From positions 1-44,692 of the forward strand of contig JAIXQU010000110.1 of the NCBI GenBank assembly GCA_027485575.1: a stretch of DNA of 44,692 nucleotides. Direction: 5' to 3'. The notes under the pieces were generated by a model. That model saw only the letters and a program-made list of their open reading frames with translations. It did no database searches and had not been told where the DNA came from. The number at the start of each line of letters is the position of its first letter. Position 1 is the stretch's first letter. Positions 1 to 44,692 of the stretch are shown here, piece by piece. Position numbers and translations under genes: made by a program. Source of the DNA: Cytophagaceae bacterium. Its GTDB lineage: Bacteria > Bacteroidota > Bacteroidia > Cytophagales > Flexibacteraceae.

Positions 1-216
1 ACCTTCAAAGGCATTTGGTCTGGTTCTGGGCTTCCAAATCCCGGCTCTGAAAGCTTTTACCCTTGGGTTTTTTGCAAGTTCTCTGGCAGTTTCAAGAACT
101 TGTTCCTCCGTTTCAGCACTGCAGGGCCCTGCTATTAAAAATGGCTCTTCAAGTTGATTAAAATTTACGACCTGAGGGGTTGAAGTAGCTACGTGCATAA
201 ATTTCGTATTAGTCAT
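1..216 (-). CDS. DAHP synthase (3-deoxy-7-phosphoheptulonate synthase), N-terminal part, cut by window edge
   Basis: Reading the minus strand from an ATG at 216 gives 72 codons that run off the left edge. The peptide contains AGPCSAE (residues 29-35) and FRAGIWKPRTRP (56-67), the phosphoenolpyruvate/phosphate-binding signatures of the AroG-like class I-beta DAHP synthases, which condense PEP and erythrose-4-phosphate as the first step of the shikimate pathway. In Bacteroidota this domain is normally fused to a C-terminal chorismate mutase; that part lies outside the window, so the fusion is only an inference. The gene is divergent from the Ppx/GppA gene at 460. I see no leader peptide or attenuator in the 243-base divergent spacer. 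Confidence 0.9.
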   Translation of the reverse strand, partial: MTNTKFMHVATSTPQVVNFNQLEEPFLIAGPCSAETEEQVLETARELAKNPRVKAFRAGIWKPRTRPNAFEG

Positions 217-459
217 ACAGAAAACGAAGATAAAACTGAAATTTTAATTATCTATTAAATTGATAGGAAATAGAAATTCCAAAAAGAAATATAATCCAAA
301 TATGCTTAATTAGAAAAAGGCCATTAATGTTTTAACCTTATTTTGGCGAAATGCTTAAATCCAAAATAGGGCCAAAAATTCAGGCAAAAAAGAAATCATT
401 GAAAAAACGGGTTTTTATAAGCCTTTTCTTTCATTTCTTTGCAACCTCTAAATGCATAA

Positions 460-1368
460 ATGAGAGTTGCAGCAATAGACATTGGATCAAATGCCATCCG
501 GCTTCAGGTTTCAAGTATAATCCGTTATAACGAACGTGATACCATAAAAAACCTGGAATATGTCCGATTTCCCTTGCGTTTGGGCCAGGATGTTTTTAGC
601 CAGGGAAGGATTCTTAAAGCCACCGAAGAGAAATTTATAAAATTGATGAAGGCATATAAAATGCTTTTAGACTTATATGAAGTTTCTGCCTACCGGGTAT
701 GCGCCACTTCAGCTTTCAGGGAATCGGCAAATGGTGCGCAAATTGCAGCCCGGGTTTTTGAAGAATGCGGTATGACTCTTGAAATCATTTCCGGTGATGA
801 AGAAGCCAATCTGGTGAATAAAGCAATTTTTAAGTTTCTGGACGATAAATCATACCTGCACATTGATGTTGGTGGTGGAAGTACCGAGCTTAATCTTTAT
901 TTCAACAGACAGAAAATTGCTTCGGAATCATTTCAACTTGGTTCAGTAAGAAACATGTCGCTCGATTCATTTCCTGAAGCCTGGGTTAAACTGGAGGAAT
1001 GGATAAAGGAAAATGTTTTGAAATCTTATTATCCTGTCATTGCCATTGGAACGGGAGGAAATATCAATAAACTTTTCGAGCTTTCAGTAACAAAAAACAA
1101 AAAAGCAAAATCGATAAATCTGGCAGAATTAAGTGCTGTCCACTTTCTGATTTCCAGGATGAGTATTGACGAAAGAATTCATCAATTGATGCTCAATCCT
1201 GACAGGGCAGATGTAATTGTACCTGCGTCAGAAATATACCTGCATGTAATGCAAAAAGCAAAAGCAAAAAAAATAGTTGTTCCTGACCTGGGATTAAAAG
1301 ATGGAATTATTGAATCTCAATATGAAAAGGTTAAGGACCAGATTCCACACATTTTATCACCAAATTAA
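460..1368 (+). CDS. Ppx/GppA family phosphatase (exopolyphosphatase-like)
   Basis: 302 residues with the ASKHA-fold signatures of the Ppx/GppA family: phosphate-1 loop AAIDIGSNAIRL (residues 4-15), a second loop HIDVGGGSTEL near 133-143 and AIGTGGNI near 195-202. Family members hydrolyse terminal phosphate from polyphosphate or convert pppGpp to ppGpp. The length matches the short two-domain form; the C-terminal HD domain of the E. coli enzymes is absent, as is usual in Bacteroidota. ATG at 460 is the natural start. The thiolase gene follows 8 bases after the stop, so the two are probably co-transcribed. Which substrate is used cannot be told from sequence. Confidence 0.93.
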   Translation: MRVAAIDIGSNAIRLQVSSIIRYNERDTIKNLEYVRFPLRLGQDVFSQGRILKATEEKFIKLMKAYKMLLDLYEVSAYRVCATSAFRESANGAQIAARVFEECGMTLEIISGDEEANLVNKAIFKFLDDKSYLHIDVGGGSTELNLYFNRQKIASESFQLGSVRNMSLDSFPEAWVKLEEWIKENVLKSYYPVIAIGTGGNINKLFELSVTKNKKAKSINLAELSAVHFLISRMSIDERIHQLMLNPDRADVIVPASEIYLHVMQKAKAKKIVVPDLGLKDGIIESQYEKVKDQIPHILSPN

Positions 1369-1376
1369 TTATCAAA

Positions 1377-2564
1377 ATGAGTAATTTTAAGACAGTTTAT
1401 ATTGTTTCGGCAGTAAGGACACCCATTGGAAGTTTTGGAGGCGTTCTTTCTTCATTTTCAGCCATCCAACTTGGAAGTGCAGCCATGAAAGGTGCTTTGG
1501 AAAAAGCAGGTATTAATGGAGAAGAAGTAAACGAAGTATTTTTTGGCAATGTTGTTTCGTCCAATCTTGGACAGGCTCCAGCCAGACAAGCAGCTTTATC
1601 AGCAGGAATTCCGGATTCAGTTCCATGCACTACTGTGAACAAAGTTTGTGCTTCAGGGACAAAAGCCACCATGTTTGGTGCGCAATCCATTATGTTAGGC
1701 CAGGCAGATATTGTAGTAACAGGTGGAATGGAAAGTATGAGCAATATCCCCTACTATATTCCCAAAGCCAGGTTTGGCTATAAATATGGCAATGGTGAAT
1801 TGGTGGATGGTTTGGATAAAGACGGCCTTCAGGACGTATACCAAAGAAAGGCAATGGGCGTTTTTGCTGATGCCACGGCAGCAAAATACGGAATTACCAG
1901 AGAAGCACAGGACGCATTTGCAGTTAATTCTTATAAAAAATCTGCAGCGGCTACTTCAGCTGGTCTTTTCAAAAACGAAATCATCCCAATTGCAATTCCA
2001 CAAAAGAAAGGAGATCCGATTTTGTTAATGGAAGATGAGGAATTTAAAAACGTAATGTTTGATAAAATTCCTGGTTTAAGGCCAGCTTTCACACCCGATG
2101 GAACAGTGACAGCAGCCAACGCTTCAACCATTAATGATGGAGCCGCAGCCCTTGTTCTTGCAAGTGAGGAGGCCGTTAAAAGATTAAATCTTAAACCGAT
2201 AGCAAGGATAGTTTCTTTTTCAGATGGAGAGCAGGCACCAGAATGGTTTACCACCGCACCCACAATTTCTGTACCCAAAGCAATTCAATTGGCGGGCCTT
2301 ACAATAGACCAAATTGATTGTTTTGAAGTAAATGAAGCATTTTCAGTCGTGCCCTTGGCATTTGAAAAAATACTTAATGTTGATGATGAAAAAGTCAATT
2401 TGCACGGAGGAGCAGTATCTTTAGGCCACCCGTTGGGCGCTTCGGGAGCCAGAATTATTACTACGCTCTGCCATGTATTGCAGGCAAAAGGAGGCCGTTA
2501 TGGGGCCGTTGGGATTTGTAATGGAGGTGGGGGTTCCTCAGCCATGGTTATAGAAAAACTTTAG
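1377..2564 (+). CDS. Acetyl-CoA C-acyltransferase (thiolase)
   Basis: 395 residues, full length for a class II thiolase. The catalytic residues are all visible: nucleophile Cys91 in VNKVCASGTKA, His351 in LGHPLGASGARI and Cys381 in GICNGGGGSSA. It either condenses two acetyl-CoA to acetoacetyl-CoA or cleaves 3-ketoacyl-CoA in beta-oxidation. VNKVCASG and the 395-residue length resemble biosynthetic acetoacetyl-CoA thiolases (AtoB/PhaA-like) more than FadA, but I cannot settle the chain-length preference. It sits between a polyphosphatase 8 bases upstream and a hydrolase 4 bases downstream, with no 3-hydroxyacyl-CoA dehydrogenase or acyl-CoA dehydrogenase next to it. Confidence 0.95.
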   Translation: MSNFKTVYIVSAVRTPIGSFGGVLSSFSAIQLGSAAMKGALEKAGINGEEVNEVFFGNVVSSNLGQAPARQAALSAGIPDSVPCTTVNKVCASGTKATMFGAQSIMLGQADIVVTGGMESMSNIPYYIPKARFGYKYGNGELVDGLDKDGLQDVYQRKAMGVFADATAAKYGITREAQDAFAVNSYKKSAAATSAGLFKNEIIPIAIPQKKGDPILLMEDEEFKNVMFDKIPGLRPAFTPDGTVTAANASTINDGAAALVLASEEAVKRLNLKPIARIVSFSDGEQAPEWFTTAPTISVPKAIQLAGLTIDQIDCFEVNEAFSVVPLAFEKILNVDDEKVNLHGGAVSLGHPLGASGARIITTLCHVLQAKGGRYGAVGICNGGGGSSAMVIEKL

Positions 2565-2568
2565 ACTT

Positions 2569-3387
2569 ATGCAGAGTGCCCCATGGAAAACGGGACTTAT
2601 AAGTCATAATTTATGTCAATTAGAATATAAATTTAAGAGCCATCCGGGTAAATCCTGGGTGGTTTTTTTGCATGGATTTGCACAAAATTACGAGGCATTT
2701 GATGAAGTCTATTCTGCCTTGGAATCCAATTTTTCATTTTTGAGTCTCCACATATTTTTTCATGGTGAAAGTGATATAGATTCTGATAAACCATTGGAAT
2801 CTGAAGATTGGAAAATTTTGATTGAAAGACTTTTTCAGACACTTCAAATTGAAAAGGCGCACTGGATGGGTTTCAGCATGGGTGGAAAATTTGCTTTATC
2901 ATCCCTTGAAAAAATGCCTGAATTGTTTTCTGAATTGACTTTGCTGGCTCCGGATGGAATAGTGATGAACCCTTGGTATAGGTTTGCTACCCAAAGCCTA
3001 CCTGGTCGGTTTTGTCTTTGGGTTTTTCTTAAATATATGCCTTTCGTAAGATTTCTGGTTTTGGTTTTTAGCAAAGCCGGAATCATCAAATCGTCGTTGG
3101 GCAGATTTACCGAAAGTCAACTTTCAACTCCTGAGAAAAGAGAATTGGTTTTAAATGTTTGGATTAGGTTTAGAAAAATCTGGCCTGCAGAGAAAAAATG
3201 GCGAAAAAATGCAAAAACCAATAATATCCCTATCGGCATCATACTTGGAAAATATGATTCAATAATTTCGGTAAAAAAATTTAAAGCCAAACGAAAAGAA
3301 CTTTCAGAAGTTCACTGGGTTGAGCTGAATGCAGGCCACAGCAACCTCATTGAGAGATTTGCTAAAACTCTGGTAGCAAATTTGTAA
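2569..3387 (+). CDS. Alpha/beta hydrolase of unknown substrate
   Basis: 272 residues. The oxyanion segment VVFLHGFAQN (31-40), the nucleophile elbow GFSMGGK with Ser103, and a late AGHSNLIERF segment with the probable catalytic His give a complete alpha/beta-hydrolase triad pattern. No signal peptide, so probably cytoplasmic. The start ATG lies 4 bases after the thiolase stop, so it is the last gene of a three-gene plus-strand run that ends at the terminator near 3422-3447. Substrate unknown; the thiolase linkage might suggest an acyl-ester or thioester but that is only an inference. Confidence 0.85.
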   Translation: MQSAPWKTGLISHNLCQLEYKFKSHPGKSWVVFLHGFAQNYEAFDEVYSALESNFSFLSLHIFFHGESDIDSDKPLESEDWKILIERLFQTLQIEKAHWMGFSMGGKFALSSLEKMPELFSELTLLAPDGIVMNPWYRFATQSLPGRFCLWVFLKYMPFVRFLVLVFSKAGIIKSSLGRFTESQLSTPEKRELVLNVWIRFRKIWPAEKKWRKNAKTNNIPIGIILGKYDSIISVKKFKAKRKELSEVHWVELNAGHSNLIERFAKTLVANL

Positions 3388-3421
3388 AGCCAGATTTTGA
3401 TTTTTTCCTGATAAACAAAAA

Positions 3422-3447
3422 AAAACCCTCATTAAACTGAGGGTTTT
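3422..3447. terminator. Bidirectional intrinsic terminator
   Basis: AAAACCCTC at 3422-3430 and GAGGGTTTT at 3439-3447 form a perfect 9-bp inverted repeat with an 8-base loop. It lies between two convergent stops (3387 plus, 3453 minus). The minus-strand reading ends in a long U tract (the A run at 3417-3425), the plus-strand reading in a shorter one, so it should serve both genes and be stronger for LemA. Confidence 0.85.
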
Positions 3448-3452
3448 GAATT

Positions 3453-4049
3453 TTAAAAAGTGACTGTCGGTGCTTTTTGTGCGGACTGGTCAGCTTCGAA
3501 ATATCCCTTTTTGGAAAAGTCAAACATCTTGGCAGTCAGATTGGTAGGAAATTTCTGAATGTAGGTGTTATAGTCCTGTACGGCTTCGTTAAATTTCATT
3601 CTTTCTACAGTTATCCTGTTTTCAGTTCCTTCCAGTTGAGATTGCAGTTCAAGAAAATTTTGATTTGCTTTTAAGTTTGGATAGTTTTCTGAAACCACCA
3701 TTAAACGACCAAGTGCAGAACTTAAGCCTTGTTGGGCTTGTTGAAACTGGGCGATTTTTTCCGGACTTAAGTCGTCCGCTTTTATTGTAACCTGGGTAGC
3801 CTTTGCCCTTGCCTCCATCACATCTGTAAGCGTTTTTTGCTCAAAATTTGCGGCACCTTTTACGGTATTTACAAGGTTTGGAATCAGGTCGGACCTGCGC
3901 TGGTACACATTTTGAACCTGGCTCCAGGCACCGGTAACTGCCTCCTGTTTGGATACAATGTCATTATAGCCACATGAAGACATGGATCCGGCAAGACCAA
4001 CGATAATTAATAATGTAAAAGCCCGATTGAAAAATTTACTTAGAGTCAT
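3453..4049 (-). CDS. LemA family lipoprotein
   Basis: The frame is open from 4088, but the ATG at 4049 starts MTLSKFFNRAFTLLIIVGLAG, a proper signal sequence ending in a lipobox-like AGSMSSC, so I take it as the start (198 residues). The mature part has the LemA pattern: WSQVQNVYQRRSDLIPNLV, then a long alpha-helical region, and FNEAVQDYNTYIQKFPTN near the end. LemA proteins are membrane-attached with an extracytoplasmic helical bundle; their molecular role is not established. Many LemA genes sit beside a TPM-domain (YgcG) gene; here there is none, so it is an isolated copy. Confidence 0.93.
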   Translation of the reverse strand: MTLSKFFNRAFTLLIIVGLAGSMSSCGYNDIVSKQEAVTGAWSQVQNVYQRRSDLIPNLVNTVKGAANFEQKTLTDVMEARAKATQVTIKADDLSPEKIAQFQQAQQGLSSALGRLMVVSENYPNLKANQNFLELQSQLEGTENRITVERMKFNEAVQDYNTYIQKFPTNLTAKMFDFSKKGYFEADQSAQKAPTVTF

Positions 4050-4069
4050 TTGAATTAGAATCAATATGT

Positions 4070-5455
4070 TTGAAATCAGATGTACCAAAACGGTGCCAAA
4101 CCCTTAGGCTGAGCAAAAATTTGGATAAGTGGCAAATAAACAACAAAATCAACGTCAATTTTACAGTTGATCGTATTGTCTTTGTTTTTTCCTGGATAAT
4201 ATGGGTGGCAATTGGCTACCATCTTTCCCAATTTGGATTTGGAGAAGATACCGATGCATGGCTCATGTCCCAAACTGCCCAAAAGCTGGCCAATGGAGAA
4301 AACTATGATCCCGCAAGGTCTTTGGGAAATCCCTTGTACGAGTACCTCTTGGTTTTGCTTCAACCCGGACAAAATTGGTTTTACAGCAACCTGTTAAGTC
4401 TTTGCCTGGGTTCCTTATTTCTATTTCGATTGTCAGTGTATTTTACTGTTTTGATAGAAAAACAGGTCCTGGCATTGAGACTTTGCCTGATGGCATTGCC
4501 AATCTTTAATGAAGCTGCCAGTTCATCCATGGAATTTATGGTTGCCTGGCTACTTTTTGCTGAAATATGGGTGGCAACAAAACAAGAGAAACATGGGAAA
4601 CTTTGGATTCTGTCATTTCTACTGGTTTTTATTCGGCCAGAGTTTTTTCCTGTTCTGATGATTGGATTATTTTATTCAAAAAAGCTAAATTCAAAATCTC
4701 TTTTTCCTGCAGTACTTCTATTCACTTCCATTTCAATATTTGCCTACAGGTCTATGGGAAAAAACCCAGCCCCATTTACAAATTGGGTGGAGTTGATTCA
4801 GTTTTATGGCGGCAGGATGCTGTTTTTAGCCAGACAAGCCGAATTCTTATTGCCATTCTATATTTTTCTGATTTTGGGATGCGGTATTTACATAAGGCAA
4901 AAATCGGGATCATATCTGTTTGTTATTCCTGTTTTGGCCTTGTTTATCATTTTTCCATTTGAATGGGCTTATGGCTTTTTTCCAATTCTTTTTGGCCTGG
5001 CATATTGGATTTCTACCATAAAAACTGCGGCTGTATTCAGTATTCCTTTGTCGGCTTTAGCGGTTTCTTGTTTGCATTTTTCAGGCACAATTGTCATAAA
5101 AAGGCCAAATCACATCGAACACAGAATTGAAATGACCAGACTTTACCATTTGGCCCAGGTTGCAAATTTTGAAACACCAACCTTATTGTTATTTGGTGCA
5201 ACCTATTTTCCAACCAATTCTAAAAATTGGGAGAAAAGCATGAATAATCGATTGTTTCGCCGGAAAGGAACAAACTTTTTTGTTGGCGAAAGATTAAAAG
5301 AAACAGAACTGGATTCTATTAAAGATGCTGGCTTTCAACTCATTGGAATAAAAGAAGAAAAAGGAAGAATCTCAGAATTTAACAATAAAATTCACTGGAT
5401 TCACAAAAATGAAATTGAGAAAATCTTAACGCAATCTCCATCCGCATTATTTTAA
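4070..5455 (+). CDS. Polytopic membrane protein, GT-C glycosyltransferase-like
   Basis: 461 codons with about nine to ten hydrophobic segments (for example residues 35-53, 98-120, 175-197, 205-222, 255-275 and 280-318). After the first segment comes GFGEDTDAWLMSQTAQKLA; an acidic pair just outside TM1 is where GT-C lipid-phosphosugar transferases keep their catalytic Asp/Glu. The C-terminal ~120 residues are soluble. I know of no named family for it. Start is uncertain: there is no in-frame ATG before residue ~66, so it must begin at TTG 4070, TTG 4121 or another non-ATG codon. Its 5' end abuts the LemA gene divergently, with only 20 bases between the proposed starts. Confidence 0.7.
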   Translation: MKSDVPKRCQTLRLSKNLDKWQINNKINVNFTVDRIVFVFSWIIWVAIGYHLSQFGFGEDTDAWLMSQTAQKLANGENYDPARSLGNPLYEYLLVLLQPGQNWFYSNLLSLCLGSLFLFRLSVYFTVLIEKQVLALRLCLMALPIFNEAASSSMEFMVAWLLFAEIWVATKQEKHGKLWILSFLLVFIRPEFFPVLMIGLFYSKKLNSKSLFPAVLLFTSISIFAYRSMGKNPAPFTNWVELIQFYGGRMLFLARQAEFLLPFYIFLILGCGIYIRQKSGSYLFVIPVLALFIIFPFEWAYGFFPILFGLAYWISTIKTAAVFSIPLSALAVSCLHFSGTIVIKRPNHIEHRIEMTRLYHLAQVANFETPTLLLFGATYFPTNSKNWEKSMNNRLFRRKGTNFFVGERLKETELDSIKDAGFQLIGIKEEKGRISEFNNKIHWIHKNEIEKILTQSPSALF

Positions 5456-5458
5456 CGA

Positions 5459-5626
5459 AGAATAGTAATTAGGAATTCCCTGTCTGCCGACAGGCAGGTA
5501 TTCCGATGCTAAACTGCTTCAAATCAGAAACTTCGTCACCTTTTCTTCTGTAGGCGTAGCGCTGCACGAATTTCGAAAAAAAGGTTCTGATTTTTTGCCT
5601 TTTAGCCTCTCATAACCAAGTCCTAA
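5459..5626 (+). repeat. Interspersed repeat, copy A (with hairpin)
   Basis: This spacer segment matches the reverse complement of 35480-35676 (copy C) and, more loosely, 27742-27921 (copy B). Shared blocks with C include the 20-nt hairpin core CCTGTCTGCCGACAGGCAGG (5479-5498), CTAAACTGCTTCAAAT, ACGAATTTCGAA and AGCCTCTCATAAC. Compared with C, copy A lacks about 30 bases before AGCCTCTC. Flanking GGAAT/ATTCC (5472-5476 and 5500-5504) extends the hairpin. I see no ORF with coding character. The remainder of the 5456-5776 spacer holds only the presumed leader of valS. Confidence 0.85.
5479..5498. repeat. 20-nt hairpin module within repeat copy A
   Basis: CCTGTCTG (5479-5486), loop CCGA, CAGGCAGG (5491-5498): an 8-bp stem with one G-U pair. 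The same sequence occurs inverted at 35637-35656. It is absent from copy B at the equivalent point. Confidence 0.85.
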
Positions 5627-5776
5627 AAACAATTTGGATTTAATTGAGGGTCAAATCCTGTGATTTCAGGTTGGTAAAATGGGCTGGTGCAACCTTTGAA
5701 ATGGAAATTATAAAGTTGTTTTTTTCCCTCCCTTTATAAAAAGACGTTCTTTTGCAGTCGAGAATTCTAAAATTCT

Positions 5777-8401
5777 ATGCAAAAAGAAATTTCCAAAAAC
5801 TACAATCCAGGTGAAATAGAATCCAAATGGTATCAATATTGGCTGGAAAACAAATATTTTGAATCCAGGCCTAACCCGGAAAAGGAAGCATTTACGATTG
5901 TTATTCCACCACCGAATGTGACCGGGGTCCTTCACATGGGCCACATGCTTAACAATACAGTTCAGGATATTTTGGTTAGAAAAGCCAGAATGGAAGGAAA
6001 AGAGGCACTTTGGGTCCCGGGAACAGATCACGCAAGTATAGCTACTGAGGCAAAAGTAGTTGCACTTTTGAAAGAAAAGGGAATCAACAAACAGGAAATT
6101 GGAAGGGAAAAATTTCTGGAGCATGCCTTTGAATGGAAAGAAAAGTATGGTGGAATCATCCTTGAGCAATTAAAAAAACTTGGGGCCTCATGTGATTGGA
6201 GCAGAACCAGATTCACGATGGAGCCTGATCTTTCCAAAGCTGTCATTGATGTATTCGTGGACCTTTACAACAAGGGTTTGATATACAAAGGCATACGGAT
6301 GGTAAATTGGGATCCGCAAGGCCAAACAGCGCTTTCTGACGAAGAAGTTATTCACAAAGAAGTTCGTTCGAAACTCTATTACGTTAAATATGAATTGGAA
6401 AATGAACAAGGCTATCTGACTGTAGCCACGACCCGCCCGGAAACAATAATGGGTGATACAGCACTTTGCGTACATCCTGAGGATGAGAGATATAAACATT
6501 TAATCGGGCAGAAAGCAAAAGTCCCATTGGTGAATCGCTGGGTGAATATCATTGCCGATGATTACATTGATTTGGAATTTGGAACCGGAGTATTGAAAGT
6601 AACTCCCGCCCATGATATTAATGATTACAACCTCGGTTTAAAACACAAACTCCAGGTGATTGATGTTCTCAATCCAGACGGAACTTTAAGTGAGGCAGCA
6701 GAAATCATGGTGGGTGAAGACAGGTTTATAGCCAGGAAAAAATCTGCCAAAATGCTCCTGGAACTAGGACTTCTGGAAAAAGAGGAGGAAATAACCAACA
6801 GTGTTGGCACCTCAGAAAGAACCGGGGCAGTGATTGAGCCCAGGATTTCTATGCAATGGTTTTTAAAAATGGAATCATTGGCTAAACCTGCATTGGAAGT
6901 AGTTGAAAACGAAACCGTTAAGCTCCATCCTCCCAAATTTAAAGGAATGTATAAAGCCTGGATGGAGAATGTCAGGGATTGGTGCATCAGCAGACAGCTT
7001 TGGTGGGGACAGCAAATTCCAGCCTTTTATATGAAAGATGGAACCATCATTGTTGCCGCCACAAAAAAAGAAGCATTAAAAATAGCACGGGACAAATACC
7101 AGTTGTTTGCTTTGAGTGAACCGGATTTGGTTCAGGATCCGGATGTTCTGGATACCTGGTTTTCAAGCTGGTTGTGGCCAATTTCCGTTTTTGATGGATT
7201 TAAAAATCCTGAAAATGAAGACATTAAATACTACTATCCAACCAACGACCTGATTACTGCACCAGAAATTCTTTTCTTTTGGGTGGCCAGAATGATTATG
7301 GCAGGTCTTGAGTATAGAAATGAAGTACCATTTAAAAATGTATATCTCACCGGAATCGTAAGAGATAAACAAGGTCGGAAAATGAGCAAGTCGCTGGGAA
7401 ATAGTCCGGATCCTTTGGACCTGATAGCAAAATATTCTGCCGATGGTGTCAGAATTGGAATGCTGTTAAGCTCTCCGGCAGGTAACGACCTGCTGTTTGA
7501 TGAAAAACTTGTTGAGCAAGGACGAAATTTTACAAATAAACTTTGGAATGCATTCCGTCTTGTTAAGGGATGGGAATCTGATAATTCACTGGAAATAAGC
7601 GAATTGGATAGGTTAGCCTTGAATTGGTTTCAATCCAAAATGAACCAATCTCTGGCCGAAAGCAATGATTTGTTTTCCAAATTCAGGATTTCTGAGGCGC
7701 TGCATGTGATGTATAAATTGGTTTGGGACGATTTCTGTTCATTCTTTCTGGAGATGATAAAACCTCCATTTGGGTCTCCAATATCCTTAAAAGTCCTTTC
7801 GGCAACCCTCGAACTTTTTGATGAATTGCTCCGGTTTACACATCCTTTCATGCCATTTATTTCTGAAGAAATCTGGCAGGAACTCAAAGAAAGAAAGTCA
7901 GGCGAGTCCATTTGTATTTCCCCTTATCCATCAGGCAAAGATGTTGATACTCAGCTATTGGATCAGATTCAGGTTTTGGTGGATGAAATGCTGATTCCTA
8001 TTCGAAATTATAGAAACAGCAACCAGATTTCGCCAAAAACCCCATTAACCGGATTGACCATATCATCTAAATATAATTGGGCAAAAGCTTATTTTCCAAT
8101 GGTTGAAAAACTAGGAAATGTTGCTGATTACCAATTTTCGGAAACGCTTTCAGGTCAGATTTTTGCAGGAAAAAGATTGGAATGGTCACTACCGAAAGAA
8201 GAAAAAGAAATTTCGGATTCAGACAGACAAAAACTCTTAGAAGAACTGGAATATACCAAAGGCTTTCTTTCTCAGGTAAATCAAAAACTTGAAAATGAAA
8301 GGTTTGTGGCCAATGCTAAACCAGAAATGGTGGAAAAAGAGCGTCAGAAAAAGGCCGATGCTGAGGCGAAAATTGCGTCTTTGGAAAATGTTTTGGGATA
8401 A
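5777..8401 (+). CDS. valS: Valyl-tRNA synthetase
   Basis: 874 residues, normal for bacterial ValRS. Class I signatures are intact: PPPNVTGVLHMGHMLN with the HIGH-type motif HMGH at 53-56, and GRKMSKSLGN with KMSKS at 535-539. The editing (CP1) domain is present, with TTRPETIMGDTA near 217-228 and GTGVLKVTPAHD near 268-279, used to deacylate Thr-tRNAVal. WCISRQLWWGQQIPA is the usual connective peptide. The last ~65 residues form the charged coiled-coil arm typical of ValRS. Attaches valine to tRNAVal in the cytoplasm. Single gene, ATG at 5777; repeat copy A lies directly upstream. Confidence 0.98.
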   Translation: MQKEISKNYNPGEIESKWYQYWLENKYFESRPNPEKEAFTIVIPPPNVTGVLHMGHMLNNTVQDILVRKARMEGKEALWVPGTDHASIATEAKVVALLKEKGINKQEIGREKFLEHAFEWKEKYGGIILEQLKKLGASCDWSRTRFTMEPDLSKAVIDVFVDLYNKGLIYKGIRMVNWDPQGQTALSDEEVIHKEVRSKLYYVKYELENEQGYLTVATTRPETIMGDTALCVHPEDERYKHLIGQKAKVPLVNRWVNIIADDYIDLEFGTGVLKVTPAHDINDYNLGLKHKLQVIDVLNPDGTLSEAAEIMVGEDRFIARKKSAKMLLELGLLEKEEEITNSVGTSERTGAVIEPRISMQWFLKMESLAKPALEVVENETVKLHPPKFKGMYKAWMENVRDWCISRQLWWGQQIPAFYMKDGTIIVAATKKEALKIARDKYQLFALSEPDLVQDPDVLDTWFSSWLWPISVFDGFKNPENEDIKYYYPTNDLITAPEILFFWVARMIMAGLEYRNEVPFKNVYLTGIVRDKQGRKMSKSLGNSPDPLDLIAKYSADGVRIGMLLSSPAGNDLLFDEKLVEQGRNFTNKLWNAFRLVKGWESDNSLEISELDRLALNWFQSKMNQSLAESNDLFSKFRISEALHVMYKLVWDDFCSFFLEMIKPPFGSPISLKVLSATLELFDELLRFTHPFMPFISEEIWQELKERKSGESICISPYPSGKDVDTQLLDQIQVLVDEMLIPIRNYRNSNQISPKTPLTGLTISSKYNWAKAYFPMVEKLGNVADYQFSETLSGQIFAGKRLEWSLPKEEKEISDSDRQKLLEELEYTKGFLSQVNQKLENERFVANAKPEMVEKERQKKADAEAKIASLENVLG

Positions 8402-8563
8402 TCCCCATTCCTGCTGATGGTTTTTTTATTGCTATTTTAACTAAGTCCTATCTTTTCAAATTTGGTTGCTTGGCAAGTAAAAACCTAAGTTGTTGTTTGC
8501 CTTACAAACAATTCCATGTTTCTTGCATCTGAATAAAATTCAAAACGTACAGGCTACTTTTTC

Positions 8564-10960
8564 ATGATCGAAACCTTTATTGCACAAAGCAAAGCGCTTC
8601 ATACTTCGCAAAACCTTGGGCTGCTTAAGACTTATAAAAGGGAGGACAATCACTTCATTTTTAAGGATATAAATGCAGCTTTGTCAGTGAGGGTTCTTAG
8701 TCCTGAAATAATAAGAATCCGATACGCCCCCCATTCTGCATTTTTGCCGGATTTCAGTTATGCCCTTCAGCCATACGATTTTGAAAAGGCAGAAATCACC
8801 TTCAAAGATGAAAAGGATAAATACATTATCTCTACTTCTATTGTAAAACTTGAGGTCATCAAAGAGGGAGGGAAAATCTCATTTTTTGATAAAAACAACT
8901 TGCTAACCTGTGAAGACGCAGAGGGTGCAAATTGGGAAGAAAACCATGAATTTGGTGGCTACAATGTATATTGTACAAAAAAAATTCAGAATGGGGAAAA
9001 CTTTTATGGACTCGGTGATAAGGCTTCAGATTTAAACCTGAGGGGCAGGAAATTCCACAATTGGAGTACCGATGCTTATGCCTACGAAAGAAACACAGAC
9101 CCGCTTTATAGAAATATTCCATTTTACATAGGCCTTTGCGAGGGGAATGCCTATGGTATTTTCTTTGACAATACCTTCAGGGCTCATTTTGATTTTGGTT
9201 CGGAAAACCCGGAAAAACTTCGGTTTGCAGCAGAAGGTGGAGAAATGAACTACTATTACTTCCATGGCCCACATATGATGGATGTAATAAAAAGATACGC
9301 CAATCTGACTGGAACACATGCAATGCCACCCATGTGGGCCCTCGGTTACCACCAATGCCGATGGAGCTACTATCCTGAAGAGAAAGTCAGAGAATTGGCA
9401 AAAACTTTTCGGGATAAAAAAATTCCTTGCGATGCCATATATCTGGATATAGATTACATGGATGGGTATCGGTGTTTTACATGGAACAAAGATTATTTTC
9501 CTGACCCAAAAAAAATGATTTCAGATTTGGAAGCGGATGGCTTTAAAACTGTTGTTATAATAGATCCAGGGATAAAGATTGATGCAGAATATCCGATTTT
9601 TAAAGAAGGAAAGGCAAAAGGGTATTTTTGCAGAAGGGGCGATGATTATTTTATGGAAGGGCCGGTTTGGCCTGGCCGATGCCAGTTTCCTGATTTTACC
9701 AATCCTGAAGTAAGAGAGTGGTGGGGCGATCTGCATCAAAGTTTATTAGATGTCGGTGTGGCAGGTGTCTGGAATGATATGAATGAACCTTCTGTTTTTG
9801 GGTCAGGCACCTTTCCATTAGATGTAAGGCATAACTATGATGGATACCGTGGTTCTCATAGAAAAGCCCACAATGTCTATGGAATGCAGATGGTCAGAAG
9901 TTCTTATGAAGGCCTGAAAAAACTGCAAAAAAATAAGCGACCTTTTACCATTACAAGATCAACCTACTCCGGAGGGCAACGATATGCAGCTGCATGGACC
10001 GGCGATAATATTGCAACCTGGGACCACCTTCATCTTGCTTCAGTTATTTGCCAAAGAATGAGCATGAGTGGGTTCTCTTTTGTTGGTTCTGACATAGGAG
10101 GATTTACACAGGAACCTGATGGAGAACTATTTACACGTTGGATTCAGCTGGGTGTTTTTTCTCCCTTTATGCGGGCACACTCGGCAGGTGATACTGCCGA
10201 ACGTGAACCATGGTCATTTGGAGAACCATTTGAATCCATTTGCCGCACCTATATCGAACTTCGCTATAAGCTCTTGCCTTATATTTATTCGGCCTTCTGG
10301 GAAAATCACAAATATGGTTTTCCCATTCTTCGTCCGATTGTAATGGTTGAACAGGAACAGTTTAACAACTGGTTCAGGCAAGATGAATTCACCTTTGGAG
10401 ATAAGATATTGATATGTCCTATTTTTGAAGCCGGGGCAAAAGGTCGTTGGTTGTATTTACCGAGAGGAGATTGGTATTACTACTGGTCAAATGAAATTTA
10501 CAAAGGAGGAAAAGAAGATATTTGGTTGGATGTAACCCTCGCAACCATGCCCTTGTTTATTCGGGCAGGATCTGTCATTCCCGAATTTCCGGTAATGCAA
10601 CATACCGGCGAACGAGATTCTGACCATCTCAATCTTAGAATTTACTACTCCAACTACCTTGTGAATAGTTTTATCTATGAAGACCATGGCGACACTTTTG
10701 CCTATGAACAAAACATTTATACCGAAAAGAAATTTGTAGTTCAGGGCGGTGAAAATAATATGACGGTAGAGCAGAGTTGGCAAGGTATGTTCACGCCAAG
10801 CTATGATACATATCATATACAGGTTATTGGTTTGCCTTTTACCCCTAAGTCAGTTATCAGAGACGGGAAAAAAGTCAAAGAATTTTCCATAGATGAAACA
10901 ACCGGACATCTGGAAATGGTGATTTTCAAAAGCTTTAAAAACCTTGAAATACTGGGTTGA
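8564..10960 (+). CDS. Glycoside hydrolase family 31, alpha-glucosidase-like
   Basis: 798 residues. GH31 signatures: nucleophile Asp405 in GVWNDMNEPSVF, acid/base Asp510 in FVGSDIGGF, and YHQCRWSYYPEEKVRELA at the start of the barrel. An N-terminal beta domain (about 1-250) precedes the (beta/alpha)8 barrel, with C-terminal beta domains after ~610. It should release glucose from the non-reducing end of alpha-1,4 oligosaccharides, though family members also act on xylosides or sulfoquinovosides. There is no signal peptide, and no SusC/SusD or regulator nearby, so it looks like a cytoplasmic housekeeping enzyme rather than part of a polysaccharide utilisation locus. Monocistronic; the 162-base leader has no clear motif. 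Confidence 0.95.
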   Translation: MIETFIAQSKALHTSQNLGLLKTYKREDNHFIFKDINAALSVRVLSPEIIRIRYAPHSAFLPDFSYALQPYDFEKAEITFKDEKDKYIISTSIVKLEVIKEGGKISFFDKNNLLTCEDAEGANWEENHEFGGYNVYCTKKIQNGENFYGLGDKASDLNLRGRKFHNWSTDAYAYERNTDPLYRNIPFYIGLCEGNAYGIFFDNTFRAHFDFGSENPEKLRFAAEGGEMNYYYFHGPHMMDVIKRYANLTGTHAMPPMWALGYHQCRWSYYPEEKVRELAKTFRDKKIPCDAIYLDIDYMDGYRCFTWNKDYFPDPKKMISDLEADGFKTVVIIDPGIKIDAEYPIFKEGKAKGYFCRRGDDYFMEGPVWPGRCQFPDFTNPEVREWWGDLHQSLLDVGVAGVWNDMNEPSVFGSGTFPLDVRHNYDGYRGSHRKAHNVYGMQMVRSSYEGLKKLQKNKRPFTITRSTYSGGQRYAAAWTGDNIATWDHLHLASVICQRMSMSGFSFVGSDIGGFTQEPDGELFTRWIQLGVFSPFMRAHSAGDTAEREPWSFGEPFESICRTYIELRYKLLPYIYSAFWENHKYGFPILRPIVMVEQEQFNNWFRQDEFTFGDKILICPIFEAGAKGRWLYLPRGDWYYYWSNEIYKGGKEDIWLDVTLATMPLFIRAGSVIPEFPVMQHTGERDSDHLNLRIYYSNYLVNSFIYEDHGDTFAYEQNIYTEKKFVVQGGENNMTVEQSWQGMFTPSYDTYHIQVIGLPFTPKSVIRDGKKVKEFSIDETTGHLEMVIFKSFKNLEILG

Positions 10961-11001
10961 GCCTCCGTTTTTTGTAAATTCAGATTACGGATAAAGCCAT
11001 T

Positions 11002-13434
11002 TTACCTTAAATGAACCCAGGGTTTTTCAAAGGATAAGCCCTTGTCATTTATTATCTTAATTCTATAATATCCTGCTTTCAAATCAGCTACCTTGACTGA
11101 ATTCTCATTGGCACTGATGTCGGATTCAAAAACCATTTGGCCAAGTGAATTAAACATTTTGAGGGCGTAATCTTTTCCTGGCTCCAGGCCTGAAATCTGG
11201 ATTTGTTCTGAACCTGGATTTGGAAAGACGGCCAAATCCATTTCACCGGAGAATCGCATTTCCTCATTTCCGGTTAAAAAATTATTGGTAGTGATTCTTA
11301 AATTATCAATTCCAAAACCCTCAAATTCAGTAAAATCGTCAGAATGGAAATAAACCCTCAACCATAATTTTTTCCCAAGGAAATCTTTTAAGTTGGTATA
11401 TTCTTTTCGCCATTGTTTTTGAAACCCATCCCAGATTGGAATGATGATATTTTCGCCTGCCTGCTGAGAAAAGGGAGAACTTAAAACGGATTTGTCACTA
11501 CAAATGTTAGTCCATGAAGCCCCGCTATCGGTAGAAGCAGATAGATTGGCAAAGTCAAAATTCTTTTCAATGCCAAATTTTGTCCAAAAGCTAAGTTCGG
11601 CAACTTTGATGGCTGGAGACCTTAAATCAAATGGCTGATTTCTTGTAAAAAATGTGCGCATTCCTGGTTCATAATTTCCCTGAATAGGTTTGAAATATCC
11701 TGTGCCTTGCTGTTGACCAGTAGTTGCTTTAACCCAACTGCCCTGCCATTTGGTGAGGTCATCGCAGTTGTCGGATAAGGTGTTGTTTGAAAAAGGTTCT
11801 CCTCCATAGTTTCTAATGGTATCTATGGTGGTGAAAATCCCATTGTTGACTTTCACCTCCCATTGAAATTGCTTTGCTTCTGCCAGTGAATTAATGAGTG
11901 GAAGTACAAGCAAACTGTCGACAACCGTTTGTTGGGGCTGGAGGTTGGAATAAGTCTTTGTTAAAGTATTCAAGCCTATCGCATTTGGTCCGATTGGCTT
12001 CAGTGTTACTGTAAATGAAGCCGGGCTGATATTTCCTCCAAACCGATTGAGTTTATATCTGATTCTGTAAGGTCCTGTATTTGGAGAAAGGCCTGCTTTC
12101 AAAAACAACCCTGTTGAATCTGTAAATCTGGCAATTGGATGTAAAGCCCTGACTACAGTCAGATTCTGATGAATGTTTTCGACACAAAGTCCGGGAATTT
12201 CATCCATAGTTGGCCAGAACCAATCTCCGACTTCAGGGGTCATTGCAAAAATTTTGGGTTTTTGGGCGGTTACTCCATACATGAAATCATCAGAAGAGCC
12301 ATTGCTGTTGTAGTTGAGAACTTCCATTCCTGTCCCAGGTCGGTAATTGTTTTCCCGCACCATTTCGTTGGTAAGGTTTCTAAACAAATTTGAATCGGGA
12401 GTCTGGATGTTTTCATATCCCCATGGATGAATGACCAAATTGCTGTACGTATGATAATTAAGCGCATTTTTAAAGTTATGGGCCTCGCAAAAAGCCTTCA
12501 TGGCTTTTGTTTCCGGCTCAGAAAAGGCTTCATCACCCCGATAGGTTTCAGCAGCCGGATCCGGACTTGAGCCAAAGTCATCAAAACCCCAGTTATTGCC
12601 ATAATTCCGGTTCAAATCGACCCCAAAAGTTCCATCATTATTGTCTCTCCTGTTTTTTCTCCACATTCCTCCACCAATTGGTGAATTGGTTTGGTTGAAA
12701 ATATACCCATCCGGATTAAGGCAGGGCACAAAAAACAATTCCGAATTTTCAACAAGGGTCTTAATTTCAGGATTTGAATTGTAATTTTCCAGCAAGTACC
12801 ACATAAAGAAAATAAGTTGATGCATACCGACCGGTTCTCTTGCATGGTGTATCGCAGAAAACAGCCCTTGAGGTTCTGTAGGCTCATTTACATTTGGATT
12901 GTCAGAAATTTTTACAAACCAGATTTGCCTGCCCTCCCGGGACAAAGTGGTGTGAATTTGTGCCTTTGAAGTAATCAGGTTTGGATATTTAATTTTCATG
13001 GAATCCAGGTGCAACTCCATTTCCTCATAGGTCAAATGTCCACCCATGCTTCCGAATTTCCAGTTTCTTGGGATTTTGTACTTTTTAACCTTGTTACAAA
13101 AATCGGCATACAACTCTTCCTGAATTCTGACAGGATCGAGCCTTCCATTTTTTTCCAGAAAATCCCTTTCCACATCAGGTATCAAAACCTCGTATGAAAA
13201 GCCGGCATCTTTTATTTTAATTAATTCCTTTTCAGAAAAAGCTGTTGTTAAATATCTCCCTAACTTAAAATCTCCATGGTCGGTTTCAATACCTAGTCCT
13301 GCCAACTTTTTTATGGTATTGGTCTCATTCAAAAAAATCTTTGCTTTTGAGTAAACCGTTTTTTCTGATTGGCATAACCCAGAAAAAGCAATGGAAACCA
13401 TTAAAATAAAGAGTACCTGATTTTTCATATTCAT
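11002..13434 (-). CDS. Secreted M14 zinc carboxypeptidase with T9SS type A tail
   Basis: 810 residues. Signal peptide at 1-21 (hydrophobic, ending FSGLC/Q). The M14 domain carries zinc ligands His197 and Glu200 in HHAREPVG, the third His328 in NYHTYSN, substrate-binding GVDLNRNYG (271-279) and the general base Glu401 in TPEVGDWFWP. A beta-sandwich region follows (about 430-720). The last ~75 residues, from AVFPNPGSEQIQISG through a GYYRIKI core, are a type A Por-secretion sorting domain, so the protein should cross the outer membrane through the T9SS and be surface-attached or released. It would trim C-terminal residues from extracellular peptides. Convergent with the GH31 gene and divergent from the permease gene. 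Confidence 0.95.
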   Translation of the reverse strand: MNMKNQVLFILMVSIAFSGLCQSEKTVYSKAKIFLNETNTIKKLAGLGIETDHGDFKLGRYLTTAFSEKELIKIKDAGFSYEVLIPDVERDFLEKNGRLDPVRIQEELYADFCNKVKKYKIPRNWKFGSMGGHLTYEEMELHLDSMKIKYPNLITSKAQIHTTLSREGRQIWFVKISDNPNVNEPTEPQGLFSAIHHAREPVGMHQLIFFMWYLLENYNSNPEIKTLVENSELFFVPCLNPDGYIFNQTNSPIGGGMWRKNRRDNNDGTFGVDLNRNYGNNWGFDDFGSSPDPAAETYRGDEAFSEPETKAMKAFCEAHNFKNALNYHTYSNLVIHPWGYENIQTPDSNLFRNLTNEMVRENNYRPGTGMEVLNYNSNGSSDDFMYGVTAQKPKIFAMTPEVGDWFWPTMDEIPGLCVENIHQNLTVVRALHPIARFTDSTGLFLKAGLSPNTGPYRIRYKLNRFGGNISPASFTVTLKPIGPNAIGLNTLTKTYSNLQPQQTVVDSLLVLPLINSLAEAKQFQWEVKVNNGIFTTIDTIRNYGGEPFSNNTLSDNCDDLTKWQGSWVKATTGQQQGTGYFKPIQGNYEPGMRTFFTRNQPFDLRSPAIKVAELSFWTKFGIEKNFDFANLSASTDSGASWTNICSDKSVLSSPFSQQAGENIIIPIWDGFQKQWRKEYTNLKDFLGKKLWLRVYFHSDDFTEFEGFGIDNLRITTNNFLTGNEEMRFSGEMDLAVFPNPGSEQIQISGLEPGKDYALKMFNSLGQMVFESDISANENSVKVADLKAGYYRIKIINDKGLSFEKPWVHLR

Positions 13435-13519
13435 GATTAATAACCCGAATTAAGATAAAATTTATGGTCAGGAGTAAAAAAAGCCAAATAAACAATCGAA
13501 AAATAAAATCGGATGACAA

Positions 13520-13527
13520 TAATTTTG
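13520..13527 (+). promoter_or_regulatory. Possible -7 box of the permease promoter
   Basis: TAATTTTG fits the Bacteroidota -7 consensus TAnnTTTG and lies 22 bases before the preferred ATG at 13550. The expected -33 TTG at the usual 19-base spacing is missing (GAA at 13498-13500), so support is partial. Confidence 0.4.
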
Positions 13528-13549
13528 CTTTTTGCCCCCAGATAAAAAC

Positions 13550-14929
13550 ATGGAGAAGAAGACTTTTGAAAAACACGAAAGTGGTTTGGTCCAAAGAATG
13601 GGCATTGGAACTGCATTTTTATTGGTGGTTAGTTCCATGGTTGGATCCGGAGTATTCAAAAAAGTGGCTCCAATGTCGACCGACCTCGGATCTGCCTGGC
13701 TCATTATTGCCTGTTGGATTTTGGCAGGGTTGGTTTCATGGTTTGGGGCGTTAACCAATGCCGAAGTTGCAAGCCAAATTGCTGAACCTGGCGGCCAATA
13801 TGTTTACTTCAAAAAAATCTTTGGGCGACCTCTGGCATTTTTATATGGTTGGACCGCCTTTACCGTAGTGCAGTCAGCAACAGCAGCTTCGGTTGCCTAT
13901 GTTTTCGCAGAATCGGTTAATACATTGGGCGGCTTACCTGAAATACATTTTTTAGGAATTGGGAATCTGTCCATCAAGTTGTTGTCTGTGCTTGTAATCT
14001 GGATTGTAACAGGGATAAATCTGCTTGGTGTTCACCAGGGGGAGAAAGTGAGCAACGTCCTGACCAGTTCTGTTATTGTCTGTATCATAGGAATCACCAT
14101 CATGTGTTTTACCATGGGAAATGGAAGCTTCAGCCATTTTGAAATGCCAACTTCTTCAAACAAAGGTTTGTCAATGGGTGCCATTTTTCTGGGAATGATG
14201 TCTGCTTTCTGGGCATATGAAGGTTGGAATAATCTTGGCTTTCTGGCTGGAGAAATCAAAAATCCATATAGAAATATACCCTTGGCCCTTGCCGGTGGAG
14301 TTGGATTTGTGATGCTTCTTTATGTCAGTATCAATATTGCCTATTTGTATGTTCTGCCTGTCGAAGCCTTTCAAAAAATTCATGCTGAGGGAAATACAAT
14401 TTCTGCAATTGCTGTAATTCAATCCTTTTTGGGGCCGGTTGGCAGCAGCCTCGTGATTGTAGTGATTATGGTTGCCACTTTTGGAACAACGAACAACACA
14501 TTGATGGGCGCTGCCCGGGTTTATTTTGCAATGGCCAGAGATGGACTTTTTTTCAAAAAAGCATCTCATGTTCATTCCACCTATAACGTACCTACTTACG
14601 CCCTGCTCATTCAGGCAGTTTGGGCATCGGTACTTGTCTTTTCAGGTAGCTTTGACCAACTGACAGACATGCTGATTTTTGCTGCTTTTATTTTTTACGG
14701 ACTGGGGGCAACCGGAGTTTTTGTTCTACGGGCAAGAGAACCCGATGCCATCAGAACTTTTAAGGTACCTGGTTATCCATTTATTCCAGCCTTATTTATT
14801 CTTTTTTGTATTGGGCTGGTTATCAACTCCATTATTGAAAGGCCATTGGAATCCGGAATGGGATTGTTGCTGATGGCGAGCGGTTTACCCTTCTATTTCT
14901 GGTGGAACAGAGGCGGGAAGAACAGGTAG
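13550..14929 (+). CDS. APC superfamily amino-acid permease
   Basis: 459 residues from ATG 13550; the frame can extend to a TTG at 13532, but the ATG is the more natural start. About 12 hydrophobic helices. The first helix has the APC substrate-binding glycine-rich break, VVSSMVGSGVFKKVAP, and helix 6 has SAFWAYEGWNNLGFLAGEIKNPYRNIP, typical of the LAT-type amino acid/polyamine antiporters (SteT/LAT-like). Probably an inner-membrane amino-acid exchanger; the substrate cannot be read off. Divergent from the secreted carboxypeptidase, so peptide trimming and amino-acid uptake may be functionally linked, which is an inference. Confidence 0.9.
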   Translation: MEKKTFEKHESGLVQRMGIGTAFLLVVSSMVGSGVFKKVAPMSTDLGSAWLIIACWILAGLVSWFGALTNAEVASQIAEPGGQYVYFKKIFGRPLAFLYGWTAFTVVQSATAASVAYVFAESVNTLGGLPEIHFLGIGNLSIKLLSVLVIWIVTGINLLGVHQGEKVSNVLTSSVIVCIIGITIMCFTMGNGSFSHFEMPTSSNKGLSMGAIFLGMMSAFWAYEGWNNLGFLAGEIKNPYRNIPLALAGGVGFVMLLYVSINIAYLYVLPVEAFQKIHAEGNTISAIAVIQSFLGPVGSSLVIVVIMVATFGTTNNTLMGAARVYFAMARDGLFFKKASHVHSTYNVPTYALLIQAVWASVLVFSGSFDQLTDMLIFAAFIFYGLGATGVFVLRAREPDAIRTFKVPGYPFIPALFILFCIGLVINSIIERPLESGMGLLLMASGLPFYFWWNRGGKNR

Positions 14930-14934
14930 AAAAT

Positions 14935-15825
14935 TTAAAACGAACTAAATCTGGCAAAAGTGCCTAATGGCAATTTTTTCCCAAATCCATCTTCCAGGTA
15001 TATTTCTCCCAATTCAGGTTTTGATTTTGGAAAATACTCTTTGATAAGGTTTTCGGTAATCAATGTTGAAAACCCAAGGCTGTATAAATTCAAAACAAAA
15101 ATATGATTTTCAGGGTCAAGGATGGATTTACAAGCCTTTAAAAGACTTGGAAGATGCTCTTCAAGTATCCATTTTTCCCCATCAGGCCCACGACCATAGG
15201 CCGGTGGATCAAGAATAAGACACTGATATTTTTTGCCTCTTCGCTCTTCCCGTAAGGCAAATTTAAGGGCATCGTCCACCATCCAACGAATTCCATCCAA
15301 ACCTGAAGCCTCCATATTTTCACGTGCCCATGTTACGACCTGTTTTATAGAATCGAGATGCGTGATGTCTGCACCAGCCGCTTTGCAAACCACCGAGGCA
15401 ATGCCAGTGTAGGCAAATAAATTAAGGGCAAGAGGTGCCAGATTGCTGGTCCTTTTGAGTTGGGTCAATTTTGAAAAAAGAAAATCCCAGTTGACCGATT
15501 GCTCCGGAAAAATTCCAACATGTTTAAATGAAGAAAGCGAAAGCTTATACTTGATTTTGAGTTCTTCTCTCTTATATTCATTAATCCACTTATCCGGCAT
15601 TCCCTGTTTTAAAACCCAGTTTCCGGATTCCGGATTTGATTTTCCTTTTTCGAATGTGGCAAAAGCACGCTTCCTCCACTCTTCTTCCGAAAGACTGGGT
15701 GACCAAATGGCCTGTGGCTCAGGCCGCCGCAGGGTGAATTTTCCAAATCTCTCTAACTTTTCAAAATGGCCGGAATCTACAAGTTCATAGTCTTGCCAAT
15801 GCTCCGGGGAAAGGGTTTTAATCAT
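14935..15825 (-). CDS. Class I SAM-dependent methyltransferase (RlmI/RlmK-like rRNA methyltransferase family)
   Basis: 296 residues. SAM-binding motif I LALNLFAYTGIASVVCKAAG (about 133-152), acidic end of beta-2 in THLDSIKQVVTWARENME, and the catalytic-motif IV LILDPPAYGRGP near 206-217. This is the COG1092/PF10672 pattern shared with RlmI (23S rRNA m5C) and the RlmK half of RlmL (m7G). The N-terminal PUA domain of RlmI is not evident. Target base unknown. It begins 3 bases after the stop of the upstream hydrolase gene on the same strand, so the two form an operon, and it ends 5 bases from the convergent permease stop. Confidence 0.85.
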   Translation of the reverse strand: MIKTLSPEHWQDYELVDSGHFEKLERFGKFTLRRPEPQAIWSPSLSEEEWRKRAFATFEKGKSNPESGNWVLKQGMPDKWINEYKREELKIKYKLSLSSFKHVGIFPEQSVNWDFLFSKLTQLKRTSNLAPLALNLFAYTGIASVVCKAAGADITHLDSIKQVVTWARENMEASGLDGIRWMVDDALKFALREERRGKKYQCLILDPPAYGRGPDGEKWILEEHLPSLLKACKSILDPENHIFVLNLYSLGFSTLITENLIKEYFPKSKPELGEIYLEDGFGKKLPLGTFARFSSF

Positions 15826-15828
15826 GAT

Positions 15829-16602
15829 TTATCCGTTTAAAAGAAATTGATTGACGATGCCAGCAAACTCATCTGGCTTTTCGGCCTGAACCCAATGACC
15901 AGCTCCTGAAATTGAAACCAGTCTGGAGTTCGGAAACATGGTATTGATTTCTTCTTCATCCGTTTCAGAAATATATTTGCTGTTGGCTCCTTTGATAAAA
16001 ATAGTTGGCACCTCAATCCTTGCCTTTGGGTCAAGGGGTTCGCCAATATTTTCCACAGATTTTTCCAAAACCGGCAGATTGATTCTCCAGGCAAACTTTC
16101 CTGCTTCATCCCGATAAAGATTTTTGAGCAAAAACTGTCTTACATCCATTTCAGAAATATGTTTTGCCATGGCTTCATCTGCTTCATTTCTGGTTTTCAT
16201 CTTTTCGAGATCAACTGAATAAAAAGCAGTCATAATTTCCTGATGGTGAGGTCTGTAATATCTTGGTGCGATATCCACTATCACCAGTTTAAATAGCCTT
16301 TCCGGGTATTTCAGGGCAAATTTCATTGCCACTTTTCCTCCCATGCTGTGGCCAATGAGAAAAAATTTTTCAAGTCCTTGTTGGTTGGCAAAATCCAAAA
16401 GATCTTCAACCAGAATGTCATAAGAAAATTGTTCTGTATGCGGTGAACGACCATGATTTCGCTGGTCCACCAAAAAAACCTCAAAGTGAGGCATAAATTG
16501 TTTGCTGACTGTCAGCCAGTTTTCACCTGAGCCGAAAACTCCGTGCAGGATAACCAAAGGTGGCCCCTGACCTGATTTCTTAAAATTGAGTAGTATGGAC
16601 AT
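15829..16602 (-). CDS. Alpha/beta hydrolase, YbfF-like esterase
   Basis: 257 residues from ATG 16602; the frame extends four codons upstream to a TTG but the ATG is preferred. LVILHGVFGSGENW (16-29) provides the oxyanion loop, DQRNHGRSPH follows, the nucleophile elbow is GHSMGGK with Ser86, and GAGHWVQAEKPDEF supplies the catalytic His. The DQRNHGRS plus GHSMGGK combination is typical of the YbfF/ABHD11-type esterases acting on short acyl esters or acyl-CoA. Cytoplasmic. First gene of a two-gene minus-strand operon with the methyltransferase; divergent from the GT2 gene. Confidence 0.88.
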   Translation of the reverse strand: MSILLNFKKSGQGPPLVILHGVFGSGENWLTVSKQFMPHFEVFLVDQRNHGRSPHTEQFSYDILVEDLLDFANQQGLEKFFLIGHSMGGKVAMKFALKYPERLFKLVIVDIAPRYYRPHHQEIMTAFYSVDLEKMKTRNEADEAMAKHISEMDVRQFLLKNLYRDEAGKFAWRINLPVLEKSVENIGEPLDPKARIEVPTIFIKGANSKYISETDEEEINTMFPNSRLVSISGAGHWVQAEKPDEFAGIVNQFLLNG

Positions 16603-16724
16603 GGTGCAAAGCAAGGCAAAGGAATTCAGGATGGCAATTCTGTTTTTAGGGCCTTTTATTTTTCATAGGAACTTTATTAAAGAAAAAATCTCTTTTTTGT
16701 CTTCCAATTCTATTAAACACCTGC

Positions 16725-17867
16725 TTGTCGGTCCAGATTTCTATCATTATTCCTTGCTTGAATGAAGCAAAAACCGTTGGAATTTGTGTTGCAAAAGCCA
16801 CAAAAGCCTTGGCTGACAATGGTGTTACCGGAGAGATAATTGTTGCTGACAATGGCAGCAGTGACGGCTCTCAAAAAATAGCCCATGAGGCTGGTGCAAA
16901 GGTAGTTGATGTAAATCAGGTTGGGTACGGTGCGGCATTGAAAGGAGGAATCCTTGCCTCAAATGGTCAATTTATAATTATGGGAGATGGGGACGATAGC
17001 TATAACTTTTTAGAAATAGGCGTTTTCATAGAGGAATGGAAAAAGGGAAAAGCCTTTGTTCTTGGAAACCGGTTCAAAGGCGGAATCGAGCCCGATGCCA
17101 TGCCTTTTCTACATAAATACCTCGGAAATCCGGTACTTTCTTTTATTGGCAGGCTCTTTTTTCAAAATGGGTTTGGCGATTTTCATTGTGGAATGCGTGG
17201 GTTTACCCGTGAGGCATTTGACAAAATGGGGCTCGGTACTGCCGGGATGGAATTTGCGTCTGAAATGGTAGTAAAAGCTTCTTTGCTTAAACTTGATTCT
17301 GCGGAAGTACCCGTAAAACTATACAAGGATGGAAGAGGCCGGTCTTCTCATTTAAACACCTGGACAGACGGTTGGAGACATCTCCGATTTTTACTGCTTT
17401 TCAGTCCAAGATGGCTATTTTTTTATCCGGGACTAACCTTTGTCTTCCTTGGATTGTTGTTCTCTAGTTTATTGCTCAGGTCTCAGTTGCCGTTTCAATC
17501 TCTTCGATTGGATGTTCATACATTGCTTTATACCTCTGCATTGATATTAATCGGATTTCAAATGATTGCCTTTTACCTTCTCAGTCAGGCTTTTGCGAGA
17601 AGAGAAGGACTATACATTCAATCCGGGATCGACCTCAATTGGTTTAAGCTGGAGCGGGGCTTATTGCTTGCTTTTGCCTTTCTTTGTTTTGGAGTTTTTC
17701 TTTCCCTTTCCGCCTTGCAAATCTGGGAAATTCAAAATTTTGGACCGTTAAATCCACAAATAGTCTTAAGGAAAGTTATCCCTGCAGTAACCGCTATTTT
17801 ATTGGCATTTCAGGTAGGTACTTTTAGTTTTTTTATGAGTTTCCTGCAACTAAAACGGGTAGGCTAG
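16725..17867 (+). CDS. Family 2 glycosyltransferase with C-terminal membrane domain
   Basis: 380 codons. GT-A domain at the N-terminus: SIIIPCLNEAKTVG (6-19), IIVADNGSSDGS (38-49), metal-binding DGDD in IIMGDGDDSYNF, and FHCGMRGFTREAF. The C-terminal ~150 residues contain four hydrophobic segments. This layout is that of polyprenyl-phosphate sugar synthases (dolichyl-phosphate glucose/mannose synthase-like, DPMS/DPG group), which load a sugar onto undecaprenyl phosphate for use by a GT-C enzyme. There is no in-frame ATG before the conserved block; TTG at 16725 is the only reasonable start. A partner acceptor is not adjacent, but the GT-C-like protein at 4070 is one candidate in this window. 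Confidence 0.88.
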   Translation: MSVQISIIIPCLNEAKTVGICVAKATKALADNGVTGEIIVADNGSSDGSQKIAHEAGAKVVDVNQVGYGAALKGGILASNGQFIIMGDGDDSYNFLEIGVFIEEWKKGKAFVLGNRFKGGIEPDAMPFLHKYLGNPVLSFIGRLFFQNGFGDFHCGMRGFTREAFDKMGLGTAGMEFASEMVVKASLLKLDSAEVPVKLYKDGRGRSSHLNTWTDGWRHLRFLLLFSPRWLFFYPGLTFVFLGLLFSSLLLRSQLPFQSLRLDVHTLLYTSALILIGFQMIAFYLLSQAFARREGLYIQSGIDLNWFKLERGLLLAFAFLCFGVFLSLSALQIWEIQNFGPLNPQIVLRKVIPAVTAILLAFQVGTFSFFMSFLQLKRVG

Positions 17868-17914
17868 AAAATGCATCCCTTATTTTTCATTCATCGGAAG
17901 GGAGGGTCAATTCA

Positions 17915-19360
17915 ATGAGAATAAAATTTCAACCCAATAGAAATCGTAAAATCAGCGCTGAAAAGCTGAACTTGCCGGCCCATCAACCGGAAGGATTTCA
18001 ATTCATGATTATTTGGCAAAACGCTGCAAAAAATAAAGCCATCAGGTATGGAAAATTACTGGTCTGCATTCTTTGTTTTGGCCTGACGCAGAATTCTATC
18101 AATTTATCTGCTCAAAATATTTTAACCTTAAAAGAGGCTTTAACCATCGGTCTGGAAAACAATTTTGACATTAAAATTGCAAAAAACGAAGTGGTTCTTT
18201 CAAAGGAAAGCAACACTTATGGAAATGCAGGATACCTGCCAAATGCATCTATATCAGCAGGTACAGGATTCCAGGTGAACGATATCAGCCAAAAATTTGC
18301 TTCCGGACTTGAAGTAAACCGTGGTGGAGTTTTTACCAGGCAATCGAATGCCAGCCTGGCTGCCAATTGGCTGTTTTTTGATGGTGGCAAAATGTTCATC
18401 ACCAAGAAAAAACAAGATTCACAGCAATCCGCATCAGAAATCAAGGTTCAAAATCAAATCATGAATTTCAGTGATTCGCTTTCTGCGGCTTACTATCAAT
18501 TGGTACTTGCCAATCTGGACGCAAAATTATCGCAACAAGACATTGAAAGGACAGAAGAACGGCTAAAAATATCTTCTGAACAATTCAGGCTTGGGACAAG
18601 ACCAAAATCAGATTTGATATTGGCTCAAATAGATTTGAATATCCTGAAAAATAAATTAGCAAACCAAAAAAACCAGATTGAGATAAGAAAAGGAGCTTTT
18701 AACCAATTGCTGGGTAGAGATCCCGAAATTGATTTTGAAGTAAATGAGACGGATGAAGTAACCAAAACCCAGGATTATTCAAACTTGAAATCCAAAGTTA
18801 TTGGCCAAAATCTTCAACTTAAACTTCTTCATAAGAACCTGGAAATAAGCAAACTGAGCATCCGGGAAGTAAAATCAAGGGCACTCCCTCAAATCGGTTT
18901 AGCGGCAGCTTATAACTATGGGCAAACAAACAACCAGGCTGGTTTTGCACTGTTTAACCGGAGTCTCGGACCCAATATTGGTCTTAATTTCACTATGCCT
19001 TTGTTTACAGGTGTTTCAATAAACAAATTGGTAAAACTTGCCAATCTGGATTTAGAAACCCGAAACCTTCAGATAAAGCAAACTGAAAGCAGGTTGTTAC
19101 TTCAGTTGTGGAGGGCTTTAAAAAATCTGGAAATTCAACTTCAAAATCTGGAACTCGAAAAGCAAAATATTCTTCTGGCGACAGAAAATAATGAAATAGT
19201 GAAAGGGCGGTTCAAATTTGGACAAGCAACAAGCTTGGAACTAAAAGATGCTGAAAACCAATTGAGTAGCTCCCAAAGCAGAATGCTCCAATCAAAGTAC
19301 AATGCAAGGATATTTGAAAATCAGGTTTTGAGACTTGCCGGGGAATTGAACATTGAATAA
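17915..19360 (+). CDS. TolC-family outer membrane efflux protein
   Basis: 481 residues from ATG 17915, which has a GGAGGG stretch about 10 bases upstream. A signal peptide becomes clear only after residue ~45 (KLLVCILCFG...LSAQ), so the ATG at 18005 (residue 31) may be the true start. The mature protein has two repeated OEP halves, each opening with LTLKEALTIGLENNFDIKIA-like and ISKLSIREVKSRALPQIGL-like helices, and a coiled-coil composition. TolC proteins are trimeric outer-membrane channels that join inner-membrane RND or ABC pumps through an adaptor. Neither pump nor adaptor gene is next to it; the downstream neighbour is the SRP RNA gene on the other strand. Confidence 0.92.
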   Translation: MRIKFQPNRNRKISAEKLNLPAHQPEGFQFMIIWQNAAKNKAIRYGKLLVCILCFGLTQNSINLSAQNILTLKEALTIGLENNFDIKIAKNEVVLSKESNTYGNAGYLPNASISAGTGFQVNDISQKFASGLEVNRGGVFTRQSNASLAANWLFFDGGKMFITKKKQDSQQSASEIKVQNQIMNFSDSLSAAYYQLVLANLDAKLSQQDIERTEERLKISSEQFRLGTRPKSDLILAQIDLNILKNKLANQKNQIEIRKGAFNQLLGRDPEIDFEVNETDEVTKTQDYSNLKSKVIGQNLQLKLLHKNLEISKLSIREVKSRALPQIGLAAAYNYGQTNNQAGFALFNRSLGPNIGLNFTMPLFTGVSINKLVKLANLDLETRNLQIKQTESRLLLQLWRALKNLEIQLQNLELEKQNILLATENNEIVKGRFKFGQATSLELKDAENQLSSSQSRMLQSKYNARIFENQVLRLAGELNIE

Positions 19361-19416
19361 TTTGTCCAAACGATTGTTTTTCAGATACTCCCCATTAAAA
19401 TCAGGGCATAAAAAAA

Positions 19417-19508
19417 GGCAGGCTAATATCGCACCGCTCAACCAATTACCCTTGCTGCATTCCTGCCCTGGGGGAGTCAAAGGGAGCTGGTCGTACCAGA
19501 CTGCCGCT
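19417..19508 (-). ncRNA. ffs: Small signal recognition particle RNA (4.5S-type)
   Basis: Read on the minus strand, the segment holds the universal domain IV signature CAGG-GCA-GGAA-UGC-AGCA: a GGAA tetraloop (19460-19463) closed by GCA/UGC, with the symmetric and asymmetric loop bases that bind the Ffh M domain. The outer ends GGCAG (19501-19505) and CUGCC (19417-19421) pair, closing a ~90-nt hairpin. A T run directly follows on the minus strand (A tract at 19410-19416), acting as terminator, and a TAGTTTTG box precedes it. The RNA assembles with Ffh to target membrane proteins co-translationally. The exact 5' end is uncertain by a few bases. No protein can be read here. Confidence 0.93.
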
Positions 19509-19509
19509 G

Positions 19510-19517
19510 CAAAACTA
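19510..19517 (-). promoter_or_regulatory. -7 box of the SRP RNA promoter
   Basis: The minus strand reads TAGTTTTG, matching TAnnTTTG, ending 4 bases before the paired 5' end of the SRP RNA. A TTG is not seen at the standard -33 spacing. Confidence 0.6.
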
Positions 19518-19624
19518 GGAAATTCCTACCCTATTTTTACTTTTGCACCCAATCTTTTTTCTAATTGGCTGATTGTCTTATCTTTATTTTTTTTACGCCC
19601 CGGTCAAATCATTTACATTAAGCA

Positions 19625-20365
19625 ATGAGCATGAAAAGAGTTTTTGAGCTCATATACCTGTATGTTGGTTTTTCCATTTTTGGATTGGCCATGTTGTTGG
19701 TTTTTCCCATTGTTGGCCTGGCGAATTTTTTGTTGCCAGATGCTTTTTCAAACTGGATAAAATTGCATTGCATGAAGTTCTGGGCTGCCTCCTTTTATTC
19801 TTTTGGGGTTTGGTTTTATCATAAAGGAAGTCGGAAGGCACAGGAAAACTGGCCAAAAGGCCCTGTTATTATTGTTTGCAATCACAATTCTCTGCTGGAT
19901 ACTCCCGCTTTATATTTGATGCTGAAACGATTCGCAAAACCTTTGGCCAAGATGTCATTAACCAAAGCGCCTATTTTTGGCCATTTATGCCAGTGGATAA
20001 CCCTTCCTGTGGAAAGAAAAAGTGCGGAAAGCAGGCAAAAGGCAATGGCAGATATGAACAGCTATCTGAGCAATGGTGGCTCTTTGGTGATTTTTCCAGA
20101 GGGGAAAACCAATAAAACCGCCCAACCCATACAACCCTTTGAACCGGGTGCTTTTCGTTTGAGCTTTGATTTGGGAATCCCAATTGTTCCTGTTCTGGTT
20201 AGAAACAGCAGGTATTGCCTGGCCTCCACAAGTCCAATGACACTGAGACCTGGAATGGTCACCACGGAAACTGGCCCCATATTCAATCCAAACGCCTATT
20301 CAAACTCTCTTGATTTACAAAGGAATGTGTTTGAATGGTACGAAACGTCGTTGCAGAAACCATAA
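19625..20365 (+). CDS. plsC: 1-acyl-sn-glycerol-3-phosphate acyltransferase (PlsC family)
   Basis: 246 residues. A hydrophobic N-terminus (about 8-36) anchors it in the inner membrane. Catalytic motif I, H-X4-D, is NHNSLLD with His87 and Asp92; motif III is VIFPEGKTNK, where the Glu-Gly binds the acyl acceptor phosphate, and a later IPIVPVLVRNS block is motif IV. The enzyme transfers an acyl chain to the sn-2 position of lysophosphatidic acid. ATG at 19625. Single gene; its leader region carries the SRP RNA gene on the opposite strand. A lysophospholipid or ornithine-lipid acyltransferase is possible, since several PlsC paralogues occur in Bacteroidota. Confidence 0.9.
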   Translation: MSMKRVFELIYLYVGFSIFGLAMLLVFPIVGLANFLLPDAFSNWIKLHCMKFWAASFYSFGVWFYHKGSRKAQENWPKGPVIIVCNHNSLLDTPALYLMLKRFAKPLAKMSLTKAPIFGHLCQWITLPVERKSAESRQKAMADMNSYLSNGGSLVIFPEGKTNKTAQPIQPFEPGAFRLSFDLGIPIVPVLVRNSRYCLASTSPMTLRPGMVTTETGPIFNPNAYSNSLDLQRNVFEWYETSLQKP

Positions 20366-20370
20366 GGAGG

Positions 20371-20504
20371 AAGTCAAAAGTTTTAACTCAAAAATCAAAA
20401 GCCAGGAAACAGGTTAAAGGCAAAAGTTTTAACTCGAAATTCACAAGAAAAATAGGAAACAGGAGTTGGGACAGAGGGGGAAGTCAAAAGTTCTAACTCA
20501 AAAG
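20371..20504 (+). repeat. Short degenerate direct repeats, three units
   Basis: The core AAGTCAAAAGTTTTAACTC occurs at 20371-20389, as GGCAAAAGTTTTAACTC at 20419-20435, and as AAGTCAAAAGTTCTAACTC at 20481-20499. AGGAAACAGG recurs at 20404-20413 and 20454-20463. The units are 46-64 bases apart and A-rich. They begin 6 bases after the plsC stop. Confidence 0.75.
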
Positions 20505-20627
20505 ATAACAATGATGAGATATGAATGATAAATAGTGAATGGAATGGCAGTGCGTTGACTGAAGACAGTTTTAAGTGGATATTCAAATTTAAAATCCAGT
20601 AGTTTACAACCATCCAAAATGGCATTT

Positions 20628-20712
20628 CTAAACCCCGAAGAGGTGACATTTTTGTAGAAAAATACAATGTGGCGTATATAAAACCCTGAAAGGGTGAAAT
20701 TATTGTATTATA
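20628..20712 (+). repeat. Pair of CCCYGAAGGGGTGA-type repeat units
   Basis: AAACCCCGAAGAGGTGACAT (from 20630) and AAACCCTGAAAGGGTGAAAT (from 20681) are two diverged copies of one ~50-base unit; each is followed by a TTTTTGTA/TATTGTA segment. CCC-TGAA-AGGG forms a small hairpin. I recall similar short intergenic repeats from Bacteroidota genomes, but no family assignment can be made here. Confidence 0.65.
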
Positions 20713-20724
20713 AAAAAATAGCAA

Positions 20725-20850
20725 ATGAGGTTTCTGGTTTTTTTGATGGCTTTCCTGCCTTGTCTATTGCATGGGCAGAAATTCCAGAAACCAGAAACAT
20801 ATACAAATCAGGTTTTTACCTATTTAATTCTTTTGTATACTAGAAGTTAG
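20725..20850 (+). pseudogene. Orphan signal peptide: 5' remnant of a secreted-protein gene, or very small secreted peptide
   Basis: ATG 20725 opens 41 codons ending at TAG 20850. The start, MRFLVFLMAFLPCLLHGQ, is a textbook Bacteroidota signal peptide with the cut expected before or after the Gln, followed by only ~23 residues (beginning KFQKPETYTNQ). Nothing downstream up to ccoG continues it in any frame in a way I recognise. It is flanked by repeat units on the left. I favour a truncated gene; a genuine short secreted peptide is possible. Confidence 0.5.
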
Positions 20851-20953
20851 CAATTACATGCCGGCATTTTAGCCGCTTGCCAAACCAGATGCCTAGGCAC
20901 CCGAATTTCCGGATTTAGAAATACAACAGTTTGCCTTTGAAAGACCAGATTTC
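20851..20953. other. Non-coding remainder of the plsC-ccoG spacer
   Basis: Apart from the repeats, the signal-peptide ORF and the Fnr-like site, the 737-base spacer between plsC and ccoG holds nothing I can assign. The open frame on the minus strand at 20395-20724 is made of repeat sequence. Confidence 0.6.
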
Positions 20954-20967
20954 CTGATAAAAATCAG
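20954..20967. promoter_or_regulatory. Putative Crp/Fnr-family operator upstream of ccoG-fixH
   Basis: CTGAT-AAAA-ATCAG is a perfect 5+5 palindrome with a 4-base spacer, the geometry of the Fnr site TTGAT-N4-ATCAA with one base changed in each half. It lies 135 bases before the preferred ccoG start. Fnr-type control of cbb3 oxidase assembly genes is well known in other phyla; the link here is an inference from position and symmetry. Confidence 0.5.
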
Positions 20968-21102
20968 TTTATCAGCATTCCCATATCAATTTCATTTAAT
21001 CCACAAAGAGCCAGTTTTGAAACGGAAAAATGGCTTCTATTGATGGTAATCCGCCAAAATCAACAATTTCAATACCCATTTTTCAATTTCGACAATTCAA
21101 AA

Positions 21103-22524
21103 ATGGCTTCCAAGGCAATCCAACCCAACTTTCGGGATACCATGACCACTTCAACCAAAGAAGGAGGACGGAAATGGTTATACCCGGAATTGGTCAAAGG
21201 AAAGTGGTTTTTCAGACGGGCGTGGGTAGCTTATTTTTTGCTAACTACTTTACTTCTAGGCCCGTTTCTGGAATGGAAGGGCCATCCAATCTTTTTATTT
21301 GACATTCTCAACAGGACATTTATCGTTTTTGGAATAGGATTTGGCCCACAGGATAGCAATTTGTTTGCCTTGGGTATTATCACTTTCGCTGTTTTTATTT
21401 TTGCTTTTACCAATTCCTTTGGCAGGCTTTGGTGTGGCTGGGCTTGTCCACAAACTATTTTTATGGAATGGGTATTCAGGCCCATTGAAAGACTGATTGA
21501 AGGCAACAGTGCCGCCAGAAAAAAGCTGGATGAAACCAATTTAACCAATGAAAAGATTCTTAAAAAAGGGCTTAAGTTCTTATTTTTTGGTCTCATTTCA
21601 TTTGGAATCGCCAATGTATTTCTCGCTTATATCATCGGGAAAAACGAACTTTATAAAATCATAACCGACTCTCCAAAAGAACATTGGGGTGGTTTAAGTA
21701 TATTGTTGATTTTTACCGGGGTATTTTTCTTTGTGTTTTCCAGATTGAGAGAAATTGCTTGTATCCTCATTTGCCCCTATGGCCGGCTGCAAGGGACTTT
21801 GCAGGACAAAAATTCTTTAATGGTGGCCTACGAATTTGTGAGGGGAGAGCCCCGGGGACATTTAAAATCCGGGTCAGAAGCAAAAACCGGAGATTGTGTG
21901 GATTGCAATTGGTGTGTAAAAGTTTGTCCGACAGGGATAGACATCCGGAATGGAAATCAAATGGAATGCATTCAATGCAATGCTTGTATAGATGCCTGTG
22001 ATGAGGTGATGACCAAAATCCACAAGCCTATAAAGCTGGTGGGTTACTATTCAGAAAATGAAATAGAAAAGAAAATTCCATTCCGTTTAAAGACAAAAGG
22101 CCTGGCCTATTTCGGACTTTGGGCAGTGCTTATCTCCGTTTTGGGTTCACTTCTGTTATTCAGAGCTCCGGTGGAGACCGTTGTATTAAGAACTCCCGGC
22201 AACACTGGCATGGCCAATGGCCCTGATAAAATTGCCAATCTGTACAACTATGAGGTTGTCAATAAGACATTTAAAACACAGGATGTTAATTTCAGGGTTA
22301 AAGGAGGAAAAGCCAAATTAATTATGGTTGGAAAAGAAGCCCTGAAGTTAAAATCACAGCAAGTGCAGAAAGGGTCCTTTTTTATTGAAATGAAGGGATC
22401 GGAAAAATCAGCACTAACCGAATCACTTGAACTCGAAATCATCACCAATGGTGAAGTAACTGACATGGTTAAAACAAAATTTTTCTACCTGCCTAATCAG
22501 GCACAAACATCCAGTATTCAATGA
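21103..22524 (+). CDS. ccoG: Cytochrome c oxidase accessory protein CcoG (RdxA/FixG family)
   Basis: 473 residues from ATG 21103, chosen because MASKAIQPNFRDTM lines up with normal CcoG N-termini; the frame also opens at ATG 21043. Several membrane helices precede a cytoplasmic ferredoxin-like domain with two 4Fe-4S motifs, CVDCNWCVKVCP and CIQCNACIDAC, and CGWACPQTIF sits on a loop after the first helices. A further TM and an Ig-like FixG C-terminal domain (about 370-473) follow. CcoG reduces Cu(II) for the CuB site of cbb3-type cytochrome oxidase. It overlaps fixH by 4 bases. The structural genes ccoNOP and ccoI/ccoS are not in the window. Confidence 0.94.
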   Translation: MASKAIQPNFRDTMTTSTKEGGRKWLYPELVKGKWFFRRAWVAYFLLTTLLLGPFLEWKGHPIFLFDILNRTFIVFGIGFGPQDSNLFALGIITFAVFIFAFTNSFGRLWCGWACPQTIFMEWVFRPIERLIEGNSAARKKLDETNLTNEKILKKGLKFLFFGLISFGIANVFLAYIIGKNELYKIITDSPKEHWGGLSILLIFTGVFFFVFSRLREIACILICPYGRLQGTLQDKNSLMVAYEFVRGEPRGHLKSGSEAKTGDCVDCNWCVKVCPTGIDIRNGNQMECIQCNACIDACDEVMTKIHKPIKLVGYYSENEIEKKIPFRLKTKGLAYFGLWAVLISVLGSLLLFRAPVETVVLRTPGNTGMANGPDKIANLYNYEVVNKTFKTQDVNFRVKGGKAKLIMVGKEALKLKSQQVQKGSFFIEMKGSEKSALTESLELEIITNGEVTDMVKTKFFYLPNQAQTSSIQ

Positions 22525-22973
22525 GTTGGGCATATAAAATAACGATTGGAATGGTCTTATTTTCAGGATTTGTTTTTACCTTGGTTTTCAAAATGATAAC
22601 CTCAGGAAATGACCTGGTCAAATCAAAATACTATGCCTCCGGAAAAGACATTAACCAAAGAATAATTACCATTGGGAACTCTCAGAACCTCCAAAACAGA
22701 TTTCATATCGAAGTCAGGTCAAATGGTTTGGATGGAATTGTCCTTCATTTTGATTCCATTCAAACTTTATTGGAAGGTGAAATTGAACTAACCTGCCTCA
22801 GTTCTGACAGGTCGGACCAAAAAACCAAACTGGATCTGGAAAAAGGGGAAAGTAGCCAATTCCAAAAACTTGCACTTAACCGGTTGGCCAGGGGTAACTG
22901 GATTTGTGAAATAGAAGGAAAAGCCGATTCACAACCTTTCATAATAAAAGGAGAATTCAGGATTAATCCTTAA
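22521..22973 (+). CDS. fixH: FixH/CcoH family protein
   Basis: 150 residues. One N-terminal transmembrane helix (about 4-26) is followed by LVKSKYYASGKDINQRI, the conserved FixH segment D/NxYY..G, and an extracytoplasmic beta-rich domain. FixH/CcoH is a small assembly factor for cbb3 oxidase that associates with the copper ATPase or the CcoP/CcoN precursors. Its ATG overlaps the ccoG stop in an ATGA, so translation is coupled. It ends convergently with dut, with 16 bases between stops. Confidence 0.9.
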   Translation: MSWAYKITIGMVLFSGFVFTLVFKMITSGNDLVKSKYYASGKDINQRIITIGNSQNLQNRFHIEVRSNGLDGIVLHFDSIQTLLEGEIELTCLSSDRSDQKTKLDLEKGESSQFQKLALNRLARGNWICEIEGKADSQPFIIKGEFRINP

Positions 22974-22989
22974 AATAAGATTTTGATTT

Positions 22990-23430
22990 TCAGTGCTTTC
23001 CGGTACTTCCGTATCCGCCTGCTCCCCTTTCTGTCTCCGCAAGGTTTGAGGCGTTTACCCACTCAATGGTTTCGTGTTTCGAAACTACCATTTGGGCAAT
23101 TCGCTCTCCCGGATTTACCTCAAAGGCGTCATTGGACAAATTAACCAGCAACACTTTTATTTCTCCCCGATAGTCAGAATCAACGGTGCCCGGAGAATTT
23201 AATACAGTAAGCCCATGTTTGAAAGCCAAACCCGATCTGGGTCTGATTTGGGCTTCAAAACCTGTAGGCAATTCAATAAATAAACCCGTGGGAATCAGTT
23301 GTCTTTCCAGTGGTTTTAACAAAACAGAAGCTTCAATATTTGCCCTGAGGTCCATTCCTGCCGAACCCTCTGTCTGGTAAGAAGGAAGGTCAAATGAGGA
23401 TTGGTTAATTACTTTTACCTGCGTTTTCAT
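22990..23430 (-). CDS. dut: dUTP diphosphatase
   Basis: 146 residues, a complete trimeric dUTPase. The five motifs are visible in order: GSAGMDLRA (22-30), [27 protein letters not shown] with the catalytic Asp, ERIAQMVV, and the C-terminal P-loop-like [11 protein letters not shown]. It hydrolyses dUTP to dUMP and pyrophosphate, keeping uracil out of DNA. It starts 6 bases after the stop of the aminopeptidase gene, so it is the second gene of that minus-strand operon. Confidence 0.97.
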
Positions 23431-23436
23431 TCTTTA

Positions 23437-24726
23437 TCAATTTGCCATTATTCTTTCTATGTCGTCTGCCTCCAAAGGAATGGAAGCCATCAGGTCAATC
23501 GGGGTTGTTTCGGTCACGAGGTAGTTATTTTCGAGTCGAATCCCTAAGCCTTCTTCTGGTATATAAATTCCAGGTTCACAAGTAAAAACCATTCCCTGCT
23601 CCAGAAAACGGTATTTTGAACCCAAATCATGGACATCCAAACCGAGGTGATGGCTGGTTCCATGCATAAAATATTTTTTATACAATGGCTTTTCCGGATC
23701 CTGGTTTTCTACATCCTCCTTTTTGAGCAAACCCAATCCAATCAACTCTCTTTCCATGATTTTCCCAACCTTTTTTTCATATTCCAAAAGTGTGGTTCCT
23801 GGCCTCAAAAGCTGAACGGATTCTTTCATTACCGCTAAAACTGCATCATACACTTGTCTCTGGCGGGGAGAAAATTTGCCGTTGACAGGTATGCATCTGG
23901 TCATATCGGCATTGTAATTCCCATATTCTGCACCTACATCAATCAATATCAAATGTCCATCTTCACAAACTTGGTCGTTGTCGTTGTAGTGCAACACGTT
24001 GGCATTTGGTCCTGAGGCAATTATGGGCCCATAAGCAAAACCTTTTGAACCTCTTTTTACAAACTGGTAGATAAATTCTGCCTCCAGTTCATATTCTTTA
24101 ACGCCTGGCTTGGTGGCCTTTAAAACTGCTTCGAAACCGGCTTTGGTTATTTCTATCGCTTTTGAAATCTGCGATACTTCCTCCTGGCCCTTTGTTGCCC
24201 TCAAAATCTCCATTATGGGTGCCAACCTTTCAAGATTATGCAATGGAAAAAGGGACTTTATTTCCTTAATTAATCTGTCGTTCCGGGTTTCGAGTTCTAC
24301 CACCGCCCTTGGATGTTCGTTGGTAGCAAGATAAACATTCTCAGCCAGATTCATTAAGGGCTGAAGAATCGCCTTCCATTCAGAATTCCATTTGATCTGG
24401 CCAATTCCCGACTGTGACTTTGCCTCTTCTTTGGTAAGTTTATATCCTTCCCAGATTTTTATCTGCTCACTGGTTTCCTTCACAAAAAGGATTTCTTTCC
24501 ACTCCGGTACAGGAGCATCCGGAAAAAGAATGAGGATGGTTTCTTCCTGGTCTATACCGGTAAGATAAAACAAATCGTTCTGCTGGCGAAAACCCATGTG
24601 GCCATCGGCATTGGTTGGCAAAACATCATTGGATTGAAGAATAACCAATGAATTTGGCTTCAGGTACTTATAAAGATTTTTCCTGTTTTTGGAATAAAAT
24701 TCCGGACTGAGTGGGGTGTAGCGCAT
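23437..24726 (-). CDS. pepP: Xaa-Pro aminopeptidase (M24B, aminopeptidase P)
   Basis: 429 residues. N-terminal creatinase-like domain (about 1-170; QNDLFYLTGIDQEET is typical of AMP_N) and a pita-bread catalytic domain with the dinuclear metal ligands: two Asp in LIDVGAEYGNYNADMTR, His in GTSHHLGLDVHD, Glu in TCEPGIYIPEEG and Glu in GIRLENNYLV. It removes the N-terminal residue before a proline. No signal peptide. ATG at 24726; dut follows 6 bases downstream, and the T9SS protein gene lies 80 bases upstream on the same strand. Confidence 0.95.
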   Translation of the reverse strand: MRYTPLSPEFYSKNRKNLYKYLKPNSLVILQSNDVLPTNADGHMGFRQQNDLFYLTGIDQEETILILFPDAPVPEWKEILFVKETSEQIKIWEGYKLTKEEAKSQSGIGQIKWNSEWKAILQPLMNLAENVYLATNEHPRAVVELETRNDRLIKEIKSLFPLHNLERLAPIMEILRATKGQEEVSQISKAIEITKAGFEAVLKATKPGVKEYELEAEFIYQFVKRGSKGFAYGPIIASGPNANVLHYNDNDQVCEDGHLILIDVGAEYGNYNADMTRCIPVNGKFSPRQRQVYDAVLAVMKESVQLLRPGTTLLEYEKKVGKIMERELIGLGLLKKEDVENQDPEKPLYKKYFMHGTSHHLGLDVHDLGSKYRFLEQGMVFTCEPGIYIPEEGLGIRLENNYLVTETTPIDLMASIPLEADDIERIMAN

Positions 24727-24806
24727 TTGATATATCTAGGTTGCAATTATTTCAATTCGAAAGAAGATTCAAAATGAAAATTGGTTATAAATCGGACTTT
24801 GCATTT

Positions 24807-26981
24807 TTACTTCACGATGGTTACCCAATCGGCCAGTTTTTTAAATTCTGTGGAATCAGGTTCTTTAACTTCTGCTGTGTAAAAATAGGTGCCTTCTTCA
24901 TTTTTTTCAGGCTTCCAATCATTTTTATAGGAGGATGAGGAAAAAACTTTTTTGCCCCATCGGTCAAAAATAACAAGATTTTTAACCTCTCTTCTGTCAA
25001 AAGACAATACCTGATTGTTTTCCAGGCCATTGGTAATTATCAGATTGTTAATGGATTTGAGCGATGGCTCTGATATTGGTTTGGGTTTGATTTTAAAATC
25101 AAGACTTCTTGCCACCTTACAAAAAAAGCGACCTCCTGCTTTGGTTTGGATAATTGCTTTCACTGAAACCAAGCTATCGCTGGTGTTGAAAAAGACCATT
25201 TGCTTAGAATTTTTATTCTTGATGTCTCCATTGATTACTGTCCAATCTGTAACCAGAGTAGTTGGTTTCTCACTCTGGAAGGAAACCAAAACCGAATCAC
25301 CCTGAGTTGGGGTAAGCGTTGCGGAAAATAATTTGGGATCAAAAAGGACGGATTTAACTGTGTCTCTTTTCAGATCACTTAGGCAGCCTTCCGCATTTCT
25401 TGCCCTAACCGTAATATAAATTTCTTGCGCAGGGGTAAGAGAGGATATCTCTAATTGAAAAGCTGAAGAATCTGTTCTGCTTGTAGAAACGCCAACCGGT
25501 CGGTTGATAATATTCCAGGTAAAAGTATATCCCGCCTTTGGGGTGGCAGAAAAGGTGACAGGCGTGCCTTCACAAACAGAGTCCTTTCCGGGAAAAAAGG
25601 TAAAATCGATGGTATCAAAAATCACCTTGACTTCAAATCTCTGTAATGCACAAAGGGCTAAATAAGAGACCTCAACCCAACGGGATACAGGAACATTGGC
25701 ATTAAAAACCAGCGAATCTTCAGTAGAAATTGTATTTGTTCCTGTAGCTGTTTGAAACCAGGAAACAGTGGCGCCAACCGGAGCCTTCACTTTGAGGGTT
25801 GCCAGCCCCGGTCCGCAAAGTGTATCGTTGAAGGTATCGACTACAATATTTCCGGCTCCATTCACTTTAACAACATTTGTGATATTGTATGTTCTTCCCC
25901 GGGTTGGGTGGTCCAATGGAGTAGTATTTTTGTATCGGAAGGCATAAACTCTATAGAAGAAATTGCCGGGGCCGGGACTATCAGCAAAAGTAACTGTAGC
26001 CGAACTGTTAATTATTCCTACTACTATTCCTGAACCAATAAAACTATTCAAACCATATTCTCTACCGTTTTGCGGCTTTGTAAAATTCTCCGTTGAATTT
26101 CTAACTACCATATAACCAGTGGTATTATCCGAAGGAAATACGTCTGTTGCCGGAAGCCAGGAAAATAAAACAGTATTATTTGTACCACGGCTTAGACAAA
26201 CTTTTTGAGAATCAATTTTAGGGGTTCTGAGATTGATTAACCATGTATCATTTGCTCCACCGTTTCCGATTCCTTCGAATGGGGTATCGGTAGTGTCTAT
26301 CAATCCATTGTTTGTTGTGGATTGAATTCCTGCAGAAAAACTGGAAAGATTTCCCGTTATAACTTTTAGTGCAGTTGGGGAACTCATTCCAAATTCATAA
26401 TACAAAAAGTTGCCGCAAGGTCTTGTAGCTGCCTGGGCAGTACTTGTATTTGTCCATTTTGAACTCGTGGTAACGCAGGTTCCACCAACAACACTGGAAC
26501 CCGGATTATTATCATGGCCAATTCCATGCACCATTTTTCCAGTCGGATCTACAATGTGGACAAAATCGCCATCATCGGCCAGAAAAAGAGTTGTGGCAGA
26601 GCCCCCTGAAAAGAATGTAGTGTTTCTGCAACAAACCCTAATAAATCCATCAGACTTATCCGAATCAGTAATATCATCACAATTTGCAAGGTTTGAAGCA
26701 TGGTCAATAATAATCACAGTTCCAGCCCGGAGGTTTTTCCACAAGGCTACATCTTTAAACTCAATTTTTGGTTGCCAACTTGAGGTTCCGGCATTGTTAT
26801 CACCTATAAAATAACCTACCAAACTCAGGTTATCTTTAACCACAACCAACTCTGTCCATTCATCATTTTGGCTGGCCGAATTGTAGTATTCATTCACCAC
26901 AATTTCAGGTGTTTGCGCTTTCAAGAACAAGGCCAATAAATTAAAAAACAGAGCTAAGCAGGTGTATCGTAAATTTCTCAT
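24807..26981 (-). CDS. Surface protein with lamin-tail-like domain, Ig/PKD-like domains and CHU_C (T9SS type B) C-terminus
   Basis: 724 residues. Signal peptide 1-22 (ends FLKAQ). Residues ~25-160 look like a lamin-tail domain: IVVNEYYNSASQNDEWTELV, then LVGYFIGDNN and GTVIIIDHAS. A fibronectin-like stretch follows (~265-370), then Ig/PKD-like beta domains to ~630. The C-terminus, LVIFDRWGKKVFSSSSYKND onward to KLADWVTIVK, is the gliding-motility-associated type B sorting domain. Expected to be exported by the T9SS and linked to the cell surface. Function unknown; lamin-tail domains often accompany extracellular nucleases or calcium-binding proteins, but no catalytic domain is visible. Single gene. 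Confidence 0.85.
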   Translation of the reverse strand: MRNLRYTCLALFFNLLALFLKAQTPEIVVNEYYNSASQNDEWTELVVVKDNLSLVGYFIGDNNAGTSSWQPKIEFKDVALWKNLRAGTVIIIDHASNLANCDDITDSDKSDGFIRVCCRNTTFFSGGSATTLFLADDGDFVHIVDPTGKMVHGIGHDNNPGSSVVGGTCVTTSSKWTNTSTAQAATRPCGNFLYYEFGMSSPTALKVITGNLSSFSAGIQSTTNNGLIDTTDTPFEGIGNGGANDTWLINLRTPKIDSQKVCLSRGTNNTVLFSWLPATDVFPSDNTTGYMVVRNSTENFTKPQNGREYGLNSFIGSGIVVGIINSSATVTFADSPGPGNFFYRVYAFRYKNTTPLDHPTRGRTYNITNVVKVNGAGNIVVDTFNDTLCGPGLATLKVKAPVGATVSWFQTATGTNTISTEDSLVFNANVPVSRWVEVSYLALCALQRFEVKVIFDTIDFTFFPGKDSVCEGTPVTFSATPKAGYTFTWNIINRPVGVSTSRTDSSAFQLEISSLTPAQEIYITVRARNAEGCLSDLKRDTVKSVLFDPKLFSATLTPTQGDSVLVSFQSEKPTTLVTDWTVINGDIKNKNSKQMVFFNTSDSLVSVKAIIQTKAGGRFFCKVARSLDFKIKPKPISEPSLKSINNLIITNGLENNQVLSFDRREVKNLVIFDRWGKKVFSSSSYKNDWKPEKNEEGTYFYTAEVKEPDSTEFKKLADWVTIVK

Positions 26982-27254
26982 TCAGCAGCAAAGATAGGGT
27001 TTGAGAATTTTCTTATCTTAAAATTTCAAAAGGATAAAAAAGCTAAAATTGAATCTACCGCTCACCACCGCATCAATATCTGGTGCTTGAATCATTTTAT
27101 ATATCGGCCGGGGGCAATGCTTTTTCTTCATTCCAGAAGGGCTGGTCTTTTCCAGGCAAATCTTTCCAGGCAAGGGGTTGAATTTGTTGGACTTTGATTG
27201 AATCAACTACCGTTATTGCCGGAATCGGGGCATTGAGTTTTCTTCATTCCTTTT

Positions 27255-27620
27255 TCAACCCATGGAATGAAATGCAAGTGCATTGCCCTCACAATCAAGG
27301 ATGAAGGCCACAAACCCAACCTCTTCGGTAATCAACATTTTGGGCACAATTATTTTTCCTCCGGCTTCAATGGCCCTGTCCACAAAAACCTGAAGGTCAG
27401 GATTACAATTTAAATATAACCTTGGTCCGTAGACAGAGGGTTGATATCCTTCTCCTTGAACTATTGCACCCGATGGACCAGAATCTTGTGGAAAAAAACC
27501 CATTGTATATGCCCCAAGAGCTGAAATTGTTAAATCCGTCTGAAACACATATTCATAAAAAGCCTTGGCCCTGTAAAATTCAAGGACTGGAATTTCGAAC
27601 CAATTAATTAACCTCTCCAA
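27255..27620 (-). CDS. VOC (glyoxalase/bleomycin resistance) family protein
   Basis: 121 residues, one VOC module pair. INWFEIPVLEFYRAKAFYEYVF is the first beta-alpha unit, and GGKIIVPKMLITEEVGFVAFILDCEGNALAFHS the last, the form seen in YdcJ-like/PhnB-like VOC proteins of Bacteroidota. VOC proteins hold a metal for isomerase, dioxygenase or sequestration chemistry; no substrate can be assigned. No ATG is available: an in-frame TAG lies four codons upstream, so TTG at 27620 is the likely start. Confidence 0.85.
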   Translation of the reverse strand: MERLINWFEIPVLEFYRAKAFYEYVFQTDLTISALGAYTMGFFPQDSGPSGAIVQGEGYQPSVYGPRLYLNCNPDLQVFVDRAIEAGGKIIVPKMLITEEVGFVAFILDCEGNALAFHSMG

Positions 27621-27741
27621 GAAATTTAGCAGCTAGTGTTGATTGTAGGAAATGAATATTTTCATTGCTCTAATTGATAAAGCAGCCACAATTTTAATGA
27701 ATTTAAACACAGAATTTGGTTCGATTGAATAAAAAAAATTC
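27621..27741. other. AT-rich spacer upstream of repeat copy B
   Basis: The 456-base gap between the VOC gene and the gene at 28077 holds this AT-rich stretch, repeat copy B (27742-27921) and the leader of the downstream gene. I see no ORF or RNA structure in it beyond the repeat. Confidence 0.6.
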
Positions 27742-27921
27742 AACCCAGAAAAGTCATAAAGAATCTCATGCCAATGCTAAATTGCTTCAGCTCAAAAACT
27801 TCGCCGCCTTTTCTTCTCTGGCCGTCGCTGCTATGGATTTCGAATAAAAGATGCTGGTTTTTTGGAAGCTTGCACAGCTTTGCTGTTGGGGTTGGCCTCT
27901 CTTCAAGAAAGCCTGATGACC
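27742..27921 (+). repeat. Interspersed repeat, copy B (no hairpin module)
   Basis: Shares with copies A and C the blocks AACCCAGAA, CTAAATTGCTTCA, CCTTTTCTTCT, ATTTCGAATAAAAG, ACAGCTTTG and GGCCTCTC, in the same order and orientation as A. The GGAATTCC...GGTAATCC hairpin is missing: the sequence goes from AAGAATCTC straight to ATGCCAATGC. It is the most diverged copy. The minus-strand ORF across it (27740-27934) has no sign of selection. Confidence 0.75.
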
Positions 27922-28076
27922 AATCCGGGTTCAAAATATTCCGGCAAAAAACAAACCTGGCCCCCCAAATTATTTTTTTCTGAGAAAACAGTTTAAGCCA
28001 AAATATACCAGAGCAAGGACAAAGTTTGGTATTCTCAATTTACAGAATTTAATTAGCCATTCTAAATCTAATCTCT

Positions 28077-30314
28077 ATGATGAAAACAGGCAAACTCCTT
28101 TTACTTATATGCTTAATTTACTTCACTAGTCCAGTGTTGGCTACCCATATTGTGGGTGGAGGATTTGACATGGTTTCAGATGGAAACTACTACTATAAGA
28201 TTAGGCTAATCCTTTACTTTGACGAAATCAATGGAAGTTCCGGTGCCATTGACGAGGATGTTACTTTTAATATTTTCAGAAAAAAGGACAATGTTAATCT
28301 GAGGCAAATCTCAGTTCCACTTGGATCAAGCGACCAGATCGTTGATTATGTATCTACTGCCTGCGGAACAACGGTACCGGTCAGAACAAGAATTTTTGAA
28401 TATGTAACCAATATTTTCCTGCCTCCTGCTGAATTTGGTGACCCCATGGGTTATTATGTAATGTGGGAGAGATGCTGTAGAAATCAGGGAATTACCAATA
28501 TCCGGTTTCCTGGTTCCACCGGTCAGACATTCTTTATGGATTTCCCCCCGGTTATAAAAAACGGCCAACCCTTCCCCAACGATTCTCCCGTTTTTGCACC
28601 TGTTGGAAACAACTTATTTTGTATCAACCAATTGTCCAAAATCAACTTCAATGCCTATGATTTTGATGGTGATTCATTGGTCTATGAACTAACAGACCCG
28701 GTAAGGTCAATTAAGGCAGACTCCATTATTCCCCGTTCAGACATTGGAACTCCGGGTCCATATCCATCCGTAATATGGAATACAGACTATGGTACTTCAG
28801 CTCAGATTACCGGAGACCCAGACCTAATTATTGATTCAATTACGGGAATTTTGTCTGTTAAACCCAATAAACTTGGCCTTTTTGTTTTTGCAGTAAAATG
28901 TTCAGAATTCAGAAATGGTATAAAAATCGGAGAGGTCAGAAGAGAATTTCAGCAGGTGGTTATTGATTGCCCTGTAAATACATCGCCCAAAATATTCATC
29001 AGGGACCCATTAAGACCCAGAAATATTGCAAAAAATGACACCCTTTTTATTTCCAACACACAGCAAACTACCACTTGTGTCCAGATAAAAGTAACTGATT
29101 TACAAATTGGACAGCGGATCACTTTAAAGGCAATTCCACTTAACTTCATGCCAATAGCCCCAATTACAGGAGATACCACACAGCTTGTTACCAGCGACAC
29201 GGTCCGTCTATCTTTTTGCCTTCCTGCTTGTGTTGGATCTACAAAGCAAAACCCATATAAACTCAAAGTTGTGGCCCGTGACAATGGCTGTTCTGGTTCT
29301 TTGACTGATACTTTTGATGTTTATGTTGTGCTGGCTGTCCCTCCATTTTTTGAACCCAAGCTATTGCTTTCCAGTCCGGATTCAGTTTTTGATATGGTTG
29401 GTTTGGACTCATTAAAAATAAACGTGAGAACCGAAATGCAAACCAGTCAGCTTAATTCCCTGAGGGCTGAATATTATGACAACCGAAACCGGACTATTTC
29501 TCCAAATTCATTTAATCCATCCATGTATTTTCAGTTCAAATCGGGTTATGGTTCTCTAAGCAGCCCGTATCAATGGAAAGCCCCTTGTAATAAACTTAGT
29601 AACCAACCCATTACCGTAATTTTTGTGGCTAAAACCAACTTCTGTAACCAAAGCATTACCCTTAAAAAACCCATTAAAATTTCGGTTTCTCCTTTTAAGC
29701 TGGATCCTAAATTGTATGTTGTCGGAAAGGATACCGGGCTTTCAGAAATTGAAATTACGGGCAAAGTAAACCAGCCTGTAAATTTTGATTTAGAAGGAAT
29801 AATAAAGGACAAGAAAAAGGTGGAAATCGTGGCCACTTCGCAGGGAAAACTTCTTCAAACCTATGCCATCAATACAAAAGATTCGATTGGTTTTGGAAAA
29901 GTAACCAGCCCGTTAAGATGGAATCCCACGTGTAAAGAAACTGGTCTTAATTATCCTTTTACAGTCATGGTAAGGGCTGTAGCCAGGAGTTGCGATAATG
30001 TCTTTTCTGATTCGTTGCTTTTGAAATTCAAACTGGAAGAGCCTGATTTAAAAATAAGTCAACCACCGAACTTTTTTACCAACAACAATGATGGCTACAA
30101 TGACTTTCTGACTTTAAAAACAATGTTGAAAGACCAGGAATGCACCATTAATTTCCAGAACATGGAAATTTTTAACCGCTGGGGAGAGAAGATGTACAGT
30201 ACTTCTAACCCAAAGTTTGTCTGGCCAGAAAACAGAGAAGAATCAGGTTCTTACTTTTTTGTTATCCGGTTCAAAGAAAAGACTTTTACGGGTTGGTTTC
30301 AAATGACCAACTAA
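28077..30314 (+). CDS. Surface protein with CHU_C (T9SS type B) C-terminus
   Basis: 745 residues. Signal peptide 1-22 (KLLLLICLIYFTSPVLA), then THIVGGGF at the mature N-terminus, which is the usual opening of a large family of Bacteroidota surface proteins. The middle is beta-rich, with repeated Ig-like stretches and scattered Cys. The C-terminus has NFFTNNNDGYND and IFNRWGEKMYSTSN followed by ESGSYFFVIRF, the gliding-motility-associated CHU_C domain recognised by the T9SS. The exact function is unknown; these proteins are often adhesin- or sheath-like. It ends 1 base before the convergent fumarylacetoacetase stop. Confidence 0.88.
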   Translation: MMKTGKLLLLICLIYFTSPVLATHIVGGGFDMVSDGNYYYKIRLILYFDEINGSSGAIDEDVTFNIFRKKDNVNLRQISVPLGSSDQIVDYVSTACGTTVPVRTRIFEYVTNIFLPPAEFGDPMGYYVMWERCCRNQGITNIRFPGSTGQTFFMDFPPVIKNGQPFPNDSPVFAPVGNNLFCINQLSKINFNAYDFDGDSLVYELTDPVRSIKADSIIPRSDIGTPGPYPSVIWNTDYGTSAQITGDPDLIIDSITGILSVKPNKLGLFVFAVKCSEFRNGIKIGEVRREFQQVVIDCPVNTSPKIFIRDPLRPRNIAKNDTLFISNTQQTTTCVQIKVTDLQIGQRITLKAIPLNFMPIAPITGDTTQLVTSDTVRLSFCLPACVGSTKQNPYKLKVVARDNGCSGSLTDTFDVYVVLAVPPFFEPKLLLSSPDSVFDMVGLDSLKINVRTEMQTSQLNSLRAEYYDNRNRTISPNSFNPSMYFQFKSGYGSLSSPYQWKAPCNKLSNQPITVIFVAKTNFCNQSITLKKPIKISVSPFKLDPKLYVVGKDTGLSEIEITGKVNQPVNFDLEGIIKDKKKVEIVATSQGKLLQTYAINTKDSIGFGKVTSPLRWNPTCKETGLNYPFTVMVRAVARSCDNVFSDSLLLKFKLEEPDLKISQPPNFFTNNNDGYNDFLTLKTMLKDQECTINFQNMEIFNRWGEKMYSTSNPKFVWPENREESGSYFFVIRFKEKTFTGWFQMTN

Positions 30315-30315
30315 C

Positions 30316-31572
30316 TCATAAAGAAGACAAAACCATTCCGGTTACCTCCCCAAATCCGACCCGGATACCCTCTTTTTCTGAAAATCCTTTAATGGAGATG
30401 CTGTCTCCATCTTCCAGAAAATTTCTTTTTTCTCCATTGGGAAAAACAATTGGATTCTGCCCTCTTTTTGTAATTTCCAGCAAACTGCCAAGGCTGTCTT
30501 CCGTTGGGCCTGATATTGTTCCACTGGCCAATAAATCTCCCACCCTCATCGGGCAGCCGTTGATGGTATGGTGGGCAAGTTGCTGATTCATACTCCAATA
30601 CAAGTATTTTTGATTGGTTTTTGAAATAACCTTTTTGTCGCCTTTTTGGGTAATCAATTCAGCTTCAAGATGAATATCATAGGTCCAGCGTTGCTTTTGT
30701 TTCAGATAAGGCAAAACTTCAGGATTCATTTCTGCATCCATTGGAACCCGAAATGGCTTTAATGCATCCATTGTCACAATCCACGGCGAAACTGAGGAGC
30801 AGAAATTCTTACCTAAAAAAGGACCAAGCGGCACATATTCCCAAGATTGTAAATCCCTGGCAGACCAATCATTGAAAAGCATCATTCCAAAAATATAGTC
30901 TTCTGCCTCATCCACTCCAATTGAACTTCCCATTTGGGTATTTCTGGAAACAACAAATGCTGTTTCCAACTCCATATCCATTTGTTTGGAAGGAGAAAAA
31001 GCAGGAATCTCTGCTGTCGGGGGTTTAATCTGGCCTTTTGGTCTATGGAAATTGGTGCCGGAAACCACAATAGAAGAACTTCGGCCATGGTACCCAACCG
31101 GAATGTGTTTCCAATTTGGTAAAAGTGGGTTTTGAGGGTCTCTAAACATGGCCCCAACATTGGCGGCATGGTATTCACTGGAATAAAAATCGGTATAGTC
31201 CCCGATTTGAACAGGCAAATGCATGGTAACTTCCGAAACGGGAATCAGGAATCTTTCTGCATTTTCATTTAATGTAATCTGCTCACTACCAACAGAAAAA
31301 AGAAGTTGAACTCTATTTCGTAGTGTCCTCCAGCATCCTGGACCTGCTTCTATCAATGGATTTAAAGTTGGCGACAAAAAAAGACCATCATTTTTCATTT
31401 CGACATCTTTCAAATGTCCTGCCCGATTTAGCTCTTCGATGTGAATTACAAAATCACCCAAACGAATCCCGATTCTGGGACTCCACTTCTGGCTGGAAAA
31501 AATTCCAAACGGCAAGTTAAAAATTGAAAAATCAGAATCAGATGGAATGGGCAAAATGCACTCAGGTTTCAT
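30316..31572 (-). CDS. fahA: Fumarylacetoacetase
   Basis: 418 residues from ATG 31572, almost the length of mammalian FAH (419). The frame runs on to a TTG at 31650, but the longer N-terminus has no family equivalent. MKPECILPIPSDSDFSIFNLPFGIF opens the N-terminal domain; catalytic and metal residues appear in DFYSSEYHAANVG (the FAH DFxxSxxH motif), PVGYHGRSSSIVVSGT and DMELETAFVV, with FNDWSARDLQSWEYVPLGPF after them. It splits fumarylacetoacetate into fumarate and acetoacetate, the last step of tyrosine and homogentisate breakdown. Other genes of that pathway are not present here. Confidence 0.96.
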   Translation of the reverse strand: MKPECILPIPSDSDFSIFNLPFGIFSSQKWSPRIGIRLGDFVIHIEELNRAGHLKDVEMKNDGLFLSPTLNPLIEAGPGCWRTLRNRVQLLFSVGSEQITLNENAERFLIPVSEVTMHLPVQIGDYTDFYSSEYHAANVGAMFRDPQNPLLPNWKHIPVGYHGRSSSIVVSGTNFHRPKGQIKPPTAEIPAFSPSKQMDMELETAFVVSRNTQMGSSIGVDEAEDYIFGMMLFNDWSARDLQSWEYVPLGPFLGKNFCSSVSPWIVTMDALKPFRVPMDAEMNPEVLPYLKQKQRWTYDIHLEAELITQKGDKKVISKTNQKYLYWSMNQQLAHHTINGCPMRVGDLLASGTISGPTEDSLGSLLEITKRGQNPIVFPNGEKRNFLEDGDSISIKGFSEKEGIRVGFGEVTGMVLSSL

Positions 31573-31800
31573 AAATGGAGTATGATTGTTTTCTAACCAC
31601 AAATATGGTGTATGATATTCTTTATATTCAGTTTTTAGATCTATCCCCAAATATTTTGGTCTTTAAACCAGAACCGAATAGTCTCAGAAACAAAAAACCA
31701 ATTCGATTTTTATCCTGGCATTCTGAGAAAAAGAAAGCGTTTTCAAAAAAACCGACCCAAGTAAACGGTTGAAATTCCATCTTTGTGGCCAACAATCCAT

Positions 31801-33009
31801 ATGTCCGTTTCAAAAAAGCCAGCCATAATTTTTATATTTTTCACCTTACTGATTGATGTAATTGGTTTTGGGATAATCATTCCGGTTATGCCTGGTTTGA
31901 TTTCAGAACTGACCGGAGGGGGTATGAGTGAAGCATCTATGTATGGTGGATGGATGCTCTTTGCATTTTCGCTCATGCAATTTCTTTTTTCACCTTTTCT
32001 TGGAAACCTAAGCGACCAGTATGGGCGGCGACCTATTCTTTTATTTTCACTTTTGGGTTTTGGGCTGGATTATATTTTACTGGCATTTGCACCAACCATT
32101 GCCTGGCTTTTTGTGGGAAGAATCATCGCAGGAATAACTGGAGCAAGTTTAACAACGGCATCAGCTTACATTGCAGACATCAGCACACCGGAAACGAGAG
32201 GTCAAAATTTTGGAATGATTGGTGCGGCATTTGGTCTTGGTTTTATCATAGGGCCGGTTTTAGGCGGAATCCTTGGAGAATTTGGTCCGCGAATTCCATT
32301 TTTTGCCGCGGCAGGACTAACACTGCTTAATTGGTTGTATGGTTATTTTGTACTTCCGGAATCTCTTTCTCAGGAAAACCGGAGAAAATTTGAATGGAAA
32401 AGAGCCAATCCAATGGGATCTTTAAAAAGCCTGAAAAATTACCCGGGAATTCTTGGCCTTGTTGTTTCGTTGTTTTTCCTACACATGGCTTCCCATTCTG
32501 TGCAAAGTACATGGTCATACTTTACCATGGGAGAGTTAAACTGGACAAGTGCTCAGGTTGGCTATTCGCTTGGGTTTGTTGGGCTTTTGGTTGCCAGTGT
32601 TCAGGCAGGGCTCGTCAGGGTAGCAAACAACAAATTAGGCGTAGTTCCTTCCATTTATTTGGGATTGCTTTTTTATGCCATAGGACTTTCCATTTTTACT
32701 TTTGCTGATGCAGGATGGATAATGTATGTGGGTCTGATTCCGTATTGCTTAAGTGGAATTGGCGGTCCAAGTATGCAAGGTTTGATTTCGGGAAAGGTTC
32801 CGCCAAATGCACAGGGTGAATTGCAGGGAGCACTAACTTCAACCATAAGTATGGCTGCCATTATTGGACCACCACTTATGACGAATTTATACAGCAATTT
32901 TTCGAGCCCTTCTGCAACGGTTCACTTTCCGGGAGCAGCATTTGTTATGGGTTTGGTTTTTGCACTTACAAGCCTTTTAATTGCCTGGTTAAATCTAAAA
33001 AACAGGTAA
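31801..33009 (+). CDS. MFS transporter, TetA-like (TCR family)
   Basis: 402 residues from ATG 31801; the track of the frame reaches a TTG six codons earlier. Twelve hydrophobic helices. Motif A between helices 2 and 3 is GNLSDQYGRRPIL, motif C in helix 5 is GAAFGLGFIIGPVLGG, and helix 1 carries DVIGFGIIIPVMP, the pattern of the DHA1 drug:H+ antiporters of the TetA group. Most chromosomal members in Bacteroidota have no proven drug substrate; tetracycline export should not be assumed. Divergent from fumarylacetoacetase, with no adjacent TetR-type regulator. Confidence 0.9.
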   Translation: MSVSKKPAIIFIFFTLLIDVIGFGIIIPVMPGLISELTGGGMSEASMYGGWMLFAFSLMQFLFSPFLGNLSDQYGRRPILLFSLLGFGLDYILLAFAPTIAWLFVGRIIAGITGASLTTASAYIADISTPETRGQNFGMIGAAFGLGFIIGPVLGGILGEFGPRIPFFAAAGLTLLNWLYGYFVLPESLSQENRRKFEWKRANPMGSLKSLKNYPGILGLVVSLFFLHMASHSVQSTWSYFTMGELNWTSAQVGYSLGFVGLLVASVQAGLVRVANNKLGVVPSIYLGLLFYAIGLSIFTFADAGWIMYVGLIPYCLSGIGGPSMQGLISGKVPPNAQGELQGALTSTISMAAIIGPPLMTNLYSNFSSPSATVHFPGAAFVMGLVFALTSLLIAWLNLKNR

Positions 33010-33056
33010 TTTAGATAAATTTCAAGGAATGTGAAATCGGGTTGAAATATGAAGAA

Positions 33057-34124
33057 CTAACTCATTTCTCCCCGGATCGACCGCATCAAATATCGCTTTG
33101 CATCGCTAATATTTTGCTGATTTGCCAGTAGAAACATAAGTTTTGTTATGGCAGCCTCCGTGGTTAAATCCCTTCCGCTTAAAACGCCAATATCCTGCAA
33201 ATGCTTTGAAGTTTCATATCGGCCTTGCATTACAGTGCCCCCATTGCACTGGCTTACATTGTAAATCACAATTCCGGAAACTATAGCTTTATGCAAAGAT
33301 TCTATAAACCAGGAACTTGTTTCTGCATTTCCAGATCCATAGGTTTCCAATACTACCCCTCTTAAACCTTCAATGGTCAAAATGGCCTCAATCGCTTCTT
33401 TTGAAATGCCTGGAAATAGTTTCAATATGGTAACTCTGGAGTCCATTTTTTTGTAAACCTTTAATTTGCTGTAAGGTTGAAATGGCTTGATAACATTGAA
33501 ATCATAATCAATCTTAATTCCACAAGTCGCAAGAGCAGGATAGTTTTTGCTTTCAAAAGCCCTGAATTGCGCACTTTCGACCTTTTTAGCTCGATTTCCT
33601 CTCAAAAGCTTATTGCTAAAGAAAATACAAACCTCGGGAATAACCGGCCTTCCATCTCTGCGGGCAGCAGCTATTTCAAGGGCAGTTATCAGGTTCTCCC
33701 TTGCATCGGTTCTGATGGCACCAATGGGCAATTGTGCACCTGTAAAAATTACGGGCTTATTTAAATCTTCAAGCAGATAACTAAGGGCAGAAGCAGAATA
33801 TGCCATCGTATCGGTTCCATGGATGATGACAAAGCCGTGAAAGTTATCGTAGTTTTCCTCAATCAGAGATGCCATTTCAATCCAATGATCGGGGCGAACA
33901 TTTGCAGAATCTATCAGTTTATGAAAAGAGGTAACCGTCAGGTTAAAATTAAACTTGTTGATCTCCGGAATCTGTGACAAAATCTGCTCAAAATCAAAGG
34001 GAACCAGGGTTTGAGCATCCTCATTAAAAACCATTCCCAATGTGCCTCCTGTATAGATAAGCATCACCGAGGATGCATTGGGATCTGAGCTGGTTTTAAC
34101 CTGAAAGGTTTTGTGGGCTGCCAT
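33057..34124 (-). CDS. ansA: Type I L-asparaginase
   Basis: 355 residues, no signal peptide. The two catalytic threonine motifs are intact: MLIYTGGTLGM (nucleophile Thr28) and IIHGTDTMAYSASALS (Thr104-Asp105), followed by TGAQLPIGAIRTDARENLITA. A cytoplasmic asparaginase of the AnsA type, hydrolysing asparagine to aspartate and ammonia; members of the family may be allosterically controlled through the C-terminal domain. ATG at 34124, with the tatD stop 47 bases upstream of it, so the small protein, tatD and ansA may form one minus-strand operon. Confidence 0.95.
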   Translation of the reverse strand: MAAHKTFQVKTSSDPNASSVMLIYTGGTLGMVFNEDAQTLVPFDFEQILSQIPEINKFNFNLTVTSFHKLIDSANVRPDHWIEMASLIEENYDNFHGFVIIHGTDTMAYSASALSYLLEDLNKPVIFTGAQLPIGAIRTDARENLITALEIAAARRDGRPVIPEVCIFFSNKLLRGNRAKKVESAQFRAFESKNYPALATCGIKIDYDFNVIKPFQPYSKLKVYKKMDSRVTILKLFPGISKEAIEAILTIEGLRGVVLETYGSGNAETSSWFIESLHKAIVSGIVIYNVSQCNGGTVMQGRYETSKHLQDIGVLSGRDLTTEAAITKLMFLLANQQNISDAKRYLMRSIRGEMS

Positions 34125-34171
34125 TGGTATTGAAATTGGAAGAAAACTTAAAATTCAAAACAAAGTAAATG

Positions 34172-35011
34172 CTAAGAAAGGCCCAAATTAAACAATGAAA
34201 TGGCGGTTTTGCTTGTAGTTTTTGATATTTCGTCCGGACTTAAAGAAAAATGATTGGCAAGTTCATAAACCACTTCTACCAAATAGGCAGGTTCATTTCT
34301 TTTTCCACGGTAAGGAACAGGTGCCAGATAGGGCGCATCGGTTTCAAGAACAATGGACCCGATAGGAAACCTTCCTATAAAATCTCTGACAGGGTTTTTC
34401 TTGTAGGTTATGTTTCCACCGATGCCCAGGCAAAATCCGAAGTCGATTATTTCCATGCCTTCCTCAAAACTACCGGAGAAACAATGAAACACCCCTTTAA
34501 GTCCCTTTTCAGCAAAGGGTTTTACAATTTCAATGGCTTCTGGATTGGCATCCCGGGTGTGCAAAGAAACAGGAAGATTTTTGGCCAAAGCCCAATTCAA
34601 CTGAAACTCCAACGCCTCTTTTTGTTCAGATTTAAACTCTTTGGACCAATAAAAATCAAGGCCGATTTCACCAACTGCTACAGCCGGATGTGTCTCAAAC
34701 AGCGGTTCGATTTTCGAAAGCTCCTCCTTCCAGTTTGAAAAAACATGGCAAGGATGCAAACCCCACATGGGTTTGGCCGATTTTTCATTTTCAACGACTG
34801 CACAAATCAACGCTATGGATTCACTGTCTATGTTTGGCAAAAGAGAATTCTGAACTCCGGCAGATTTTGCCCTGTTAAAAACCAGGCTGACATCTTCCGA
34901 AAATTGTGGGCCAAAAACATGGCAATGGGTATCAATGAGGTGCACGTGAATATCTGTATTCTTACTTGTATATTTTTTATTCCTGGACAAACTGAGAGCG
35001 GGCTTTTCCAT
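34172..35011 (-). CDS. tatD: TatD family metal-dependent DNase
   Basis: About 279 residues from ATG 35011. Metal ligands: HLIDTHCH (HxH), EIGLDFYW (Glu), SLHTRDANPEA (His), GVFHCFSGS (His) and LETDAPYLAP (Asp). TatD-type nucleases are TIM-barrel 3'-5' exonucleases. Start is uncertain: family members usually begin just before IDTHxH, and a GTG at 34945 would give MHLIDTHCH and remove the 35-base overlap with the upstream gene; the ATG version adds 22 residues of no visible function. Located between the small conserved gene and ansA on the same strand. Confidence 0.93.
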   Translation of the reverse strand: MEKPALSLSRNKKYTSKNTDIHVHLIDTHCHVFGPQFSEDVSLVFNRAKSAGVQNSLLPNIDSESIALICAVVENEKSAKPMWGLHPCHVFSNWKEELSKIEPLFETHPAVAVGEIGLDFYWSKEFKSEQKEALEFQLNWALAKNLPVSLHTRDANPEAIEIVKPFAEKGLKGVFHCFSGSFEEGMEIIDFGFCLGIGGNITYKKNPVRDFIGRFPIGSIVLETDAPYLAPVPYRGKRNEPAYLVEVVYELANHFSLSPDEISKTTSKTAISLFNLGLS

Positions 35012-35243
35012 CAATTTTAATCCCTTTTGAACGGCAATATTTAGCCAGCTTATTTAAATCTACTTCAACATCTATGACTTCGAATCCCTCTGAAATTAAT
35101 TGATTTTTTAATTTTAGATAGGCCTCATGCCATTCATCCCAGGTATCATACATGTTTTGCCTGTCATCAATAATACCCAGGAAATTTTCCCAATCCTCCT
35201 TTTTATTGAAAGCCATTTTAACTGACATCATTTTCTGTGGCAT
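34977..35243 (-). CDS. Small conserved protein of unknown function
   Basis: 88 residues, acidic/basic mix with a helical look: WENFLGIIDDRQNMYDTWDEWHEAYLKL in the middle, ending GIKIDGKARSQFVQE. I recall the closing pattern LAKYC..KGI..DGKAR..FV from unannotated Bacteroidota proteins but cannot name a family. No signal peptide, no cysteine cluster. ATG 35243 is followed by three more in-frame ATGs within ten codons, so the start may be a few residues later. It overlaps the tatD frame by 35 bases, so the two are probably co-transcribed. Confidence 0.7.
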   Translation of the reverse strand: MPQKMMSVKMAFNKKEDWENFLGIIDDRQNMYDTWDEWHEAYLKLKNQLISEGFEVIDVEVDLNKLAKYCRSKGIKIDGKARSQFVQE

Positions 35244-35479
35244 GTTTTTTTATAAGCTCATCCAGTTGCATACCTTTTACCCTTTTTTGATTCAATTTCA
35301 CTAAGTCAAACTTTGGAATTCAAAGGTAAAGGTTTTTGGCCTTTTGTGATTGGGTTTTGAAAATCGTTGCAGTTTATAGACAGGCTGTTACCAAGTGGAA
35401 AAAATTGCCTGGGCCAACCAATAATTTTGTTAATGATGTTTGGTTTAACTTCTGATAAAAAATTAACGCCGATTTGTCG
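35244..35479. other. Spacer before repeat copy C
   Basis: Part of the 534-base gap between the small conserved gene and the LytTR gene. I see nothing in this part beyond the divergent upstream region of the small gene. Confidence 0.6.
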
Positions 35480-35676
35480 TCAGGACTTCGTTATGAGAGG
35501 CTAACCCATGTGGCAAAGCTGTCCGGGGGGAAAGCACTCAAGAAATCAGCACCTTTTATTCGAAATTCGTAGCGGCTACTGACACAAAAGAAAAGATGGC
35601 AAAATCTTTTATTTGAAGCAGTTTAGTATCGGATTACCTGCCTGTCGGCAGACAGGGAATTCCTAATGATTATTCT
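35480..35676 (-). repeat. Interspersed repeat, copy C (with hairpin)
   Basis: The reverse complement matches copy A over its whole length and copy B in order. It is the most complete copy, starting AGAATAATCATTAGGAATTCC and ending CTCTCATAACGAAGTCCTGA, and contains an internal CGTAGC...GCTACG hairpin that is degenerate in A and B. The rest of the 35677-35777 gap is AT-rich. Confidence 0.85.
35637..35656. repeat. 20-nt hairpin module within repeat copy C
   Basis: CCTGCCTG (35637-35644), loop TCGG, CAGACAGG (35649-35656): the exact reverse complement of the module at 5479-5498. Confidence 0.85.
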
Positions 35677-35777
35677 GGGTTAAAAATCCTGAACTGAAAA
35701 CTCAGAAAGTAGGAATAAAGAAGTAAAAACAACCCAGGATTAAACCCGAAATGCTTGAAAAAGAAGAAAATTTACTT

Positions 35778-36503
35778 TTACAAACTCAGCAAATCCTTAA
35801 ACTTAACTGCTTGCCTTCTGGAAACTTCTATTTTTTCTCCACCTTTTAGTTTTACTAAAATTCCGCCTGAAAAATAGGGTTCTATGGTTTCTACCATGCG
35901 CAGGTTGATGATGTGTTTGCGATTGGCTCTAAAGAAAACCTGTTGATCCAGGCGCTCTTCTAAAGCATTTAGTGACCTTAGAATTAACGGCTTGCTGTTG
36001 TCAAAGTATATCCTGACATAGTTTCCGATTGATTCAAAAAGTCGGACGGTATTAAGCCGGATGAAATAATACTTGTTTCCATCTTTTACAAAAACCTGGT
36101 CGTTTTCTGAAAAAACTTTGGGCTGCGGGCCACCTTCTCCTTCTGACCGATGGTCTTCTTCCAGCTTCTTAATTGCCTGGTCCAGCCGGTTGGTTTCAAT
36201 CGGTTTTAACAGGTAATCAATCGCATCAAAATCAAATGCTTTTAAGGCATATTCATCATAGGCAGTAGTGAAAATAACGTCAGGAGCAATGCCATCGTGC
36301 AGCGCTTCCAGAACTTCAAAACCCGATTTTCCCGGCATTTGAATGTCAAGAAAAACCAACTCCGGCCTCAGTTGATTTATTTTTTCGATGGCTTCTTCAC
36401 CATTGGTGGCTTCATCTATAATTTCTATTTGCGGATATGCCTCGAGTAACCTGCGCAACTCATTTCTTGCAAGGCGCTCATCGTCTACTATTATTGTTCT
36501 CAT
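35778..36503 (-). CDS. LytTR-family response regulator
   Basis: 241 residues. Receiver domain at 1-~115 with the acidic pocket Asp7/Asp8, phospho-acceptor Asp53 in LVFLDIQMPG, Thr-Ala in IFTTAYDEYA and Lys in IDYLLKPIE. The LytTR DNA-binding domain follows (about 140-240), with the typical YVRIYFDNS and FFRANRKHIINLRMVE segments. It should bind direct repeats upstream of its targets once phosphorylated. Its ATG overlaps the kinase stop (ATGA), so the pair is translationally coupled with the kinase first. Confidence 0.95.
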   Translation of the reverse strand: MRTIIVDDERLARNELRRLLEAYPQIEIIDEATNGEEAIEKINQLRPELVFLDIQMPGKSGFEVLEALHDGIAPDVIFTTAYDEYALKAFDFDAIDYLLKPIETNRLDQAIKKLEEDHRSEGEGGPQPKVFSENDQVFVKDGNKYYFIRLNTVRLFESIGNYVRIYFDNSKPLILRSLNALEERLDQQVFFRANRKHIINLRMVETIEPYFSGGILVKLKGGEKIEVSRRQAVKFKDLLSL

Positions 36504-37567
36504 TTGGTAAGGGGGATTTTTATGATGGCTGATACTGTATCTAAATTTGTTTGGACTATACTGAACAAGTCAGGTTTGTTAAAAATCAATTCAAGACGAT
36601 GAAGGGTGTTTACTATCCCAAATCCTCCCGAATCGGTTCCATTTAATTTTCCGGTATTGTCAATTCTGATTTCTGCAAAGTTTTTATCAATTTTTGAGGT
36701 GATTGAGATCTGACCTCCATCCACTCTTTTAGACAATCCATGCTTAACTGCGTTTTCTACCAAAGTTTGAATCATCATGGGTGGAACATGGACGGAAAGG
36801 GTAAGTGGTTCCAAATCTGTTGAAAAACGTAACCTCTCCTCAAATCTGATTTTTTCAAGATTCAGATAGTCATTGACGGTTTTTAGTTCTTCCGATAAGG
36901 GAATTGTTCTTGCCCTGTCTGACAAAAGTGAATTTCTTAAAATATTAGAAAGCATGGTGATGGCCGCCTTTGCTTTATTGGGGTCTTCTCCCACCAATCC
37001 ACGAATTCCATTCAAAGCATTAAATACAAAATGCGGATTGAGCTGAGATTTTAACTTGTTGAGCTCAAACTCTTTGAGTGCATTTTCCCATTTCAACCGT
37101 TCTATTTCTTCCCTCCTGTACCTGCTAAAAAAGGCGATGGCAAAATAAATTACAGACCAGAGCAGGAAGAGAGTCATCGAATTGACCACGAGGATACTCA
37201 TTGAAACCAGCCATTCTTTCCAGTTCAATTCTGCTGATACCAAATCAAGCCCTCTGTCAATCACCAAATTGGTGCTTGCGTACATTGTGGCCATGATTAA
37301 GTTGCTGAACAATACAAGAATGACGAGTTTTGGCAGTGGAAACTCAATCCATTGATTTCTTTTAAATATGATTCTAAAAAGGTGCGTTAGCCCAAATGCC
37401 AAAAGGCAAAGGGAAAAAATAGAAGCAAATTCATTAATGGTGAGATCGTGTCCGGTGCTATACCTGTAAAAAACCGACATGGCCAGGCCATATCCACCCC
37501 ATCCAAAAAACTGGCAGAGAAAATACAATCGGGCCTTATTGGGAAGTTTTGAGCTACTCACAAACAT
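36500..37567 (-). CDS. LytS-type sensor histidine kinase
   Basis: 355 residues. Four transmembrane segments span ~12-150, then a short coiled linker and the His_kinase (PF06580) domain: phospho-acceptor His179 in LNPHFVFNALN, then the ATP-binding N box MIQTLVENAVKHG and a GGFGIVNTLHRL G box. No periplasmic or PAS sensor domain, so the membrane part itself is probably the sensor. It forms a two-component system with the LytTR regulator immediately downstream. Target genes are unknown; none of the adjacent genes points to one. Confidence 0.94.
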   Translation of the reverse strand: MFVSSSKLPNKARLYFLCQFFGWGGYGLAMSVFYRYSTGHDLTINEFASIFSLCLLAFGLTHLFRIIFKRNQWIEFPLPKLVILVLFSNLIMATMYASTNLVIDRGLDLVSAELNWKEWLVSMSILVVNSMTLFLLWSVIYFAIAFFSRYRREEIERLKWENALKEFELNKLKSQLNPHFVFNALNGIRGLVGEDPNKAKAAITMLSNILRNSLLSDRARTIPLSEELKTVNDYLNLEKIRFEERLRFSTDLEPLTLSVHVPPMMIQTLVENAVKHGLSKRVDGGQISITSKIDKNFAEIRIDNTGKLNGTDSGGFGIVNTLHRLELIFNKPDLFSIVQTNLDTVSAIIKIPLTK

Positions 37568-37737
37568 TGATTCAGAAATAAATGTCCTTGAAATCAGGCA
37601 ATCACCTTATTCAAAAATGAGAAACGGCAAAAAAATATGCCAAAAGGTGAATTGCAACTGTAAGCATAAAGATTTTATTCGGGAAAAGTGACTTTATTTG
37701 TTTCCATTTTGATTTCAGGCTTTTTACGTTTCCAGAT

Positions 37738-38154
37738 ATGGCAAAAATTCGGACCTTATGTGTTATTGACGACGACCTCATTTACCAGTTCGCTGTCAAG
37801 CTAACAATTAAGAATTTAGACATTGCCGAAAATGTAATTGCCTTTTCCAATGGGGAACTGGCTAAAGACTACATTATGTCTCATTTGGAAGAGGAGTCCA
37901 ATTTGCCGGATTTAATCTTGTTGGATATCAATATGCCCGTGATGGACGGTTGGGATTTCTTAAATTGGTTTTCAAAAAACAAAAAAGCCGACCAAAAAAA
38001 AATACCTGTTTTTATGGTAAGCAGCAGCATAGACTGGCGGGACATTGAAAAAGCAAAAAGCTATTCTGAGGTTGTAGATTATGTTTCAAAGCCGCTTACC
38101 GATGGAAGCTTTGTTGAAATAATGGAAAAAATGAGTTCGGAAAAAGCCTTTTAA
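37738..38154 (+). CDS. Single-domain response regulator (receiver only)
   Basis: 138 residues, one receiver domain and nothing else: acidic residues Asp11-13, phospho-acceptor Asp63 in LILLDINMPVMDG, VSSS and the Lys of DYVSKPLTD. With no output domain it acts by protein contact or as a phosphate relay, as CheY- or Spo0F-like proteins do. No kinase is adjacent on the same strand; the LytS kinase lies divergently 171 bases away but belongs with its own LytTR partner. The next gene starts 2 bases after its stop. Confidence 0.92.
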   Translation: MAKIRTLCVIDDDLIYQFAVKLTIKNLDIAENVIAFSNGELAKDYIMSHLEEESNLPDLILLDINMPVMDGWDFLNWFSKNKKADQKKIPVFMVSSSIDWRDIEKAKSYSEVVDYVSKPLTDGSFVEIMEKMSSEKAF

Positions 38155-38156
38155 AA

Positions 38157-38663
38157 GTGCAGGAAGAAAGAACGGAAAGCCAATTAATCATCGCTGACTG
38201 GAAATCAAACGGACAAAAAAATCTCGCAGCCAACAAAATATTCCTCAAAAGATTGAGCCAAAAAAAAATTGAATTGTCACAAACTTTGGCAATTCATGAG
38301 GAAGTTTTTGAAAAAATAAATTGCCTGGATTGCGGCAACTGTTGCAAAACTGCCCATCCCATTTTTACCAAAACGGATGTAGCACGGATATCCGATTTTG
38401 TTGGAATGAAAATAAGCCTGTTTGAAAATCAATATTTGAAATCGGACGCTGAGGGAGACCTGGTACCCAACCAATTGCCTTGTCCTTTTTTAAACACCGA
38501 CAATACCTGCCAGGTTTATGAAGTCAGGCCAAAAAGCTGCCGTAGCTTTCCCCATACCCACTCTAAGGAAGGCTGGGAGCGAAACAACCTGCTTACAAAA
38601 AATACAATAACCTGTCCGGCAGCCTTCAGAATTGTTGAAAAAATGAGAACCGGTAGAGGATAA
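38157..38663 (+). CDS. YkgJ family cysteine-cluster protein
   Basis: 168 codons from GTG 38157, 2 bases after the response-regulator stop. The signature is CLDCGNCCKTAHPIF, followed by LPCPFLNTDNTCQVYEVRPKSCRSFPH and a late TCPAAF: eight or so cysteines arranged as in the CxxCxxCC/YkgJ (UPF0153) family, thought to bind Zn or a Fe-S cluster. Function in cells is not established. An in-frame ATG further upstream is not available, so GTG is assumed. Convergent with the VWA gene (8 bases between stops). Confidence 0.88.
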   Translation: MQEERTESQLIIADWKSNGQKNLAANKIFLKRLSQKKIELSQTLAIHEEVFEKINCLDCGNCCKTAHPIFTKTDVARISDFVGMKISLFENQYLKSDAEGDLVPNQLPCPFLNTDNTCQVYEVRPKSCRSFPHTHSKEGWERNNLLTKNTITCPAAFRIVEKMRTGRG

Positions 38664-38671
38664 GATTGGTC

Positions 38672-39643
38672 CTAAATTCTAATAATATTGATGGTAAAAA
38701 GAACATCAAGCAACAGGATACAAATGGCTACAAAAAGAAAATAGAAGTATTTATTGGCCCCGATATCAATGGTTTTTACATCCCAAACCTCTCCTTCTAC
38801 AGCAGACATGGCTTCTATGAGGGCCTGAACCTCGTTTTTTTCGTTGGTTACTTCAAAATATTTTCCATTGGTTTGAGAGGAAATATTTTTTAGATCAGTT
38901 GGGTTAAGTTTAGCAATAACCTCATTTTCATCGTCATCTGTTATAAACCCGCCTACCCCATCTGGAATTTTTCCACCAGCCAACGTTCCTACACCTAAAG
39001 AAAAGACCCGGATTCCATCTTTTTCAAATTTGGAAACTGCATCATCAGTTTCTTCACCAAAGTCCTCCCCATCACTTACCAGAAGGACCAGTTTGGAACT
39101 TATTTTTTTTGTGCTGGTTTCGTTTTCCTTAAACTTTAAATACGCCAAATCCAATGCTTTACCAAAATCGGTTCCATCTCCGGAAACCACTTTTGTATTG
39201 GCAGTTTCAAGTAAAGTATTTAAAGCACCTTTATCAAAGGTAAAAGGACAATACAAGAAGGCATCATCTGAAAATACAATGAGGGCTATTCTATCCGCAG
39301 AAAATGATTCTAAAAGCTTTTTGAGTTCAAATTTTATTTTTTCCAAACGACTTGGCTGAACATCATTGCAGTTAATAGATTTAGATAAATCAATGGCAAT
39401 TACAATGTCTTTCCCGATTGCTTTAACCTCCTTTTTTACCCCTCCAAATGAAGGCCCGAGAATACTGGCAATAACCAATCCAATGAAAATTGTTCTTAAA
39501 AAAAACTTGACCCAAAATAGGGTGATTTTTGATTTCAGTCTCCTGGAAATCAGAAATGTTCTAATCGCGAAAATAAAATACAGGAAAATAAATACACCAA
39601 TCAGGAAGTATTCAAATTGTCCTATTTGTTTAAACCAATTCAT
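38672..39643 (-). CDS. VWA-domain membrane protein, BatA/BatB-like
   Basis: 323 residues. Two transmembrane helices near the N-terminus (about 10-30 and 43-65), a von Willebrand factor A domain from ~80, and a last helix at ~300-320. The MIDAS is complete: Asp85-x-Ser87-x-Ser89 in DLSKS, Thr in SGDGTDFG and Asp in LVSDGEDFG. Bat proteins (Bacteroides aerotolerance) normally lie in a moxR-DUF58-batA-batB operon; here a single VWA gene stands alone, with no moxR or DUF58 gene in the window. The role is likely in envelope or stress physiology. Confidence 0.88.
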   Translation of the reverse strand: MNWFKQIGQFEYFLIGVFIFLYFIFAIRTFLISRRLKSKITLFWVKFFLRTIFIGLVIASILGPSFGGVKKEVKAIGKDIVIAIDLSKSINCNDVQPSRLEKIKFELKKLLESFSADRIALIVFSDDAFLYCPFTFDKGALNTLLETANTKVVSGDGTDFGKALDLAYLKFKENETSTKKISSKLVLLVSDGEDFGEETDDAVSKFEKDGIRVFSLGVGTLAGGKIPDGVGGFITDDDENEVIAKLNPTDLKNISSQTNGKYFEVTNEKNEVQALIEAMSAVEGEVWDVKTIDIGANKYFYFLFVAICILLLDVLFTINIIRI

Positions 39644-39963
39644 AATTGCAATGGCAAAATTGCTTTAATTTTCCTTTTAAGAAACTGTTATTATTCACTT
39701 CTGCCGGTCACTTACCTCTGAAAAGCTGTTTACTTTTTCTAACTTAGGTTGTTTATCATTATTCTTAACCATCAGTTTCCATTTAAAATAGGGCAAAATT
39801 CTTTAATTGAAAAATCTGGAAACCCACCAATCAAACCAAATAGAATCAGAAAATAAAAAGTCCCTAAATAGCACAAAACCAACATTGAATAAAAAGGAAT
39901 GAATAATCCAACTTTTTTTAGAATAAAAAATGAATATTGAGATCCCTAAAAAAATAAGGAAAA
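39644..39963. other. AT-rich spacer between VWA and FIST genes
   Basis: 320 bases, divergent promoter region for the VWA gene (minus) and the FIST gene (plus). I see no repeat, no RNA fold and no plausible ORF. No TAnnTTTG box stands out. Confidence 0.6.
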
Positions 39964-41091
39964 ATGAAGGTAACCCAGTTGACTTTTTTACCAGAAAATG
40001 GTTGGGAAAAAGATAAAATAGACACAGCAAACCCTGATTCACAACTAATTATAGTTTTCGGATCCAGATATCCCCTTGAAAAAAATAAATGGTATCCAGA
40101 ACTTAGAAAGAAATTTTTAAAGGCAGATATTGTTTCTTTGAGCACCTCCGGCAACATTAAAGGAGAAGCTGTAACCGATGACAGTATTGTTGCATCTGTT
40201 CTATATTTTGAAAAAACCAGAACTAAAACAACACTTTCCAACATCGAGGCAATGGAGAATAGCTTTGAAGCAGGAAAAGTTGTTGGCTCTTTGCTTTCAG
40301 AACCAGAACTAAAGCATGTACTCATTTTTTCTGATGGCAACATGGTAAATGGAAGCGAGCTTGTGAAAGGGCTAAATAAAGTTCTGGATGTTAGCATAAC
40401 AGGAGGGCTTGCCGGAGATGATGCCAGATTTGAAAAAACTATTGTTGGCTTAAATAATTTACCAACAAGCGGAAATATTGTAGGAATTGGGTTTTATGGG
40501 GAGAATATAGAAATAGGTTATGGCCATCTAGGCGGCTGGGACCCATTTGGGGCGGAACGAATAGTTACAAAATCAAAAGGAAATGTTTTATATGACCTGG
40601 ATGGGAAGTCAGCATTGGAACTTTACAAAAACTATCTGGGAGAAAAGGCAAATGAACTTCCAGGCTCTGCTTTGCTTTTTCCATTGGGAATGAAACTAAA
40701 GCAAGGTGAACCAATTCTAACGCGTACAATATTAAATATCCAGGAGGATGGGGGAATGGTATTTGCGGGTGATTTACCTGAAGGGGCAACTGTTCAGCTA
40801 ATGAAAGCTAACTTTGAAAAGCTCATAGACGCTTCTGCCGCTGCTGCCCAACAAAGTTATTCCAAGATTGGGAAAGACTCAACGTTTGCTCTATTGATTT
40901 CCTGTGTAGGTAGAAAACTTGTCCTTGGCCAAAGAATTGAAGAGGAAGTAGAAGCTGTGAGAGATGTCCTTGGAGATTCACCTTTTATTAGCGGGTTTTA
41001 TTCTTACGGAGAACTTTCTACCATATTGGGAAGCCCTAATTGTGAATTACATAATCAAACAATGACAATTACTCTTTTTAATGAGTCCTAG
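39964..41091 (+). CDS. FIST-domain sensory protein (NosP-like)
   Basis: 375 residues, entirely FIST_N plus FIST_C. FIST_N: LIIVFGSR (29-36), LSTSGNIKGE (59-68), LIFSDG and ITGGLAGDDARFEKT. FIST_C: GYGHLGGWDPFGAERIVTKS (185-204), GNVLYDLDGKSALELYKNYL (206-225), and a C-terminal GFYSYGELS. This is the layout of proteins predicted to sense small ligands, including NosP, a heme-binding NO sensor of Pseudomonas whose family shares the GW..FG..R.VT..GNVLY.LDG block. His188 is a candidate heme-ligand-like residue, but that is only an inference. Soluble, cytoplasmic. The next gene, a SpoIIE-type phosphatase, starts 12 bases after its stop. Confidence 0.92.
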   Translation: MKVTQLTFLPENGWEKDKIDTANPDSQLIIVFGSRYPLEKNKWYPELRKKFLKADIVSLSTSGNIKGEAVTDDSIVASVLYFEKTRTKTTLSNIEAMENSFEAGKVVGSLLSEPELKHVLIFSDGNMVNGSELVKGLNKVLDVSITGGLAGDDARFEKTIVGLNNLPTSGNIVGIGFYGENIEIGYGHLGGWDPFGAERIVTKSKGNVLYDLDGKSALELYKNYLGEKANELPGSALLFPLGMKLKQGEPILTRTILNIQEDGGMVFAGDLPEGATVQLMKANFEKLIDASAAAAQQSYSKIGKDSTFALLISCVGRKLVLGQRIEEEVEAVRDVLGDSPFISGFYSYGELSTILGSPNCELHNQTMTITLFNES

Positions 41092-41103
41092 TTTTGAATT
41101 TTG

Positions 41104-42093
41104 ATGGAGCTAAACAAATTATTAGAGAGGCAAATAAAAAGGTATCTTAAAAATACCGATCCTTCTGAAAACCCGGAATTGAAGGAGCTTCTTTTTGCAA
41201 TTTCTTTGGCCTACCAGCATCACGAGGAAGACCGTCAATTGGTAGAAAGAGCATTAGAAATAAGCTCTAAGGAGCTCTCCCAATCTAATAGTGAGTTAAG
41301 AAAAGCATCGATCATAATCGAAGAAAAAAACAGGGACCTCATTTCCTCTTTGGAATATGCAAAATTGGTTCAGGATTCCTTGTTGGCAGGTGAGTCATCA
41401 CTAAAATCAATTTTTCCAGAATCTTTCATATTTAATAAACCTAAGGAAATTGTAAGTGGAGATTTCTATTGGATATTTTCCAGAGAAGACACCACCTATC
41501 TGGCATCGGTAGATTGTACCGGGCATGGGGTCCCGGGTGCCTTTATGTCAGTAATTAGCTATAGATTCTTAAATCAAGCAGTAAGGGATGCTGGTTTAGA
41601 AAAGCTGACAGATATTTTATATTTTCTGAATTCAGAAATCAAATACACTATTTCTGATAAAATAGAAAACGATGAGAACAAAAATGCGCTTGACATTTCA
41701 ATGGTAAAAATCGATAAAAGAAACAAAAGATTTGAATTTGCAGGCGTAGGTCAAAAAAATCTCTATTCCATTGACAATGAAATAATTGAATTAAATGGGG
41801 ATAAATTTCACATTGGTCAGAATCTAAATCCTGGAGAACATATAATATCGACCCAGGAATTTGAAATCGGAAAAAATTCTACCCTTTACATGTACAGTGA
41901 TGGCTTCCAGGACCAATTTGGTGGAGCGGATTCGAAAAAATTTGGTACCAAAAGGCTTAAGGAGTTGATATCAAGCATTAACCATCTCGATATATTGTCT
42001 CAAAAGACCACGATTGAAAATACTTTTCTGACCTGGAAAAATGAAAATGACCAGGTAGATGATACTTTTTTGATGGGAATTAAACTGAGTTAA
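41104..42093 (+). CDS. SpoIIE-type PP2C serine phosphatase with N-terminal coiled coil
   Basis: 329 residues from ATG 41104. N-terminal LLERQIKRYL (6-15) and a helical, heptad-like segment to ~90 (YAKLVQDSLL at 85-94 is the junction seen in Bacteroidota SpoIIE proteins). PP2C/SpoIIE domain: metal Asp120 in SGDFYW, Asp137 in VDCTGHGVPGAFMS, YSDGFQDQFGG and the final DDTFLMGIKL. It should dephosphorylate phospho-Ser/Thr on a partner, commonly an anti-anti-sigma factor. Its helical N-terminus resembles the first ~60 residues of histidine kinases paired with FIST proteins. No anti-sigma or anti-anti-sigma gene is nearby. Confidence 0.92.
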   Translation: MELNKLLERQIKRYLKNTDPSENPELKELLFAISLAYQHHEEDRQLVERALEISSKELSQSNSELRKASIIIEEKNRDLISSLEYAKLVQDSLLAGESSLKSIFPESFIFNKPKEIVSGDFYWIFSREDTTYLASVDCTGHGVPGAFMSVISYRFLNQAVRDAGLEKLTDILYFLNSEIKYTISDKIENDENKNALDISMVKIDKRNKRFEFAGVGQKNLYSIDNEIIELNGDKFHIGQNLNPGEHIISTQEFEIGKNSTLYMYSDGFQDQFGGADSKKFGTKRLKELISSINHLDILSQKTTIENTFLTWKNENDQVDDTFLMGIKLS

Positions 42094-42127
42094 TTTTATA
42101 CAATTGCCTGGAAAACAACCATTCAAT

Positions 42128-42820
42128 CTAGTGGCTTCCACATAAAACTTCTGATTTGGTTTGATTGTTGCTTTTCACAATTTCAGATTGAGATATTGCG
42201 AAAAACCTCCAGAATAATACCAAAGTGACCATTGCAATTGAGATTCTTGGACTGGAAAAAAGTTTAAAAATATACCAATCCGGGATTTGGAATCCAATAT
42301 TGAGCATAAAAAGAATATGCCACCAACTGTTGGCAAGTCCAAAAATCAGCATCAAAAAAGCCCCTGTAAACCAGGCACTTCCTATTGAGGATTGGGCAAG
42401 TGCCACATACACCAAACCACAAGGAATTAATCCATTTCCAATCCCAAGAAGGAAAAAACCACCAAGTGGAAAAAGCCCAAGCCTTTCAACAAAACGTTGC
42501 TGGATAACAGCCCTTATTTTTTTGAACAAATCAAAATTCCAGCCAGAAAAAATAAAAAAAAGGAGGACCAGCAGCCCAAAAAGCCAAACTTTTTGTCCCC
42601 CAATCCAGGAAATGCCTTGGCCGACCAAACCCACCAAGGCTCCCATCAAAACATAAACAAAAATTCGCCCGGCGATAAAGATAAGTCTGTAATTGATGGC
42701 CTTTGATTTAGGTTTTTTTCCGATCGGTAAAGCCAGAGCCAGAGGTCCACACATGAAAATACAGTGTAAAGTGCCACCAAGGCCAATTAATAAAGATGAA
42801 ATGATAAGAGCAGGTTCCAA
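42128..42820 (-). CDS. Sulfite exporter TauE/SafE-like membrane protein (DsbD_2-type)
   Basis: 230 residues, six transmembrane helices. The first carries GLGGTLHCIFMCGPLALALP, the His-Cys...Met-Cys-Gly-Pro signature of this COG2836 group, and GLIPCGLVYVALAQSS appears midway; the Cys pair is the type associated with thiol or copper/heme handling. In many Bacteroidota and Proteobacteria this gene directly follows ccoG-fixH-ccoS; here it is about 19 kb away. Start: no in-frame ATG, so TTG at 42820 is the only good candidate. Sulfite export itself is only inferred by name. Confidence 0.88.
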   Translation of the reverse strand: MEPALIISSLLIGLGGTLHCIFMCGPLALALPIGKKPKSKAINYRLIFIAGRIFVYVLMGALVGLVGQGISWIGGQKVWLFGLLVLLFFIFSGWNFDLFKKIRAVIQQRFVERLGLFPLGGFFLLGIGNGLIPCGLVYVALAQSSIGSAWFTGAFLMLIFGLANSWWHILFMLNIGFQIPDWYIFKLFSSPRISIAMVTLVLFWRFFAISQSEIVKSNNQTKSEVLCGSH

Positions 42821-42933
42821 ATTTGTAGTTCTAACCTTGGCTGATTTATACCTCCAATTGCAAATCTATTCGCAGGTTTTTCTTATACCATTGACTCTTA
42901 ATTCTTAAAAACCTGATAAATATCAGCCAGGAG

Positions 42934-44214
42934 TTACACTAATGTTTCTGTCTTTAAAATTTTAGTACCAATCTGGCAAGACATGCACTTTTTGGGAAGG
43001 CAAAAATTATTAAACAACTCAGTCAAGGCCTGGCTCTGACCAGCAGTTTTTATCTCCACATTTTCATTTTTCCAGAACCTGGTAATGGAATTTTCTTCGG
43101 CAGGACTTTGATTTAGCCAATCAATTGCTTTTTCTATCCATAAGGGTTGGTTTTGATACAAACCAAGTGCAGTTAAAAAAGGGGCAAAAACATTGATTAT
43201 CAGATTTTCACGGATAAAATCTGAAATCCCAAAACCTGTAATTTGATATCCGCTTTCCTTTAAATAGGATTGTAAAATCTCCGGCTTGGGAGACTTTTCG
43301 ATCTGCCTAAAAAATTCTACCGGACTTTCTGCCTCGGTTAATAATCCAAACCAGGAAGAAAGATTATTGATAACCACAGCCAAAAGCAGAATGCGTTGAA
43401 TGGGGAAAGACCCTGGCCTAATCCGGAACATTTTCCATAAAATCTGAGGCTTATCCAATCCATACTTTTGTGAAATAAAATCATAATCTGCCTTCAGTTT
43501 CTCACCTGCAGGTCCATTTGTAGAGGTTAAGAAACCACCCACACCTAAAAAAATCGCAGCTAAACTTTCGGTTTTCCAACCTTGGGCTGCCAAAACTTTA
43601 ACTGGGACTGATTGACTTAAAATCAACATTGGTTCAGCATTTATTTTTAATCCCAGACACCATGCTATGGTTTGAAAAAATGTTTCCAACCAATCCTTTT
43701 TGTTGGATTCAAATCTTTCCAGAATTTCGAATCCCTTCCGCTCTAACCTTTCAACAAGAACTCTTTCCTGCATGCCGACCAATACAAATGACTGAATATC
43801 AGGCAAAAAATAAGAGCAAGAAATTTTTTTCTTTTCATTTTGAACCAAAGACCTATACCGCAAAACTACTTGCAATGGGACAAGCTCTTTCATTTCTAAA
43901 GTAGGAACTACTGTTCCATCTTTTCTGAAAATTTCTAAATCTTTTTCCCATACCACATGCAAAATGACAGATTGGTATGCAACATCATATTGATGGTTGT
44001 GGGTGTTCCATTCACTGGATTTAACATGAATTTCTACGGACCCAATCCACTCTAAATCTCCAAGAATTATTTTTGCCTGGATAAAATCAGGACCAGAATC
44101 ATAATTCCTGAATCCAGTTTTGATTACCTTCACTTCATCTTTTCCAGCCAATAGCAAGGAGCCTTTCCGGAAAAGCTGCTGTTCCCAAATGGCATGTAAA
44201 AAATCCTCTTTCAT
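42934..44214 (-). CDS. DUF2851 family protein
   Basis: 426 residues. The N-terminal domain holds the conserved DUF2851 run SGPDFIQAKIILGDLEWIG followed by SVEIHVKSSEWNTHNHQYD and VILHVVWEKD; the C-terminus ends in a cysteine motif NFCLPKKCMSCQIG. The first block, with spaced acidic residues and a Lys after a beta strand, looks like a nuclease-type core, but I cannot confirm a PD-(D/E)XK fold by eye. Widespread in Bacteroidota and single-copy; function unknown. ATG at 44214; the tRNA-Leu gene lies just upstream on the other strand. Confidence 0.85.
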   Translation of the reverse strand: MKEDFLHAIWEQQLFRKGSLLLAGKDEVKVIKTGFRNYDSGPDFIQAKIILGDLEWIGSVEIHVKSSEWNTHNHQYDVAYQSVILHVVWEKDLEIFRKDGTVVPTLEMKELVPLQVVLRYRSLVQNEKKKISCSYFLPDIQSFVLVGMQERVLVERLERKGFEILERFESNKKDWLETFFQTIAWCLGLKINAEPMLILSQSVPVKVLAAQGWKTESLAAIFLGVGGFLTSTNGPAGEKLKADYDFISQKYGLDKPQILWKMFRIRPGSFPIQRILLLAVVINNLSSWFGLLTEAESPVEFFRQIEKSPKPEILQSYLKESGYQITGFGISDFIRENLIINVFAPFLTALGLYQNQPLWIEKAIDWLNQSPAEENSITRFWKNENVEIKTAGQSQALTELFNNFCLPKKCMSCQIGTKILKTETLV

Positions 44215-44265
44215 CTCTATTCAGGTAATTGATTTGCGAATAAAAAGAAAATTTGCATTCAATTA

Positions 44266-44295
44266 TTGCTTGCACGGAAGAAGCCATTACTTTTG
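44266..44295 (+). promoter_or_regulatory. Promoter of the tRNA-Leu gene
   Basis: TTG at 44266-44268, 19 bases, then TACTTTTG at 44288-44295: a full match to the Bacteroidota sigma-A promoter (TTG-N19-TAnnTTTG). The tRNA 5' end is 12 bases downstream. Confidence 0.85.
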
Positions 44296-44307
44296 CAGTC
44301 CTCAAAA

Positions 44308-44391
44308 GCCCAGGTGGCGAAATTGGTAGACGCACTACTTTGAGGTGGTAGCGCCCGTAAGGGTGTGCTGGTTCGAATCCAGTCCTGGGCA
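44308..44391 (+). tRNA. tRNA-Leu (anticodon GAG)
   Basis: Class II cloverleaf: acceptor GCCCAGG (44308-44314) pairs with CCTGGGC, D arm GCG...CGC with GGTAG in the loop, anticodon stem CTACT/GGTAG with loop TTGAGGT (anticodon GAG at 44342-44344), a long variable arm CGCCCGTAAGGGTG and T arm with GGTTCGAATCC. GAG reads CUC/CUU leucine codons. The 3' CCA is not encoded (ACA follows). The gene stands alone between a good promoter and a terminator. Confidence 0.97.
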
Positions 44392-44393
44392 CA

Positions 44394-44424
44394 ACCCTGT
44401 CAGAGTTTTCTGGCAGGGTTTTTT
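44394..44424 (+). terminator. Intrinsic terminator of the tRNA-Leu gene
   Basis: ACCCTGTCAG (44394-44403), a 6-base loop, CTGGCAGGGT (44410-44419): a 10-bp stem with one G-U pair, followed by a T run at 44420-44424. Confidence 0.88.
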
Positions 44425-44446
44425 ATTTAAGCCAAAAGCATAATCT

Positions 44447-44662
44447 TTAAAATCCCTTATTCGGATGAAACGATCTCTTTGTGCGCTTCTCTGTTTTTAA
44501 ATCAAAAATCTCAGAATGTATCAATACCCATGGCCGATGTTTTGAGGCCCAGTCCTTTTTCCCAAATTCATTGTGGGAAGCAATCCTTAATTCCAAATTG
44601 GATGTGAAACCAACATAGGTCTTTTGAATCCTGGTTGAAAAAAGAATGTAAACCCAAAACAT
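44447..44662 (-). CDS. GIY-YIG family protein, short
   Basis: 71 residues. FWVYILFSTRIQKTYVGFTSNLELRI carries the GIY (here VYI) and YIG (YVG) strands and the catalytic Arg, then HNEFGKKDWASKHRPWVLIH. This is a short UPF0213-like GIY-YIG protein of Bacteroidota. The closing ~12 residues (KRTKRSFHPNKGF) differ from the KTEAMxREKxLKSGKGREFI-like end I expect, so a frameshift or shortened C-terminus is possible. ATG at 44662, close to the right edge; the full N-terminus is inside the window. Confidence 0.75.
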   Translation of the reverse strand: MFWVYILFSTRIQKTYVGFTSNLELRIASHNEFGKKDWASKHRPWVLIHSEIFDLKTEKRTKRSFHPNKGF

Positions 44663-44692
44663 ACAAATGCAAAAAGCCCCTGATTTTCAGAG

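Follow-up and report, generated by a model that had tools for sequence, protein, structure and literature searches.

A FIST sensor gene beside a SpoIIE-type phosphatase gene whose product shares the N-terminal segment of FIST-partner histidine kinases

Two adjacent genes of a Cytophagaceae bacterium appear to encode a two-part signalling switch, in which a FIST sensor, an N-terminal attachment segment (the "dock") and a coil lead to a PP2C/SpoIIE output, and in which the input half is that of FIST-histidine kinase pairs; we give this reading a probability of roughly three in four. In the proposed mechanism, the cytoplasmic FIST protein would bind a small ligand and act on the dock of the neighbouring phosphatase. 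The dock, a short helix followed by a 70-residue helix, would relay the signal to the PP2C/SpoIIE core by way of a dimeric coiled coil and so change the rate at which phosphate is removed from a Ser/Thr-phosphorylated antagonist protein. The input half would be that of the FIST-histidine kinase pairs, and the output alone would differ. Because the phosphatase shares its N-terminal segment with the histidine kinases that usually accompany FIST, the attachment segment seems to have been kept while the output changed during evolution, and the swap seems to recur in several related bacteria. Judged from sequence, FIST and dock look like one input module made of two parts, to which different outputs can be attached. 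An earlier sequence-only reading of this DNA had proposed such a conserved input and swapped output, possibly under the control of nitric oxide (NO); conservation of the pair and homology of the N-terminus favour that interpretation, but the part concerning NO finds no support in anything tested.

The features of the pair are given below by their positions in the window, the whole stretch of 44,692 nucleotides that was analysed.

39964..41091, + strand: FIST sensor gene, 375 aa, intact (PF08495 E 3.6e-43, PF10442 E 2e-34)
Codons 40042-40608, + strand: FIST_N (PF08495, 148.1 bits, cut-off 23.2)
Codons 40612-41016, + strand: FIST_C (PF10442, 119 bits, cut-off 28.5)
41104..42093, + strand: SpoIIE/PP2C-type phosphatase gene, intact (PF07228 E 2.2e-12, 47.8 bits, cut-off 25)
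41104..41343, + strand: N-terminal FIST-partner dock, about 80 residues, a profile match without a Pfam match
41173..41382, + strand: predicted single long helix, residues 24-93, leading from dock to core (AlphaFold2, pLDDT about 75-89)
41485..42084, + strand: SpoIIE/PP2C catalytic core (Pfam limits), with invariant Asp residues

Both genes are intact and lie on the same strand, with a 12-base gap between the FIST stop codon (ending at 41091) and the likely ATG start at 41104, as had been read from the sequence; the phosphatase is 329 aa long from this ATG, or 330 aa from a possible TTG at 41101. The genome as a whole contains 1 FIST match and 5 SpoIIE matches. The statement that neither a kinase nor a sigma or anti-sigma factor is encoded next to the pair also holds among the neighbours scanned with Pfam, which comprise a receiver-only response regulator, a CxxCxxCC protein and a VWA protein upstream and a DsbD_2 protein downstream. 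On the other strand, 2.4 kb upstream of the pair, there is a His_kinase-type kinase gene (36500-37567) that is followed by a LytTR regulator. Neither a sigma factor, an anti-sigma factor nor a Ser/Thr kinase was found among the 26 Pfam-scanned of the 44 window ORFs of at least 120 aa. The scanned neighbours of the pair included no candidate substrate for the phosphatase and no siaB, siaC or siaD, so the arrangement is not that of a SiaABCD operon.

The pair is conserved in relatives. In two same-genus genomes (G001 and G003), the gene behind FIST encodes a phosphatase that has 60 and 56% identity with that of the window, respectively, and these are both of the other same-genus genomes that can be judged; the pairing also recurs in the order. 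In a third (G002) FIST is present and the contig end falls inside the FIST gene, and in a fourth (G004, 95% complete) a search for FIST found none. Chance adjacency of FIST and SpoIIE was ruled out, since the pairing is kept in G001 and G003. The idea that the pairing is confined to one genus came from a search in which, for nearly all genomes, no more than five candidates were scored and only the three same-genus proteins matched end to end at high score; it was dropped after dock and FIST searches found further cases. In a genome of the same family (G005), FIST is followed by a histidine kinase (kinase profile E 8e-89) with a terminal receiver domain, recognised by eye. The N-terminus of this kinase is 37% identical to that of the phosphatase over 67 residues (E 3e-9), and in the comparison of the two loci the proposed output swap is directly visible.

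Nothing tested supports NO as the ligand. The window FIST scores 51.1 bits with the NosP equivalog model NF041558, for which the cut-off is 450, and all 10 FIST proteins tried (the window's and nine relatives) lie far below this value, at 34.8-78.3 bits; by this measure the window protein is not a NosP. The pair may work as proposed and sense another signal, such as free heme, a thiol or redox signal or an amino acid, with the FIST fold serving as a ligand pocket of general use. Such a reading modifies the main one without competing with it, and we consider it an even bet. It agrees with the NosP scores and with the description, in the available text of PMC4398556, of the FIST domain of VpsV as one that could bind small ligands, for a signal that is left unnamed there. 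Against it, the FIST-kinase pairs described in the available text of PMC12570481 are NO/heme sensors, and Cys314 and His363 are conserved at 0.99 and 0.96 of 94 FIST proteins of the window's branch, so that a metal or heme site may be present.

The dock was defined from partners of FIST in a phylum sample of 395 genomes, in which 117 FIST places were found in 89 genomes. From these, 60 FIST regions were taken, picked for variety of family and genus and not at random. They yielded 41 genes chosen by position alone, each on the strand of a neighbouring FIST gene that matches the window's at E <1e-75 and separated from it by <60 bases; this set excludes the two same-genus phosphatase loci and the cut G002 locus. 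A dock is present in 40 of the 41 genes, nearly all of which encode histidine kinases, and these 40 also trained the kinase-type profile that was used; the lone gene without a dock lies in locus L086. The profile from the 40 kinase-type partners gives 75.0 bits on the first 80 residues of the phosphatase, where 2000 shuffles reached at most 16.6. The kinase-type genes of this profile had first been picked by similarity to the phosphatase, a choice that the adjacency-only repeat removes: the profile built from all 41 genes gives 74.5 bits on the whole phosphatase and 75.9 bits on its N-terminus alone. Pfam, run over the phosphatase at E up to 1, returns SpoIIE only, and no family covers the dock. 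The resemblance to the N-termini of FIST-partner kinases, first noticed as a helical region with heptad-like spacing, is clear homology by the profiles, the shuffles and the identity to the G005 kinase. Generic coiled-coil similarity as the whole explanation was ruled out by the shuffles and the adjacency-only profile.

The dock profile is specific to neighbours of FIST. Among 517 ORFs at 65 loci, the kinase-built profile has 42 matches of 65-110 bits, all FIST neighbours (the 40 training genes plus the phosphatases of G001 and G003), and the next score is 11 bits; no ORF that is not a FIST neighbour passes E 0.1. In 390 genomes of the order, 65 strong dock genes (E 1.2e-13 or better) were found, a count that does not include one weaker dock place at E 3.2e-9 and ten whose E is 2.5e-6 or worse. 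Of the 65, 58 lie directly behind FIST; for the other seven, one of them at a contig edge, the stretch read contains no FIST gene. Their outputs are 50 histidine kinases, 9 SpoIIE phosphatases, 1 adenylate/guanylate cyclase (L260, PF00211 E 3.6e-48) and 5 unclassified, of which four are cut by the end of the stretch and one has 172 aa. A dock search in plasmids gave no match. In Azospirillum, two plasmid-borne FIST genes have partner kinases whose docks score about 45 bits, so the dock occurs beyond Bacteroidota. No such dock was found in the FIST neighbours of Aliiroseovarius (a cyclase) and Nostoc (an ATP-binding protein) or in the long FIST protein of Sulfurovum. Distances between FIST proteins and between their docks correlate in 49 pairs (Mantel r 0.61, none of 2000 permutations as high), which could be explained by shared ancestry alone.

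The 390 genomes, drawn from a larger group, contain 142 FIST places, the best 78 of which were classified by neighbourhood as follows, with kinase and SpoIIE outputs assigned by our own profiles.

Kinase with window-type dock: 46
Kinase with second dock: 6
SpoIIE with window-type dock: 7
SpoIIE with second dock: 7
FIST fused to SpoIIE: 1
Dock with unclassified output: 5
No clear partner: 6, one at a contig edge

Pfam was also run on a subset, namely the window-type-dock rows L198, L236, L263 and L266 (paired SpoIIE) plus L252, L265 and L260, all seven second-dock SpoIIE proteins, the FIST-SpoIIE fusion and a few kinases. A SpoIIE partner is thus seen at 15 of the best 78 FIST places, in four families (f1, f57, f59 and f67), and the description of the design as uncommon needs to be qualified for this order. 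The second dock belongs to a second FIST branch, often in tandem arrays, that has a different N-terminal segment, common to its kinases and phosphatases. Among 80 genomes of a further family, 4 carry the second-type SpoIIE protein at full length, each with a FIST gene as its nearest upstream neighbour at 0 to 271 bases, and a protein of yet another family (L109) matches the second type by profile. In the fusion (L275, 719 aa), FIST occupies residues 34-353 and SpoIIE residues 501-716; this natural join argues for joint function.

The history of the swap was followed in a FIST tree that kept 55 of 109 rows after thinning by genus; rows whose partner was unclassified were removed, as were most of those from the second branch. 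On the window's branch, the rows paired with SpoIIE fall among kinase-paired ones, a placement that requires 3 changes, and well-supported forks force 2 of these. In the clearest single swap pair, L198 (SpoIIE) and L238 (kinase), the sister FIST proteins are 65% identical and the docks 49% identical. A single clade for the seven SpoIIE-paired rows was rejected (p 3.6e-5), whereas a clade that also includes kinase-paired L238 was not (p 0.172), and one gain followed by one return to a kinase may therefore account for the pattern. On the strength of the forks and clade tests, we claim that the window's branch has seen at least two changes, either two gains or one gain with a later return, and that the second branch is a further, separate case. 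A tree of the SpoIIE core had low resolution, and its bootstrap had not converged.

AlphaFold2 models the phosphatase alone as a short helix (residues 5-15), a 70-residue helix (24-93) and the core; the long helix is presumed to act as a dimeric coiled-coil transmitter from dock into core. When the two genes were read through as one chain, the AlphaFold model had a mean pLDDT of 90 and a pTM of 0.61, from a shallow alignment and with no PAE. It contains no confident placement of the dock, whose pLDDT is 64-85 beside FIST (64-78 over the first 60 residues) versus 75-83 when FIST is absent. The read-through model thus lends no support to a specific contact.

These models bear on a rival account, in which the N-terminal segment is a signalling coiled coil for dimerisation only and the FIST and phosphatase genes are co-transcribed without their products touching. 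The segment is indeed predicted to be mostly one long helix, the read-through model shows no confident contact between FIST and dock, FIST and the dock-SpoIIE gene are on separate contigs in one genome (G469), and for 7 of the 65 strong docks the stretch read lacks a FIST gene. It would, however, sit poorly with a dock profile that only FIST neighbours pass at E 0.1 among 517 ORFs, with the 58 strong docks directly behind FIST, with a second FIST branch that has its own distinct segment, again common to kinases and phosphatases, and with the existence of a FIST-SpoIIE fusion protein. We therefore regard the dimerisation-only account as unlikely, and favour binding of FIST to the dock as the way in which the signal would enter the phosphatase.

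The output half is probably an active enzyme. Asp120, Asp137, Asp266, Asp319 and Asp320, at metal-binding positions, are invariant in 13 aligned proteins, and the nearest phosphatase core is that of SiaA by NCBIfam, by PDB sequence and by fold. The predicted structure matches SiaA-PP2C (6k4e) with a target-normalised TM of 0.91, and the SiaA model NF038263 matches at E 2.2e-42 over the core only, at 145.5 bits against a cut-off of 700, which places the protein outside SiaA itself. Homology, the invariant aspartates and the predicted fold together give good support to the proposal that the output was swapped to Ser/Thr dephosphorylation. RssB-type PP2C domains can be non-catalytic adaptors. That this core is likewise a non-enzymatic scaffold sequestering a partner would fit the lack of an encoded substrate among the scanned neighbours and the P. 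aeruginosa RssB chains among its fold matches, but is very improbable given that every metal-binding Asp position is invariant in the 13 proteins.

The most likely target would be one of the SiaC-like proteins that the genome encodes away from the pair, or else its one STAS protein. On other contigs there are three SiaC (PF09345) and three DUF6272 matches, two of the latter over the cut-off, arranged in three pairs; we take DUF6272 to be the SiaB family. None of the five SpoIIE matches lies on the three SiaC/DUF6272 contigs. The genome also encodes a single STAS protein, which has a DSSGL motif, and a single RsbW-like ATPase that stands alone (HATPase_c_2); we take their motifs to be signatures of phosphorylation and of kinase activity, respectively. 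Candidates for both the kinase and the antagonist of a partner-switch pathway are therefore present in the genome. The STAS gene shares its contig with another SpoIIE gene, about 9 kb off, so the STAS protein may have a phosphatase of its own. Partner switching, the other half of the proposed output, is thus plausible from SiaC, SiaB-like, STAS and RsbW-like proteins in the genome, although none is encoded beside the pair.

Among known systems, NosP-NosK and NosP-NahK resemble the pair in that a stand-alone FIST protein is encoded beside the enzyme that it controls. They differ in that their output is a kinase, where the window has a Ser/Thr phosphatase, in that the window FIST falls far below the NosP cut-off, and in that the window pair has no response regulator between its genes or directly beside them on its strand. 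The available text of PMC12570481 describes about 130 residues ahead of the DHp domain of NosK that have no recognised sensory domain, and this region could be the place for a dock.

The RsbQ-RsbP module, as described in the available text of PMC3183031, comprises an alpha/beta hydrolase and a PAS-coil fused to a PPM phosphatase, a kinase or a diguanylate cyclase. The likeness lies in a sensor from the adjacent upstream gene, a shared N-terminal input, a helical linker and interchangeable outputs that include a PPM phosphatase (PMC3183031). The parts are unrelated: an alpha/beta hydrolase there corresponds to FIST here, and a PAS domain to the helical dock; neither PAS nor alpha/beta hydrolase had a Pfam match in the window pair, which is thus not an RsbP/RsbQ pair. 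Since RsbQ-RsbP already provides an example of a two-protein input module whose outputs are PPM phosphatases, kinases or cyclases (PMC3183031, available text), the FIST-SpoIIE pair is best described as a variant of a known design.

RsbT-RsbU is similar in another respect, since a partner protein acts there on an N-terminal part and linker and dimerises PPM domains (PMC12143880, available text, as for the statements that follow). RsbT activates RsbU by making the linker form a coiled coil, through which the phosphatase dimerises; the RsbU N-domain is also found on other outputs (kinases and GGDEF proteins), and the authors propose exchange of input domains among phosphatases, kinases and cyclases (PMC12143880). 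By analogy, FIST may act on the dock and long helix as RsbT does on the RsbU linker. The systems differ in that the partner is the RsbT kinase there and a FIST protein here, and the RsbU N-terminal domain had no Pfam match in the window phosphatase at E up to 1. The main text of PMC12143880 contains no mention of "FIST" or "NosP". Our literature search, outside whose coverage the 2007 FIST survey lies, returned no report of a FIST domain with a SpoIIE or PP2C phosphatase. SiaA-PP2C was crystallised as a homodimer formed via its first helices, according to the available text of PMC7647112; SiaA differs in having two membrane-spanning regions and a HAMP domain (PMC7647112), where the window phosphatase has the dock.

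If the main reading is right, FIST sensors gain a defined attachment segment, which may also account for the unassigned N-terminus of FIST-controlled kinases, and the modular exchange of inputs that RsbU and RsbP had suggested for kinases, cyclases and PPM phosphatases can be viewed at the level of sequence. The question becomes testable in the form that moving the dock should move the signal. The pair suggests a route from ligand sensing by FIST to Ser/Thr partner switching in Cytophagales-type bacteria, whose SiaB-SiaC pairs, with no SpoIIE gene on their own contig, may be awaiting a controlled phosphatase. Going further, FIST and dock could be a general plug-in module that Bacteroidota have rewired more than once (two branches, two docks) from histidine kinase to SpoIIE, and also to adenylate/guanylate cyclase, such that partner switching of the SiaC type or of sigma factors would come under the direct control of a gas, of heme or of another small ligand; we offer this wider idea tentatively, at somewhat below an even chance.

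A PDB sequence search with the FIST protein gave no match. In structure comparison, the read-through model matches the FBXO22 chains of 8ua3 and 8ua6.

The dock, the ~80-residue N-terminal segment common to the window phosphatase and FIST-partner histidine kinases, was also found on a third kind of output. In genome G565, from the same order, it is fused to an adenylate/guanylate cyclase domain (L260:1866-2804; PF00211, E 3.6e-48), and the fused protein has a weak match, below the cut-off, to a heme-NO-binding-associated family. No FIST gene was found near this dock-cyclase gene in the stretch read; G565 carries a FIST-kinase pair (L238) on another contig. On an Aliiroseovarius crassostreae plasmid (L172:3842-5837), an adenylate/guanylate cyclase gene lies 7 bases 3′ of a FIST gene, and its product lacks the dock.

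FIST and SpoIIE are joined directly in a single 719-aa protein in G458, also of this order (L275:1317-3476). A second SpoIIE-matching gene adjoins the fusion gene, and its N-terminus, judged by eye, looks membrane-spanning. In a second FIST branch (L098-L105, L107, L108, L283, L287, L288, L290-L292), which at some loci forms tandem arrays of 2-5 FIST genes, the downstream kinase or SpoIIE partner begins with its own conserved ~80-residue segment, of the type EFKLxRTEKVKRTTAILLEETIEELE.

Further genes of the window, and SiaB-SiaC-like pairs elsewhere in its genome, are as follows.

21040-22521, FixG/CcoG-like ferredoxin protein
37738-39643, receiver-only response regulator, CxxCxxCC protein and VWA protein, upstream of FIST
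42128-42820, DsbD_2-type membrane protein, adjoining the phosphatase gene
L164:5564-6520, L165:17069-18006 and L166:6015-6873, three SiaB-SiaC-like pairs

Upstream ORFs in three same-genus genomes (G001, G002 and G003) match the window's regulator, CxxCxxCC and VWA genes in size and orientation, the VWA-sized gene being oriented opposite to FIST. Downstream of the phosphatase, the ORFs of G001 and G003 differ in size from the DsbD_2-type gene. The FixG/CcoG-like and DsbD_2-type proteins belong to kinds that occur in cbb3 oxidase assembly clusters.

No SpoIIE match was found on the contigs of the three SiaB-SiaC-like pairs. The pair on contig C185 has as its neighbour an oxidase gene in which COX1 and FixO are fused (ccoN-ccoO type).
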